DNA from: Orobanche coerulescens
Lineage: Eukaryota > Streptophyta > Magnoliopsida > Lamiales > Orobanchaceae
DNA length: 64,000 nucleotides
Assembly: GCA_033398695.1 (NCBI GenBank)
Contig: CM065814.1
Span: forward strand, 78,448,358 to 78,512,357
Direction: 5' to 3'
Shown piece after piece: positions 1 to 64,000 of this stretch. Below the pieces are notes generated by a model. It did not search any database and was not told where the DNA came from. It saw only the letters and a list, made by a program, of their open reading frames with translations. The position numbers and the translations under genes are program-made. The first letter of the stretch is position 1; each line of letters opens with the position of its first letter.

Positions 1-229
1 TTATCAATAGATATTGCTTCCGTAGATCAATTAGTAAATTTATTCCTTTGCAATCTATTACATCTTATAATTTCAGTAATAATTATAATAATTATCATTA
101 TTATTAATAATAAAAATATAAAAACTCAAAAAAATAATAATTAAAACAATAAAATCCTTTAAAAGATTCAACAAGGGATTGATATTTTTCACTCACTACT
201 TTGTTGGATTTGAATAGAGAAAAGCTAAA
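1..229 (+). other. AT-rich leader before gag of the Athila-like element
   Basis: Very AT-rich sequence with runs of aat and att repeats and no credible ORF. Its position just before gag fits the untranslated leader between the primer-binding site and gag. No PBS is visible, so the PBS and 5' LTR lie outside the window. Confidence 0.5.
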
Positions 230-1667
230 TATCAATCTTGTACAAACTGATTTCGAACTTAAACCATCAATAATTCAACTTCTTCCATCTTTTCATGGTT
301 TGGAAAGAGAAGATCCTTATGCATGTCACGAAATTTCTCGACATTTGTTCTACTTTTCGATTCCAAAATTTCTCTGATGAATCTGTCAAACTTAGATTAT
401 TTCCATTTTCACTCAAAGATAAAGCAAAATTCTAGCTAAATTCTCCTCAAGCAAGAACAATTACGAGTTGGGACCAATTAGTGAATAAATTTCTCGCAAA
501 ATTTTTTCCAATGTCCAAAACTGATAGTCTTAGAAGAGAAATATCAGAATTTTTCCAAAAAGAAAATGAAGAATTTTATGAGTATTGGGAAAGATTTAAT
601 GATTTAATCCTTAAGTGTCCCCATCATGGTTTTGAAATATGGCGTTTGGTAAAATATTTTTATGACGGTTTAACTCCAAACAATCGCCAATTAATCCAAT
701 CAATGCATGGTGGAAAATTTTTTCACCTTATTGGAGACGAAGCTTGGAATGCACTAGAAAATAGGTCAATTAATTCACAACAATGGAATTCACTCGACTC
801 TAGAGCCAAATCGATGCATACGACCCCAAAAAAAGGTGGAATTTATGAGGTCAAACAAGATGTTGAAATAAAATCTCCTATAGAAGATTTAGTACGAAAA
901 GTGGATGCGTTAGTCTTGAAGCAATTCATTCCCTCGTCAAACTCAAAACATGAATTTTGCATTTCATGTGCGGAATCATTTCATTCATCTCAATCTTGTC
1001 CCTCTGGTCCACAAAATCAAGAAATTTTTAATGAAGAAGTCAATATGTTACATTCATATGGAAAATCTTCTGATACCCATTTGCTCCAACTTATAATCCA
1101 AATTGGAGGAATCATCCAAATTTTTCCTGGAAGCAAAATATGCCTCCAATGAATCAAGGAGGACATCAAATGAATATGTCAAATCAACAAAATGTCCGTC
1201 CTAATCAATATCCTCCAAATACTTATCAGTATCCTTCTATAGTGCCAAAGAAACCATCTTTGGAAGATACGTTGCAACAATTCATGCAATCTACTCAACA
1301 AATGTTCCAATCAACTCAGCAAGCTGTACAATCAAACTCACAGGCTATTTTTAAGCTTGAAACACAAATTGGTCAACTTGCAACAACTTTAGCTGAAAGA
1401 GAAAAGGGAAAATTTTCGAGTTAGTCCATCCCTAATCCTAAAGGACAATATGAAGTAAACTCTTCTAACGCAGAAGTTCAGTCCATAACTAACCTTAGAA
1501 GTGGAAAAGAAATACAAAAGCCTGAATATGATCCAGAAGAAAAATCAAATGAACCACAAGTTTCAAAACCAAAAGATTCTAAGGAAAAAGAAAAGCCTTA
1601 CGTTCCAAAAGCTCCATTTCCTGAAAGACTTATTCCAAAAGATAAAAGTGCGCAATACAACGATATA
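230..1667 (+). pseudogene. gag: gag polyprotein, Athila/Tat type, broken
   Basis: Retrotransposon gag encodes the capsid and nucleocapsid that package element RNA. The plant gag signature begins near 340 (LRLFPFSLKDKAKF, then TSWDQLVNKFLAKFFP from about 460) and continues through EFYEYWERFNDLILKCPHHGF. A Cys-rich stretch (CISCAESFHSSQSC) lies near 960. The C-terminal half is Asn/Gln/Pro-rich (residues encoded at 1140-1330) and ends in a Lys/Glu-rich linker to the protease. Lesions: a frameshift near 370, a TAG replacing a Trp codon at about 433, a frame change near 1140, and a TAG at 1422 where a Gln would be expected. No functional product is likely. Confidence 0.85.
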
Positions 1668-2224
1668 ATGGAAATATTTAAACAAGTTCAAATAAATATT
1701 CCATTCCTTGATGCTATTAAACAAGTGCCTGCTTATTCTAAGTTCTTGAAAGATCTTTGCACTGTAAAAAGAAGAACAAATGTTCCAAGAAAGGCATTTT
1801 TAGCTGAACATGTTAGCTCAATAATCCAAAATAAAAATCCCGTCAAGTATAAAGATCCTGGTAGTCCTACAATATCTTGTGTCATTGGAGATCACATCAT
1901 TAAACGAGCCTTGCTTGATTTAGGAGCCAGTGTGAATTTATTACCATATTCTGTTTATACACAACTTGGATTAGGGGAGCTAAAATCAACATCTGTGATA
2001 CTTCAACTAGCTGATAGATCTATAAAAATACCTCGAGGAATCGTAGAGGATGTTCTGATTCAAGTAGATAAATTCTACTTTCCTGTTGATTTTATAGCAT
2101 AGACACTGAACCTGTTGAGAATACCAAAGATCAAATCCCTATCATTTTAGGAAGGCCATTTTTAGCTACTTCAAATGCATTAATTAACTGTAGAAATGGC
2201 ATCATAAAATTTTCTTTTGGAAAT
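1668..2224 (+). pseudogene. aspartic protease, Athila/Tat type, frameshifted
   Basis: This domain processes the polyprotein. It contains a retropepsin-like core at about residues 80-90 of the reading frame (ALLDLGASVNLLPYSVY, where DLGAS stands for the D-[ST]-G-A-S active site) and the flap/linker region LQLADRSIKIPRGIVEDVLIQVDKF. The frame breaks near 2099 (FIA then stop). The next frame continues with the conserved ILGRPFLATSNALINCRNG, so a single-base shift separates two halves of one gene. The change of the active-site Ser/Thr position to Leu also argues against activity, although Athila-type proteases often vary here. Confidence 0.8.
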
Positions 2225-3421
2225 ATGACTGTTGAACTAAATATGTTTAACATTTCTCAACAACATGATGATCTTGATGATGTATGTGAGGTAAATATGA
2301 TAGAAAGTATGGGTCCTTATTTCTTTCCAAAAATAGATAATGATGATCTTTTTGAAAGCTGTCTTGATCATTTTGGATCAGATTTTGACATCGACAGTTC
2401 AATTAATGAAGTAAATTCTTTACTAGAGTCTAAACCATTATTGGATAATGATAAATGGAAAGCTAAAACTGAACCACTTGAGAGTCAAATGAATAAAGAA
2501 GTACATATTGAGGATTTAAAGATAGAGCTCAATCCATTACCTGAGTCTCTAAAATATGCATTTTTAGGACCATCAGAAACCCTACCTGTCATCATAACAT
2601 CTGATTTAGATGAAGAACGAGAAGATAAATTAATCAATGTCCTTAAAGAACATAAAGAAGCAATAGGCTGGACCATCTCCGATATTAAAGGTATTAGTCC
2701 TTCTATATGCATGCATCGAATTCATCTTGAAGAAAATGCGAAAACTTCCCGAGAATTTCAAAGAAGACTAAATCCTAATTTGAAAGAAGTTGTAAGAGCT
2801 AAAATAATCAAACTCTTAGATGTAGGGATCATCTACCCTATTTCTGACAGCTCTTGGGTTAGTCATGTTCATATTGTTCCAAAGAAATCTGGCATAACTT
2901 TAATCACGAATGAAGAAAATGAACTTGTTCCAACCAGAATTCAAACTGGATGGAGAGTCTGCATTGATTACAGAAAATTGAACTCTGTTACAAGAAAAGA
3001 TCACTTTCCACTTCCTTTTATTGATCAAATGCTAGAAAGGTTAGCCGGTCATGCTTATTATTGTTTTCTTGATGGATATTCCGGCTATAACCAAATTCCC
3101 ATTGCTCCTGAAGATCAAGAAAAAACCACTTTTACCTGTCCTTTCGGAACTTTTGCTTACCGACGAATGCCATTTGGATTGTGTAATGCACCTGCTACTT
3201 TTCAGCGGTGTATGATGAGCATTTTCTCTGACATGGTTGAGCGGTTTTTGGAAATTTTTATGAATGATTTTTCTATATTCGGGTCTAGCTTTGATGAATG
3301 TTTACACCACTTAACCCAAGTGTTGGTTAGGTGTAAGGAGAAAAATCTTGTCCTAAACTGGGAAAAATGTCATTTTATGGTTAAAAAAGGAATTGTCTTA
3401 GGACATGTGATTTCTGAAAAA
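2225..3421 (+). pseudogene. pol: reverse transcriptase, Athila/Tat type, catalytic Asp changed
   Basis: RNA-templated DNA polymerase of the element. Conserved RT blocks are present in order: GWTISDIKGISPSICMHRI, the primer-grip region with WRVCIDYRKLNSVTRKDHF, LDGYSGYNQIPIAPEDQEKT, FGTFAYRRMPFGLCNAPATF, and the catalytic block. In that block the expected F-M-D-D reads F-M-N-D (codon AAT, near 3261), which removes one metal-binding aspartate. A TGA at 3422 then cuts the frame off from the RNase H part. The 399 codons before the stop are otherwise open. The element cannot move with its own RT in this state; other copies might be intact. Confidence 0.9.
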
Positions 3422-3430
3422 TGAATTGAG

Positions 3431-4110
3431 ATGGACAAATCTAAAGTTGATTTAATATCCAGTCTTCCACCCCCACAAACGATTAAAGAAATTCGGTCAT
3501 TCTTAGGCCATGCTGGTTTTTACCGTCGATTCATCAAAGATTTTAGCAAAATCTCAAGGCCATTATGTAATTTACTTTCAAAAGACACACCTTTCGTATT
3601 TGATGATCATTGTATAAAAGCTTTTAAGACACTCAAATCTATGTTGAGCTCTGCACCTATCATCAAATCTCCAAACTGGAATCTTCCTTTTGAAATAATG
3701 TGTGATGCATCTGACTATGCCGTCGGTGTAGTATTGGGTCAAAGAGAAAATAAATTGCCAATTGTAATATATTATGCAAGCAGAACTCTAAATGATGCCC
3801 AATTAAATTATTCTACAACTGAAAAAGAATTGCTTGCAGTCGTTTTTGCCTTAAACAAATTTCGACCTTACTTGATTGGCTTGAAAGTCATAATTTACTC
3901 CGATCATGCTGCATTAAAATATCTTCTTTCTAAGAAAGATGCTAAACCTCGCTTGATCCGTTGGATTCTATTGTTACAAGAGTTTGACTTAGAAATTCGA
4001 GATAAAAAAGGTGCTGAAAATGTTGTTGCTGATCATTTGTATAGGCTAATCGTGAATTTTACTCATAAAGAACCTCCCATTAATGAAACTTTCCCTGATG
4101 AACAACTCAT
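3431..4110 (+). pseudogene. pol: RT connection and RNase H domain, Athila/Tat type
   Basis: Continues pol after the TGA at 3422. It begins with the RT thumb/connection motif ([21 protein letters not shown]) and goes on to RNase [18 protein letters not shown] supplies the first catalytic Asp, [20 protein letters not shown] the Glu, and [15 protein letters not shown] the next Asp. It ends with the characteristic [13 protein letters not shown]. RNase H removes template RNA during cDNA synthesis. The domain has no internal stop, but it is separated from the RT by the upstream stop, so it is part of a broken polyprotein. Confidence 0.88.
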
Positions 4111-5422
4111 GTCTGTTTCTCAAATACCTTGGTATGCCGACATTGTCAATTACCTTGTTACTGGTAACATGACATCTCATTGGAATAACCAAGATAAAAC
4201 AAAATTTTTAAACGAAGTAAAAAAATTCTTTTGTGATGATCCATATTTGTTCAAATATTGTCCTGATCAAATCATTAGGAGATGTATGCCAGAACATGAA
4301 CAACAAAATATCATTTCCTTTTGTCATGATCATGCATGTGGAGGTCATTTTAGTTCAAAGAAAACAACTACTAAAATTCTGCAATGTGGTTTTTATTGGC
4401 CAACACTTTCCAAAGATACACATTCATATTGCAGCACATGTGATAGATGTCAAAGATTAGGTCGAATTTCTAAACGAAATATGATGCCTTTAAACCCAAT
4501 TTTAATTATTGATATATTTGATGTTTGGGGCATAGATTTTATGGGACCTTTTCCAATTTCTTTTGGCAATCTTTACATCCTTGTGGCCTTCGATTATGTT
4601 TCAAAATGGGTAGAAGCAATTGCTTGCAAAACAAATTCCCCCACAAAGGCGTGGTAAATTTTTTCAAAGAAAATATTTTTTCCAGATTTGGAACACCACG
4701 AGCAATTATAAGTGATGGAGGAAAACATTTTTGTAATAAATTTTTGAATCATCTATTTAAAAAATATGGTGTTACACATAAAGTTGCTCCTCCTTATCAC
4801 CCTCAAACAAGTGGACAAGTTGAAATTTCAAACAGAGAAATCAAACATATTCTTGAAAAAACTATTAATCCTACAAGGAAAGATTGGTCTTTGCGATTGA
4901 ATGATGCATTGTAGGCTTACCGTACTGCTTTTAAAACTCCCATCGGAATGTCTCCATTTAGGCTTGTCTTTGGAAAACCATGTCATTTGCCTGTTGAATT
5001 TGAACATAGAGCATACTGGGCCTTAAAATGATTAAATTTTTCATTAGACATGGCTGGAATTCATAGGAAACTTCAACTAAATGAATTGGAAGAAATCAGA
5101 AATGATGCTTATGATTGTGCAATGAAATATAAGGACAAAATGAAATTTTTTTCATCATGAACACATTTTGAGAAAAACTTTTTCTCCTGGTCAAAAAGTC
5201 CTTTTTAACTCTCGTTTGTTATTATTTCCAGACAAGTTGCGTTCACGATGGTCTGGTCCATTTATTATTCATACGGTCTATCCTCACGGAGCTGTAGAAA
5301 TTGAAAATCCAAAAAATAGTAATATTTTCAAAGTAAATGGTCAACGGTTAAAACCATATTTGGAATTAAAATCTTTTGACGTAGAAGAGATTCTTCTTAA
5401 GGACGCCGATATTGTGGATTAA
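4111..5422 (+). pseudogene. pol: integrase, Athila/Tat type, several stops and frameshifts
   Basis: Integrase inserts the cDNA. A zinc-binding H-H-C-C module is visible ([11 protein letters not shown], then [13 protein letters not shown]). The catalytic core follows with GIDFMGPF (first Asp), IISDGGKHF (second Asp) and [19 protein letters not shown] (Glu), so the D-D-E residues are retained. The C-terminal region reads [11 protein letters not shown] then [18 protein letters not shown]. Lesions: a frame change near 4655, TAG at about 4912 in place of Trp, TGA near 5030, and a frame change near 5155 just before [10 protein letters not shown]. No chromodomain follows, as expected for this lineage. 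Confidence 0.87.
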
Positions 5423-5538
5423 TTCTCCATTGTGTTTGCCCGGTCAAGTGGCGGATAACGGTACTCCATGGCTAGTAAAGTCGGATTTTTCAGTTTCCCA
5501 CAACTGATTTTGTAAATATTTTTATTTTATTTTTAATT

Positions 5539-6084
5539 ATGGAACAAACTTTGAAAACAATTGAAAAAAGATTTCCTTTTCTTAGTAAAAAATTCATTTT
5601 GAAACTTTACCAAGCCAGAGTTGAAAGGATGAGGTTGCTTATGAATAACGACATACCTTTTGATATTCGATTCATTATTGAATCCAAAGTGAGAATAGCG
5701 GGTGAATTCACGGAAACACCAACTAGATTTTTACCAGGGCTTGGAAAGAGTTCATATGCCAAGAAACGACGAGCAAAGAAAATCGCCGTTTGCTATAAAT
5801 GTGCTAGGTGGAATTGTGATTCAAGATGTCGATCTTTAGGAATTCCTTCCACAAACAGAGAAGATAAAATTCAGTTCATCAAGGATGGTCTGAATAAGGA
5901 GAATTTAGATGATATCGAAATTTCTCTTGACACGTATCCTAGTGGACTCGTACATTATGGGATTCGATGTTTGTGGAATAAATTCAAACCAGAATATGAA
6001 CAACGTCTTGGGAATCTGACGTTAAAAGACCCTGTTTGCCAATTTGTAAGAAAATTGGATGGGAAACTTCTCCCCGACTCATAG
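5539..6084 (+). CDS. basic zinc-finger protein resembling carlavirus nucleic-acid-binding cysteine-rich protein, carried by the retrotransposon
   Basis: Intact 181-residue ORF 116 bp after the integrase end. Residues 1-55 are predicted mostly helical, with hydrophobic and basic residues. A strongly basic segment, GKSSYAKKRRAKK (residues 69-81), leads straight into a four-cysteine cluster C85-x2-C88-x4-C93-x3-C97, followed by DKIQFIKDGL. Established knowledge: the 3'-proximal cysteine-rich proteins of carlaviruses have this order (helical N-terminus, G-x-S-x-Y-A basic patch, compact zinc finger, short F-I-containing tail) and act in nucleic-acid binding, gene regulation and silencing suppression. 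The C-terminal 60 residues are an extension I do not recognise. Inference: nucleic-acid binding, possibly nuclear. It occupies the env-like slot of the Athila lineage. No stop or frameshift, unlike gag-pol. The family link is by eye only; an unrelated zinc-binding protein is the alternative. Confidence 0.6.
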   Translation: MEQTLKTIEKRFPFLSKKFILKLYQARVERMRLLMNNDIPFDIRFIIESKVRIAGEFTETPTRFLPGLGKSSYAKKRRAKKIAVCYKCARWNCDSRCRSLGIPSTNREDKIQFIKDGLNKENLDDIEISLDTYPSGLVHYGIRCLWNKFKPEYEQRLGNLTLKDPVCQFVRKLDGKLLPDS

Positions 6085-6306
6085 AAGGCGTTTAAGCCGT
6101 TTCTGAACGTAAAATCAGAGGAAGATGTGAGCCACAATCAGAACTACTGTATATACATGTGAGTATCTTTATTTTTTGTCGTTTTTTTTAGATTTTCTGA
6201 ATAAAAAAATGTGATACGCAATAAATGCATTCATTATTCTATTGAGTAGTTGAAGCGCAATTACCGCGGTCACGGATTTTATAAATCTTTTTACTTTATT
6301 TTGCAT

Positions 6307-6315
6307 CTATAAATA
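6307..6315 (+). promoter_or_regulatory. candidate TATA box for the LOG-like ORF
   Basis: The sequence ctataaata lies 80 bp upstream of the ATG at 6396. It is followed by a pyrimidine-rich stretch rich in tct and ttc that resembles a plant 5' untranslated leader. A second weaker box (ttataaatc) is at about 6279. This is compatible with an internal promoter that would express the LOG-like ORF independently of the LTR, but AT-rich plant DNA gives such matches by chance. Confidence 0.45.
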
Positions 6316-6395
6316 AACATTGCAGTTGTTTCTTTTCTGCATCCCTCAAACTTGTATTCTTTTCATTTTCTCTCTAAGTAATTTCTTTTCAAAAA

Positions 6396-7043
6396 ATGGA
6401 ATCATCATCTTCCACAAAAAGATTTAACTCCATCTGCATTTTTGGTGGAGTTAGTCATGGGAAAGAGGCTTGCTTTACTGAAGCAGCCCACAACTTGGGT
6501 CGTACCTTAGGACAAAAATGCATTCATGGAGGAGGAAGTCTAGGATTAATGGGACGTGCTGCTGCTTCTTCCTATATGGAAGGAGTAAAAGTGTTGGGAA
6601 TCATTCCAAAATCTCTGGCTGAAAGTAAAATCACCGGAGCAACCATTGGAGATGAGTTCAGAGCTGTGAGTATGAAAGACCGCATAACTCACATGATGAA
6701 TAATTTTGATGCCTTTATCACCCTCCCCGGTGGTTTTGGCACTCTTAAAGAACTTTTTCATGTGGTTACCAGAGCCCAGCTAAATGTTCATACGAAACCA
6801 ATAGGTCTGCTAAATGTCAATGGTTTCTTCGATGGTTTACTATCTTTCATCAACTACTCTTCTGAAAAAGGTTTTATTTCTGAGCGTGCTAAACGAATCA
6901 TAGTTGTTGCAACAACACCAGAAGAGCTGATCAAAAAACTTATTGCATTTGTTCCTGAACTAGATCCAGCTCTAGCTAATATTGTTTGGATGGAAGATTT
7001 CACTGTGCGGAAACGCAAAATTGATACATTCCTTTCCCTCTGA
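6396..7043 (+). CDS. LOG-like: LOG-like cytokinin riboside 5'-monophosphate phosphoribohydrolase, carried by the retrotransposon
   Basis: LOG enzymes convert cytokinin nucleotides directly to active free-base cytokinins. This intact, intronless 215-residue ORF covers the whole family fold: SICIFGGVSHG (residues 12-22), IHGGGSLGLMG (43-53), GVKVLGIIPKSL (63-74), the catalytic-Arg block VSMKDRITHMM (Arg96), the signature PGGFGTLKE (111-119, ending in the catalytic Glu119), RAQLNVHTKPIGLLNVNGFF (126-145), and a C-terminal helix with TTPEELI. Length matches plant LOGs (about 210-230). Differences from usual plant copies include Gly for Cys in the first block (FGG) and Lys at the x before Glu119. 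Plant LOG genes normally have several introns, so their absence suggests capture through RNA. The ATG at 6396 is 312 bp after the zinc-finger ORF. Cytosolic; no signal peptide is seen. Confidence 0.88.
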   Translation: MESSSSTKRFNSICIFGGVSHGKEACFTEAAHNLGRTLGQKCIHGGGSLGLMGRAAASSYMEGVKVLGIIPKSLAESKITGATIGDEFRAVSMKDRITHMMNNFDAFITLPGGFGTLKELFHVVTRAQLNVHTKPIGLLNVNGFFDGLLSFINYSSEKGFISERAKRIIVVATTPEELIKKLIAFVPELDPALANIVWMEDFTVRKRKIDTFLSL

Positions 7044-7103
7044 TATCCCACTTCATCCCTCTCGTTGTTTTTACTTTTTAGCGAGTGTAAAAATCGTGAA
7101 AAT

Positions 7104-7261
7104 GATGGCAGCTTAAGGAGTTTTCTTTTTGATCTCTTGACGCGCATCTATCCACGATTTATGTACTGTTATTTCTATTATTGTACTTTTTCTGTTTGTT
7201 TTTAATAAAAGCATTGATGGCAGCATAAGGCGACTCTTTGGACTCTCTTGAAGCGCATCTA
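7104..7261 (+). repeat. imperfect direct duplication, units 7104-7150 and 7216-7261, flanking a polyadenylation-like signal
   Basis: Both units begin gatggcag and end with gcgcatcta, and they share the ctctt-gacgcgcatct region with scattered changes. The aataaaa at 7204 lies between them, about 160 bp after the LOG-like stop codon. This could mark a tandem duplication of a captured 3' end. Confidence 0.6.
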
Positions 7262-7429
7262 GATTGTTTGTATTATACTTCCGGGTATATATTTTCTTTT
7301 GTTGTTTTGCCACACTTATTTCTTGCAGGTCCAAAAAAAGGGGCTTGAGCGAAGCATCGTCTTTCATAAACAGGGAAGCCTTATTTAAACCCTTACTCCA
7401 TTGTTCTTTTTACACAATAAGGATATACA

Positions 7430-7447
7430 TGTATATCTATATCTATA

Positions 7448-7482
<35 letters not shown>

Positions 7483-7483
7483 G
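7430..7483 (+). repeat. CT/TA microsatellite
   Basis: Compound simple repeat: tatatctatatct, then (ct)n, then (at)n. No coding value. Confidence 0.9.
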
Positions 7484-8772
7484 CAATAAAAAAAATGTTG
7501 AAAATCACGACACTATTTTCTTGAGAACACGTTGGTGAAAAAATCATTTTTGGGATGTTTCACTGGTTTTGATAATGGATTTAGATGAAGGTGTATGGGA
7601 TTCTGTACACAACACCCTTTTTGTGAGTTTTGAGCCTTAGAGCAATCCTTATATATACGCTCTATATTTTTTGTTGTGTGGTCAAACATATTGTGTTCAT
7701 TCTAGAACTTGCTCATTTATACATTTCGAGACTACATTCATAAACTCTTGCATTAAGATGATAAAGGCAATTAGGATTAACCCCTTGTTGGCTTATATTT
7801 TTCCCACCCATTACATTTTATCCTTAGAAGCCCCATTGAGTCTGAGCCTATTTCTTTGATCAAGCACATTACTTTAGCCATTATCCATTCTTGTTGATGA
7901 CTCATCCATTTGCACCCTCTAGCCAAAGATTTAATTGTGAACTAGATGTGTGACAAATAGGGGCCGATGTTCATAAGAGTATTGTGGAGATTAAGAGCTT
8001 TTGTTGAAAGTGAAAGGGTGTGAAGTACAGTAGAGTATTGAACCGAGAAAAAAAATATAAATAAAGGCAAAAAAAACGGCCTGATAAAGAAAAAAAGAAA
8101 AAAAACGGGAGGTCAAGTGCAAAAATCATCACTATATATACATAAAATAGCACTTGAACTATCCCTTGAGTGATACATAATTCCTTCCAGAAGATCCATT
8201 GCATACTTTTTCTTACACAAGAGTATGACCTTACCAGATGAATATTCAATTACCATGTATAGAATAACTTGGGGATGATGGTTTGAGAGTTTTCATTACA
8301 GAAGGGGGGGTTGATTGTTATTTGTAGGATTTGTTATGCATCTAAATTCACAATTGATCTTGGCTAGCAAACCTCATAATTTTCCCTTTATCCTACCCAT
8401 ACCCAAAGCCACGTTACAACCAAAAGAAAAGACCTTTTGATTTATGCATGAGTTTATTTTTAAGTAGTGGAGATTTGATTTTTGTCCAAGCATATGGTAA
8501 TGATATATTATGCTTTGATATGAGTGAAATCTTCTCGAATATCCCGTATATACACTTGAGTGAAGAGTGATATCCACCGTGAGGGTATTGAATCTTTTGG
8601 CATTCGATTCTCAATGAAGTTGTTAGAATTTGGTGCGGCATCCTATTTTTATCTGATCTCACTTGGGTCATGATCACTTGTTCTCTCTTGATATTTGTTT
8701 TGTCATGATTTTTTCAGCATATGAGTATTATAACTCGGGTATAAGATTTGCCCGAGGACGTGCAAAAGATAA

Positions 8773-8785
8773 GTGTGGGGGAATT
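8773..8785 (+). promoter_or_regulatory. polypurine tract of the Athila-like element
   Basis: The purine-rich stretch gtgtgggggaat directly precedes the 3' LTR start. The preceding text (gcaaaagataagtgtgggg) is a typical Athila/Tat PPT context. It primes plus-strand DNA synthesis. Confidence 0.8.
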
Positions 8786-9616
8786 TGTTTAGTATATTTT
8801 GAGTAATATTTTTATTAGTATTTTATGTATATAATTGTGTGTTTTGTGTGATAATTTATTCGTTTTACCATATATTTATATTATTTCATTTTGTTAGAAT
8901 TTTCTATAATTTTATGTCATTTTTGGATAATTAATTGAAATTAAATTATATCTGCAGGTTAACCAACCGGTACAAGACAGATCAATTGGTTCGAGGGCGA
9001 TATTTTTACAAAATTGAAATATAGTCACGACTGGTCACACTTTATTCGTCTCGTCGAGATGATCTTTTTAAAAAAAAAAATTCATCCGAATCCGAGTTCG
9101 TATGAAGAAGTTATGACCGTTCGAAGGACAATTAAATAGACGGACCATATTGTGCCACGTGTCAACACCTGATTGGACCGGAATTTCAACTATGTGCTGA
9201 TGTCATCCATGACATCAGCACCCATGGGCAGCCGTGTATTATTGGGGGTGGGATTTTAATATGTTAAAAAATTATTATTTTATTAATTTTGCAGTAGTAT
9301 AAATAGGGGATGAATGTGTAGTGTTTTGGGAGGAGAAAAGAGGAGAAAAAAAGGAGAAAAAATAGAGAGATATTATTGTAAGGGAGAGAAATGAAAATGT
9401 TGTGTAATAAAATTATTTTTGTGTAATAATATTATGGAATATTTATTTATTTGTGTTGTTATTATGAGTGAGTAATTTTCTTTTACTGGGTTATGATGAA
9501 ACCATGTCTATATTATTATTAATATTTATATAATAATTCCAAATAAATGTTTTTAACGATTATGATTTTCGCTTCAATAGGGGAATATTATTTCATCAAT
9601 TATATCACGTATTTTT
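8786..9616 (+). repeat. 3' LTR of the Athila-like element, first part
   Basis: Starts with TG (tgtttagtatattttgag) right after the polypurine tract. A TATA box (tataaatagg, 9298-9307) is followed by a purine-rich transcribed region. The LTR is cut at 9616 by element A; the last five bases (ttttt) are repeated after A ends, so they are the target-site duplication. The remainder is at 26372-26883. Confidence 0.8.
9298..9305 (+). promoter_or_regulatory. TATA box in the Athila-like 3' LTR
   Basis: tataaata followed by gggg, about 510 bp into the LTR. It fits the U3/R boundary promoter of the element. Confidence 0.6.
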
Positions 9617-11333
9617 TGTAATAACCGCAATTTCGGATTTCTGGTAATTTTATTTTTTCAGCGGAGGTCCGTTTTGACGACTCGCTTGGGACCGTTTCAT
9701 CATTCTGAGAATGATTAATTCTGCACTTTTTGTCATCCGAGTTCGTTTCAGTACTGTTTTGTTGAGTCCCGTGTTTCTTAACGACTTTTCCGCACTCGAG
9801 TTTGATTCTTGTGAATCTCATCCGAAATTACTGTTTCAAGTTTCCCGTAAGTCCGTTTAACTTTGTTAGACGTGTTGTGAACTTCGGTTTGGTTATTCGA
9901 TCACGTATCGTGATTTTCGGACGTTTTGGGCCATTTTTGTAATTTCCCAAAGTTTAGGGTAATTACCTTCCGTTGTCGAATTTCGAGCCTTCAGGTGGTC
10001 GGAATCGTGTGTTCTCTTAGCTCTTAGATTCGTATTTGCGAGTACTTCGTAACCGTATATTCGATTTGTATTCAGGTTCGGGTTTCGGTGTCGTTTTCTT
10101 GAGTTCAGTGTTATTAAACGACTTTTCCAAGTATGAGTTCGACTTTGTAAAATCACCATAAATTCTTGGAAACTCCAATGATTTTGACTCTTTTCAATAT
10201 TATAGAGCATCAAGTTAGCTTTCCAATTGTTCAAACGGTGAGTCAATCGGAGTTCGGACAAGAGAGTTATGGTCGAAATAGCTTAGACACTCATTTTCCA
10301 GTTTTGGCCGAGCAGCCTGTACCGTGAGCCGCGGCACATGCCGGCAGGGCCGCGGCACACTGCCGAGTCACTGCCTCGGCATACCCGTCCGGGCCGCGGC
10401 ACACTCATGTTTCAATTATCGGCCAACCCCTCTGTACCGTGAGCCGCAGCACATGCCGGCACGGCCGCGGCACACTGCCGAGTCACTGCCGCGGCACACT
10501 CGTCCGGGCCGCGGCACACTGCCGATCACTGGGGGCAGATTCGGCCCTATGCCGCGACACACTTCGGCTGGGCCGCGGCACACAGTGCAGATCAGCCTAT
10601 TTAAGGCCATCAGACATTTTTCTTCAGCCATTTCTCACTCGTTTTCTTCCCTTCCGCGACTGGAGCTTGGTTAATCATGGAGAGATGTTGTTGGACAATC
10701 AATCCATGAAGTCTTGGAGTTCATATCATCAATCATCTATCCTATAACATCCTCCGATCTACCGAATCAGGTCAGATTTCCTAGAAATCTAGTTTTGGGG
10801 AATTTGGGTATTTTGGTTGATTTCATCCGTTTTATCCGATTTAACTTAGGATTATGATGGATTGATGATTATTTAGATGTATTATATCATTTCCCTTGTT
10901 ATTCCATGGTTGGATCATATCGATTCGTTGTTTGGGTCGAGTTCTTGACCGACGCCTAGAAGGTGTCCGGTAAAATGTCATAGAGGGGTTTTCGGGCGTT
11001 CTACGATTATTCTTCCTCGTATGATCGATGATTCATTGATTATATGTTGTTAGGGTCGAGTTTCTTGCGAAGAAACCGATTCGGAACCCTTCCATTCGTT
11101 GTCTTCTTCGGGGTCCGAGCTTCCCGGTCGAATCGTGTTCTTCGCAGTATTCGGTAGCGGTTATTAAGGCAAGTATTTTACTATACGAATTGTGTCTTGT
11201 GAATAGGGACGTCGTATTATGGTTGTGATGCATTAGTTTACTTTCGTGTATATACTTCGTATGAATTGATTATTACGAACAATTGATGGTAATAATGATA
11301 CCTTCACTTAGTTAACATTTTGGGAATCGTGTT
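9617..11333 (+). repeat. 5' LTR of element A, first part
   Basis: Starts tgtaataacc, the usual start of Tekay/Del LTRs. It contains an array of GC-rich palindromes at 10327-10586 and a TATA-like tatttaagg just after it. Cut at 11333 by element B (target duplication gtgtt, 11329-11333 and 19590-19594). Confidence 0.9.
10327..10586 (+). repeat. array of GCCGCGGC palindromes upstream of the TATA region, element A 5' LTR
   Basis: About nine copies, some degenerate, of a unit with core gccgcggcacac, spaced irregularly by roughly 12-60 bp. The core GCCGCGGC is its own reverse complement. The array ends a few bases before agcctatttaagg, which may act as the TATA element. The same array occurs at 24198-24456 in the 3' LTR. 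Confidence 0.85.
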
Positions 11334-11934
11334 TGTAATAACCGCAATTTCGAATTTCGGTAATTTTCTTTTTTTTGGCGTAAGTCTGTGTTGACGACTC
11401 GCTCATGACCGTTTCGTCATTCCGAGAATGATTAATTCTGCACTTTTTGTCATCCGAGTTCGTTTCGGTATCGTTTTGTTGAGTTCCGAGCTTTTTAGCG
11501 ACTTTTCCGCACTTGAGTTCGATTCTTGCGAATCTAATCCGAAACTGTTGTTTCGAGTTTCGAGTAAGTTCATTTGATGTTATTATTCGTGTTGCGAGCT
11601 TTGGTTTGGTGTTTCGATCGCGTATCATGATTTTCGGACGTTTTGGGCCATTTTCGTAATTTCCCAAAGTTTTGGGTAATTACTTCCGTTGTCGAATTCC
11701 GAGCCTTCGGGTGGTCGGAATTGTGTGTTCTCTTAGCTCTTAGATTTGTCTTTGCGAGTACGTCGTAACCGTATCATCGATTCGTATTCAGGTTTGGGTT
11801 TCGGGGTCGTTCGGGCCGTCGGAGTTGGCCCTGGCCGAGTCATGGCCGGGCAATCTGGGCCCAGGCCGGCACTGGCCGAGTCAAGGCCGGTAGTGCTCGG
11901 CAGCTTCTGGCCGAGTCACGGCCGGTAGTGCTCG

Positions 11935-12117
11935 GCAGCTCGCCGGCGGGCGTGCCGTGGGCCGCGGCACATGCCGTGGGCCGCGCCACACTCTGTGGCA
12001 TTTTCGGCCAAACCGATGATCTGGTGCCGCGGCACGCCGGCCGGCCGAGGCACTGCCGCCACCAGGAGCCATTTTTGGGCTTGTGCCGCGGCACACTCCC
12101 GCTGGGCCGCGGCACAC
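11935..12117 (+). repeat. array of GCCGCGGC palindromes, element B 5' LTR
   Basis: Units gggccgcggcacatg, tgccgcggcacgcc, tgccgcggcacactc and gggccgcggcacact, plus degenerate copies, ending about 10 bp before the TATA-like tatttatgg. The equivalent array in the 3' LTR is at 17350-17518. Confidence 0.82.
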
Positions 12118-13189
12118 TGTGCAGCCTATTTATGGCCCTGCACACGGGTTTTTGGCCATTTTTCTCCTTCTTTTCCTTCTCTTCCACGGCTGAGGGTGAT
12201 CTTACCATGGAGCCATGTTGTTTAGCAACAAATCCATGAAGTTCTTGAGTTCATATCATCAATAAATCATCCGTTATCATCCTTTGATCCAGCGAATCAA
12301 GGTAATCTTCCTTGGAACCCTAATTTCGTGAATTTGGGGGTTTTGCGTTTTTGTCCGATTCGTTCCGTATTATTGATTAATTCATGATGGATATGATTAA
12401 TCTTGGTAGTTTTCTTGTGTTTAACATCATTTAATCCATTGTTCTTCGTCGAATCGAAGTATATTTCTTGATTTCCTTCAAATTGACTTTTTGGGGGATT
12501 TGTTCTCGATCTCGTTTTTCATCCATTTCTGATGGATCAATTATGGTTAAATGATGTTGTTAAACATATTCTATGGATTGTATATCCATATTTCAACTTG
12601 GAATTCCATTTTCGTGTTTTGTCGGGACGAATCGTGATCTTGACCGTTTTGGGGAAAACGCTTGAACATTCATCGTTCGTTCGTTGAATTCGGCGGCTTT
12701 GGGTCGTACTTTGAAATTCATTTTCGTTGTTATTGTCTTCGTTCGTAGTTCATTGTTGTGGATTGTTGTTCGGTGGAGTCGGCGAGTTCGTAGTCGGTTC
12801 GTGCCAACCTACTTCGGTCGATTCTCCGCGTTGTTCTTATTCGAGGCAAGTACCTTGTCCATGCTATTCTTGTTTTGTGGATATGATAATTGGTGATCAT
12901 CTTGGTGTGTTTGTTTATTTGTTTGAAACGAGTTTTTCAAAAGATTCGGCTAGCCTCGTTAAAGGCTCACTTTCAAAACGCGTGTGTTTTGTACATTGTG
13001 TGGGTTGTAAGTGACTATGTGAATCCTATGGATATGTTTGGTATTGATGATGCACTTGGTATTTGCGTATGGACGTATATTTTTTCATTTCGGTGCATTG
13101 TGGTTTGACGTGGTGTTTTGCTAAGTGTTTGATGCCTCTGGGTGAACTGTTTGGATATCCTTGGTGTGATATGTTATTTGTGCATGATT

Positions 13190-13690
13190 GATTTGCTAGA
13201 CAGCTCCGGAGGGTCCTTCGAGGCCTCGGGTGGGATTCATGATGGCGTCCTGGTCCTAGGCGATGCCTGTGCTTGATTTTTCGCTAGCCAGCTCGGGAGG
13301 GTCCTTCGAGGCCTCGGGTGGGATTCATGGTGGCGTCCTGGTCCTAGGCGATGCCTGTGCATGTATGTTTTGTGAATGTGTTTGCTCACCTCGGGAGGGT
13401 TCGACGGGGCCACGGAGGGAGTCCAATGGTTTCGCCCTGGATTCACGAGTGAAACTTCACCATTGCGTGTGTATGTTTTGTGAATGTATTTTACTCACCC
13501 TGGGACGGTCCGACGGGGCCTCGGGGGAATCTATGACTTTACTCTGGGTTCACGAGTAAAAACTTCACGAGTGCGTGTGTATGTTTTGTGAATGTGTTTG
13601 CTCACCTCGGGAGGGTTCGACGGGGCCACGGAGGGAGTCCAATGGTTTCGCCCTGGATTCACGAGTGAAACTTCACTGGTGCGTGTGTAT
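13190..13690 (+). repeat. minisatellite in element B 5' LTR (two unit types)
   Basis: Two copies of a roughly 75-bp unit (cagctcgggagggtcc, ttcgaggcctcgggtggg) are followed by three copies of a roughly 105-bp unit. The latter begins with gtgtgtatgttttgtgaa and ends with ggattcacgagtgaaac. The 3' LTR of B has the two short units but only one long unit, which accounts for the difference in LTR length. Confidence 0.85.
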
Positions 13691-14441
13691 TTTATGTCCG
13701 TCGAGGATGCGTGACGTGGGTTTTAACCTTGTGTATTGTTGTTGGTTTCATTTGTGAAAAATAAAACCTTTGGGCTGTGACCCCTATTGATTTTGGAAAG
13801 ATAAGGATTTGATAATCCTAAATTGTTTCTCTTAAAACTCTCGATGGCATTTTAAACCATTTTATAAATTGTTTTCCCTTGATTTGTGATCTTTCGGTTT
13901 TGAAATGTTTTACCCAAACTCATGCCTCGGGAAGTACTTTTCGTTACGTTTGAATCATTGAGGATTTCCTGGTTATTGTTATTCGTGGAATGTGAATTGT
14001 ATGGCTCGTATTTGCACTTTGTACTTGCACTAGTAAAACAGTGGAGTTTTGCTAACCCCCGAGTATTCGGGGGGTGGATGTCTATTTTTGCATTCAGGTT
14101 TTGGAGCATAGCACAGGGTAGGCACGAAGGATGATGAAAGATGAACGATACTAATCACACGAGGATCCGTTGGTGTCATATTGGTCTAGTTGTATTTTCT
14201 TTTCCGCTGCAGCATATTTTTTTTTCCCGTTGTACGGGTGTGGTTGTATTTTAACCCCTGTATGGGCATGAGTTGTATTTGAGTTGTATGTATTTATTGA
14301 AAGACCAAATCGGTCTACTGAGTCATTTTAGCCTTAAGGGCGATGTGTAGATGTTTGATTTTAGTTATCAGCCTGGTTGATCCTCCAGGAGAGGGTCTAC
14401 GGCGTGTAATATCCCTGAGTGGATTGGGGGTGTTACATAAA

Positions 14442-14453
14442 TGGTATCGGAGC
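14442..14453 (+). promoter_or_regulatory. primer-binding site of element B
   Basis: tggtatcggagc, four bases after the LTR end, matches the initiator-Met tRNA 3' end complement (tggtatcagagc) at 11 of 12 positions. It primes minus-strand synthesis. Confidence 0.88.
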
Positions 14454-16747
14454 CAGGTTGTGGAAACCTAGGCTGTCGGGTCAGTGGTGTCTGTTGAGTT
14501 TTGTCTCGTCGGATTTTGTCTGACTGAGTCGTGTCGCAATGCGTCGTCTGAGTTTGTTGGTCGTGATTAGTATCGTGGGGCGATCATCATCTTCATGCGA
14601 CCTGTGGATGTAAGTCTCCCTTCTTTGTGTTGTGCCTCGTGTGACATGAGCTATTTTTATGATTTATTTGTTAAGCGACGGAATCCTCTTATGGATCTTG
14701 ATTTCTTGATATGTGGTTATTTGACCCTCATATTTCGTTTATATGAGGAGTAGCGTTGCTGGATTGTGCATGTTTGACTTTATTTCTTTTATCCGCTGCG
14801 TGAGTTATTTTGTAATGGCTTTTGGTATTTTACCGACTAAGTTTTATTTCAAAAACCGATTCCCTTAACCGAGTTTGTGGCATTATGGCCTTGATCGTTT
14901 TGGCGAAATTCTTATGACGGTATTTAGTATTTTCTAAATGGCTTTTGTAAGTTTTTTGAAATATTACCGTCATCAGCCTTTTTGGCGTTTTTGTAAATGG
15001 TTTTTAGACTAGTGGGTTCTGGCGTGGGGCCCACGGCGTTATAACATTCCATGTAATTACCTGAAATTTTTGGGTATTCTAGCTCATTGAATTATCTTTA
15101 AAAACCTTGAGTATCTTAGAAAAATAAATTTCGAGACGTCCTTTTAAAATGAATTATTTTCTCGTGGTACATACAAGGTGCCACAACATGTTTCAAAATT
15201 CTTCTACCTCGAGGACCAAAATGCTTTGAGATATTTTCAATGTTTTAGAAACACTTTTACTTAGACCCGGGGGTCGAATATTTCTGAAAGTTTTTTTTAC
15301 TAAGAGAAAGTGTCCTCATTTTTATCAAATGCGAAATGGTTTTCAAAAGTCTCGATAACGATGTTTCACGTTTGTACTTTTTGAAAGGTGATACTCAAGA
15401 TCAACCGATGTTCTTCTAAATTATTTTCAAAATGAGGTTTTCATTTTTAAAACCTATTCATTCCCGTTTGAGGGCTGGGTATGTATGTGTGATGTTCGCG
15501 TTGTCATTTTGATGTTTGCTCCTGAGTATGATCGAATTGGTGCTGTGAGCGTTGAGTCGTTTTCCACACATTTGTTGTGTTAGCCCCCTGTGAGAGGCGG
15601 GATGTTGGTGTTGAATATTGTCGCCCCGTAATGATTTCTGAGTTATCGCTCGTGTGCGAACTGTTAGAGCTTGTTTGGTACGACCGTGTGCATCGGTGAT
15701 TATTCCATTATGTGTCGGTTGTTTAATGTCTTATTACCTTGCTCCCGTTTTTGTGAATTTCGTGGACGAGGTCGAAGGTAATACCCGTATGTATTTTCTC
15801 TTTCTCCAGTCTATCGATTCGCTCATGTTCGTTGAAACTTTATGAAATTGTTCTGTATTTCGGTTTCATCGTCCGAACGAACTGTGATCTTGTTGTGGGT
15901 CGATCTGGTTATCGTTGTGACTTTTTCGAGTTCGGTTCGATTCTTGTGAACCTTGTTCGGAAGTGACATCATCTAGTTCTATTAGTTCTTTTATTCGAAG
16001 TGGATCGGATTTGGAACTCTGGTATTTTCGACTTTGTCGACTCATCATGTTCGTTGACATTTCTGAGCTTGTCCTGCCCCTTGCTTTTGTTGATCGAACG
16101 AGTGTGGTATTGTTTCGGAATAACTCATTTGTCGTTGTGACTTTTCTATCGCTATTCCCTTTCCTGTGGATCTTATGGGAATGCATGTCTTGTTGTTCTC
16201 ACCAGATCATCCTGGGAGTTGTTGTTTGAGTTTTATTATCCTTCGTGTTTCGGACATGATTGTTCGATTTTTGTTGTCTCGATCGTTTGTTTGTTCGGGT
16301 TTTGTTCTCGTTTTGTGATTGTTGAGCGTTCAGGCTCCTTCCTAATTCCCCTAAGTTCGGGAAATTAGTCTCGTTTTCGATCTTCCAACCCTTGGGCAAT
16401 GGAATTCTGTATTTGTTCAGCGTTTGGCTCGCGTTTTGATTGATGCACCGTTGGGTTGGTCAATCGTATTGATTTTCGTTCATTGTGTTTTGTGATTGTT
16501 CGGATAATTGACTTGATTGTATTATCCATTTGATGACGCTTGTCACTTGTTGGTTTTATTATATCCCTAACGGCGACGTTGTGTTGGTCGTCGTGGAGCG
16601 TGTTTTCACGCTGTATATTCCTTGTGTTGCTTGTAACGTTTCGCCCATGGGCATAAGTTACGCGTTTCCTTGCGTATTTCATTGAGTTTTCTAGGTGGGA
16701 TATTGCTTCTCCCTACTTGTTTTAAGTTTCGGGATGAAACTTCTTTT
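14454..16747 (+). other. non-coding internal region of element B
   Basis: 2.3 kb without gag, protease, RT, RNase H or integrase motifs; the open frames are short and unlike any family. The first 170 bp (gattagtatcgtgggg, then gatgtaagtctccc) and the last 200 bp (gcgtgttttcacgctgta, then ggtgggatattgcttctcc) have close counterparts in element A, so they are probably cis-acting packaging or replication sequences. Parts near 15870-16400 faintly resemble LTR text. Confidence 0.75.
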
Positions 16748-16760
16748 AAGGAGGGTAGAA
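16748..16760 (+). promoter_or_regulatory. polypurine tract of element B
   Basis: aaggagggtagaa abuts the 3' LTR start. It follows ttaagtttcgggatgaaac, a sequence that in coding Tekay elements lies just after the chromodomain stop codon. Confidence 0.85.
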
Positions 16761-19589
16761 TGTAATAACCGCAATTTCGAATTTCGGTAATTTTCTTTTT
16801 TTCGGCGGAAGTCTGTTTTGATGATTCGCTCATCACCGTTTCGTCATTCTGAGAATGATTAATTCTGCACTTTTTGTCATCCGAGTTCGTTTCGGCATCA
16901 GTTTGTTGAGTTCCGAGCTTTTTAGCGACTTTTCCGCACTTGAGTTCGATTCTTGCGAATCTCGTCCGAAACTGTTGTTTCGAGTATCTCGTAAGTTCAT
17001 TTGATGTTATTATTCATGTTGCGAGCTTTGGTTTGGTGTTTCGATCATGTATCGTGATTTTCGGACGTTTTGGGCCATTTTCGTAATTTCCCAAAGTTTT
17101 GGGTAATTACTTCCGTTGTCGAATTCCGAGCCTTCGGGTGGTCGAAATTGTGTGTTCTCTTAGCTCTTAGATTCGTCTTTGCGAGTACGTCGTAACTGTA
17201 TCATTGATTCGTATTCAGGTTTGGGTTTCGGGGTCGTTCGGGCGGTCGGAGTTGGCCCCGGCCGAGTCATGGCTGGGCAATCTGGGCCCAGGCCGGCACT
17301 GGCCGAGTCACGGCCGGTAGTGCTCGGCAGCTTCTGGCCGAGCAGGCCGTACCGTGGGCCGCGGCACATGCCGGCAGGGCCGCGGCACACTCTGTGGCAT
17401 TTTTCGGCCAAACCGATCAGACGGTGCCGCGGCACACGCCGCGGCCATGCACACCGCCACCACCGGGAGCCATTTTTGGGCTTGTGCCGCGGCACACTCC
17501 CATTGGGCCGCGCACACTGTGCTTATTTATGGCCCCGCACGGTTTTTGGCCATTTTTCTCCTTCTTCTCCTTCTCTTCCGCGGCTGAGGGTGATCTTACC
17601 ATGGAGCCATGTTGATTAACAACAAATCCATGAAGTTCTTGAGTTCATATCATCAATCAATCATCCGTTATCATCCTTTGATCCAGCGAATCAAGGTAAT
17701 CTTCCTTAGAACCCTAATTTCGTGAATTTGGGGGTTTTTGCGTTTTTGTCCGATTCGTTCCGTATTATTGATTAATTCATAATGGATATGATTAATCTTG
17801 GTAGTATTCTTGTGTTTAACATCATTTAATCCATTGTTCTTCGTCGAATCGAAGTATATTTCTTGATTTCCTTCAAATTAACTTTTTGGGGGATTTGTTC
17901 TCGATCTCGTTTTTCATCCATTTCTGATGGATCAATTATGGTTAAATGATGTTGTTAAACATATTCTATGGATTGTATATCCATATTTCAACTTGGAATT
18001 CCATTTTCGTGTTTTGTCGGGACGAATCGTGTTCTTGGCCGTTTTGGGGAAAACGCTTGAACATTCGTCGTTCGCTCGTTGAATTCGGCGGCTTTGGGTC
18101 GTACTTTGGAATTCATTTTCGTTGTTATTGTCTTCGTTCGTAGTTCATTGTTGTGGATTGTCGTTCGGTGGAGTCGGCGAGTTCGTAGTCGGTTCGTGCC
18201 AACCTACTTCGGTCGATTCTCCGCGTTGTTCTTATTCGAGTCAAGTACCTTGTCCATACTATTCTTGTTTTGTGGATATGATAATTGGTGATCGTCTTGG
18301 TGTGTTTGTTTATTTGTTTGAAACGAGTTTTTCAAAAGATTCGGCTAGCCTCGTTAAAGGCTCACTTTCAAAACGCGTGTGTTTTGTACATTGTGTGGGT
18401 TGTAAGTGACTATGTGAATCCTATGGATATGTTTGGTATTGATGATGCACTTGGTATTTGCGTATGGACGTATATTTTTTCATTTCGGTGCATTGTGGTT
18501 TGACGTGGTGTTTTGCTAAGTGTTTGATGCCTCTGGGTGAATTATTTGGATATCCTTGGTGTGATATGTTATTTGTGCATGATTGATTCGCTAGCCAGCT
18601 CGGGAGGGTCCTTCGAGGCCTCGGGTGGGATTCATGGTGGCGTCCTGGTCCTAGGCGATGCCTGTGCTTGATTGTTTCGCTAGCCAGCTCGGGAGGGTCC
18701 TTCGAGGCCTCGGGTGGGATTCATAGTGGCGTCCTGGTCCTAGGCAATGCCTGTGCGTGTATGTTTTGTGAATGTGTTTGCTCACCTCGGGAGGGTTCGA
18801 CGGGGCCACAGAGGGAGTCCAATGGTTTCGCCCTGGATTCACGAGTGAAACTTCACCATTGTGCGTGACGTGGGTTTTAACCTTGTGTATTGTTGTTGGT
18901 TTCATTTGTGAAAAATAAAACCTTTGGGCTGTGACCCCTATTGATTTTGGAAAGATAAGGATTTGATAATCCTAAATTATTTCTATTATAACTCTCGATG
19001 GCATTTTAAACCGTTTTATAAATTATTTTCTCTTGATTTGTGATCTTTCGGTTTTGAAATGTTTTACCCAAACTCATGCCTCGGGAAGTACTTTTCGTTA
19101 GTTTGAATCCTTGAGGATTTCCTGGTTATTGTTATTCGTGGAATGTGAATTGTATGGCTCGTATTTGCACTTTGTACTTGCACTAGCAAAACAGTGGAGT
19201 TTTCTAACCCCCGAGTATTCGGGGGGTGGATGTCTATTTTGGCATTCAGGTTTTGGAGCATAGCACAGGGTCGGCACGAAGGATGATGAAAGATGAACGA
19301 TACTAATCACATGAGGATCCGTTGCTGTCGTATTGGTCTAGTTGTATTTTCTTTTCCGCTGCAGCATATTTTTTTTTCCCGTTGTACGGGTGTGGTTGTA
19401 TTTTAACCCCTGCGTGGGCATGAGTTGTATTTGAGTTGTATGTATTTATTGAAAGACCAAATCGGTCTACTGAGTCATTTTAGCCTTAAGGGCGATGTGT
19501 AGATGTTTGATTTTAGTTATCAGCCTGGTAGATCCTCCAGGAGAGGGTCTACGGCGTGTAATATCCCTGAGTGGATTGGGGGTGTTACA
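16761..19589 (+). repeat. 3' LTR of element B
   Basis: Near-identical to the 5' LTR across most of its length, with only scattered substitutions visible by eye, which suggests a fairly recent insertion. It carries the palindrome array at 17350-17518 and a TATA-like tatttatgg after it. It lacks two of the three long minisatellite units. Ends gggggtgttaca before the target duplication. Confidence 0.92.
17350..17518 (+). repeat. array of GCCGCGGC palindromes, element B 3' LTR
   Basis: Same module as at 11935-12117, with units gggccgcggcacatg, gggccgcggcacact, tgccgcggcacacgc and tgccgcggcacactc. It ends just before cttatttatggcc. Confidence 0.82.
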
Positions 19590-19594
19590 GTGTT

Positions 19595-20761
19595 GGATGT
19601 GCAAAACATCTAAGTTTGTGCCGGGCGTGGTCGGTAACTATTGAGTTGTTGTGATGATTATGATGTGTGTGTTGTCTTGGTCTACATACTTGATTGTACA
19701 TTTCGGTGTAATGTGGAATGGCTTGACATTTGATGATTATGAGTTGTGTCGTGTCGATATGTACGTGTGTGTGTGTTCCAGGTAGGGTCTGACGAGGCCT
19801 ATGGAGTTCGGTACATGATGTGTACGAACAAGGTGTGTGATCCAGGTAGGGTCTGACGAGGCCTCTGGAGTTCGGTACATGATGTGTACGAACGATGTTT
19901 GTAGCCGGGTAGGGTCCGTCGAGGCCTCCGGAGTTCGGTACATGATGTGTACGAACAATGTGTGCGGTCCGGGTAAGGTCCGTCGAGGCCTCCGGAGTTC
20001 GGTACATGATGTGTACGAACAATGATCGTGTTATAGTGCTTGTTTGGGTAACCTTTTAAATATGGGTCTCGGACTCATAATGATATCTTATCTCGTGTGT
20101 TTTGAATCGAGACTCGGACCAAGGCCCTAATGTTTTCGAAAAGGTTTTGTAAATTGGGACTCAAGGTCCAAAAGAATTTCTGCTTTAAAATCCCCTAGAT
20201 GATGTGTTCCTTTTCAAATATCTCTTGCTTGAGTTCGAAATTCTAAAACTTCTCGGGAACATTTTCATAATTGTTTTCCGTATTAAATTCGTAGTTGCTA
20301 TTTACTTGTTGCATTTCGTATCGTTTTATACTTGCACTAGTAAAACAGTGGAGTTTTACTAACCCCCGAGTAATCGGGGGGTGGATGTCTGTTCTGCGTC
20401 CAGGTACATGCAGGTTCGGGGAGCAGTCACAGGATTGGCACAAGGGGATGACGAGCTGCGATACTAATCAAGAGTCGAGAGTTGGTAGAGTTTGGTTGTA
20501 TTGTCAAAGTTGATTCAGTCTTCCGCTGTATTGTGTTTCGACCCCTGTGTGGGTAATGTTGTTAGTCAGTTCTGTTGATAGAGTTGTGTGACCTCATCGG
20601 TCTGTGTGTTTATGTGTAAGTGACCTTAACGGTCTGTATTATTATATTGTTTGACCCTGGCCGGGCAAGTATTTGGTTGTTTATGGATGTTTAGCCTGGT
20701 AGATCCTTGTGGAAAGGGTCTACGGCGTGTAATATTCCCATACGGTTTTGGGGGTGTTACA
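19595..20761 (+). repeat. 5' LTR of element A, second part
   Basis: Resumes A's LTR after B (ggatgtgcaaaacatc matches 25205 onward in the 3' LTR) and ends gggggtgttaca. It contains a four-unit minisatellite and the ccccgagtaatcggggg hairpin near 20365. Confidence 0.9.
19781..20030 (+). repeat. 64-bp minisatellite in element A 5' LTR
   Basis: Four units starting at 19781, 19845, 19908 and 19972. Each begins ggtagggtc and contains gttcggtacatgatgtgtac. The 3' LTR has a matching array at 25383-25628. The gtacatgatgtgtac part is itself near-palindromic. Confidence 0.9.
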
Positions 20762-20765
20762 TTTA

Positions 20766-20777
20766 TGGTATCAGAGC
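20766..20777 (+). promoter_or_regulatory. primer-binding site of element A
   Basis: tggtatcagagc, an exact match to the complement of the initiator-Met tRNA 3' end, four bases after the LTR. Confidence 0.93.
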
Positions 20778-22080
20778 TTAGGTTACGGAAACCTAGGCTG
20801 TCGGGTCAAATCGAGTCGTGATTTGTCGAGTATTGTGTAGTTTTGTCATTCGAGATGTCAGGTGACAAGTTGAGTTGTGCGTAGTCACAACGTGTCGGTT
20901 ATGTTGTCGGATGAGATTAGTATCGTGGGCGACCGTCATCTCCGTGCGGCCTGTAGTTGTAAGTCTCCTCTTTTATGCATAATATCTGTGTTCATAATAT
21001 GTTTGATATTTGTGGTGCATGATGTTATTTGCACGGTGCTGTGTAATGGAGTTTGTATTTGATACTTGTGATACACTGTATGTGTATTGAACTGGACGTA
21101 TTGACGTTTTGACGTTGAACCACCGTGTGGGGTGGTATAATGTGAAAGTTGTAAACTTTGATCGTTCCGAAAAGAAGGTACAGACGGTAGAGTTTGTGAG
21201 AGAATCAGATAGATGGTTTCGTTGTATGTTTAACTTGATGCCCATGAGATGCATTTGATTGAATTGGTGACCCCATTTGCCATTTGGGCACGTGGTTCTA
21301 AGTTCGACTATTTTGGATTGTTGTAAATATGCCCGCTGTGGGTAGGTTTGAAAACATTTTTCCTGAAAGACTCTACTGGTTTGAGCATTTTTGTGGAAAT
21401 CAAATTTTTTTTTGAAAATATTATGACGGTACGGTTAAACAACAGTTTGTGTGGATTTTGAAATCGGTTGAATTGTGACAAGTTGGTCATGTATTTTCAA
21501 ATAGCACCATCAATCAGTATTTGGAAAATGTGTTTTAAAATACTTCGGACATTGCAGAATACTACCGTCATTTTTATTACGATCGAAAGGATTTTTGGAA
21601 AATTTATGTTTTGCAAAACGTCTCTAATTTTCGGAATTTAAATGTTATGTGTTTGAGTGTTGTGACGGCATAGTATAATTTAATTGTATTACTCTATGAC
21701 GTTATCCTGGACATGATAGCTTATCTATGGTAATGATTAGTGTACTGGCAGATATTAATAAGGTCATTTTGCTGACATCGGTTATAGAGTGGACTTAATA
21801 TTTCAACGTATTGTTGTGCAAGTGATTTCAAATCAGAGCAATTTTGATAATGGGTCCATGGATTTGGTTAAATGGTCGAGGTATTAATCAAAGTGTTTTC
21901 AGAATTTCATTTCTGCAAAATCTTTCGAACTCACCAATTTTATAATATTATCATTTGAACAAATACCTCGGGAAAAATTTTACTTTTAAAGAATGTGACA
22001 AGTGCCTGATTTTAATGATACGTATGTGGTCTTGACTGTGTCTACTTTGGTAAAAGTCGTGCACCTCTGTTGGTGTAACC
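20778..22080 (+). other. leader of element A, non-coding
   Basis: About 1.3 kb without a recognisable gene. The first 200 bp resemble the leader of element B, including gattagtatcgtgggcg and the splice-donor-like ttgtaagtctcc near 20958. The N-terminal gag coding expected here by comparison with element C is missing or beyond recognition. Confidence 0.65.
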
Positions 22081-22932
22081 GTGCGAGTTACTTATGAATT
22101 TAAGTCTATTATTGTAGGTTCTTCGGACTCGTTAGGTTGGGAGAACTGGCTCTTCCGGTTGGACAGAACATTTGATGCCATAGCTTGTCCCGATGAGAGA
22201 AGAGTGCCTATTGCTCAATACCTGCTCGACAGGGAAGCTGCAGACTGGTGGGAGGCCGTAGCGCCTAGTGATCGTACCGCTACTTAGGCTGAATTCAAGA
22301 CTGCTATGGAGGCCGAGTATTGTCCGCCGCCTGTTAAAGAACGTAGAATTGTTGAGTTTTTCTCGGCTATGCCCCTAGATGTGTCGATATCTCAAGCAAT
22401 AGTCGATTACAATCGACAACTTTGTTATGTTCGAGATCAAGTGCGAAGTGAGACAGATAAGGTTCGTTACTTTGATATGCATATGAAACCTCAGGTTCGG
22501 CAGTATATGGCCCCTTTTATGTGTACAACGCTGAAGGACTATCAAGATCGAGCCTTAGCATTTGAAATGACTATGATGTCTACAGAGTCTGTGTCGGTAG
22601 CGAAGAAGCAGAAGATTTTCGATGAAGCATCGGGAAGTGAGGGAATTGGGATTCCTAAACCTCGATCCTCATATCAGTCGAGTATGGGACCTTCTCGGTC
22701 AGCTAGAGAATCTAAAAGACCCGAGCCAGTGTCTTTGAGTTCTGGTAATGCTCCTAGGTGTTTCAACTGTAACGTTATGGGCCATGAACGCGCGCATTGT
22801 AAGAAACCGCCGGTGACTTGTTATAATTGTGGACGCGAGGGGCATCGAGTTCAGTACTGCGAGATTGTTGCCAAGATGATAGGGGACCGGAGCCCCGTTA
22901 CTTCTTCCGGAGGACCCAGTGGTGTCCAGTGA
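22081..22932 (+). pseudogene. gag: gag of element A (Tekay type), N-terminus lost, one internal stop
   Basis: Capsid/nucleocapsid fragment. The retrotransposon gag signature runs from WENWLFRLDRTFDAIACPDE through REAADWWEAVAPSDRTA, then a TAG at 22285 where element C has Trp, then FKTAMEAEYCPPPVKERRIVEFF and YVRDQVRSETDKVRYFDMHM. Two CCHC zinc knuckles follow (CFNCNVMGHERAHC and CYNCGREGHRVQYC). The 208-codon part after the stop is open. The frame ends at a normal stop, and no protease or pol follows. Its similarity to C's gag (45840-46600) places A in the same lineage. Confidence 0.88.
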
Positions 22933-23476
22933 TGTAGTTGTGGGTCGTACTTTGTGCTGTTATTCGTGTAGAGATTGATATTTGTTGCGTGAACTTTTTG
23001 GTTTTGTTTGTATTATACCATGATGTTTTATTTTAAGTTTCGGGACGAAACTTATTTTTAATAGGATAGAATGTAATATCCGGTATTCTCATTTTCTGTT
23101 ATCTTGAATTGTTTGTGTCTTGACGTCGGACATTTTCTTGTTGACGAGAATCGGAGTGAATTCTATCATAATATTATATTTGTTTCTACTGCATAGTCGT
23201 TGTGGTCGGGTGCGACTTGTTGTCGCGTGCGTTTCTTTGATTAAATGTGTGCATGTAATGCGTCGTTAATTGCTCATTATTGTTTTGAATAATTGCCGGT
23301 GGCGTTGTTATGGTCGTCGTGGGGCGTATTTTCACGCTGTATGTTCTTTCGCGTTGCTTGTAATGTTTCGCCGTTGGGCGCGATTTTTTTTCGGTTCTTG
23401 TGTATCTCGTTGAGTTTTCCTGGTGGGATATTGCTTCTCCTTACTTGATTTAAGTTTCGGGACGAAACTTCTTCTA
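22933..23476 (+). other. non-coding tail of element A with a duplicated PPT/LTR-start junction
   Basis: Around 23040 the sequence reads tttcgggacgaaacttat, then ataggatagaatgtaatatccgg. This looks like a PPT followed by the first bases of an LTR, but 418 bp before the real junction at 23489, which is preceded by the same tttcgggacgaaactt. The intervening stretch includes the A/B-shared sequence gcgtattttcacgctgta. Confidence 0.6.
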
Positions 23477-23488
23477 AGGAGGGTAGAA
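23477..23488 (+). promoter_or_regulatory. polypurine tract of element A
   Basis: aaggagggtaga directly before the 3' LTR. Confidence 0.85.
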
Positions 23489-26366
23489 TGTAATATCCGC
23501 AATTTTGGATTTCTGGTAATTTTATTTTTTTATGGGAGCTCCGTTTTGACGACTTGCTTGGGACCGTTTCATCATTCTGATAATGATTAATTCTGCACTT
23601 TTTGTCATCCGAGTTCGTTTCAGTACTGTTTTGTTGAGTCCCGTGTTTCTTAACGACTTTTCCGCACTCGAGTTCGATTCTTGTGAATTCGTCCGAAATT
23701 ACTGTTTCGAGTTTCTCGTAAGTCCGTTTAACTTTGTTAGACGTGTTGTGAACTTCGGTTTGGTTATTCGATCACGTATCGTGATTTTCGGACGTTTTGG
23801 GCCAATTTCGTAATTTCCCAAAGTTTGGGGTAATTACCTTCCGTTGTCGAATTTCGAGCCTTCGAGTGGTCGGAATCGTGTGTTCTATTAGCTCTTAGAT
23901 TCGTCTTTGTGAGTACTTCGTAACCGTATATTCGATTCGTATTCAGGTTCAGGTTTCGGTGTCGTTTTCTTGAGTTCAGTGTTATTAAACGACTTTTCCA
24001 AGTATGAGTTCGACTTTGTAAAATCACCATAAATACTTGGAAACTCCAAAGATTTTGAATCTTCTCAATATTGTAGAGCATCAAGTTAGCTTTCCAATGG
24101 TTCAAATGGTGAGTCAATCGGAGTCCGGACGAGAGAGTTATGGTCGAAAAAGCTCAAACACTCATTTTCCAGTTTTGGCCGAGCAGCCTGTACCGTGAGC
24201 CGCGGCACATGCCGGCAGGGCCGCGGCATACTGCCGAGTCACTGCCGCGGCACATCCGTTCAGGCCGCGGCACACTCATATTTCAATTATCGGCCAACCC
24301 CACTGTACCGTGAGCCGCGGCACATGCCGGCAGGGCCGCGGCACACTGCCGAGTCACTGCCGCGGCACACTCGTCCGGGCCACGGCACGCTGCCGATCAC
24401 TGGGGGCAGATTCGGCCCTATGCCGCGTTACACTTCGGCTGGGCCGCGGCACACAGTGCAGATCAGCCTATTTAAGTCCAGCAGACGTTTTTCTTCAGTC
24501 ATTTCTCACTCGTTTTCTTCCCTTCCGCGGCTGGAGCTTGGTTAATCATAGAGAGATGTTGTTGGACAATCAATCCATGAAGTCTTGGAGTTCATATCAT
24601 CAATCATCCATCCTATAACATCCTCCGATCTACCGAATCAGGTCAGATTTCCTAGAAATCTAGTTTTGGGGAATTTGGGTATTTTGGTTGATTTCATCCG
24701 TTTTATCCGATTTAACTTAGGATTATGATGGATTGATGATTATTTAGATGTATTATATCATTTTCCTTGTTATTCCAAGGTTGGATCGTATCGATTCGTT
24801 GTTTGGGTCGAGTTCTTGACCGACGCCCAGAAGGTGTCCGGTAAAATGTCATAGAGGGGTTTTCGGGCATTGTACGATTATTCTTCCTCGTATGATCGAT
24901 GATTCATTGATTATATGTTGTTAGGTTCGAGTTTCTTGCGAAGAAACCGAGTCGGAACCCTTCCGTTCGTTGTCTCCTTGGGGTTCCGAGCTTCCCGGTC
25001 GAATCGTGTTCTTCGGAGTATTCGGTAGTGGTTATTAAGGCAAGTATTTTACTATACGAATTGTGTCTTGTGAATAGGGACATCGTATTATGGTTGTGAT
25101 GCATTGGTTTACTTTCGTGTATATACTTCGTATGAATTGATTATTACGAACAATTGATGGTAACCATGATACCTTCACTTAGTTAACATTTTGGAAATCG
25201 TGTTGGATGTGCAAATCATCTAAGTTTGTGCCGGGCATGGTCGGTCATTATTGAGTTGTTGTGATGATTATGATGTGTGTTGTCTTGGTCTACATACTTG
25301 ATTGTACATTTCGGTGTAATGTGGAATGGCTTGACATTTGATGATTATGAGTTGTGTCGTGTCGATATGTGCGTGTGTGTTCCAGGTAGGGTCTGACGAG
25401 GCCTCTGGAATTCGGTACATGATGTGTACGAACAAGGTGTGTGATCCAGGTAGGGTCTGACGAGGCCTCTGGAGTTCGGTAAATGATGTGTACGAACGAT
25501 GTTTGGGGCCGGGTAGGGTCCGTCGAGGCCTCCGGAGTTCGGTACATGATGTGTACGAACAATGTGTGCGGTCCGGGTAAGGTCCGTCGAGGCCTCCGGA
25601 GTTCGGTACATGATGTGTACGAACAATGATCGTGTTATAGTGCTTGTTTGGGTAACCTTTTAAATATGGGTCTCGGACTCATAATGATATCTTATCTCGT
25701 GTGTTTTGAATCGAGAATCGGACCAAGACCCTACTGTTTTCGAAAAGGTTTTGTAAATTGGGACTTGAGGTCCATAAGAATTTCTGCTTTAAAAATCCCC
25801 GAGATGATGTGTTCCTTTTCAAATATCTCTTGCTTGAGTTCGAAATTCTAAAACTTCTCGGAAACATTTTTATAATTGTTTTCCGTATTAAATTCGTACT
25901 TGCTATTTACTTGTTGCATTTCGTATCGTTTTATACTTGCACTAGTAAAATAGTGGAGTTTTACTAACCCCCGAGTAATCGGGGGGTGGATGTCTGTTCT
26001 GCGTCCAGGTACATGCAGGTTCAGGGGAGCAGTCACAGGATTGGCACAAGGGGATGACGAGCTACGATACTAATCAAGAGTCGAGAGTTGGTAGAGTTTG
26101 GTTGTATTGTCAAAGTTGATTCAGTCTTCCGCTGTATTGTGTTTCGACCCCTGTGTGGGTAATGTTGTTAGTCAGTTCTGTTGATAGAGTTGTGTGACCT
26201 CATCGGTCTGTGTGTTTATGTGTAAGTGACCTTAACGGTCTGTATTATTATATTGTTTGACCTGGCCGGGCAAGCATTTGGTTGTTTATGGATGTTTAGC
26301 CTGGTAGATTCTTGTGGGAAGGGTCTACGGCGTGTAATATTCCCATACGGTTTTGGGGGTGTTACA
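23489..26366 (+). repeat. 3' LTR of element A
   Basis: 2878 bp, starting tgtaatatccgc and ending gggggtgttaca. Same order of features as the 5' LTR: palindrome array 24198-24456, TATA-like tatttaag, 64-bp minisatellite 25383-25628, ccccgagtaatcggggg hairpin near 25975. Followed by the target duplication ttttt. Confidence 0.92.
24198..24456 (+). repeat. array of GCCGCGGC palindromes, element A 3' LTR
   Basis: Copy of the array at 10327-10586 with a few substitutions inside the cores (for example gccacggcac and gccgcgttac). Several changes are at CpG sites. Confidence 0.85.
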
Positions 26367-26371
26367 TTTTT

Positions 26372-26883
26372 GATAGTTATAAATTTCCCATTGCTTTGTG
26401 ATTATTGATATTAGTTAACTTTTTTGATTATTTGTTTTCCATTAAATTCGATACACCTAATGCTTACAAATTACATTTTTCAAGCGAAGGAAAATCTATA
26501 TTTGAATTATAATTTTGTACTTATTGTCAAATCTATAGGGAAATAGTGAGATTGATTTCAGAATCTATTCCCTGAATTTCTTGGAATTAAAATATAAGAT
26601 AAATAATAAATAGACATTGGTGGATTCTAAACCCTAGTAAATTATTTAAAATCAGTTTATCTAAAATCTACTTAAAAATTACTGTTATTTAATGCAATTA
26701 TTTTAACCAATCAAAAATCAAATTATTTGGGACTGGGTTAGAATTTAATATAATTTGGTTCAAAACGATAGGAATAATTTGACTTCACTATTATAGTTCT
26801 CCCCGTGGAATCGACCTTGCACTGCATATCTACATCGAACAAATCGTGCGCTTGCGAATATTAGACTAAAGAATCAACCAACA
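26372..26883 (+). repeat. 3' LTR of the Athila-like element, second part
   Basis: Continues the LTR after element A. The late part (ccccgtggaatcgacctt, then cgtgcgcttgcg) is a typical U5 region of Athila/Tat LTRs. The end near 26883 (ccaaca) is inferred by lining up its last 27 bases after cttgcg with the last 28 of the Tat LTR at 27291-28563. The exact base is uncertain. Confidence 0.7.
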
Positions 26884-27215
26884 ACAGTAACTTCTTCTAC
26901 AGGCTCATCACACTTTATGTAATTATCAGGTGCTGGGGGATTGACCCTAAAACTCAACATGTTGTTCTTCTCAACCTCCCCCTCAACTTCACTACTAAAT
27001 ATATGAGCTGGAAAATAACCATAGTGAGTCTCAAGACCACGACGCGCACATTCTCGCTCAAGAGGGGTACTATTAGGATTTTTGAGAGCGTCTACACATT
27101 GTTCAAGCATGGTCTTTTGTTTTGGGGGAGGGAGCTGACTGACCCTATTTGGAAAATTATTAAGAACATCGAAATTTATGAAATGCCAAGGGCCACGATA
27201 ATCAAAGGAAAACAT
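26884..27215 (-). pseudogene. leader-proximal ORF of the Tat-type element, truncated, function unknown
   Basis: About 110 residues start 52 bp downstream of the primer site: MFSFDYRGPWHFINF, then PPPKQKTMLEQCVDALKN, TPLERECARRGLETHYGYFP, and an acidic end. I do not recognise a family. The position suits the ORF that some Tat/Ogre elements carry before gag, or a gag N-terminus. The frame runs into the Athila LTR edge, so the C-terminus is lost by insertion. No catalytic motif or zinc finger is visible. Confidence 0.45.
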
Positions 27216-27266
27216 AATAAAAATATAGAGACTAAAGGAAAAAAAAACTTCAAATTAAAATTAGAG

Positions 27267-27284
27267 TCCCCGGCAACGGCACCA
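27267..27284 (-). promoter_or_regulatory. primer-binding site of the Tat-type element
   Basis: On the minus strand this reads tggtgccgttgccgggga, six bases after the LTR. It is one base away from the well-known Athila/Tat PBS text tggcgccgttgccgggga. Confidence 0.85.
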
Positions 27285-27290
27285 AAAACT

Positions 27291-28563
27291 TGTTGTGAGG
27301 AAATCTCTCACACTATGCCGCAAGTGCACAGTGTCAACAAGTAATAAAGTGATGAATAAGATATCGTTCCCTCGAGGACTGATTTCACTAAGTACCAAAA
27401 TATAGTCAACTCACAATTTTATTTGAAGAATAATTATATGGAATTATTCCTAATCTAATAGAAAATTAATAATAGTAATACTAAAACTAATAATAATAAT
27501 AAGGGTGTAGGATTATGATTTTCACCTCAAACAATCAGGAGTGATTTTTATTCAATTCAATTCACTTTTATTCAATTGATTGTAAGCCAGGAATTCCTAA
27601 ATTATTCTAAAGCCTTTCCCAAGGTCGATAGAAAATACTACGAATTATTAACTCGATATATCCCTATTCGAATTAGATAATTAATAGCTAAAACAGTTCA
27701 AGAATTCCCACAATAAATAGGCTTCACAATTCCCATGAGTATATTCATATCTCACGAAAATTATGATTCGTCTCACAAGAACTATGCCTAAATTTCATCT
27801 CTCGAATCCATAAAGACATTCAAAACAATTCAACTGTTGGCCAGACAATTAAAAAGCATTAAGAACAGTAAGAAGAATCCAACTCAATAGTATAACTAAT
27901 GAATTGAAATATTAATAAATAAATCAAACCGTCATGTAATCGGCTACAATCACAATCCTACTCGAATAGATCTAGAAAATAAGATGCGGAAAAACTAAGA
28001 AAAACCATAGGGATCCGTGGTCTTGTCGTCGCCCACAAATCTCCTCCTTGTGTTCTTCGATCCCGCGATTTCTATTGATCTCCCAGATGATTCCCCCCAT
28101 GTTTTCAGCCCTTCAATGCTTATTTATAACTGTTATCAGCCTTCAAAACGCGTCCGTGTGATTAGGTCGAGAACAGGCTCCAAAACGGCGAAGAAACGCG
28201 GAAGGCTCAGCCAAAACCGCCATATGGGCCGCGGCTCACTTAATTTGTGCCGCGGCCCCTACTTCCCAGCGCCGGATGCCTGGGCGCATATTTTCCTCCT
28301 GGGCCGCGGCTCACTTAGGCTATGCCGCGGCTCACGGTATAGTGGGTTCGACGCTTGCTGGTCCTCTGCGTGTGCCGCGGCCCGCTTCCCTTGTGCCGCG
28401 GCCCCAGGCCAAAAACTGCCGTTTTCGCTCGTTTTTCGTCGTTCGAGCTTCCGGACTCCAATTTCCAGCAAAACATATAAGAATAGTGCATTAAAACCTC
28501 ATTTATGCAGATTTAGGCTCAAGATGGATATAAAATAATGATAAATAAGCGCATAAAAATACA
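27291..28563 (-). repeat. 5' LTR of the Tat-type element, minus strand
   Basis: About 1273 bp. On the minus strand it starts tgtatttttatgcgctt and ends cctcacaaca, with cagtcctcgagggaacgata near the end, a common U5 text in this branch. A GC-palindrome array (28208-28408) lies on the upstream side of a TATA-like box, ttataaat, on the minus strand near 28118-28125. Confidence 0.8.
28208..28408 (-). repeat. array of GCCGCGGC palindromes in the Tat-type LTR
   Basis: Five or six units with the core gccgcggc (gggccgcggctcactta, tgtgccgcggccc and others). The core is the same as in Tekay-like LTRs A and B, but the flanks differ (ctcac instead of cacac). As there, the array lies just upstream of the TATA-like region in the LTR's own orientation. 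Confidence 0.8.
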
Positions 28564-28584
28564 CCTAACCGAGGGAACTGAGCT

Positions 28585-29929
28585 CTCAAAAGAAAACATT
28601 ATTTCAAAACTAACTCAACAATTTTAATCTTTCGAAATGAAACCAATTGAAACTCTTGAGAAACTTGACCTCAGATTCATTGGCATTATCGGTAAACTTG
28701 AAGCATTGTGTAAAGTGTATACCCAAAAGGAGAAAAATTTGAAAATATTTAGATCACTCCCTGCCCAATGGGACATAAAAACCACAGCTATGCGTATGTC
28801 ATGTAATCTCAATGACATTTTTGACCTCTTCTGTGACCTAAAAGCTTTCGAGTATGACATTGACAGGACAGAGAAGGCCGAAGAGTGACCTGCTAGGACT
28901 ACAGAATTAGACGCTATATCCAACAGGAGATACAGCATGCCAATCACATCTAAATCTGTCTACAAGAATGATGACATTGACGATGTCTGTCACAAGATTA
29001 TATGGCTCTACTCATGCACAAATAAAAGAAATTCATCAAACAGTCTGGAAAGACTGTATACAGGCCCGAGCCTTTTCATAAGGTAAGTTCTGAAACTTCC
29101 CCATCCGGTGATTCTAATTTATGTTATAATTGTAGGAAACCGGGACATTATGTGAATAAGTGTCCGTATCCTAAAGTCCAAAAGTTGCTGGAAACCTAAC
29201 AACAAGAAAAGGATGAAAGAAGGCGTGCTTGGAAGAACAAGTTCAAGACCGAGGAATGTCTTCACGCAGTCACTAACAGTGACTCGTCCGATGATGAACT
29301 CGAAGATAAAGCATACATGTGTTTTGTGGCTAATGATATCGAAGACAATGAAGATAGCGATGATGAGGTAATCTCAAAATCAAATATTCACATTAATGCA
29401 TCGCATACTTTCGAAAATATGATGAATTTTAAAACGAGAAAACATACAGCTCGAAATTTCTAGCTTAGAGCTGAAAGTTGAAAATAACTTGCTAAGAAAT
29501 AATTAGGAAAATATGTCTATCGATTGCGAAAACAGCAAGATCGCATTGAAAAAACTCATAGAGAGCAATCATTAACGTGATGACGATCTAAATGAGACCA
29601 TGTCTCATAATGATAGCTAGATAAATGATTTCCTTATGCTCGAAGCCAAAGTAGAAACTCTCGAGAAACGAGAAGGAGAACTTGAGACCATCTTGAAATC
29701 TTTCGAGAAATCATCTAAAAGGATGGAAGAAATTCTAAGCACTGGGCAACATGCTCATGATAAAAGTGGCTTAGGGTACAACTCCTTCTCCAATAAAAGG
29801 AAAACTAGTACTATGTTTGTCAGGGGTGTGGAACCCATTATTGTATCGGAAGAAATCCCGAGTTCTGCAAAGGCAATAGCTGGTTAGCATACAGCAAAGG
29901 CTGCCATTCCGCCATCCCGAGTCATATCA
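28585..29929 (+). pseudogene. gag: gag of Sirevirus E, broken
   Basis: Capsid/nucleocapsid. The text PIETLEKLDLRFIGIIGKLE and KNLKIFRSLPAQWDIKTTAMR is the copia-type gag core. A CCHC knuckle C-x2-C-x4-H-x4-C (CYNCRKPGHYVNKC, 29122-29163) follows. Next comes an acidic stretch (SDSSDDELEDKAYMCFVAND) and a coiled-coil part (LEAKVETLEKREGELETILK), both seen in Sirevirus gags and also in element F. Stops occur near 28618, 28886, 29200, 29460 and 29885, with frame changes. The frame is interrupted near 29930 by element D and resumes at 33190. Confidence 0.85.
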
Positions 29930-29934
29930 TCAAC

Positions 29935-30125
29935 GTGCTAAAGAAGGGACTAATCCGTCTGAGTACTTCACCATGGGGTGCGCCAGTCCTTTTTATGAAG
30001 AAAAAGGACAACTCCCTGCGCCTGTGTATCGATTATAGAGAGATAAACAAAGTCACTATCAAGAACCGTTACCCACTTTCGAGGATTTATGATTTACTAG
30101 ATCAACTACAGGGGGCGACTGTGTA
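29935..30125 (+). pseudogene. pol: RT fragment of element D
   Basis: About 63 codons of a Ty3-gypsy [48 protein letters not shown] and [10 protein letters not shown]. This is the segment before the first catalytic Asp. It is joined to the copia gag upstream and breaks off at a TAA inside the D block, so no catalytic site remains. Confidence 0.85.
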
Positions 30126-30254
30126 ATACCTGAGATCTTTGCTCCGATTTCGTTAAACTTTTCTTCAGTCGAGCCGGTTGTTGTCGTCCACATCTTTAGA
30201 ATCGTGTGCCTGTACTGTGGTACATTGAGTTTCGTAGCCTGCTCGTTTTTTTTC

Positions 30255-30706
30255 TGTATCGTCGTCGCCCATTAGAGTTCGAGGCAGGTGACCACGTTTT
30301 GGTCAAGGTATCCCCGAGTTGAGGTATCTTCCGTTTCGGGAAGTGGGGAAAGTTGCGTCCGAGATTTATTGGACCGTTTGAGATTTTGGATCGAGTAGGC
30401 AACCTGGTTTATCGATTGGCTTTACCTCCGGTGTTGAGCTGAATTCATAATGTGTTTCATGTCTCTCAGTTGCGGAAGTATGTTGCCAATCCGAGTCACA
30501 TACTTTAGTTCGACGAAATCGAGATCGCGGATGATCATTCGTATGAGGAGCATCCTATACGAGTTTCAGAGTGGCGAATAAAACAATTGAGGAACAAGAC
30601 GATACCTTTGGTTAAAATTCAGTGGTCTAGACACGGAGTCGAAGAGGCTACTTGGGAAATTGAGGATAGTATGCGGGAGAGTTATCCCGAGTTGTTTGAC
30701 CTTTAG
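30255..30706 (+). pseudogene. pol: integrase C-terminus and chromodomain fragment of element D
   Basis: Reads RRRPLEFEAGDHVLVKVSPS, GKLRPRFIGPFEIL, YRLALPPVLS, NVFHVSQLRKYVANPSHI, then the chromodomain core IPLVKIQWSRHGVEEATWE and a stop after SYPELFDL. Chromodomains of Tekay-type elements steer integration to methylated histone H3 chromatin. Stops occur near 30318, 30440 and 30505. The catalytic core is deleted. Confidence 0.85.
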
Positions 30707-30726
30707 TTTCGAGGATGAAACTCTTT

Positions 30727-30739
30727 TAAGGGGGGAGTA
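30727..30739 (+). promoter_or_regulatory. polypurine tract of element D
   Basis: aaggggggagtag directly before the LTR, after tttcgaggatgaaactctt. Confidence 0.85.
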
Positions 30740-30955
30740 GGTAATACCCGGTTGTAATTCAGTAATTATCATTCAGTAATTGTCACTCAGTAATTTTCAC
30801 TCATTATTAATCATTCATAATTCATATTCATTCATTGTATTCACCGTTCAGAATAATTTGCATCGTGTATCAGTTATTTTTCGTCTTCCAACTCGGTTGG
30901 AGAGTCGGGCCGAGCGTATCATCATTGTCATCTTTGTAGTGGGCTGTGTGTGAGG

Positions 30956-31522
30956 AGTAGCGCACGCTACGTACTCTCCTTAGCGCGCGCTAACTGAGTA
31001 CGGGTAGTGCATGCTACCTCTCAGCATTAGCGCATGCTATGGTGGTTCAGGCTGAAAGTCCAGAAGGCACTGGACTGCATTCGAGTTGTAGTAGCGCACG
31101 CTACGAATGGTAAGTAGTGCGCACTAATAGTTTGGGGTAGTGCACGCTATGCAATCGGTGTAGCGCGCGCTAAGGTCGATCAGGCAGAGTCCAGTGGGTA
31201 CTCGAGTGAATTGGAATAATTTATAGCGCACGCTATGAGTAGATATTAGCGTACGCTAATGGTGTAGTAGCGCACGCTGAGTTTTGGGTGTAGCGCACAC
31301 TAACGCGAGCAGGTCAGAGGACATAAGGTTCTGGACTTCAGTTACTGGGCATCAGATATTCCGTTAGCGCACGCTAACATTTTGGATTAACGCACGCTAT
31401 CGGGAAGGCGTTAGCACACGCTACCAAGTTCATAGCATACGCTAATGAGGCAGTCAGAGCTTACTGTACTGTCCGGTTAACTCGTTAGCGCACGCTAAAT
31501 ATCAGGGCTTAGCGTGCGCTAA
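30956..31522 (+). repeat. array of TAGCGYRCGCTA palindromes in element D LTR
   Basis: About 18 copies of a 12-bp near-palindrome (tagcgcgcgcta, tagcgcacgcta, tagcgtacgcta and variants such as tagtgcatgcta) in 560 bp, separated mostly by 12-35 bp. The last copy ends 10 bp before the TATA box. Many variant bases are C-to-T or G-to-A at CpG or CpA. Confidence 0.9.
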
Positions 31523-31532
31523 ACTGGAACAG

Positions 31533-31540
31533 TATAAATA
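31533..31540 (+). promoter_or_regulatory. TATA box of element D LTR
   Basis: tataaata followed by ggatagtcagccc. The same layout (tataaata, gga, cagccc) occurs in element C at 51070 and at 44010. Confidence 0.75.
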
Positions 31541-33189
31541 GGATAGTCAGCCCAGGTTTCGTCATTTCCCACTTCTCATTTCGTTTTTGGGCGTTTTCGG
31601 GCGATTTTGGATGTTTTGGAGAGATCTCTTCGAGCTGCATCCACCTATCAACATCTTCAAGCTTATAATCCGGATTAATCATCATTTCATCCTCTCCATT
31701 ACATCAAATCAAGGTAAACATTTCTTGGATCTAGAATTTCGGATTTTGAATGTTTTCCTTCCGATCTCTTCGTGTAAGCTTGGTTTTAAGTTGGAATATA
31801 TTAGAGATGGATTATCTACCTTGGATAAATGTATTCCTATAGATTTATTGGTGTATATTTCGGATTTCATGAATGTTGGGGTTTGATTCAAGAACACTTT
31901 AGAGTTGACTTTGATATTTTGGGGGTTTTCGATTAGATGTTGTCGTTAACTCGGTTTGTGGATTCCTATGGGATTATCGATATCATTGAAGGTGTTTTGT
32001 CGGATTTTATTAATCACTTTGAGTTTGGTTTCATTATTTTTGGGGTTGGTGTAACCAAAGTGAAGAACGTTTACAAAGTATTCGTTAGAATGCCCCAATG
32101 AGTATGATTATTGTTGTATCGACGTTTGACTTGGTTATTATCATGCTTGATGCGTATATTGAGCGTTTGTTGGTATTTGTATTATTCAAGGTTGTTTGAG
32201 CGACCGATATCTCCATTAAGGACGTTTGTTCAAGAGAGGATATTTCATCACCGGTATTGTGTAAGTTAATTCTTACTCGGTTAAAAGGATACTCATTCCT
32301 TTCGTTGTTGTTCATTCATAATCCTAATTCATTCATAACGTATTAATCCTATTGAGACTTGTAATTTCAAATAATCATTTCATCACGAGGAACGACGGTT
32401 CCAATCATTTCAATGAGCTATCATTCATTTCATTATTATTTCATCTCGGTGAGTCACTCTAGACCCTTGTCGGATTGTTATTCATTAATACTCCTCATGG
32501 TCATTTTGTTCATGTGACTTTCTGGGTTCATATTGCGTGTCCGGGTGGGGATGTATGGAATTTTAAGTCGGGCACACGATAGTCATGTGATCGGGTTCAC
32601 CGACACAATGGACTATGCACACGGTAATGTACCGCCGTGAGACTAATTAGGTACAAGGGCGGGTGTGTCTGAACACTCGTCTTGTGCACGTGCACATTCC
32701 ATTACGGGCGTTCTATGATGCCCCTCTTCAGCTTAATTTCATAACTAAGAGATATATCATGATTGTGCTTGTTCAGCTCTTCAGGATTATTGTTCTGTGT
32801 AACTGACCCCATTGGGGGATGTTGTTTTCAGGTCATGGCAAGGCTAAAGCACGGTAAGAGAACGTTGACGGAGAGGAGTCCCAGTGATACTAGTAGGGGG
32901 CCCCAGTCCTTTTCAGTCATTCATGTTCCTTCATTTTTATTCCGCTGCAGATTTCTATTTGGATATTCATTTTCATTTAGTGTTGTATATTTTATCTTCA
33001 TATAAAATATACATGTATTCCATATTTTTCCTGGATGTATTATACTTGAAACTCCTCATCGGAGTAATTAATGATATAATGTGGTTCAGTACTACAATTA
33101 TATTATTTAAGTCATTAATTTTCATTCGCCTGGTGAGTCCCAGTTGGGGTCCATGGCACTGTAATATCCGCGTGATTTAGGGTGTTACA

Positions 33190-33570
33190 CCAACAGTACA
33201 GCGCGCCTATATACTGGATACAGGAGCCTCGTTATCCATCGCGAAAGCAGGTCACCGCACAATATCAACAACAGCTTTGGGAATCCAACTGGAGACCCAG
33301 GAGGCAAGCTGTAAGGCCGAAGAAAATGGGTCCACCTCCAAGACGGCAATCGCACTAGATTAATAATAACAACCCTGAATTTTACATGCATAATAATTAT
33401 CGAGGTTACAGCGACTACGTGCCTACCCTACGTAGACATCGCAAGAACGGACCTAAGTAACCTACAACAAGCCAATTGCTATCAGGCAAATCTGGGTACC
33501 TAAAGGCACCAACATCCATGGACCCAACATACAAACGGGACCTAAATCTACTTAATTTCTTTGTTTACAG
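33190..33570 (+). pseudogene. gag: gag C-terminus and linker of Sirevirus E
   Basis: Continues E's gag after D with Gln/Pro/Arg-rich text (QQYSAPI, PKKMGPPPRRQ, NNNNPEFYMHNNYRGY). It corresponds to the Gln/His/Arg-rich end of gag in element F (62740-62960). Stops are at about 33360 and 33457. It leads into the protease at 33571. Confidence 0.65.
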
Positions 33571-33995
33571 GACATCAAAGAGAAGGACATCTGGTACTTC
33601 GACATCGGATGTTCTCGGCACATGACAGGAGATAGAAGCAAGCTGTCAGATTATGTAGAAGGTCGTGGTCCAAAAGTGCACTTCAGTGATAAATCAAGAG
33701 GAAGAACAAGAGGGACGGGAACCATGCTTGTAGGAAAATTCAAAGTCACCAATGTTGTTCATGTTGAAGGCTTACAATATAATCTACTTAGTATTGGCCA
33801 GTTCTGTGACAAACAGTTCTCGGTGAAATTTTATATAGATCACTATAGAGTCAAGAACATTCTGACCAAAGAAGTTGTTCTAACAGGAAGCAGATCAGGT
33901 AATATGTATATTGTTGGCTGGATGCCTACGAGCTCCACAATTCCTTGTTTTGTTGCCAAAGGCACTGCAGATCTAAGCTGGCTATGGCACAAAGA
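33571..33995 (+). pseudogene. pol: protease and integrase zinc region of Sirevirus E
   Basis: DIKEKDIWYFDIGCSRHMTGD is the copia protease site, but Ile stands where the active-site Ser of D-S-G should be. The conserved VHVEGLQYNLLSIGQFCDK, then VVLTGSRSGNMYIVGWMP and the start of the pre-integrase block LSWLWHKE, follow. The frame shifts near 33995. Protease would process the polyprotein; this copy is unlikely to. Confidence 0.85.
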
Positions 33996-34790
33996 GGATG
34001 TCACACATCAACTTCAAGATGATCAACAAGCTCGATAGACAGGGAATGGTTAGAGGTTTGCCCAATGTGTCATTTCAAAAAGACAGCATTTGCGGACCCT
34101 GTCATAAAGGCAAACAAATCAAGACCATCCTGAAAAGCAAATCTACCTATCCACTCACAGAGTTCTGGAAATGCTACATATGGATATCTACGGTCCTGTA
34201 GACCCGGTAAGTTTGGGAGGTAAGAAATACTATATCGTTATTGTTGATGACTATTCAAGGTACGTTTGGACAATCTTCCTGAGCAATAAGAAGGAAACCA
34301 CATCAAAGCTGCCCAGCACCTGAGAAAGCTTCAAAATGAGAAATGGTTGAGTATCGTGTCCATTCGTTCTGATAGAGGTACTGAGTTCACTAACCGCTTC
34401 ATAGAGCAATACTGTTCGGACAATGGGATACAGCATGAATACTCAGCTGCCCGCACACCTCAACAAAATGGTGTTGCCGAGCGAAAGAACAGAATGCTCC
34501 AGGAAGCAACAAGGACCATGATTGCCGCAGCGTTTCTGGGGTGAAGCAACTAATACAACATGTTATACACAAAATCGCTGTATCATCAACAAACATCACA
34601 ACAAAACCGCATATGAGGTATGGAACAACAAATCTCCATTAGTTTCATACTTTCACATATTCGGATGCAGGTGTTATGTTTTGAACAACGGGAAGGAATA
34701 ACTTAGATCATTCGATGAGAAGTAGGGTGAAGGGATAATTGTAGGATATTCCTCTGTCAGCAAAGCTTTCAGGATCTTTAACAAAGGAAA
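33996..34790 (+). pseudogene. pol: integrase of Sirevirus E
   Basis: After the frame shift the text reads MSHINFKMINKLDRQGMVRGL with the Cys pair of the zinc module (ICGPCHKGKQ). The core shows LHMDIYGPVDP, YYIVIVDDYSRYVW, IRSDRGTEFTNRFIEQYC and ARTPQQNGVAERKNRMLQEA, so the catalytic Asp, Asp and Glu are still encoded. Frame changes near 34190, 34320 and 34540 and later stops break it. It would insert copia cDNA. Confidence 0.85.
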
Positions 34791-36120
34791 GTTGACAGTC
34801 GAGGAATTAGTACATGTAGTGTTCGAAAAACCTCACCATGACCCTACAGGAGTAGAAGATCTTACTCAAAATATCCAACAACTCTCCATTAATGACCCTC
34901 CAACTCCAACCGAACCTGTCGTTGACTTAGAAATCAACCCCGCAACTGTAAGAACAAAGTTAGTTGAAGATGATGTTGTACAAGCTGAAGCTGAAACTAC
35001 AACAACTCAAGTTACAGGACAGGATGCTGAACTAGAACCCTGCAGAAGATGGTTGAGAGATCACCCACAGGAGTTTATCATAGGAAACATTGATGCTGGA
35101 GTATCTACCCATAGGAGAATATAGAGTACACAAGGAAATATACTGTGCGCGCGAGAAGAACCCGAATATAAGAAATCTCCATTTCCTGTATGTAAATCTC
35201 AAGCTGAACGTAGAAGACTTAATATGTGCACTATTGCTGTATTCTTAGCTCAATCCGAACCTGTTTCTACCAAAGAAGCTCTTGACAATTCTTACTGGAT
35301 TACATCTATGGAAGAAGAGATTAATGGCTTCGAAAGAAACAATGTATGGTATCTAGTACCCAGACCTGAGCATCAAGGCGTAATTGGAACTAAATGGGTA
35401 TTTAGAAACAAGAAGGATGAGAACTGACTTGTCATCAGGAACAAATCCCGTCTAGTCGCACAAGGCTACAGATAGGAAGAAGGCATAGACTACAATGAAA
35501 CATTTGCCCCTATATCCAAACTAGAATCCATCAGGATATTTCTAGCCTTTGCCGCCCATAAGAGCTTTACTGTATATCAAATGGATGTCAAGAGCGCATT
35601 CCTGAATGGAGACCTCGCCGAATAAGTCTCTGTTGAACAACACTATGGTTTGTCAACACAGAAGGCGGAGACCTTGTATACAGGCTACGGAAAGCAGTGT
35701 ATGGAATCAAGCAAGAACCTAGGGCGTGGTATGAGACCATGTCCATGTACTTTACTAATAATGGATTCGAGAAAGGTGTTGTGGACAAGACCTTGTTTAA
35801 GATACAGGAAGGTGATGACCTCCTGATGGTTCAAATATATGTAGATGATATTATATTCGGTTCCACTAACCTTGCTTTATGTCAAAAGTTCTCTTATCTC
35901 ATGTAAAGTAAATTTGAAATGAGTATGATGGGGGAACATAGTTATTTCCTAGGATTGCAGGTAAAGCAGTTACCTACAGTAATATTTATCAACCAGGAGA
36001 AGTACAACAAGGACCTACTCAACAAGTTTGGAATGAATAACTCCAAATCTTCATCAAACCCCATGAGCAGTTCCGTGCAAATTAGTACTGATGAAGCTGG
36101 AAAGCCAGTTGATCAATAAC
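34791..36120 (+). pseudogene. pol: reverse transcriptase of Sirevirus E
   Basis: An acidic linker (34792-35124) precedes the copia RT. RT blocks: [83 protein letters not shown], then the catalytic IYVDDIIFGS with both aspartates kept, and MSMMGEHSYFLGLQVKQL. Stops near 35125, 35425, 35474, 35623, 35904 and 36117 mostly fall at Gln, Glu or Gly codons compared with the parallel element F. Confidence 0.88.
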
Positions 36121-36788
36121 TCTATAGGAAGCTAATAGGCTCACTCCTGTACCTAAAAGCTAGCAGACCCGATATCTAGTTTTTTGTAGGAGTGTGTGCT
36201 CGGTATCAAGTAGCACCTAAGGAATCACACTTCACAACAGCTAAACGAATCCTTAAGTATGTTAAAGGAATAGTCGATGCAGGACTATGGTATCCTAAAG
36301 AAGGTGGATTTGATTTAGTTGGCTACAGCGACTCGGATCTCAGAGGTTGCAAGCTAGATAGGAAGAGTACAAGCAGTACTTGTCACTTTCTTGGACCTAG
36401 ACTTCTGTCCTGGCTCAGCAAGAAACAATTGGCAAACTCGCTTTCCACATCTGAATCAGAATATTATGCTGCTGGTAGTTTTTGTATACAGATCCTTTGG
36501 ATGCAACAATAGCTGTCAGACTATGGAATCATTGCCAAAGAAATACCAATTATTTGCGATAGCACGAGTGAAATTGCAATAACGCACAATCATGTTTGGT
36601 ACTCGCGTACTAAGAATATTCATATGAAGCATCACTTCATTCGGAATCATGTCGAGAACAAGGATGTTTGGCTCGAGAAAGTTCATACTGATAATCAGTT
36701 AGCCGACATCTTTACCAAGCCTCTCAGCACAGTCAGATTCTATATGCTTCGACAAGAACTGGGAATGCTACAGCCCGACTCCCTGTAA
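36121..36788 (+). pseudogene. pol: RNase H of Sirevirus E
   Basis: LYRKLIGSLLYL leads into the domain. LVGYSDSDLRGCKLDRKSTS gives the first catalytic Asp, STSESEYYAAGS the Glu, and ICDSTSEIAIT the next Asp. It ends with NHVENKDVWLEKVHTDNQLADIFTKPL, typical of copia pol. Stops near 36177 and 36510 replace Gln. Confidence 0.87.
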
Positions 36789-36804
36789 GTTTTTATGCTT
36801 TTAC

Positions 36805-37035
36805 TCACCAATTGAGGGGGGATGCTGTAAGACCCAATAATATAGTATCCACCGTTAATTAATTGTACACTCAGATAGTCAGACAGCACTGTAGGACTAA
36901 GAAGACATGACATCTCCCTACAGCTGACATGTGCATTAATTAAGGGGGAATATAGTATGACCCATGAATACAGTATTAATCCAATAATTGCTGTAAGAAT
37001 TGAATCCCGTATGTACTTTTTAAGGGGGAATGCTG
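36805..37035 (+). promoter_or_regulatory. repeated polypurine tracts after pol of Sirevirus E
   Basis: Three spaced units: caattgaggggggatgctg (about 36811), attaagggggaatatag (about 36937) and tttaagggggaatgctg (about 37019). The first two are each followed by a gaccca text. Sireviruses are known for multiple PPT copies between pol and the env-like gene. Element F has two matching units at 58704-58716 and 58846-58858. Confidence 0.8.
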
Positions 37036-37536
37036 TATTTTCGTAGATACGATACATACTATGGGACATTAATTAATATTATACTAATATTATATTAATA
37101 TTCATTTTAAAAAAGTTTTAAGTCCACGTGCCTGTTTTAAATTCCAACCGTCTTTGCATTTAATGCTTTACACGACATCTGGACTGTATTATCTCAAACG
37201 CCATGATTTTTTAATTGATTAACTATTTCAGACCGCCATTTCGGGAAATAAGGGAAGTCTAAATGTCAGAAGTGGGACCGGTTATCATTTCAAAATTGGA
37301 TGGATAAGATGTACTAGTTACGGTCGATTCATCCTGTTCGTTCATTTAAAAGACAGTTCCCATCCCTTAAATTTGACCGCTCACTATTTGTAAACCCTAA
37401 TCTTCCCTGCCTACTATAAAAACATTGTATCCTGCTACCATGGACTCTTTCCGCTTTCTGCAATTAAAAGAGTTTTCGAGCATACAACCTACATAATTTT
37501 CTGCAAATCACTGCATATTTTGTTACTTCATTATTT
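37036..37536 (+). other. non-coding spacer between PPT repeats and env-like region, Sirevirus E
   Basis: AT-rich. It contains ctactataaaaacattg near 37412, which could be a TATA box for a separate transcript of the downstream ORF. No gene seen. Confidence 0.4.
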
Positions 37537-40500
37537 TTGCAAACAATGGCATCTTCTGAGACTTCCTCTCATACAATGAAGAAAAGGGACAACATCATTG
37601 ATGGACGTCTTTTCGTTCGATTTGTTGTCATGGAAAGGATCCAAGCTGAGTTCGAGGACCTTGACGGCATGGAACGTGTCAACTCCAGGATCAAACAACA
37701 AGGCATCTACCGCCTTGGCAACCAACACGCTAAAGCTTATGATGAAAGTATTGTGGAGGAGTTCTACCTTGACGCCTCTATCAAGTTTCTTTCTATGAAA
37801 AAAGGAAGAGACTTTTTTGATATTTCTGCTACTGTCCGCGGAGTTCATATCTGCGTTGACCAAGAGCTGCTGCGGAATATTTACAGGCTATCGTCCGATG
37901 GCCTGAAAATGGAAGAGCTAGAGACCTTCAGGTCGGAAGAATTGCTAATCGCCTATTGGGGATTATTTACAGGTGATGGTTCGGACAAGAATGTCTATCC
38001 ATCTTGTCACAAAAGAAGATTTTGCTTGCCCTTCATGTACTTGCATGATTTTTGTTGCCGTGTCATTGAGAACAAAACTGGTGCATTCGAGATGTGCACT
38101 AATCTGCGCTTTAGAATGATGGTCGCCATCATGTGAGGCGAACGTGTCAATTGGTGCCAGATTGTTCTCAAGCGCCTACAAGAAGAGGCTGCCAAGCCCA
38201 ACACCCCGAAGAAATCATTTGGGCTTATCCTCAACCATATTCTCACTCGCTGTGGCATACAACAATCTCGTGACACCAAGAAAATCAGCCCAGGAAATTC
38301 ATCGGTGGGAGCAAGCCAACAATCTTTAACAAAGACGGATTGATCGCTATCAGACCCCATGTCACCACCATGCCCATATCCGACAATCCAAGGGATGTCA
38401 CTGACAGGGCTGCTAGCCTGGACAAGAAAAGGAAAAGAAGTGCTTCTCATAGCAAATCTCCTCTTGCTGTTGAGAAACCGAAGAAGAAACATAAGAAGGC
38501 TTCCAAAGCCAAAGCTACGGTGCAACCCGCTGTACAACACCCACAGGGCGCAACCCCTGCGGGAGAAATAGCTACTACTATTCATACAGTAGATCCCGAG
38601 CCCTTGGCGGCAACGATGGATAAACAGCTATTTGCCAACTTAGAAGGCTCTGGCTAGTGGACTGCCCCTTCGGAGCCCAAAGACACATATCCTATAAGGG
38701 ATTCCACACCCTTAAAGGATCCCTCTCCCATCAGGGTACCAACACCTGTTCGGGATCCATCTCCAAAACAAGCTCCCACACCTGTTGCGGATTCTATTCT
38801 TACAGTAGACCCACGTACTGTACGGAGCCCCTCCCCTTCTGCTATCATTAAGGAAACCCTATTTTAAGTGCAAATCGAGAAAGCATTTGAAAGGTTTGTC
38901 CAATGGAAGTCATACAGGGTCGCACCTTATGACATTCTGTATAATTGGGAGGAATTGAGATAAGAATAAAAGTTTGTTATGGAGGTGACCGGTTCCCAAA
39001 AAATCGAAGTCCTTATTCAATGGGACAACAACTTTTGCCAAGAACTGATCAAGAGCTACTTTCTGGTAAAAGAGCAATCCCGATTGAAAGGAAAATCCAA
39101 GTCCAAAGATACTGTTCCCAACAGTCACAAATCCGACCACGACTCATACGACGAAGACGACGACGCCTTTCAGGCAAGTCTGAGAATGAGCCGTGAAGAA
39201 GCTAGAGAACATGAACTCCCTCGGATGCAGAATCAACAGGGTCAGGGGACCTCAAACCAACAGCAGTCCCCTTCCCACCAACAGGAAGCTGCCCAAGACC
39301 AGGAGGAATCAGTCCCTCCTGCCCCTAAAGAATCGAAAGTTTCTGAACAGGCACCCGAGCCTGTCGCCGAATAAGAAGAAGAAGCCTGCGCCATCCTGCA
39401 CAAGGAATCAGTCCCTCTACCGGAGCAGGCATCTACTGAGAGACGGGAGGAATCAATCCCTCCTGTACCCATGTCTTCAGAAGTTCAACCGAAATATCCC
39501 CCCTATCGCCGAGACTAAATAGGTCGAACAACCAACAGCCATGCCCGCAACTGATGCCCCTGCATCACCTCCAACAGTGTAATCCGTTGATGGTTTCCTA
39601 CCTAAGGACAAACCACACTAGCCGCGCAATCATGTGGCTATGCGACAGCTAAATGGAGCTTAAGAAAATCCTGTGCACCCCAACTCTATGCGCACCGAAG
39701 AGAAGATAGAGCAATTACACGCCCTTGGTCGCCAAACAGTGTTTCTACAGGATGCTATCGGCGCCCTGTATAACGTTGGCAAACAACTTGATTGGCTTCA
39801 TGGGACTGCTATTTACGAGATGACCAGCCTGAAGCGTGAAATTACTAAGGTTGGATAGGCTTTATGAATTCTACCGAGTTCATTGAAGCAAGCTCTATCT
39901 CAATTACAAAAATGTCAGGATGAAATTCTTAGAGATGATCAGGCAAAGCTCTGTATCTCAGAAGCAAAGACTTTAGCCGCCCTTCAAGTGACCGACTCCA
40001 GACTGACAGGCCATGCTGCTAAGATTTACGACATGTCAGTGGTACTCAGTTCCTTGGTTTCCAAGATCTCAAATCTAGAGACCAAACAGGACAACACGAT
40101 GAAGCTCCTGGAGAGCATTGATGCTAAGGTCTCCTCACTTGATGAAGCCAAAAAGGGGGAAGAGTCGAGTGAAGCTGCAAGGCACTGGAGATTGGAGAAA
40201 GAGAGAATTTGACGCTATACTGGAAGAAAGCATCACCGCCGCAATAGGCCACCTGGCCTCACCGACACATGGATACAGGGTAACTGGTTCTCGTCCTGAG
40301 TTCCATAATCCCAAGTTTCCGTGGAAAAATAATGTGAAAAGACCGGATGAAATCAAATTGCCTACTAACCATCAGCCAACTCCCGAAGAAGTGATGAACT
40401 GGAGGAAGAACGAGCTGTTGAGATACTTTGTATGTCTCATCAGGGACTCCGCCATGTTTGACAATTTCAAAACCCTTACGGAAGCCGCAGAAGAATTTGC

Positions 40501-40624
40501 AAGGATGCTCGAGCAAGGCCTGCTCCCTTTGCAACTACAAATGAAGTCTAAGCACGAAAAAGGCGAAAGGGTCACCCACCCCAAAGACTGGATTCTTGCC
40601 TTCGATCAATCATCCGAAGGATGA
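37537..40624 (+). pseudogene. env-like region of Sirevirus E, three or more broken frames
   Basis: First part (37546-38133): about 195 residues, from MASSETSSHTMKKRDNIIDG to FRMMVAIM, with IVEEFYLDASIKFL and ISATVRGVHICVDQELLRN. It resembles the plant-transposon proteins often found in env-like position, though I cannot name the family firmly. Middle part (38340-39860): Lys, Pro, Gln and acidic-rich, low complexity, with frame changes. Last part (39883-40624): coiled-coil-like (SQLQKCQDEILRDDQAKL), then RVTGSRPEFHNPKFPWKNNVK, a block closely matched in element F (55005-55484). Conservation across E and F shows this was one long gene of about 3 kb. No clear membrane segment or signal peptide is visible, so true envelope function is doubtful. 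Confidence 0.7.
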
Positions 40625-41172
40625 GCGATTTAACAAAATCGAGGCAAAGACTCCTTATCGAATTGGTGTAAAGGAACGGATAATGATCCTGACCAAAGGC
40701 CTTGGAGGCATGAACAATAAAGGAAATAGCTTGTATGCCTAGTTGTACTTTTTTTGTAATTTTCAATTCAAATCATGTAATCTTCAATGTTATCAATAAA
40801 ACTCATTGATCTTGAAAGATTACAACTCGTAATCTACTACTGTGTTACTGTTTGATTACGAAATCAATTTATTTGCTGCAAACAAACAAGTAAAACTTGT
40901 TAAGTATCAAAGCTGTAAGAAATTGTTTATGAACAGTTCATCGGTTAAGTTGTATTCAACACTAGACTACACTGTAAGATTGTTCCTCCACACCAATCAG
41001 AAGATTAAGTTATAATACACTTCCTTGTTAGCTGCTATCATTTTAGAACTTGCCTGCGAGCAGTTCACATTTATATAAGTGCTGAAGACCAGAACATTCG
41101 ACAGAAGATCAAGAAGAAGCCTCTCAAATCGAAGATGTTTAAAAGGTTTTGGCATCGAGGTTTTGGCATTAT
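40625..41172 (+). other. non-coding stretch before the 3' LTR of Sirevirus E
   Basis: AT-rich, with an aataaaa motif near 40797 after the env-like stop codon. No gene seen. The text just before the PPT (cgaagatg, ggcattataaaaatag) matches the same place in element F on the minus strand. Confidence 0.5.
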
Positions 41173-41185
41173 AAAAATAGGGGGA
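41173..41185 (+). promoter_or_regulatory. polypurine tract before the 3' LTR of Sirevirus E
   Basis: aaaaataggggga, followed after three bases by the LTR start tgttgggata. Confidence 0.85.
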
Positions 41186-41188
41186 AAT

Positions 41189-41485
41189 TGTTGGGATAAA
41201 CAATCATGTACTTTGTCTTGATAAGTGCCAACATACATCAAGATGACAAATGCCGAACATACATCAAAAGGATAAATTACCCAACATACTACAAGAAGTT
41301 CATGAGTCGATGACACCAAGTATGGAAGCTGTCCGGAAACATTCATACAACACCTTCCATACAGCAGCACTAAGAGATAGCCAACAGCGTTGGAACCTAC
41401 AGCTACAACATTATAAATACAACATGTTGGATACAGCAAACATGCTGTAAAGTAGACTGATTGGTGAGTAAAAAACCTATCCCTG
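41189..41485 (+). repeat. 3' LTR of Sirevirus E, first 300 bp
   Basis: Starts tgttgggataaacaatc. It contains attataaatac (41410-41420), a likely TATA box with a counterpart in F's LTR (attataaaat on the minus strand, 54061-54070). Cut at 41485 by LTR G. Confidence 0.75.
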
Positions 41486-43890
41486 TAACGTCGAACATCT
41501 CAACAACGCCTTTAAGGCTAAAATGACTCAGTAGACTGATTTGGTCTTTCAATAAATACATACAACTCAATACATGCCCACACAGGGGGTCGAAATACAA
41601 AATGCTTCCGGACAACGGGGAAAATATACTGCAGCGGAAATAAAAATACAACTGAACCAATATAACAAAGTATGGTTCCTTATATGATTAGTATCGATCA
41701 TCTTTCATCATACTTCGTGCCGACCCAGTGTTATGCTCCCAAAACATGAATGCAAAAACAGACATCTACCCCCCGAATACTCGGGGGTTAGCAAAACTCC
41801 ATTGTTTTGCTAGTACAAGAACAAAGTGCAAAATACGAGTCATATAATTCACATTCTACGCATAACAATAACCAGGAATCCTCAAAGATCCAAACGTAAC
41901 GAAAATTACTTCCCGAGGCAAGAGTTTGGGTAAAACATTCCAAAACTGAAAGATTACAAATCAAGGGAAACAATTTATAAAACGGTTTAAAATGCCATCG
42001 AGAGTTTTAATAGAAAACGATTTAGGATTACCGAATCCTTCTCTTTCAGAAATCAACAGGGATCACAGCCCAAAGATTTTGTTTTCACAAATGAAACCAA
42101 CAACAATACACAAGGTTAAAACCCACATCACGCGTCCTCGACGGACATAAAATACACACGCACCCGTGAAATTTCACTCGTGAATCCAGGGCGAAACGAT
42201 TGGACTCCCTCCGTGGCCCCATCGAACCCTCCCGAGGTGAGCAAACACATTCACAAAACATACACACGCACTCGTGAAGTTTTTACTCGTGAATACAGGG
42301 CGAAACCATTGGACTCCCTCCGTGGCCCCGTCGAACCCTCCCGAGGTGAGCAAATACATTAACAAAATATACCCACGCACTCGTGAAGTTCTACTCGTGA
42401 ATCCAAGATGAAACCATTGGACTCCCTCCGTGGCCCCGTCGAACCCTCTCGAGGTGAGCAAATACATTCACAAAACATACATACGCACTCGTGAAGTTTT
42501 ACTCGTGAATCCAGGACGAAACCATTGGACTCCCTCTGTGGCCCCGTCGAACCCTCCTGAGGTGAGTAAACACATTCACAAAACATACACACGCACTCAT
42601 GAAGTTTCACTCGTGAATCCAGAGTGAAGTCATAGATTCCCCCGAGGACCCGTCGGTCCCTCCCGAGGTGAGCAAACACATTCACAAAACATACACGCAT
42701 AGGCATCGCCTAGGACTGGGACGCCACCACAAATATCACCCGAGGCCTCGAAGGACCCTCCCGAGCTGGCTAGTAAAACAATCATGCACAAATAACATAT
42801 CACACCAAGGATATCCAAACAATTCACCCAGAGGCATCAAACGCTTAGCAAAACACCACGTCAAACCAAAACGCACCGGAAAGAGATAATATATGTACAC
42901 ACGCATTATCAAGCACAACATCATCACCAAACATATCCAAAGGATTCACGTAGTCACTTACAACCCACACAATTTACAACACACACGGGTTTTGAAAGTG
43001 AGCCTTTAACGAGGCTAGCCGAATCTTTTAAAAACCCATTCAAACAAACAAACAAACATACCAAGACGATCACCAATCGTCATATCCATGAAATAAGAAA
43101 TGTATGGACAAGGTACTTGCCTTGAATAACCACAACGCGGAGAATCGACCGAAGTAGGTTGGCACGAACCGACTCCGAACTCGCCGACTCCACCAAACGA
43201 CAACCCGCAACAATAAACTACGAACGACAACAATAACAATGAAAGTGAATTCCAAAGTACGACCCAAAGCCGCTGAATTCAAGGAACAAACGACGAAAGT
43301 TCAAGGGTTTCCCCCGAAACGGCCAAGAACACGAATCGACCCGACAAAACATGAAAATGGACTTCCCAACCGAAATATGGATATTAAATCCATAGGATAT
43401 GTTTAAAAACATCATTTTACAACAATCGGTTCATCAAAAACGGATGGAAAACGAAATCAAGAACAAATCCCCCCAAAACGTCAACTCGAAGGAAATCAAG
43501 AAATATAACTTGATTCGACAAAGAACAATGGATTAAATGATGTTAAACACAAGAATACTACTAAGATTAATCATACCCATCATGGATTAATCAATAATAC
43601 GGAACGAATCGGACAAAAACGCAAAAACCCCAAAATTTCTCAAAATAAGGTTCTAGGAAATCTCACCTTGATTCGCTGGATCAAAGGATGATCAATCAAT
43701 GATATGAACTCAAGAACTTCGTGGATTTGTTGTTCAACAACATGGCTTCAAGATCCCCAAGGCTCCAGCCGCGGAAGAGAAAGAGAGAAATGGGAAAAAT
43801 GACCGAAACTGGACTGCTCTGTCACATTTATACTGGTGCAGCCTAGCGTGCGCTAGGCTGCCGAGCTAGCGTACGCTATCGGCCCGGGCC
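41486..43890 (-). repeat. Tekay-like LTR G, minus strand, its 5' part lost at a head-to-head junction
   Basis: Read on the minus strand it follows the element B LTR closely: the leader after TATA (ttcatatcattgattgatc and tttgatccagcgaatcaag), the 105-bp minisatellite, the ccccgagtattcggggg hairpin, and an end near gttacag. In place of B's GCCGCGGC array it has TAGCGYRCGCTA-type palindromes directly upstream of its TATA box (tataaat, 43826-43832 on the minus strand). The first several hundred bases of U3 are missing. No second LTR or internal region is attached. Confidence 0.8.
42165..42700 (-). repeat. 105-bp minisatellite in LTR G
   Basis: About five units containing ttcacaaaacata and gtgaagttttactcgtgaatc on the plus strand. 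This is the same unit as in element B (13370-13690), but with more copies. Confidence 0.85.
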
Positions 43891-44005
43891 GCAATCCAGA
43901 GACTTCCTGGACTAGACTGCTCGGCCAGGTAGCGTGCGCAGCCTTCCGACCATATCGCGCGCTACCTGCCGGTCGTAGCGTGCGCAGTGCCCGACAGTAG
44001 CGTGC
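43840..44005. repeat. TAGCGYRCGCTA palindrome array spanning the G/C head-to-head junction
   Basis: Six to seven units (ctagcgtgcgctagg, ctagcgtacgctatc, gtagcgtgcgcag, atcgcgcgctacc, gtagcgtgcgttac and others). The left two sit next to the minus-strand TATA box of G, the right ones next to the plus-strand TATA box of C (tacataaata, 44008-44017). The strand switch lies within it. Confidence 0.8.
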
Positions 44006-45294
44006 GTTACATAAATAGGACATCAGCCCCCTTTCTCGTCATTTTTCCTCCTCTTCTCTTCCTCTGGGCGATTCCGGCGATTTTAGGGCGATTTGTGGAG
44101 AGTAATCCGTGGAGACTCATTGCAGACTGATTCTTGTGTTCCAAGCTTAGTACATCATCATCTTAATCCATCTTATCCACTCCAGTTCAAGGTATTTTGA
44201 CTTAGAACCCTACTTTGTCAATTTTGGGGGGTTTTCGGGTTTTGTTCATTTAAACTCGAATTGTTAAAGTATGTTGTATTATTCCTTTCCAATTATGGTT
44301 ATTGGATGATTCCCAATCCGATTTCATCAAGTTTAATCCGCGAATTATCGATTCGGGGAGATTTTGCATAAGCCCTCGCCCATATCGATTGAACGTTTAT
44401 TGTTGTAGCTTGTAATTGGGGTTATGGGCATTTTGCATTCGATTATTGTTGTCCGTTAGGACTGAGTTATGTCAATCCTTCATTTAAGAACCGTCATTTT
44501 CCATCTGGATCGTCCGTATTCGTTATTCATTCCCGATTCTTTGAAGATGTCTCAAAGGCAAGTACTTTACATTTGTTTACACGTTCTAGTATTTGAATTA
44601 TGGCTTTTCGTGGTTGTATGGATGGATATGTATATGTTCACCTAGGGACGGTCCGATGGGGCCTCTAGGGGTACGTTGCCGTGAGTTGCGTATCGCGAAC
44701 TATGGTTAACCACCCAGGTACGTCTGACAGGGCTCTAGTTAACTTTGAAATGTTTTGTTGGAGAAATGTGTTTTGTGCTTGTGCACCATTAATATTCCAG
44801 AATATAAATGATTTCTAAAATGATTTTGGCGCATATTTTCATCTGATTAGAATGGTAGTTCAAATGGATTGTACTTGCACTAGCAGTTGTCGCTAACCCC
44901 TTAGATGGGGGAAATACTTTTGTATTTCAGGTACAGGTCAAGGAAGCAAGCGAGCATGCGATCCGTACGAGGATGATGGGCAGGCGTGATTATGTTAAGT
45001 GGTTACTTGTTGGTGTCTTGCTTGGAATTCATTTATTATGTCATTTGGTTAAGTACTCGAGTACTCTTTCTTGAATTTATTAATGTTGTGTACCCGTTTT
45101 GGGGAATGGATTTGATGTCAGATTGAATTATCAAATTTCTGTCTTTCGTCTGGATGTCATGGATGGTTAAATTGTCATTTTTTTGATGATTGTATGTCTT
45201 TGTCGATTGTTATTTTGGCACGTTAGCCTGGTGGATTCCACAGTGTGGGTTCCACGGCGCTGTAATATGCCCTGATCATCTTAGGGGTGTTACA
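43891..45294 (+). repeat. 5' LTR of element C, 3' portion only
   Basis: From the palindrome array through TATA (44008-44017), cttactcgtc-type leader and tccgatggggcctctaggg segments to the end gggtgttaca. It matches 51000-52379 in the 3' LTR base for base over long stretches. The left limit is approximate. Confidence 0.82.
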
Positions 45295-45299
45295 GAATA

Positions 45300-45311
45300 T
45301 GGTATCAGAGC
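45300..45311 (+). promoter_or_regulatory. primer-binding site of element C
   Basis: tggtatcagagc, an exact complement to the initiator-Met tRNA 3' end, five bases after the LTR. Confidence 0.93.
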
Positions 45312-45357
45312 TTAGGTTTATAGATACCTAGGTTGTCAGTTATTTGGGTCTAGTTGA

Positions 45358-46800
45358 GTGTCGTTTTTGAACAGTATCACTGCTACGCCATCATCTCAGT
45401 ACGCCGGTGCTCGTAAGTTTTTTCCTAACTTGACTCATTACGTTGTTCTGTTCTGTTCCTTTCTGGACATCTTGTTGCGTTTTGCATTGGAATTGTACTC
45501 ACCCGTTACTTCTTCAGAATTCCTGCTGGTAGAGGATGCGGTCGTGGACGCAGTAGGGGATGTGGCGCAGCCGGTGGGGCGCCCATGTCCGATAACTCGG
45601 GAACTGATTCGGCGATGCCTTCCTTGTCGAACAGTGTTCCACCTAGTTCCGGAGGCCAGCAGGATCAGTCTGCTAGCTACGGCAATGCTCATGAGAATAT
45701 CGGGGTGGCTAATATTTTACAGCAAGTAGCAAACTAGACGACGCTACTGACTTAGGCCGTCTTAGTCGGCCAAGCAAATGCTAACCTAGTTCCGCCTACT
45801 GGATCCGACAATGATAAGCTACTTCAGGATGTGATTCGTATGCGTCCTCCGCAGTTTGATGGTGCTTCCGATCCTTCCGGTTGAGAGAGTTGGTTATTTG
45901 AAATGGAGAAAGTGTTCGAGGCAGCTAACTGCTCTGAGGAGAGGAAGGTACCTATCGCTCAGTACTCCCTCTCCAAAGAGGCGGCAACGTGGTGGCAAGT
46001 GGTGAAACCGCGTGACCGGGCAGCCACTTGGGTAGAGTTACGAGAGCTGATGGAGGACGAATTTTGTCCGTGGCTAGTTAAAGAGGGGATGATCCGAGCC
46101 TTCTTTTAAGCTAAGCCCCAGGATGTTCCGATTTCGCAGGCAATCAAGGAATACAACCAACAACTACATTATGTGAAAAACCAAGTCCGAGACGAGTTAG
46201 ATAAGATCCGCCACTTTGACATGCGGATGAAGCCGAGAGTTCGTCACTACATGTCTGTCTCGGATGTACAACTCTGAAAGATTACCAAAACAAAGCAATG
46301 GCTTATGAGATGTCGTTTTCTGCAACAGAGACGGCAACCGAGTGAAAGAAACAGAAGACCTCCGGTCAATTTTAGGGAGCAAGTCGGGCGGGTATCCGAA
46401 GGCTCAATCTGGTTCGCGAGTCTTCAGGAATCAGTCCCCGTCATTTGGGCGAGGAAATGGTTCCAGGTCTGCTCCTACTAGTTCAGTGCGTGGTCCTAAC
46501 TGCTTTAACGGTGGTCGCCCCGTACAAATGATGAGTGAGTGTGACAGGCCTCTGATTCAGTGTCATTATTGCGGTCGGAGGGGGCATCATTCCAAGTATT
46601 GTATGGATGCAGTTCGGGCACCAGTTACTCAAATGTCAACCCCAGTTGTGGGGGAATCGAGCGTGAACCAGGCACCGGCAGTTTCTCAGCCACATCAGAG
46701 TTTTGGTAGAGGCCGAGGACGTGGGCAGCCTTCTAGATGGGGATCTTCTAGTGCAGGGTCTGTCCCGCCCGTGTGTATGAGACGAGATGATCTGGAGATC
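45358..46800 (+). pseudogene. gag: gag of element C (Tekay type), broken
   Basis: Capsid/nucleocapsid. An Arg/Gly-rich N-terminus (PAGRGCGRGRSRGCG, about 45525) is followed by DNDKLLQDVIRMRPPQFDGASDPSG, the gag core (ESWLFEMEKVFEAANCSEER, EAATWWQVVKPRDRAATW), YVKNQVRDELDKIRHFDMRM, and a CCHC knuckle CHYCGRRGHHSKYC (about 46561). Stops at 45735, 45753, 45882 (for Trp), 46107 and near 46275 break it. A GTAAGT at 45411 and an AG at 45519 could bound a short intron joining an upstream ATG-containing piece to the Arg-rich start, but this is unproven. Confidence 0.82.
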
Positions 46801-47340
46801 CCGACGCGACGGTGGATACAGGTACCATTCACATCCTTGACCATCCTGTTTCCGTGTTATTCGATTCTGGTTCTACGCATTCTTTCATATATATGGATTG
46901 TGTGTATCATCTGCCTGTTGATTTCCTAGTTGCGTGTGAACCATTTGTTGTTAAACTACCTAGTGGGGATAGCATCGTGGGGGATCGTGAGATTAGAGAT
47001 TTTCCGATGAGTATCGCTGGGAGGGATTGGCCTTCTAATCTGATTGCGGTATATATTAGGGATGAGGATCTGATTCTTGGTGAGGATTAGCTGGACCATC
47101 ATGGGGCGATCATGAATTATAGAACGAGAACCGTTTCGATGTTAGCCTCTGACGGTACCGAGCATTCTTTTGTGGGGCATAAGCGGAGTAGCCAAAGATT
47201 TCTGATCAGCGCTTTGAAAGCGGTGAGACTTCTTCGAGGAGGTTGCACGGGTTATTGGTGTTATGCTTTGACAACGGAATAAGGGGGAGTCGATCTCTCA
47301 TCTATTCTGGTAGTGTGTATCCTGACGTCTTTCCAGACAA
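46801..47340 (+). pseudogene. pol: aspartic protease of element C
   Basis: Active-site block HPVSVLFDSGSTHSFIY (DSG intact), then PSGDSIVGDREIRDFPM and LIAVYIRDEDLILGED. A TAG near 47088 stands where the conserved Trp of the linker would be (then LDHHGAIMNYRTRTV). Frames beyond 47150 are scrambled, with recognisable VYPDVFPD near 47325. Confidence 0.82.
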
Positions 47341-48030
47341 GTTTCCGGGTTTGCCGCCAGACCGAGAGGTTTAGTTTACTGTTGATTTAGAGCACCAATT
47401 TCTAAGACGCCATACTGTATGGTGCCTGCTGAGATGCTTGAGTTGAAGAAACAGTTAGGAGAGCTGCTAGATATGGGGTATATTCTACCGAGCACTTCGC
47501 CTTGGGGCGCACCGGTCTTGTTTGTGAAGAAGAAGGATGGGTCACTTCGTCTGTGTATCGACTATCGAGAGTTGAACAAAGTGACTACCAAAAACAAATA
47601 TCCGCTCCCGAGGATTGATGACTTGTTTGACCAACTGTAAGGGGCAACCCTATTTTCTAAGATTGATTTGAGATCGGGGTATTATCAGCTCCAAGTGAAG
47701 GATTCCGACATTTCGAAGATGGCCCTTTGGATGAGATATGGTCATTACGAGTTTGTGGTTTTGCCTTTTGGGCTAACCAACGCACCAGCCGTGTTCATGC
47801 AGCTTATGAACAAAGTTTTTATCGAGTACCTCGATAAGTGTGTAGTTATTTTTGTCGACGATATCCTGATTTACTCGAGGAGCGAGTAGGATCATGCCCG
47901 TCATTTGCATATTGTGCTAGGTATTTTGAGAACTCAGCATCTTTTCGCGAAGTTCTCAAAGTGTGAGTTTTGGTTATGGGAGGTTATGTTTCTCACCCAC
48001 GTGATCTCGGTCGAGAGTGTTCGTATGGAC
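47341..48030 (+). pseudogene. pol: reverse transcriptase of element C
   Basis: RT blocks: [55 protein letters not shown], a TAA at 47638 for Gln, [38 protein letters not shown], and the catalytic [14 protein letters not shown] with both aspartates intact. A TAG at 47887 follows, then [20 protein letters not shown]. Two stops are the main damage in this domain. Confidence 0.9.
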
Positions 48031-48640
48031 CCACATAAAATAGAGGCAGTGTTGGATTGGGCGCCGCCCAAAAATGTGAAGGAGGTCCGCAGTTTTCTGG
48101 GTTTGGCCGGGTATTATCGTAGATTTGTCGAGGGGTTCTCTAAGCTCGCTCTACCACTGACCCAGTTGTTACAGAAATCAGAGAAGTTTGTGTGGACCGA
48201 CGAGAGACAGAAGAGTTTTGAGGAATTGAAGAAACGGTTGACGACCGCTCCCATTTTGGCTTTACCAAGTCGTAATAAGGGTTTCTCAGTTTTTAGTGAT
48301 GCTTCGGGCCAAGGGCTCGGATGTGTACTCATGGAGCACGGGAAGACAATTGCATATGCTTCCCATCAGTTGAAACCGTACGAGTTGAATTACCCTACGC
48401 ACGATCTTGAGTTGGCCGCGGTTGTATTTGCATTGAAGATCTGGCGTCACTACTTGTATGGCTCATCGTGTCAGATTTTCACCGATTACAAGAGCCTGAA
48501 GTACATTTTTACGCATAAAGAGCTTAACATGAGACAACGGAGATGGTTGGAGTTGGTTAAGAATTACGACCTTGAGATCCTTTACCATACGGGCAAGGCA
48601 AATGTGGTGGCAGATGCCTTGAGCCAGAAATCAGTGTCGA
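48031..48640 (+). pseudogene. pol: RT connection and RNase H domain of element C
   Basis: [22 protein letters not shown] begins the connection. RNase [21 protein letters not shown] (Asp), [22 protein letters not shown] (Glu), [20 protein letters not shown] (Asp), and [17 protein letters not shown] at the end. The 368-codon frame from 47905 is open through this domain into the integrase. Confidence 0.9.
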
Positions 48641-50193
48641 TTCGGGCGCTTGAGTTACTTACGGCCCAACCAGGACTTCAACGAGAGTTTATGACGTTGA
48701 GCATTGAGATTGTACTACCAGAGAGTTCCGGGCAGTTGCGTACTCTTGAGATTTCTTCGTCTCTAGCCGACAACATTAAATCGGGACAGTTGGAAGACCC
48801 GATGTTTATTCAGCTTCGAGAGAATGTAGGGAAGGGGAAAGCCCTGGGAATCGTGATACATGAGGATGGTGTGTTGAGATTTCGAGGTCGGCTTTGTGTT
48901 CCGAATGACTTTGAATTGAGGCAGAGTATTATGAGAGAGGCTCACGCGTTACCTTACTCAATCCATCCGGGCTCGAGTAAAATGTATAAAGATTTGAGGA
49001 AGAATTTCTAGTGGAATGACATGAAGAATGAGGTAGTTGAGTTTGTGGCTAAGTGTTTGACTTGTCAACAAGTCAAAATCGAGCATCGACGGCCAGTCGG
49101 ATTGTTGAAACCCCTTCCCATCCCGGAATGGAAGTGGGAAGATATTTCCATGGATTTTGTCACGAACTTGCCGAGGACGAAGACCGAAATGAATATGGTG
49201 TGGGTGATTGTAGACCGACTGACTAAGTCGGCACATTTTCTGGGCATCAAGGATACTTGGGGTCCAGAAAAATTGGCTCGTATTTTTATCGCGCAAATAG
49301 TGAGACTTCATGGTACGCCGAAGACTATTATTTCATATACAGATGGCCGGTTTGTATCGCATTTCTGGCAGGCGGTACATAAGGCATTGGGGACACGTTT
49401 GCATTTGAGTACATGTTTCCACCCTCAGATCGACGGACAGTCCGAGCGTACCATTCAGACGTTCAAGGATTTGTTGCGCGCGTGTGCGTTAGACTGGAGT
49501 AGTGACTGGGAGGAGCATATGGCCTTGATCGAGTTTACGTATAATAATAGCTGGCACGCGTCGATTAAGATGGCACCGTATGAGGCGCTTTATGGCCGAT
49601 GTTGCCAATCACCGATTTGTTGGGATGATCTGTCCGATCTAGTTGGCACGGAGCCGGATCTTGTGTTAGAGACGAGGGACAAAATTGAGTTGATTAGAAA
49701 GAGAATGTTGGCAGCTCAGAGTCGAAAAAAGTCTTATGCGGACGTTAGGCGTCGACCTTTGGATTTTGAGGTGGGAGATCATGTTCTGTTGAAAATGTCT
49801 CCGTCGAAGGGAGTTTTCCAATTTGGGAAAAAGGGGAAGCTCAGCCCGAGGTATATTGGGCCTTTCGAGATATTAGAGAGAGTTGACGAATTGGCGTACC
49901 GTTTGACTTTGCCTCCGTCGTTGAGTCATGTGCATAGTGTATTTCATGTCTCTCAGCTGAGAAAGTATGTTCCGGACCCATCCCATGTTATTGATTTCGG
50001 AGACGTGCTGATTGAGAAAGACGTCACGTTCGAGGAGAGGCCCGTTAAAATCTTGGAGTGTCGAGACAAAAAATTAAAGCACAAAACCATTCCCTTGGTT
50101 AAAGTACAATGGTCGAGGCACGGAGTAGAAGAGGCAACATGGGAGTTGGAGGAGGATATGCGTTCGAGGCACCCCGAGCTTTTTGATTCTTAA
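48641..50193 (+). pseudogene. pol: integrase with chromodomain, element C
   Basis: Zinc module: [21 protein letters not shown], a TAG at 49009 for Trp, then CLTCQQVKIEHRRP. Catalytic core: DISMDFVTNLPRT (first Asp), WVIVDRLTKSAHF, then IISYTDGRFVS, where the expected S-D-R-D has Tyr in place of the usual catalytic Asp, and HPQIDGQSERTIQTFKDLLRA (Glu). C-terminus: VGDHVLLKMSPSKGV, LSPRYIGPFEIL, HNVF-like SVFHVSQLRKYVPD. Chromodomain: IPLVKVQWSRHGVEEATWELEE to the stop at 50193. The final 390-codon frame (49021-50193) is open. Confidence 0.9.
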
Positions 50194-50211
50194 GTTTCGG
50201 GACGAAACTTC

Positions 50212-50228
50212 TTTTTAGAGGGGGAGAA
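50212..50228 (+). promoter_or_regulatory. polypurine tract of element C
   Basis: tttttagagggggagaa directly before the LTR start tgtaatatcc, after the usual tttcgggacgaaacttc. Confidence 0.88.
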
Positions 50229-52379
50229 TGTAATATCCGTACATTTCCATTTTCAGCAGTTTACATTTTTGGTGTATGTCTATTTTTATCGACTCGCTTG
50301 TAACCGTTTCTACGTTTTGAATCTACTTTGTTCTTGGTGTTTTTCCATTTGGACGAGTTACGGAGACGTTTTTACATAATTCCACTTTATGTTATGTTTT
50401 ACCGTATGTACGCTCAATTCTCGTTAAACTCGTTCGTTTTCATTGTTTCTTCATTTACATAAGTTCATATGGTTGAGTTGTTCGTGTTGTGAGTTTCGGT
50501 TTGTGAATCCAACGTTGTATCGTGATTTTCGCACATTTAGGCCATTTTTGTAATTTCCTATAAGTTTAGGGAATTTCATCTTCTTTGTCGTATTCCGGAT
50601 TCCCCGGTAGTCGGAATTGTATTTTCTTTCAGCGCTTAGCTCCGTCGTCTTATATATTTCGTGTTTATGTTTCTGGATTCTGGCCTGCTTTGCGTTTCGA
50701 TTTTTGTACCTTCTGCGGCAGTGTACTGAACTGAGCAGTACTGAACTGTTGTGTCAGTAGCGCACGCTAGTCCTTATCTCCTTGCATGCTCTATCGATGT
50801 GAAGTTATCGTACGCTAACTCGTTGTTATTAGCATGCGCTAATGACTTTAGCGTACTGGGCAGTGGGGGTTGTGAACTTAGGATCCTGTACTCTGACCAT
50901 CAGGTAGCGTGCGCTAGGCTTCTGTAGCGTATGCTATCGAGTAGTATCTAGCGCGCGCTAAACATGTCTAACGCACGCTAGCGACGCCGGGCAGCAGCTA
51001 CTGGACTGCTTGCAACCCCCGTTAGCGCGCGCTACCTGTTGATGGTTAGCGTGCGCTAACCATGCATTATATAAATAGGACAGCAGCCCCCTTACTCGTC
51101 CTTTTTCCTCCTCTTCTCTTCCTTTGGGCGATTTCGGCGATTTTAGGGCGATTTGTAGAGAGTAATCCATAGAGTCTCATTGTAGACCGATTATTGTGTT
51201 CCAAACTTAGTACATCATCATCTTAATCCATCTTCTCCACTCCAATTCAAGGTATTTTGACTTAGAACCCTACTTTGTCAATTTTGGGGGGTTTTCTGGT
51301 TTTGTTCATTTAAACTTGTATTGTTCAATTATGTTGTATTATTCATTACCAATTATGGTTATTGGGTGATTTCCAATCCGATTTCATCAAGTTTAATTCG
51401 CGAATTATCGATTCAGGGAGATTTTGCGTAAACCCTCGCTCGTATCAATTGAACATTTATTGTCGTAGCTTGTAATCGGGGTTATGGGCGTTTTCCATTC
51501 GATTATTGTTGTCCGTTATGACTGAGTTATGTTAATCCTTCATTTAGGAACCGTCGTTTTCCATACGGATCGTCTGTAGTCGTTATTCATTCCGGATTCT
51601 TTGAAGATGTCTCAAAGGCAAGTACTTTACATTTGTTTACGCGTTGTAGTATTTGAATTATAGCTTTTCGTGGTTGTATGGATGGATATGTGTATGTTCA
51701 CCTAGGGATGGTCCGACGGGGCCTCTAGGGGTGCGTTGCCGTGAGTTACGTATCGCGAACTATGGTTAACCACCCAGGGACATCCGATGGGGCTTCACGG
51801 GGTACGGTGGCCGTGAGTCTCATACCAAGGTTAACTTTGAAATGTTTTGTTGGAGAAATGTGTTTTGTGCTTGAGCACCGTTAATATTCCGGAATATAAA
51901 TGATTTCTAAAATGATTTTGGCGCATATTTTCATCTGATTAGAATGGTAGTTCAAATGGATTATACTTGCACTAGCAATTGTCGCTAACCCCTTAAATGG
52001 GGGAAATACTTTTGTATTTCAGGTACAGGTCAAGGAAGCAAGCGAGCATGCGAGCCGTACGATGATGATGGGCAGGCATGATTATGTTCAGTGGTTACTT
52101 ATTGGTGTCTTGTTTGGGATTTATTTATTAAGTTATTTGGTTAAGTACTCGAGTACTCTTTCTTGACTTTATTAATGTTGTGTACCCGTTTTGGGGAATG
52201 GATTTGATGTCAGATTGAATTATCAAATTTTGTCTTTGGTCTGGATGTCGTGGATGGTGAAATTGTCGTGTTGTTGATGATTGTATGTCTTTGTCGAATG
52301 TCATTTTGGTACGTTAGCCTGGTGGATTCCACAGTGTGGGGTCCACGGCACAGTAATATGCCCTGATCATATTGGGGGT
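50229..52379 (+). repeat. 3' LTR of element C
   Basis: Starts tgtaatatccgtac. It holds a palindrome array at 50757-51060, TATA box tatataaata (51068-51077), and tccgacggggcctctaggg segments near 51712. It ends at gatcatattgggggtta, short of the normal gtgttaca, and is joined there to an unrelated gag fragment. Confidence 0.87.
50757..51060 (+). repeat. array of TAGCGYRCGCTA palindromes in element C 3' LTR
   Basis: Ten or eleven units (tagcgcacgctag, tagcgcgcgctaa, tagcgtgcgctaa, tagcgtatgctat and others) in 300 bp. The last ends about 10 bp before the TATA box, as in element D. Confidence 0.88.
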
Positions 52380-52383
52380 TAGG

Positions 52384-52877
52384 TCTTTCAACCAACCAGT
52401 GGATCCCGTGGGTTCAGACCAACCCATAATCTTCCGAGCAGTGAGGAGAGTTGTTATAACTGTGATCACATGGGGAATTTTGTACGACATTGTCCGTATC
52501 CTCCAGCGACTTGTTTTGTTTGTGGACAGAAGGGTCACCGAGCAACTCATTATGTCGCGGCTACCAGAGTCGTTGGTATTCAGGGCACTGTTCAAGTTTC
52601 GGGAGAGAATAGTGTTAATCACAGGGCTCTGACTAACCAGTCTCAGCAAGGTGCAGGCCGAGGCGGAGGCAGAGGTCAGCTGGACCGCCATAGTGTGTTG
52701 AGTTCCGGATCAGCATATCCCTATCTCTACCAGATGAGGTGCACGAATGAGGCAGATGCTCCAGCGGCGGCAGGTATCACTCAGGTTCATTCCCATCCAA
52801 TTTTGGTGTTGTTCGATTTGGATGCTACCCATTCTTTTATTGCATTGATTTGTATTCATTGTCTTGGTATTGATTGA
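52384..52877 (+). pseudogene. gag: gag-protease fragment of another Tekay-like element
   Basis: Two zinc knuckles in one frame: CYNCDHMGNFVRHC (about 52450-52493) and CFVCGQKGHRATHY, where the final Cys is replaced by Tyr. A Gly/Arg-rich linker (QQGAGRGGGRGQ) follows, then a protease start PILVLFDLDATHSFIAL, where the usual D-S-G-A reads D-L-D-A. It lacks the gag core and everything after the protease start. It is joined on the left to the end of C's 3' LTR and on the right to Sirevirus LTR sequence. Confidence 0.8.
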
Positions 52878-52884
52878 TTAATCA

Positions 52885-54515
52885 AGTGCAAGTCATTTAT
52901 TATGGGTATGTTGATCACATTATACCATCTTACATCTTATAATAGGGGGATTAAATAAGCTGTACTCTTTTTTGAAGTTTGATTTGCATAGCGGAAGTCT
53001 TAGACTAAGTTCCTATAAGTAAAACAACTAGATAGTCCCCTGCAGCTTGGTGCTTGTAGGGTTCTCAAAGTAAGTATACCAAAATCACAGACAGTCTGAA
53101 AACTATATGTACATAAAGTAATAAAACACAAGTTTTGTTGAACAAATCAATTTTGATGATGTATTTTATCAAAAAATTTAAAGTAAAACATTAAAGATTC
53201 GTTCTGAAAAAAAACGACGTGTATTGCAATACAGTCCGATAGAAAAAAAACGACGTGTATTGCACCAAAGATAAAATCTATCTTTGGATCATTCAGTTGT
53301 GACAAAAAAGAAATGACTGTTGTACTTACTTTATATTAATCATTTATACTTTGTGTCTTATTTGATTGTTGTGTCTGATAGTTGTACCACTCCTACACGA
53401 GCTTGAGAGAAACGTATCTAGAACTTCAATTCGGTGCTATTAGAATCATTGATCCGACATTGTTATGATTGATTTTGAAGTTCGTAAGTAAGGTTTATCT
53501 AGTTCTGGTAGAATACTAGAGAGAAAATCTATATCGTTTGTTTGGTTGTGCTTGGACCAATCAAAGACAAGTTGTGTAATGGTTGAGACCAGACCTATAA
53601 AAGACGAGGTAAAGTTGAGGGTGGTTCTTCTTGGTCCAATATAAAAGTAACGAAGAGAGGAAAGCAAATTTTTGAACCTCTATAAATTTTCTGTGTTATT
53701 TACTTTCTGTACGTCGTTTAAAATCATCAAAGAAAATTCAGATTTTACAATATTCACTATTTGATCTTTTGAGAGAAGCATACACAGGGCTAAGTAACTC
53801 AACAGCAAGATTGGCATGATAAGATCAAATAGCAGTTGTATGCTTGAAGAGCTTTCACTATCGTGATGATGACTTGTATATTTCTTCTCTTTTGATGAAG
53901 TTGTATGCTTGAAAAAATATACTGCTCTTGTAAGCTTGATATTCAGATTGCCAAAGTTCTTCAATGTCTCTTGCTTGGGGCTATCTATAACCTTGGAAAT
54001 AGATTCGTTATAAATGTAGTCGTTGGCCGGTTGGTGATATTGAGACTGCTCTGATTGGCGATTTTATAATGTTTCGAATTAAAGGCGATTCGCATTTAAT
54101 GCTTCAGACATTCTTTTTGACCAGCATTAAATGCTCTTCAAATTGTAGTCTCTTCGACAACATTAAATATTGTCTTATCAGCATTAAGTGTTACTTTAAC
54201 TGTGAATAATTTATGGATAAAGAATGTTTGCTTTCTCAACAGTTTAAACTTTCTTCAGTCCTGATGGATTTGTGTTTTACTTTTCCTAAGTAAAACACCT
54301 AGAGTATTGTTTGTTGTATCCAACATATTCGTCTTTGCTGTATCTTGAAGACTATACTGAAGGATTAAAGTCTTGACATGCTAAAAGATCTTGTGTCGTA
54401 TGGACAGACTGTATGAAGTTTTCCTAACAGCATCAATACTTGGCTGATATTCTCACTTTGAAGATTCTTGTTGTATGAGGCAATTATCAGAACATCAGGA
54501 GGATTTTTACGAACA
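52885..54515 (-). repeat. 3' LTR of Sirevirus F, minus strand
   Basis: On the minus strand it starts tgttcgtaaaaatcc after a PPT. A TATA-like attataaaat is at 54061-54070. The far end near 52885 is not defined. The region contains frames up to 94 codons (53680-53964) with no family resemblance, so I take them as chance. Confidence 0.65.
53207..53264. repeat. 22-bp direct repeat, two copies 14 bp apart
   Basis: aaaaaaaacgacgtgtattg plus ca occurs at 53207-53228 and again at 53243-53264, with no mismatch. Inside the Sirevirus LTR. acgacgt is a partial palindrome around the CpG. Confidence 0.85.
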
Positions 54516-54516
54516 A

Positions 54517-54531
54517 TGCCCCTATTTTTGA
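54517..54531 (-). promoter_or_regulatory. polypurine tract before the 3' LTR of Sirevirus F
   Basis: Minus strand: atcaaaaataggggc, matching E's aaaaataggggga with one changed base. Confidence 0.75.
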
Positions 54532-55004
54532 TAATGCTAAAACTTCTTATAAAGAAAGATTGACTTTAAGTCTTCTATCGAAAGTTCTGATCTTCGAGTC
54601 TTTGACTAAAAATTTGACCTACTCGTAGGTAAGTTCTAAATAATAAAGCCTACCGGACTAAGTGTATTACAACTTAAATTATGATTGGTGAGGCACAATC
54701 TTACAGGATGTAATCCTATTTGAATACAACTTAATCTTTAAATTGTTTGTAGACAAGTTCTTACAGCTTGAGGCTTATCAATGTTTTATACTTAATAAAA
54801 TATTTCAACACAAAGCATAATCAAAGTAATAATAGTAGATCACGAGCTGTAATATTTTGAGGTAAAAAGATATATCATTGATAAACGAACTACAGTGCTG
54901 TTTGAATTTAATGTTTACATCGAAAAGTAAATAGGAGACAATTAATTTCACTAACAGAAGTTTATCCCCTATAATAATGATGTTTCCAAGTCCTCCGAGA
55001 GAGG
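54532..55004 (-). other. non-coding stretch between env-like region and PPT, Sirevirus F
   Basis: AT-rich. Counterpart of 40625-41172 in E. No gene seen. Confidence 0.5.
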
Positions 55005-58000
55005 TCATGCTCGGTTCCCTTCCACCAATTGACTAAGGAGTCTCTTCCTTGATCCCTGTAGATGTTCCATCCTTCCTGGATACATCATATGAGAAAACCA
55101 GTCTTCTGGGTGGGTTAGCCGTTCACCCTTCTGAATTTTGGATTTTAGCTTAATTTGAAGTGGGAGCTTTCCTTCTGCTTGGAGCCTTGAAAAATCCTTA
55201 GCAGCATCCTCCAACGTTTTGAAGTGATTATATATGGCCGAATCCCTGATGAGAATCCAAAAATATCTCATCATTTCATTCTGCTTCCATGCCTTCAACT
55301 CTTCAGCTGATGGTTGTATGTTTATTGGGAGTATGATTTCAGTAGGCTTCTGCACATTATTTTTCCAAGGGAAGTTGGGATCCTGGAACTCGGGACGAGA
55401 ACCAGTTACCCTATATCCTTTGGCTCCTTGACCTAGCCCGGGTCTGACTAGTCTTCCGATTACGGATGCAATACTATCGTCCAAGATGGCCTACATCTCC
55501 TTCTCCTTCTCCAATTGCCACCTCCTACCAGCCTCTCTCGCCTCTTTCCCCATTTGGGCATTATTAAGATCAGACACCTTACTGTCACTATCCCAAAGAA
55601 TATACATCGACTCGGCCTGTTTGGTCTTCAGATCTGAGAGGCAGTCCACTAGACTCGCAACTATTGCTGTAAGTTCATCAATTTTCTGATCATGAGCAGA
55701 TAGTTTTGATCCGGTGACTCCGAGGGTGGCTACCAGTGGCACTGAGGGCGGCTACAATCTTGGCTTCAGCAACTCGCAGCATTTCCTGTTCTTACTTCAG
55801 GATGCGCTCATGATGCTGCTTCAATTGATTAAGGGATTACCATAATATGTTGGGCATGAGGCGGAAAGCTTCTTCTACATCTTGCATGGACCTTTGTAGC
55901 TTTAGAAGTTCATCTTGAGCAGTCTCGCGCATCCTGTCGAACTTCTTACTGACATCATACAGGGCTTTGACAGTGTTCTGTAGGAATACGGTTTGGCGAC
56001 CAATTTGCTATAGTTACTCTATTCTCGCTTCTGTGCGGGGATAGTTGGGGTGAGCAAGTTTGGAGTCACATGGCTCTACAAGCTATTTGAGAGTAATATT
56101 ATAACGGGGCCTTTGAGGTTCTTCATCAGCTAGGAAATCCTCTTTTGATCCGGATGGGGATCATGTATGGATAGGAGTGGATACATGTTGGGGAGCAGGA
56201 ACTTCGGACGATTCCACTGATGGTGCTGTTGGGGAGACAGAGGGGACTGATTCCTCTTGTCTCTTGGATGATTCTGCAGTGTGGGGTACAGGAGGGACTG
56301 ATCACTCCTGTTGGCTCTCATCTACCGCTATTCCTTAGAAGGGCCTGAATCCTCCTATTGGACGGCGCGGGTCTCATATGCTCCGGACGGAAGGTCTAAT
56401 TCCTACGGGAGATGATGTTGGTGGTACATCAGAAGTCCCTTAGTTATCAGCATCCTTGAACTGAGCAAATTATTTCTCACGAGCCTCCTCGCAGCTCATC
56501 CTCAAACCTTTTTGAAGGTCATCATCATCTCCGTTTGAATCGTAATCTGAGTGATGGTTGGGGTTCCTAGGCTTGTCATCGGACTACGACATCAGTTTTA
56601 GTCGGGCCTTTTTCTTTTCTACAAAGTAAGATGTGATTAGTTCATGGCAAAAGGGATCATCCCATCTGATATAGACCTCGAAGTTCTGGGTGTCCATAAT
56701 TTCCTGAACGAATAACTCTTCCTACTTCCAGTCTTCCCAATTATATAGGGAGTCATATGGGGCGACCCTGTATGCTTTCCACACCTTGAATCATTCAAAT
56801 TCTTCTTCGATCTGGACTTGGAGGACTATGTTATTGATTACTTCCGTGGGGGAGGAACTCCGAACAGTAGTGGGTTCTATCGCCCGGTTGGTATCCTCTA
56901 CAGGTAAGAGAGCCTGTTGAGGAGAGGGATCCCTGACAGTGTGGGATTCCCTATCGGGAGAGGGACTCCTTACAGGGGTAAGGGGCATGTTAGGAGTGGT
57001 GATCATTGGCTCTGAAGGGCAACCGATTCACTAGCATCTTCCAGCTTGACAAACGTCTGGTCATACTTCATAGCCGTCACAGGCTCAGGATCTGTTGTTG
57101 GAGCAACCAGCATTTTTTCCATAAGGGTTGAACCCTGTGGGATAACTACTGCGGCAGATGGTGCAATAGGTGGAATTACCTCAGTGTTCACTATAGCTAC
57201 CGTAGGTGCTATTGGAACAGCTTCCAAATTCGAAGATTTCTTAATTTTCAGCTTCTTTTTCTTTTTCTCGACATCTGTCAGGAGCTGTTGTTGGGAACAT
57301 GTCTTTTCTTGCTGACATACTTCTTCTTGCTATCAACAAATTTGGATTTTGTCGAGTGATCAGTAACATCTCGGGGATCACTCGACGTTGGGAGGGTGAA
57401 TGGGTTTGGACTGTTGGTGAGAATTGGTGCCTTGTTGAAGACAGTCAGTTTGGAGCCATCGAGAAACTTCCCAGCAAGGATCTTTTTGGCATTGGGTGGA
57501 TGGTGTATGACACAACTGGTCAAGATATGATTAAGTATCAGGCCAAAAGACTTCGGGGAAGAATCTGGTTTTGACTCCTACTAAAGCCGTTTTAAGATTA
57601 TCTGGCACCAGTTGACCTTCTCTCCGGACATGATGGCCACCATCATCCGGAATCTCAAGCTAATGCACATATCGAACGCTCAAGACCTATTTTCGACAAC
57701 TCTGCAAAAAAAGTCATGTATATACAAATAAGGCTGGGTGATGTTCTTCTTATGGCAGAAAAGATGAACTTGCAACGGCTGAGAGTTCCCAGTGAACAAG
57801 TTCCAGCATGCCTTCAACAATCCATCAGACCCAGAAGATTTCAGTTCCTCCAATGTCAGACCATTGGATAGAAACTTGTACAGTCACTCGAGGAGTTCCC
57901 AGTAGATGGAGATCTCCTTCTCCTGGACGGTACTAACGACAACATTAAGGGCCGATCCCAATGTCTATGAAGAATTCCTCTACGATTTGCTCATCGTGGT

Positions 58001-58187
58001 TTTCAAGGTGCATACTACCCAAATGATAGAGACTGGTTTGCTTGACGCACGAGATGACTAAGTTCATGCAAGCCATGTACTCATGTTTACAAATTATACG
58101 CTCTTGCAGAACAAAGCGAGCAATTCGACCGTCAATGATCATGTCCTTCCTTTTCACTAAAAGAGATGAAGTTTGAGAAGAAGACAT
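55005..58187 (-). pseudogene. env-like region of Sirevirus F, broken
   Basis: The best-preserved part is 55005-55484: about 159 residues including YRVTGSRPEFQDPNFPWKNNVQ, MMRYFWILIRDSAIYNHFKTL and KSKIQKGERLTHPEDW, aligned block for block with E at 40200-40600. Upstream (55491-55742) is a coiled-coil part (KIDELTAIVASLVDCLSDLKTKQAESM), then Pro/Ser/acidic low-complexity fragments to 57520. The N-terminal part near 57945-58187 reads MSSSQTSSLLVKRKDMIIDGR and IVEEFFIDI, matching E's N-terminus. Several stops and frame changes. The function is unknown; no envelope-like membrane anchor is visible. Confidence 0.7.
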
Positions 58188-58700
58188 ATTCGCATAGATA
58201 AGAAAGAATGTAGGTTAAGAGTTTGAAATTATGTAGGTTGTATGATGTAGGATCGATAATTATACAGAAAGCGTAAAGAGTCTTTGGATCAACAAGCCCA
58301 TTTATAGTTACAGTGTAGTGTCAGATATAAGGGATGGGAACCGTCTTTGTATGAACATACATGATGAATTTAGATGTAACTGGTACGTCTAATCCATCAG
58401 TTTTTAAAATTAATGACCAGTCCCACTTCTAACATAGTTAGGCTTCCACTATTGCATGATACTACGACTTGAATTTTGAAATCACGGGTTTTAAGGGATA
58501 AATCGTTTTAAATTCAGACAATGCACGTGGACTAGAAATAATTTGTAAACCATAAGAGTATGAATTTAAATACGCCTAAAATATTAATTGAAATTCTACA
58601 GTATATGTGCTATATCCATGAAAATACATTGTTCCTTATTAAAAGGTAAATAGAGAATTCAATTCTTGTAGCAATTTTGTAATAATACTATATTCTTGGG
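58188..58700 (-). other. non-coding spacer upstream of env-like region, Sirevirus F
   Basis: AT-rich, no gene. On the minus strand aactataaatgggc (about 58297-58310) could be a TATA box for the env-like transcript, comparable to 37412 in E. Confidence 0.4.
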
Positions 58701-58703
58701 TCA

Positions 58704-58858
58704 TACTGTGTTCCCCCTTAATTAATGCACACATCGTCTGTAGGAAGGTAATAATGCCTTCTTCCTACAGTAAGGATATAACTTGGAGTTCTGAGCATAC
58801 GATTAATTAAAGTGTACACTGTGTTCATGGGTCTTACAGCATTCCCCCTCAATTGATG
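58704..58858 (-). promoter_or_regulatory. repeated polypurine tracts after pol of Sirevirus F
   Basis: Minus strand units ttgagggggaatgctg (58843-58858) and ttaagggggaacacag (58701-58716), each followed by a gaccca text. They match the repeated PPTs of E. Confidence 0.8.
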
Positions 58859-58899
58859 AGTAGAATGTAAAAACTTACAGGGAGTCGAGCTGTAGAATT

Positions 58900-59440
58900 C
58901 CCAATTCTTGGCATAGCATACAAAACCTGGTGGTGCTGAGAGTTTTGTAAAGATGTCGGCTAACTAAACATCTGTATGAATCTTCTCGATCTGAACATCT
59001 TTATTCTCAACATGATTCCAAATGAAATGATGCTTCATATCAATATGATTAGTCCTCGAGTGAAATACAGGTATGTGCGTGATTGCTATTGCACTTGTGC
59101 TATCGAAATTGATTGGAGTCTCTCTTGCATTGATGCCATAGTCTTGCATCTGCTGTTGCATCCATAGAATTTGCATAGAGCAACTTCCAGCAGCATAGTA
59201 TTCCAACCCAACTGTAGAAAGCGAGTTGGCCAATTATTTCTTACTGAACCATGACACAAGTCTTGGTCCAAGTAAGTGACAAGTCCCGCTCGTACTCTTC
59301 CTATCCAACTTAAAGCCTCCGAGATTCAAGTCGTTGTAGCCTACAAAATCAAATCCTTCTTTCTTAAGATACCACAATCCTACATCGATTGGTCCTTTCA
59401 TGTACTTAAGGATTCGTTTGGCTATGGTGAAGTGTGACTC
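58900..59440 (-). pseudogene. pol: RNase H of Sirevirus F
   Basis: Minus strand: the first Asp block near 59350-59290, then ANSLSTVGLEYYAAGS (Glu kept, but SES-type residues changed), NFDSTSAIAITH (Asp), and NHVENKDVQIEKIHTDV, followed by a stop and the FTK-type end. Parallel to E at 36192-36788. Confidence 0.85.
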
Positions 59441-60600
59441 TTTAGGTGCTACCTGATACCGAGCACATACTCATGCAGCAAATTGTATATTGGACCTGCT
59501 GGTTGTTAGGTATAGAAGTGAGCCTATAAGCTTCCTATAGAGTGATTGATCAACCGGCTTTCCATCTTCATCAACACGTATCTTTGTGGAAGTGCTCATG
59601 GGTATGGACGATGATTTAGAAGTTTTCATCCCGAACTTGTTGAGCAGCTCCTTGATGTATTTCTCCTGGTTGACAAATATACCTGTAGGAAGTTGTTTCA
59701 CCTGCAATCCTAAAAAATAGCCAAGCTCCCCCATCATACTCATTTCAAATTTGCTTTGCATGAGATGAAAGAACTTTTGACATAAAGCAAGGTTATTTGA
59801 ACCAAAAATAATATCATCTACGTATATTTGGACCATGAAAAGATCGTAACCTTTCTATATATTAAAGAGGGTTTTATTAACTGAACCTTTCTCAAATCTG
59901 TTATTGATGACATACAGTAACCGGGTATCGTACCAGGCCCTTGGTGCTCGCTTGAGTCCGTACAGTACTTTTCTTAGCCTGTATACAAGGTCTCCATTTT
60001 TCGTGTTGGCAAACCCTGGAGGTTGTTCAAGATATACTTCTTCGGCTAGGTCTACAATTAGGAATGCGCTCTTAACGTCCATTTGGTAAACAATAAAGTT
60101 CTTGTGAGCAGCAAACGCTAAGAATATCCTAATGGCTTCTAGTAAAGCTACATGGGCAGAGGTTTCGTCATAATCTATTCCCTCTTCCTGTCTGTACCCT
60201 TGGGAAACTAATCTGGATTTGTTCCTTTTAAAAAGTCCATTTTTGTCCTTTTATTTCGGAATACCCATTTGTTTACTATGCTGCTTGATGGGTTGGTCTA
60301 GGAACTAGGTACCAAACATTAGTTCTTTCGAAACTGTTGAGCTCTTTTTCCAAGGAAGTTATCTAGTTAGAATTTCTGAGAGCCTCATTGGACGAAAATG
60401 GTTCAGACTGGGCTAGGAATATAGCTAGAGTGCACATAGCAAGTCTTCTAAGTTCAGCTTTGGATTTCCATACAGGGAATCGAAAAATTTCATTTGTCTC
60501 TTCATGTGCACAAAGTGTACTCTGTATTTTTCTATGGGTGTTCACACAAGCATCGATATCTCCAATTATTAACTCCTGGGGTAATCTCTCAACCACCTCC
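59441..60600 (-). pseudogene. pol: reverse transcriptase of Sirevirus F
   Basis: Minus strand: a linker with LPQELIIGDIDACVNTHRK, then [54 protein letters not shown], then VQIYVDDIIFGSNNLALCQKF with the catalytic YVDD kept, and MSMMGELGYFLGLQVKQLPTG to QSLYRKLIGSLLYL. Stops and frame changes near 60360, 60240 and 59855 break it. Confidence 0.87.
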
Positions 60601-60829
60601 TGTCTGGTTCTAGTTCGGCATCCCGTGCTATATCCTGATGAACTGTACCCTCAGCTTCAGCTTCTACAACACCGAATTTGACTGCTTCTGGTCTTATAGT
60701 GGTGGGATTAATTTCTAGGTCTAGGACAGATTCTATTGGAGTCTGGGGGATTTCATCAATGGATAGAGTCTGAATACCATGGGTTAGGTCTTCTATTCCT
60801 GTAGGGTCACAATGGGGTTCATCAAATAC

Positions 60830-61660
60830 CACATGGACGGATTCCTCTATTGTCAGCTTCCATTTGTTAAAAATCCTGAATGCCTTGCTGACATCAGAGT
60901 ATAAAAAATGCCCTCATCCGACTTTTCATCGAATGTCTTCAGTTTATCCTTCCCATTATTGAGCATGTAACACCTGCATCCAAATGTATGAAAGTATACA
61001 AGCATTGGAGTTTTGTTGTTCCATACCTCGTATGCTATTTTGTTTTGATGCGTGTTGATGATATAGCGGTTTTATGTATAGCATGTTGTATTTGTTGCTT
61101 CTCCACAGAAACGCTGCGGCAACTTGCTTGCGGCTAACATGGTTCTTGTTGCTTCTTTCAGCATCTTGTTCTTTCTCTTGCCAACACCATTTTGTTGAGA
61201 AGTTCGGGCTGCTGAGTATTTGTGCTGTATCCCATTGTCCGGATGGTATTGCTCTATAAAGCGATTTGTGAATTTTGTGCCTCTATCAGGACGAATGAAT
61301 ACAATACACAACCCTTTCTCATTTTGTATCTCTTTCAGGTGTTCCGGCAACTTTGTGGTAGTTTCTTTCTTCTTATTCAGGAAGATAGTTCAAGCATACC
61401 TGGAAAAATTATCAACAACAACAAGATAATATTTCTTGCTTCCCAGGCTGACAGGGTATACAGGACCATAGAGATCCATATGTAGCAAATCCAGGACCCT
61501 CTGGGTGGAAAGGTATGACTTGCTCTTCAGGGAGGTCTTGACCTGTTTGTCTTTTTGACAGGATCCACAGACACTGTTTTTATGAAATGAGATATCGGTC
61601 AAGCCTCTGACAATTCCCTATCGAGCTAGCTTGTTGATGGTCTTGAAATTAATGTGCGAC
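60830..61660 (-). pseudogene. pol: integrase of Sirevirus F
   Basis: Minus strand: zinc-module Cys pair in VCGSCQKDKQVK, core LHMDLYGPVYPVSLGSKKYY, LVVVDNFSRYA, IRPDRGTKFTNRFIEQY (the usual S-D is P-D, Asp kept) and ARTSQQNGVGKRKNKMLKEA, where the usual A-E-R reads G-K-R so the catalytic Glu is replaced by Lys. Together with a stop after SRYA, this copy is inactive. Confidence 0.85.
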
Positions 61661-62090
61661 ATCCTCTTGTGCCAAAGCCAGCTCTGATCTGCAGTGCCTT
61701 TGGCAACAAAACAAGAAATTATAGAACTAGTGGGTTTCGAGTCAGCAATATACATGTTACCTGACTGGCTTCCTGTAAGGACAACTTGCTAGGTCTTGGT
61801 GTCCTTCACCCTACAGTGATCTACATAGAATTTGATCGAGAACCGTTTGTCACAAAACTGGCTAATGCTAAGTAAATTATACTGTAGTCCTTCAACATAG
61901 GCTACGTCGATGACTTTGAATTTTCCTACAAATAAGGTTCCTTTCCCTCTTGTTCTTCCATTGGATTTGTCACTGAATCGCACCTTTGGATCATGACCTT
62001 CTACATAGACTGGAAGCTTGATGATATCTCCTGTCATGTGGCGAGAACATCCGCCATCAAAATACCAGATGTCATTCTCCTTGATATCCT
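61661..62090 (-). pseudogene. pol: protease and pre-integrase region of Sirevirus F
   Basis: Minus strand: DIWYFDGGCSRHMTGD, with Gly in place of the active-site Ser (E has Ile at the same place), then VAYVEGLQYNLLSISQFCDK, VVLTGSQSGNMYI and QSWLWHKRMSHINFKTINKLA. A TAG near 61790 interrupts it. Confidence 0.85.
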
Positions 62091-62255
62091 GTAATAAAAA
62101 AGATTAATTAGATTTAGTTCCCCTTTGATTTTTGGATCCTTGGTTATTAGTGCCTTTAAGTATCCATATTTTCCTGACGACAATGGGTTTGTTGTAGGTT
62201 GCATTTGGTCCTATTTTGCGAGATTTACGTGGGGCAGACACGTAACTGCTGTAAG

Positions 62256-62418
62256 TAGGGGTGGCCCATGAACCGAACGTTCGCGAACTGTTCATGAAAA
62301 AGCTCGGTCAACAGTCAGTTCGAGTTCGGTTTGACCGAACCGAACATGTTCGAGTATATTTGAATCGAACATCGAACATTTTATATATTGATCGGGTGTT
62401 CGCGGACTGTTCGCGAAC

Positions 62419-62471
<53 letters not shown>

Positions 62472-62730
62472 GGCACGAACAGAAACAATTGAACACAAAC
62501 GAACCAAACGAACGAACAGAACAATTGAACACAAACGAACAAAGCGTATGAACAGAACAATTGAATACAAACGAACCGAACACGAACAATAAAAAATATG
62601 TCGAATCGAACTCGAACACTAATTTGTAATGTTCGTCGAACATGAATACGAACCGAACACTTCACGAACCAAATGAAAGAACGGTCAATAACACCAAAAG
62701 CTCGGTTTGTTCGGTTCGTGTCCACCCCTA
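62256..62730. mobile_element. hAT-type MITE, 475 bp
   Basis: Terminal inverted repeats taggggtggcccatgaaccg and, at the other end, cggttcgtgtccacccct plus a, flanked by a perfect 8-bp target duplication gctgtaag (62248-62255 and 62731-62738). The 8-bp duplication and the c/taggggtgg ends are hAT hallmarks. No transposase. The interior is rich in gttcg/cgaac repeats and holds an (AT)n microsatellite at 62422-62467. Inserted in the gag linker of element F. Confidence 0.93.
62422..62467. repeat. (AT)n microsatellite inside the MITE
   Basis: About 23 uninterrupted ta units. Confidence 0.95.
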
Positions 62731-63987
62731 GCTGTAAGCATGATTATTATGCATGTAAAATATGGTGCTTTGGCTCCCGTACGGTTGCCATCTTGTAGGA
62801 GGAAGCATCTTCATCGGCCTAGTTGCTTGCCTTGTGGGTTTCCAATTAGATTCTCATATTTGTTGTTGATAGAACTGCACGGCAAACTGCTTAGGGGATG
62901 AATATTTGGCTTCGTGTACCGAGTATCTAGGCATTATACTATTGATAGTACTGAGGTTCATACCTTTGATACTTAGGTCCACCCTTCCTTCTGGCCGGGT
63001 GCTGATGCTGTTGGTATGCTCTAGGAGCATGCTGTTGATTATTGGCATTGCGTCTTACAAGTCTATGAGGTTGGGGTTTCCACTGCTTATAATATGAGCT
63101 TGGAGGCGGAATGACAGTCTTTGCTATCCGAGAAGGGGCAGCTGTGATCTTTACAGGACTTGGAGCTTCTTCGGGTTCTAGAATGGATTCCACTCCCTTG
63201 ACAAACACCTTACTAGTTTTGCCTTTGTGGGAGAATGAGTCATATCCTAAGCCACGTTTGTCGTGGGCATGCTGCCTAGTGCTTAGAATGTCATTCATCC
63301 TCCTCAATGATTTCTCAAAGGACTTAAGAATGGTCTCGAGTTCTCCTTCTCTTTTCTCGAGAAGCTGTATCTTATCTTCTAACAAAGCATAATCATTTGT
63401 CTTGCAATTACTATGAGTTTTTACCTCATTTAGTTTGGTTGCAAGTTGATGATTGCTTTCCATGAGTTTTTCATGAATGATCTTGCTGTTTTCACAATCC
63501 ATAGACATGTTTTCATAGTTATTTTTCATCAAGTCATTTTCGTCCTTCAACTCTAAATTTGAAATAGAGAGTTGTAGGCTTTCTTGTTTAAGCATCTCAT
63601 GGGCTTTCTGAATGGTTCTAAACTCATTCATCCTATTTTCAAAAGTGCGTTATGCATTAATAAGAGTAGCTGAGGTTGAGCTTACCTCATCCTCACTGTC
63701 TTCATCATCATCTTCTTCTTTGGCCATAAAACACATATATGCTTTACCTTCGATTTCATCATTGGAGGAGTCACTATCGGTAATTGTCTGTAGGCACTCC
63801 TCTATTTTGGTTGATGCGGGAGAGGCTTCTGATTCTCCGATCAGGGCCTTGAGCTTGTTACGCCAAAATGCATTTCCTCGTCCTTTTCTTGTTGCTCGGG
63901 TTCGGGCAACTTCTGTGCTTTCAAAATCTAGTGATTTTCTGGATCTGATTCAGGTTAAAAATCGACTGATTCTTTGTAGAATCAACC

Positions 63988-63999
63988 TCTCTGATACCA
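63988..63999 (-). promoter_or_regulatory. primer-binding site of Sirevirus F
   Basis: Minus strand tggtatcagaga matches 11 of 12 bases of the complement of the initiator-Met tRNA 3' end. Its position at the window edge, 5' of gag, implies that F's 5' LTR starts right after base 64000. Confidence 0.75.
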
Positions 64000-64000
64000 C

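Follow-up and report, generated by a model that had tools for sequence, protein, structure and literature searches.

A LOG-family gene paired with a carlavirus-type zinc-finger gene in LTR retrotransposons of a broomrape, Orobanche coerulescens

LTR retrotransposons of plants can carry accessory genes, often between pol and the 3′ LTR, and those that share this feature with the locus described here include gene23 of Grande, TRP28 of Retand and the aORFs of sunflower Athila and Tekay elements. Two Athila-like elements are reportedly similar to LOGL4, according to the abstract of Steinbauerova et al. 2011. In the available parts of the respective sources, the Grande and Retand genes are described as antisense and of no known function (PMC7264820, PMC11963269), a promoter of its own has been reported for gene23 (PMC7264820, PMC11963269), and the sunflower authors suggest that Tekay aORF proteins take part in modulation of RNA silencing (PMC11728184). 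Another precedent is found in orchid Ty3/gypsy elements encoding an AlkB-type m6A demethylase, where a domain shared with flexiviruses has become fixed in an element family, although the domain is a different one and, in the accessible text, a single ORF rather than a pair has been added (PMC9289625). The closest described systems are from Citrus and Populus: according to the accessible part of the same source, consensus sequences of LTR retrotransposons from two Citrus species (several per species) and, under a laxer filter, from Populus trichocarpa contain the YgdH domain, ‘otherwise found in LONELY GUY’, and YgdH/LOG-bearing elements are credited to Steinbauerova et al. 2011 (PMC9289625). 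The statement in the first-pass annotation of this DNA that no described retrotransposon family carries LOG was therefore mistaken.

The element studied here has the LOG-family domain in common with these Citrus and Populus Ty3/gypsy elements, whose account, in its available sections, mentions no carlavirus-like partner, no carriers lacking gag-pol, no changes of pocket or tail and no broomrapes (PMC9289625). It differs from Grande and Retand in that its two accessory genes are in sense orientation, one related to an enzyme and the other to viral proteins, and are also carried without gag-pol. The finding is thus partly new: LOG in plant Ty3/gypsy elements was already in print, while the LOG/carlavirus-like pairing, carriers devoid of gag-pol, the alterations of pocket and tail and the occurrence in broomrapes were not found in the literature within reach (subscription papers and supplements lay outside it). 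Accessory genes of plant retrotransposons are mostly of obscure function, and here two of them in one lineage, a relative of viral silencing suppressors and a relative of a hormone enzyme with a rebuilt pocket, yield testable predictions. High copy number, fixed gene order and spacing in the fetched copies, purifying selection between two element types (A and B, below) and compact LTR elements without gag-pol were all observed. Our reading, to which we give a probability of about 0.6, is that LOG is one half of a selected two-gene accessory cassette, located between pol and the 3′ LTR of an Athila-like lineage, that would serve to manipulate the host.

The window (the whole stretch of 64,000 nucleotides analysed) contains a LOG-family frame at 6396-7043 (+), uninterrupted and intronless from ATG to TGA (215 codons), with the motifs GGGSLGLMG (6528-6554), MKDR (the Arg block; 6672-6683) and PGGFGTLKE (6726-6752). 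The protein, in which the catalytic Arg and Glu are present, matches Pfam PF03641 (119 bits; cut-off 27) and TIGR00730 (145.6 bits; cut-off 96.35) but scores 94 bits, below the cut-off of 300, with the NCBI equivalog NF058542 (cytokinin riboside 5′-monophosphate phosphoribohydrolase). Among proteins of solved structure it is closest to Arabidopsis LOG3 (2a33, E 5.8e-50; the best match) and LOG8, and an AlphaFold model (pLDDT 76, pTM 0.74) gave 2a33 as top Foldseek match (E 1.6e-20, target TM 0.90), so that the predicted fold is the LOG (Rossmann-type) fold. A basic C-terminal tail (RKRK, 7008-7019) falls within residues 194-215, which have pLDDT under 50 and are predicted to be disordered. Three residues directly before the GGG loop (~6527/6528; IVY in the protein P0002) are absent, although present in all 20 other copies fetched from the source genome, and Lys replaces the motif’s first Glu, which is found in 19 of those 20. 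The frame is open, as first annotated, but ‘complete’ was too strong a word for it.

LOG lies on the sense strand, 3′ of the reverse transcriptase (RT), RNase H and integrase frames and 5′ of the polypurine tract and 3′ LTR. All pieces of the element are on the + strand: open pieces of gag (481-1152; PF03732 Retrotrans_gag, 52.2 bits), protease (1668-2102; PF13650, 21.7 bits, below the cut-off of 24.3), RT (2225-3424; PF00078, 103.5 bits) and RNase H with the integrase zinc-binding domain (3431-4657; PF17917, PF17919, PF17921), then an integrase core fragment (4525-4914; PF00665, 29.1 bits, below the cut-off of 32.6), and finally the polypurine tract GTGTGGGGGAATT (8773-8785), immediately followed by an 822-bp 3′ LTR (TG...CA; 8786-9607) with relatives at 90-95% in three fetched copies (L026, L028 and L029). 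The ORF and the profile matches thus bear out the placement of an intronless sense-strand LOG frame between integrase and polypurine tract of an Athila-like element, as first proposed. In the open pol pieces of this broken copy, Pfam detected a single RNase H stretch but no chromodomain; in the Athila lineage (non-chromovirus OTA, Neumann et al. 2019) both chromodomain and aRH are absent, according to the available part of that classification (PMC6317226). The gag-pol region of the window copy is disrupted by stops and frameshifts, with the open RT, RNase H and integrase pieces spanning 2225-4914. In the 10 kb that precede the window, nothing matching the 3′ LTR was detected, and the copy may therefore be truncated or split.

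Other features were seen in and around this element. The Rfam family snoR71 (RF00097) matches 526-632 (-), antisense in the gag region, with 59.7 bits (gathering 40); either the family model extends to retroelement sequence, or the element has spread a snoRNA-like piece. Repeats of another element start at ~9615, just past the 3′ LTR; repeats beginning TGTAATA(A/T)CCGC are found at 9615-10300, 11332-11811, 16761-17238 and 23489-24171, two of them preceded by a purine-rich stretch, as at the start of an LTR. A second Ty3/gypsy element (47905-50193, +) has RNase H and Tf2-1-like SH3 domains, and its integrase zinc-binding and chromodomain matches fall below cut-offs.

Upstream of LOG, at 5539-6084 (+), lies a gene for a 181-aa C4 zinc-finger protein of the carlavirus nucleic-acid-binding (cysteine-rich) type. 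The first-pass annotation, correct in listing LOG among the genes of the element, had overlooked both this gene and the gag-pol-less elements described below. The protein matches PF05515 (Viral_NABP, 26.1 bits; cut-off 23) and PF01623 (Carla_C4, 25.7 bits; cut-off 20.9), and has a basic stretch (KKRRAKK, 5761-5781) beside a C-x2-C-x4-C-x3-C motif (5791-5829). Above-cut-off matches to both families and a four-cysteine motif next to a basic stretch are shared with the cysteine-rich proteins of carlaviruses/flexiviruses, such as p12 of chrysanthemum virus B (CVB). Unlike these, the element protein is 181 aa long with Pfam matches at residues 39-120 only, and is chromosomal and multicopy; the cysteine spacing of the carlavirus proteins also differs from C-x2-C-x4-C-x3-C. 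Its AlphaFold model is poor (pLDDT 59, pTM 0.31). A protein search gave 294 hits from 319 candidates, and among the best 120 listed are proteins of Orobanche, Xanthoceras, Acer, Populus and Rhamnella and of many unnamed contigs, in clusters of up to 566 members, so the zinc-finger gene is itself widespread and multicopy. The cysteine motif occurs in 105 of these 120, and when the window protein was aligned with 44 of them, 37 (PF05515) and 35 (PF01623) of the 45 members matched at E <= 0.001, with best E values (2.3e-8 and 1.5e-8, respectively) that are modest though above cut-offs. A search of IMG/VR confirmed no relative of either the LOG or the zinc-finger protein. Viral cysteine-rich proteins are reported, in the available parts of the sources, to be RNA silencing suppressors, and CVB p12 also to be a transcription factor linked to hyperplasia (PMC7588395, PMC12172455).

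The source genome was searched over 3.65 Gb (1279 contigs). With the LOG query P0001 the best 150 scored places, out of 14,103 first-look candidates (unverified), lay at 89-100% identity, and with Sesamum LOG3 as query, meant to retrieve host LOG genes and their introns, the best 150 scored hits were single near-full-length stretches at 46-50% identity that look like element-borne LOGs (retro-LOGs). Twenty copies of 10 kb were fetched, hand-chosen among the top hits of three LOG queries. All contain LOG, and 19 (all but L037) contain the zinc-finger gene ~310 bp upstream of it at near-constant spacing. The assignment of LOG to the element is upheld by this recurrence in the same place in many copies and by purifying selection (below), where a single copy would have pointed to a chance insertion and Ka/Ks of ~1 would have argued against function; insertion of a host LOG into a dead element is ruled out by the many copies with fixed position.

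These copies fall into two types. Type A (the window and L026-L030) shares the LTR or flanks of the window element; gag-pol of the Athila-like family is present, as in the window, in four of the 20 fetched copies (L027-L030), and L026 has LTR and cassette, with gag-pol not within reach of the fetched sequence. Type B (L031-L045, 15 copies) has LTRs unlike those of type A. Gag-pol of the Athila-like family was not found in 16 of the 20 fetched 10-kb copies, namely L026 and all 15 of type B, in which L038 and L039 gave only weak RT or RNase H matches (33-44%). Twelve of the 15 type B copies have the cassette enclosed by a pair of LTR-like repeats. Among the 21 sequences scanned, a PBS-like GCCGTTGCCGGGG was detected after the left repeat in 10, all of type B. 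L041 and L044 are whole elements of 7276 and 6463 bp, with LTRs of 1994 and 1601 bp, the PBS-like GCCGTTGCCGGGG just past the 5′ LTR, a G-rich tract before the 3′ LTR and no gag-pol hit; 5-bp target site duplications (GTCGC and CCTCT, respectively) were found in both, the only copies fetched with both ends. These two are non-autonomous LTR retrotransposons; for the remaining 13 type B copies, a subset of the features of such elements was seen or looked at. Divergence between LTRs (K2P 0.005-0.033; 12 copies) corresponds to about 0.2-2.4 My at rates of 1.3e-8 and 7e-9. Since two LTR starts are seen within type B, at least three kinds of LTR carry the cassette. Types A and B are similar across the cassette, including ~130 bp on the 5′ side of the zinc-finger gene and ~330 bp on the 3′ side of LOG.

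Between types, median pairwise omega was 0.21 for LOG (90 pairs, median dS 0.30; LOG dN, like the LOG stop counts below, is biased low because copies were chosen by LOG score) and 0.20 for the zinc-finger gene (52 pairs, dS 0.36), which was not selected by score in the sampling of copies. Within types omega was 0.24-0.39, with single pairs up to 1.0 (LOG) and 2.4 (zinc finger). After 12 duplicate loci were dropped, 33 distinct LOG and 32 zinc-finger copies were compared for fixed differences, with the majority codon at >=70% in each type taken as fixed. N/S at fixed differences was 16/30 for LOG (omega 0.16) and 9/17 for the zinc-finger gene (omega 0.14), versus 128/90 (ratio 0.44) and 140/93 (ratio 0.39) for variants within groups (Fisher, p 0.003 and 0.02, respectively). 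In-frame stops interrupt LOG in 0/10 type A and 4/23 type B copies, and the zinc-finger gene, counted in its longest matched stretch only, in 2/10 and 12/22; most of the latter occupy private positions among the 19 fetched copies with the gene, which is additionally split by frame breaks in L026, L030 and L042. By a rough expectation, the zinc-finger stops are too many for such young LTRs, and single copies therefore do not seem to need the gene. Stops and low omega together fit a lineage under constraint in which individual copies decay.

The 311-bp spacer between the two genes (6085-6395, +) is a possible LOG promoter. It contains a TATA-like CTATAAATA (6307-6315), 89 bp upstream of the LOG ATG, that occurs nowhere else in the window on either strand and lies 87-97 bp before the spacer end in 20 of 21 copies (missing from L044). 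Spacer divergence between types A and B (median K 0.177) is below that of the sequence behind LOG (0.255) and of synonymous sites (0.30-0.36). Because the TATA-like site is kept and the spacer diverges less than its flank and synonymous sites, transcription of LOG from its own core promoter is plausible. A genome search with the spacer scored 40 copies of it at 97-100%.

These data also bear on whether the two genes do anything at all. Host and viral gene fragments trapped by chance and amplified with the element, without function, would account for the many copies with zinc-finger stops (mostly private) or frame breaks and for the damage to the window copy itself, but they would not be expected to show omega of 0.14-0.16 at fixed differences versus 0.39-0.44 within groups, near-constant spacing and a retained TATA-like site, nor to form a clade with members in Orobanche, Rehmannia, Paulownia and further contigs. 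Columns that do not vary among host-type LOGs are, moreover, more often invariant in retro-LOGs than other columns are (32/103 vs 13/106, p 0.001), and a passenger origin of this kind appears very improbable.

The 120 LOG3-like proteins sampled represent host LOGs in what follows, 16 of them, plus LOG8, being used for a tree. In this tree of 55 proteins, 38 retro-LOGs lie on one side of a branch with 100/100 support and the 17 host LOGs on the other; retro-LOGs thus form a single clade relative to the host LOGs sampled, and one capture versus several is judged within these only. Xanthoceras is outermost in the clade, followed by Paulownia and Rehmannia, with Orobanche nested. Linkage to elements was seen in the source genome, in Orobanche (by way of the linked zinc-finger gene) and, with less certainty, in Xanthoceras, while the retro-LOGs of Rehmannia, Paulownia and ENA contigs are presumed to belong to elements. 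Pairing of LOG and zinc-finger ENA contigs by equal length proved unreliable and was discarded, one 905-bp match being too short for both full frames.

In the available part of a structural account, Arg99 and Glu122 of LOG are catalytic and Met96, His97, Lys100, Glu125 and Trp129 form the prenyl-group pocket, whose residues are identical in the LOGs of Arabidopsis, rice, Claviceps and Corynebacterium (PMC4979012). Residues were counted in three sets of retro-LOGs (non-Orobanche, Orobanche-database and our own source-genome rows), using only rows with a residue at the position and leaving out the gene models P0078 and P0095 (Xanthoceras) and P0090. Both catalytic residues are mostly kept, Arg99 in 20/22 non-Orobanche, 78/93 Orobanche-database and 19/20 own rows and Glu122 in 22/22, 86/91 and 20/20, respectively. 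The pocket is remodelled: Lys100 is kept in 0/22, 0/93 and 0/20 rows, Glu125 in 0/22, 0/92 and 0/20, and Trp129 in 22/22, 0/89 and 0/20, while all three are kept in 120/120 host-type LOGs. In our own copies Met96 is retained (20/20), His97 is replaced by Gln (19/20), Lys100 by Ile (19/20; Thr in one), Glu125 by His (20/20) and Trp129 by Arg (19/20; Lys in one). By sequence, P0078 and P0095 retain the canonical Lys and Glu.

The simplest use of such a gene would be as a cytokinin booster, with the retro-LOG freeing active cytokinin and driving division of the host cell and the zinc-finger gene incidental. Largely conserved Arg99 and Glu122, a fold closest to that of Arabidopsis LOG3, purifying selection on LOG and the canonical pocket of the two Xanthoceras models are in keeping with this. 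However, Lys100 and Glu125 survive in no counted retro-LOG row, Trp129 is lost from all Orobanche-database and own rows, and the supposedly incidental zinc-finger gene accompanies LOG in 19/20 fetched copies under similar constraint. Loss of prenyl-binding residues, together with an NF058542 score far below cut-off, disfavours a plain cytokinin-activating role, which we regard as unlikely.

The C-terminus has changed as well. A basic KRK-like tail is found in 18/22 non-Orobanche retro-LOGs, 46/49 near-full-length Orobanche-database rows and 18/19 own copies, and a C-terminal LxLxL in 21/22, 0/49 and 0/19, respectively; neither is present in any of the 120 host-type LOGs. LxLxL resembles the EAR motif, which binds co-repressors. 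A remodelled pocket with catalysis mostly kept could reflect a phosphoribohydrolase of changed specificity, acting on another nucleotide (e.g. a modified or immune-signalling nucleoside monophosphate), and the common basic tails, predicted to be disordered, and the LxLxL outside Orobanche could instead reflect a nuclear adaptor whose tail binds co-repressors. Orobanche lacks LxLxL altogether, though, the presumed EAR function follows from a general motif rule, and the canonical Lys and Glu in two Xanthoceras models do not suit a changed pocket; on balance this explanation is possible but less than even in our estimation. It is compatible with the view of a host-manipulating cassette.

For the cassette reading preferred here, a mechanism can be outlined. 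The gag-pol-less elements would be copied in trans by Athila enzymes, and LOG would be driven by a core promoter of its own. The zinc-finger protein, like the cysteine-rich proteins of carlaviruses, may dampen RNA silencing and/or act in the nucleus, weakening silencing or reprogramming transcription, and the LOG protein may hydrolyse a nucleoside 5′-monophosphate, whether or not a cytokinin precursor. Together the two proteins would reduce silencing and promote division, rendering the host cell more permissive for new copies to be transcribed and inherited. In a further, tentative extension that we hold to be rather doubtful, the gag-pol-free broomrape elements would be dedicated carriers of the cassette that borrow Athila enzymes, and their LOG-fold hydrolase would have moved off cytokinin specificity; the zinc-finger protein would be a virus-type silencing suppressor or transcription factor, the LOG relatives outside Orobanche would bear a basic tail with a co-repressor-binding motif, and the elements would earn their keep by making the cell permissive in trans. 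As elements without gag-pol part the accessory genes from those for replication, whether the former aid spread can be asked directly.

A database search with the LOG protein gave 874 hits from 1154 candidates, and broomrapes account for 96 of the best 120 clusters listed: 55 from Orobanche minor (418 member sequences), 33 from O. hederae (392) and eight from O. gracilis (21). Neighbouring locus tags link LOG and zinc-finger genes (OROMI_020768/020769 and OROMI_009434/009435, with OROGR_024430/024434 four numbers apart), and by sequence the single gene model P0053 holds both. Some database members of the retro-LOG clade bear names of cytokinin enzymes, and such members need to be checked before being treated as hormone genes of the host. 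Cytokinin supplied by LOG-type enzymes is a plausible lever in parasitic plants, hence this very abundant source of LOG in a broomrape genome matters for annotation.

Several database gene models have unusual structures. P0078 and P0095 of Xanthoceras each contain two LOG domains or pieces; in P0078 two LOG stretches are recognized by Pfam, with a stretch between them that by eye resembles the protease region of the window element. In O. gracilis, P0090 (OROGR_024430) joins LOG with a PF14223 domain, which we take to be a copia-type gag; this fusion would be an artefact of gene modelling or the product of a transfer between elements. In O. minor, P0124 (OROMI_020855), in which Pfam finds the zinc-finger families only, has a protease-like stretch, recognized by eye, fused to the zinc-finger protein, and this fusion hints at further rearranged carriers of the cassette.
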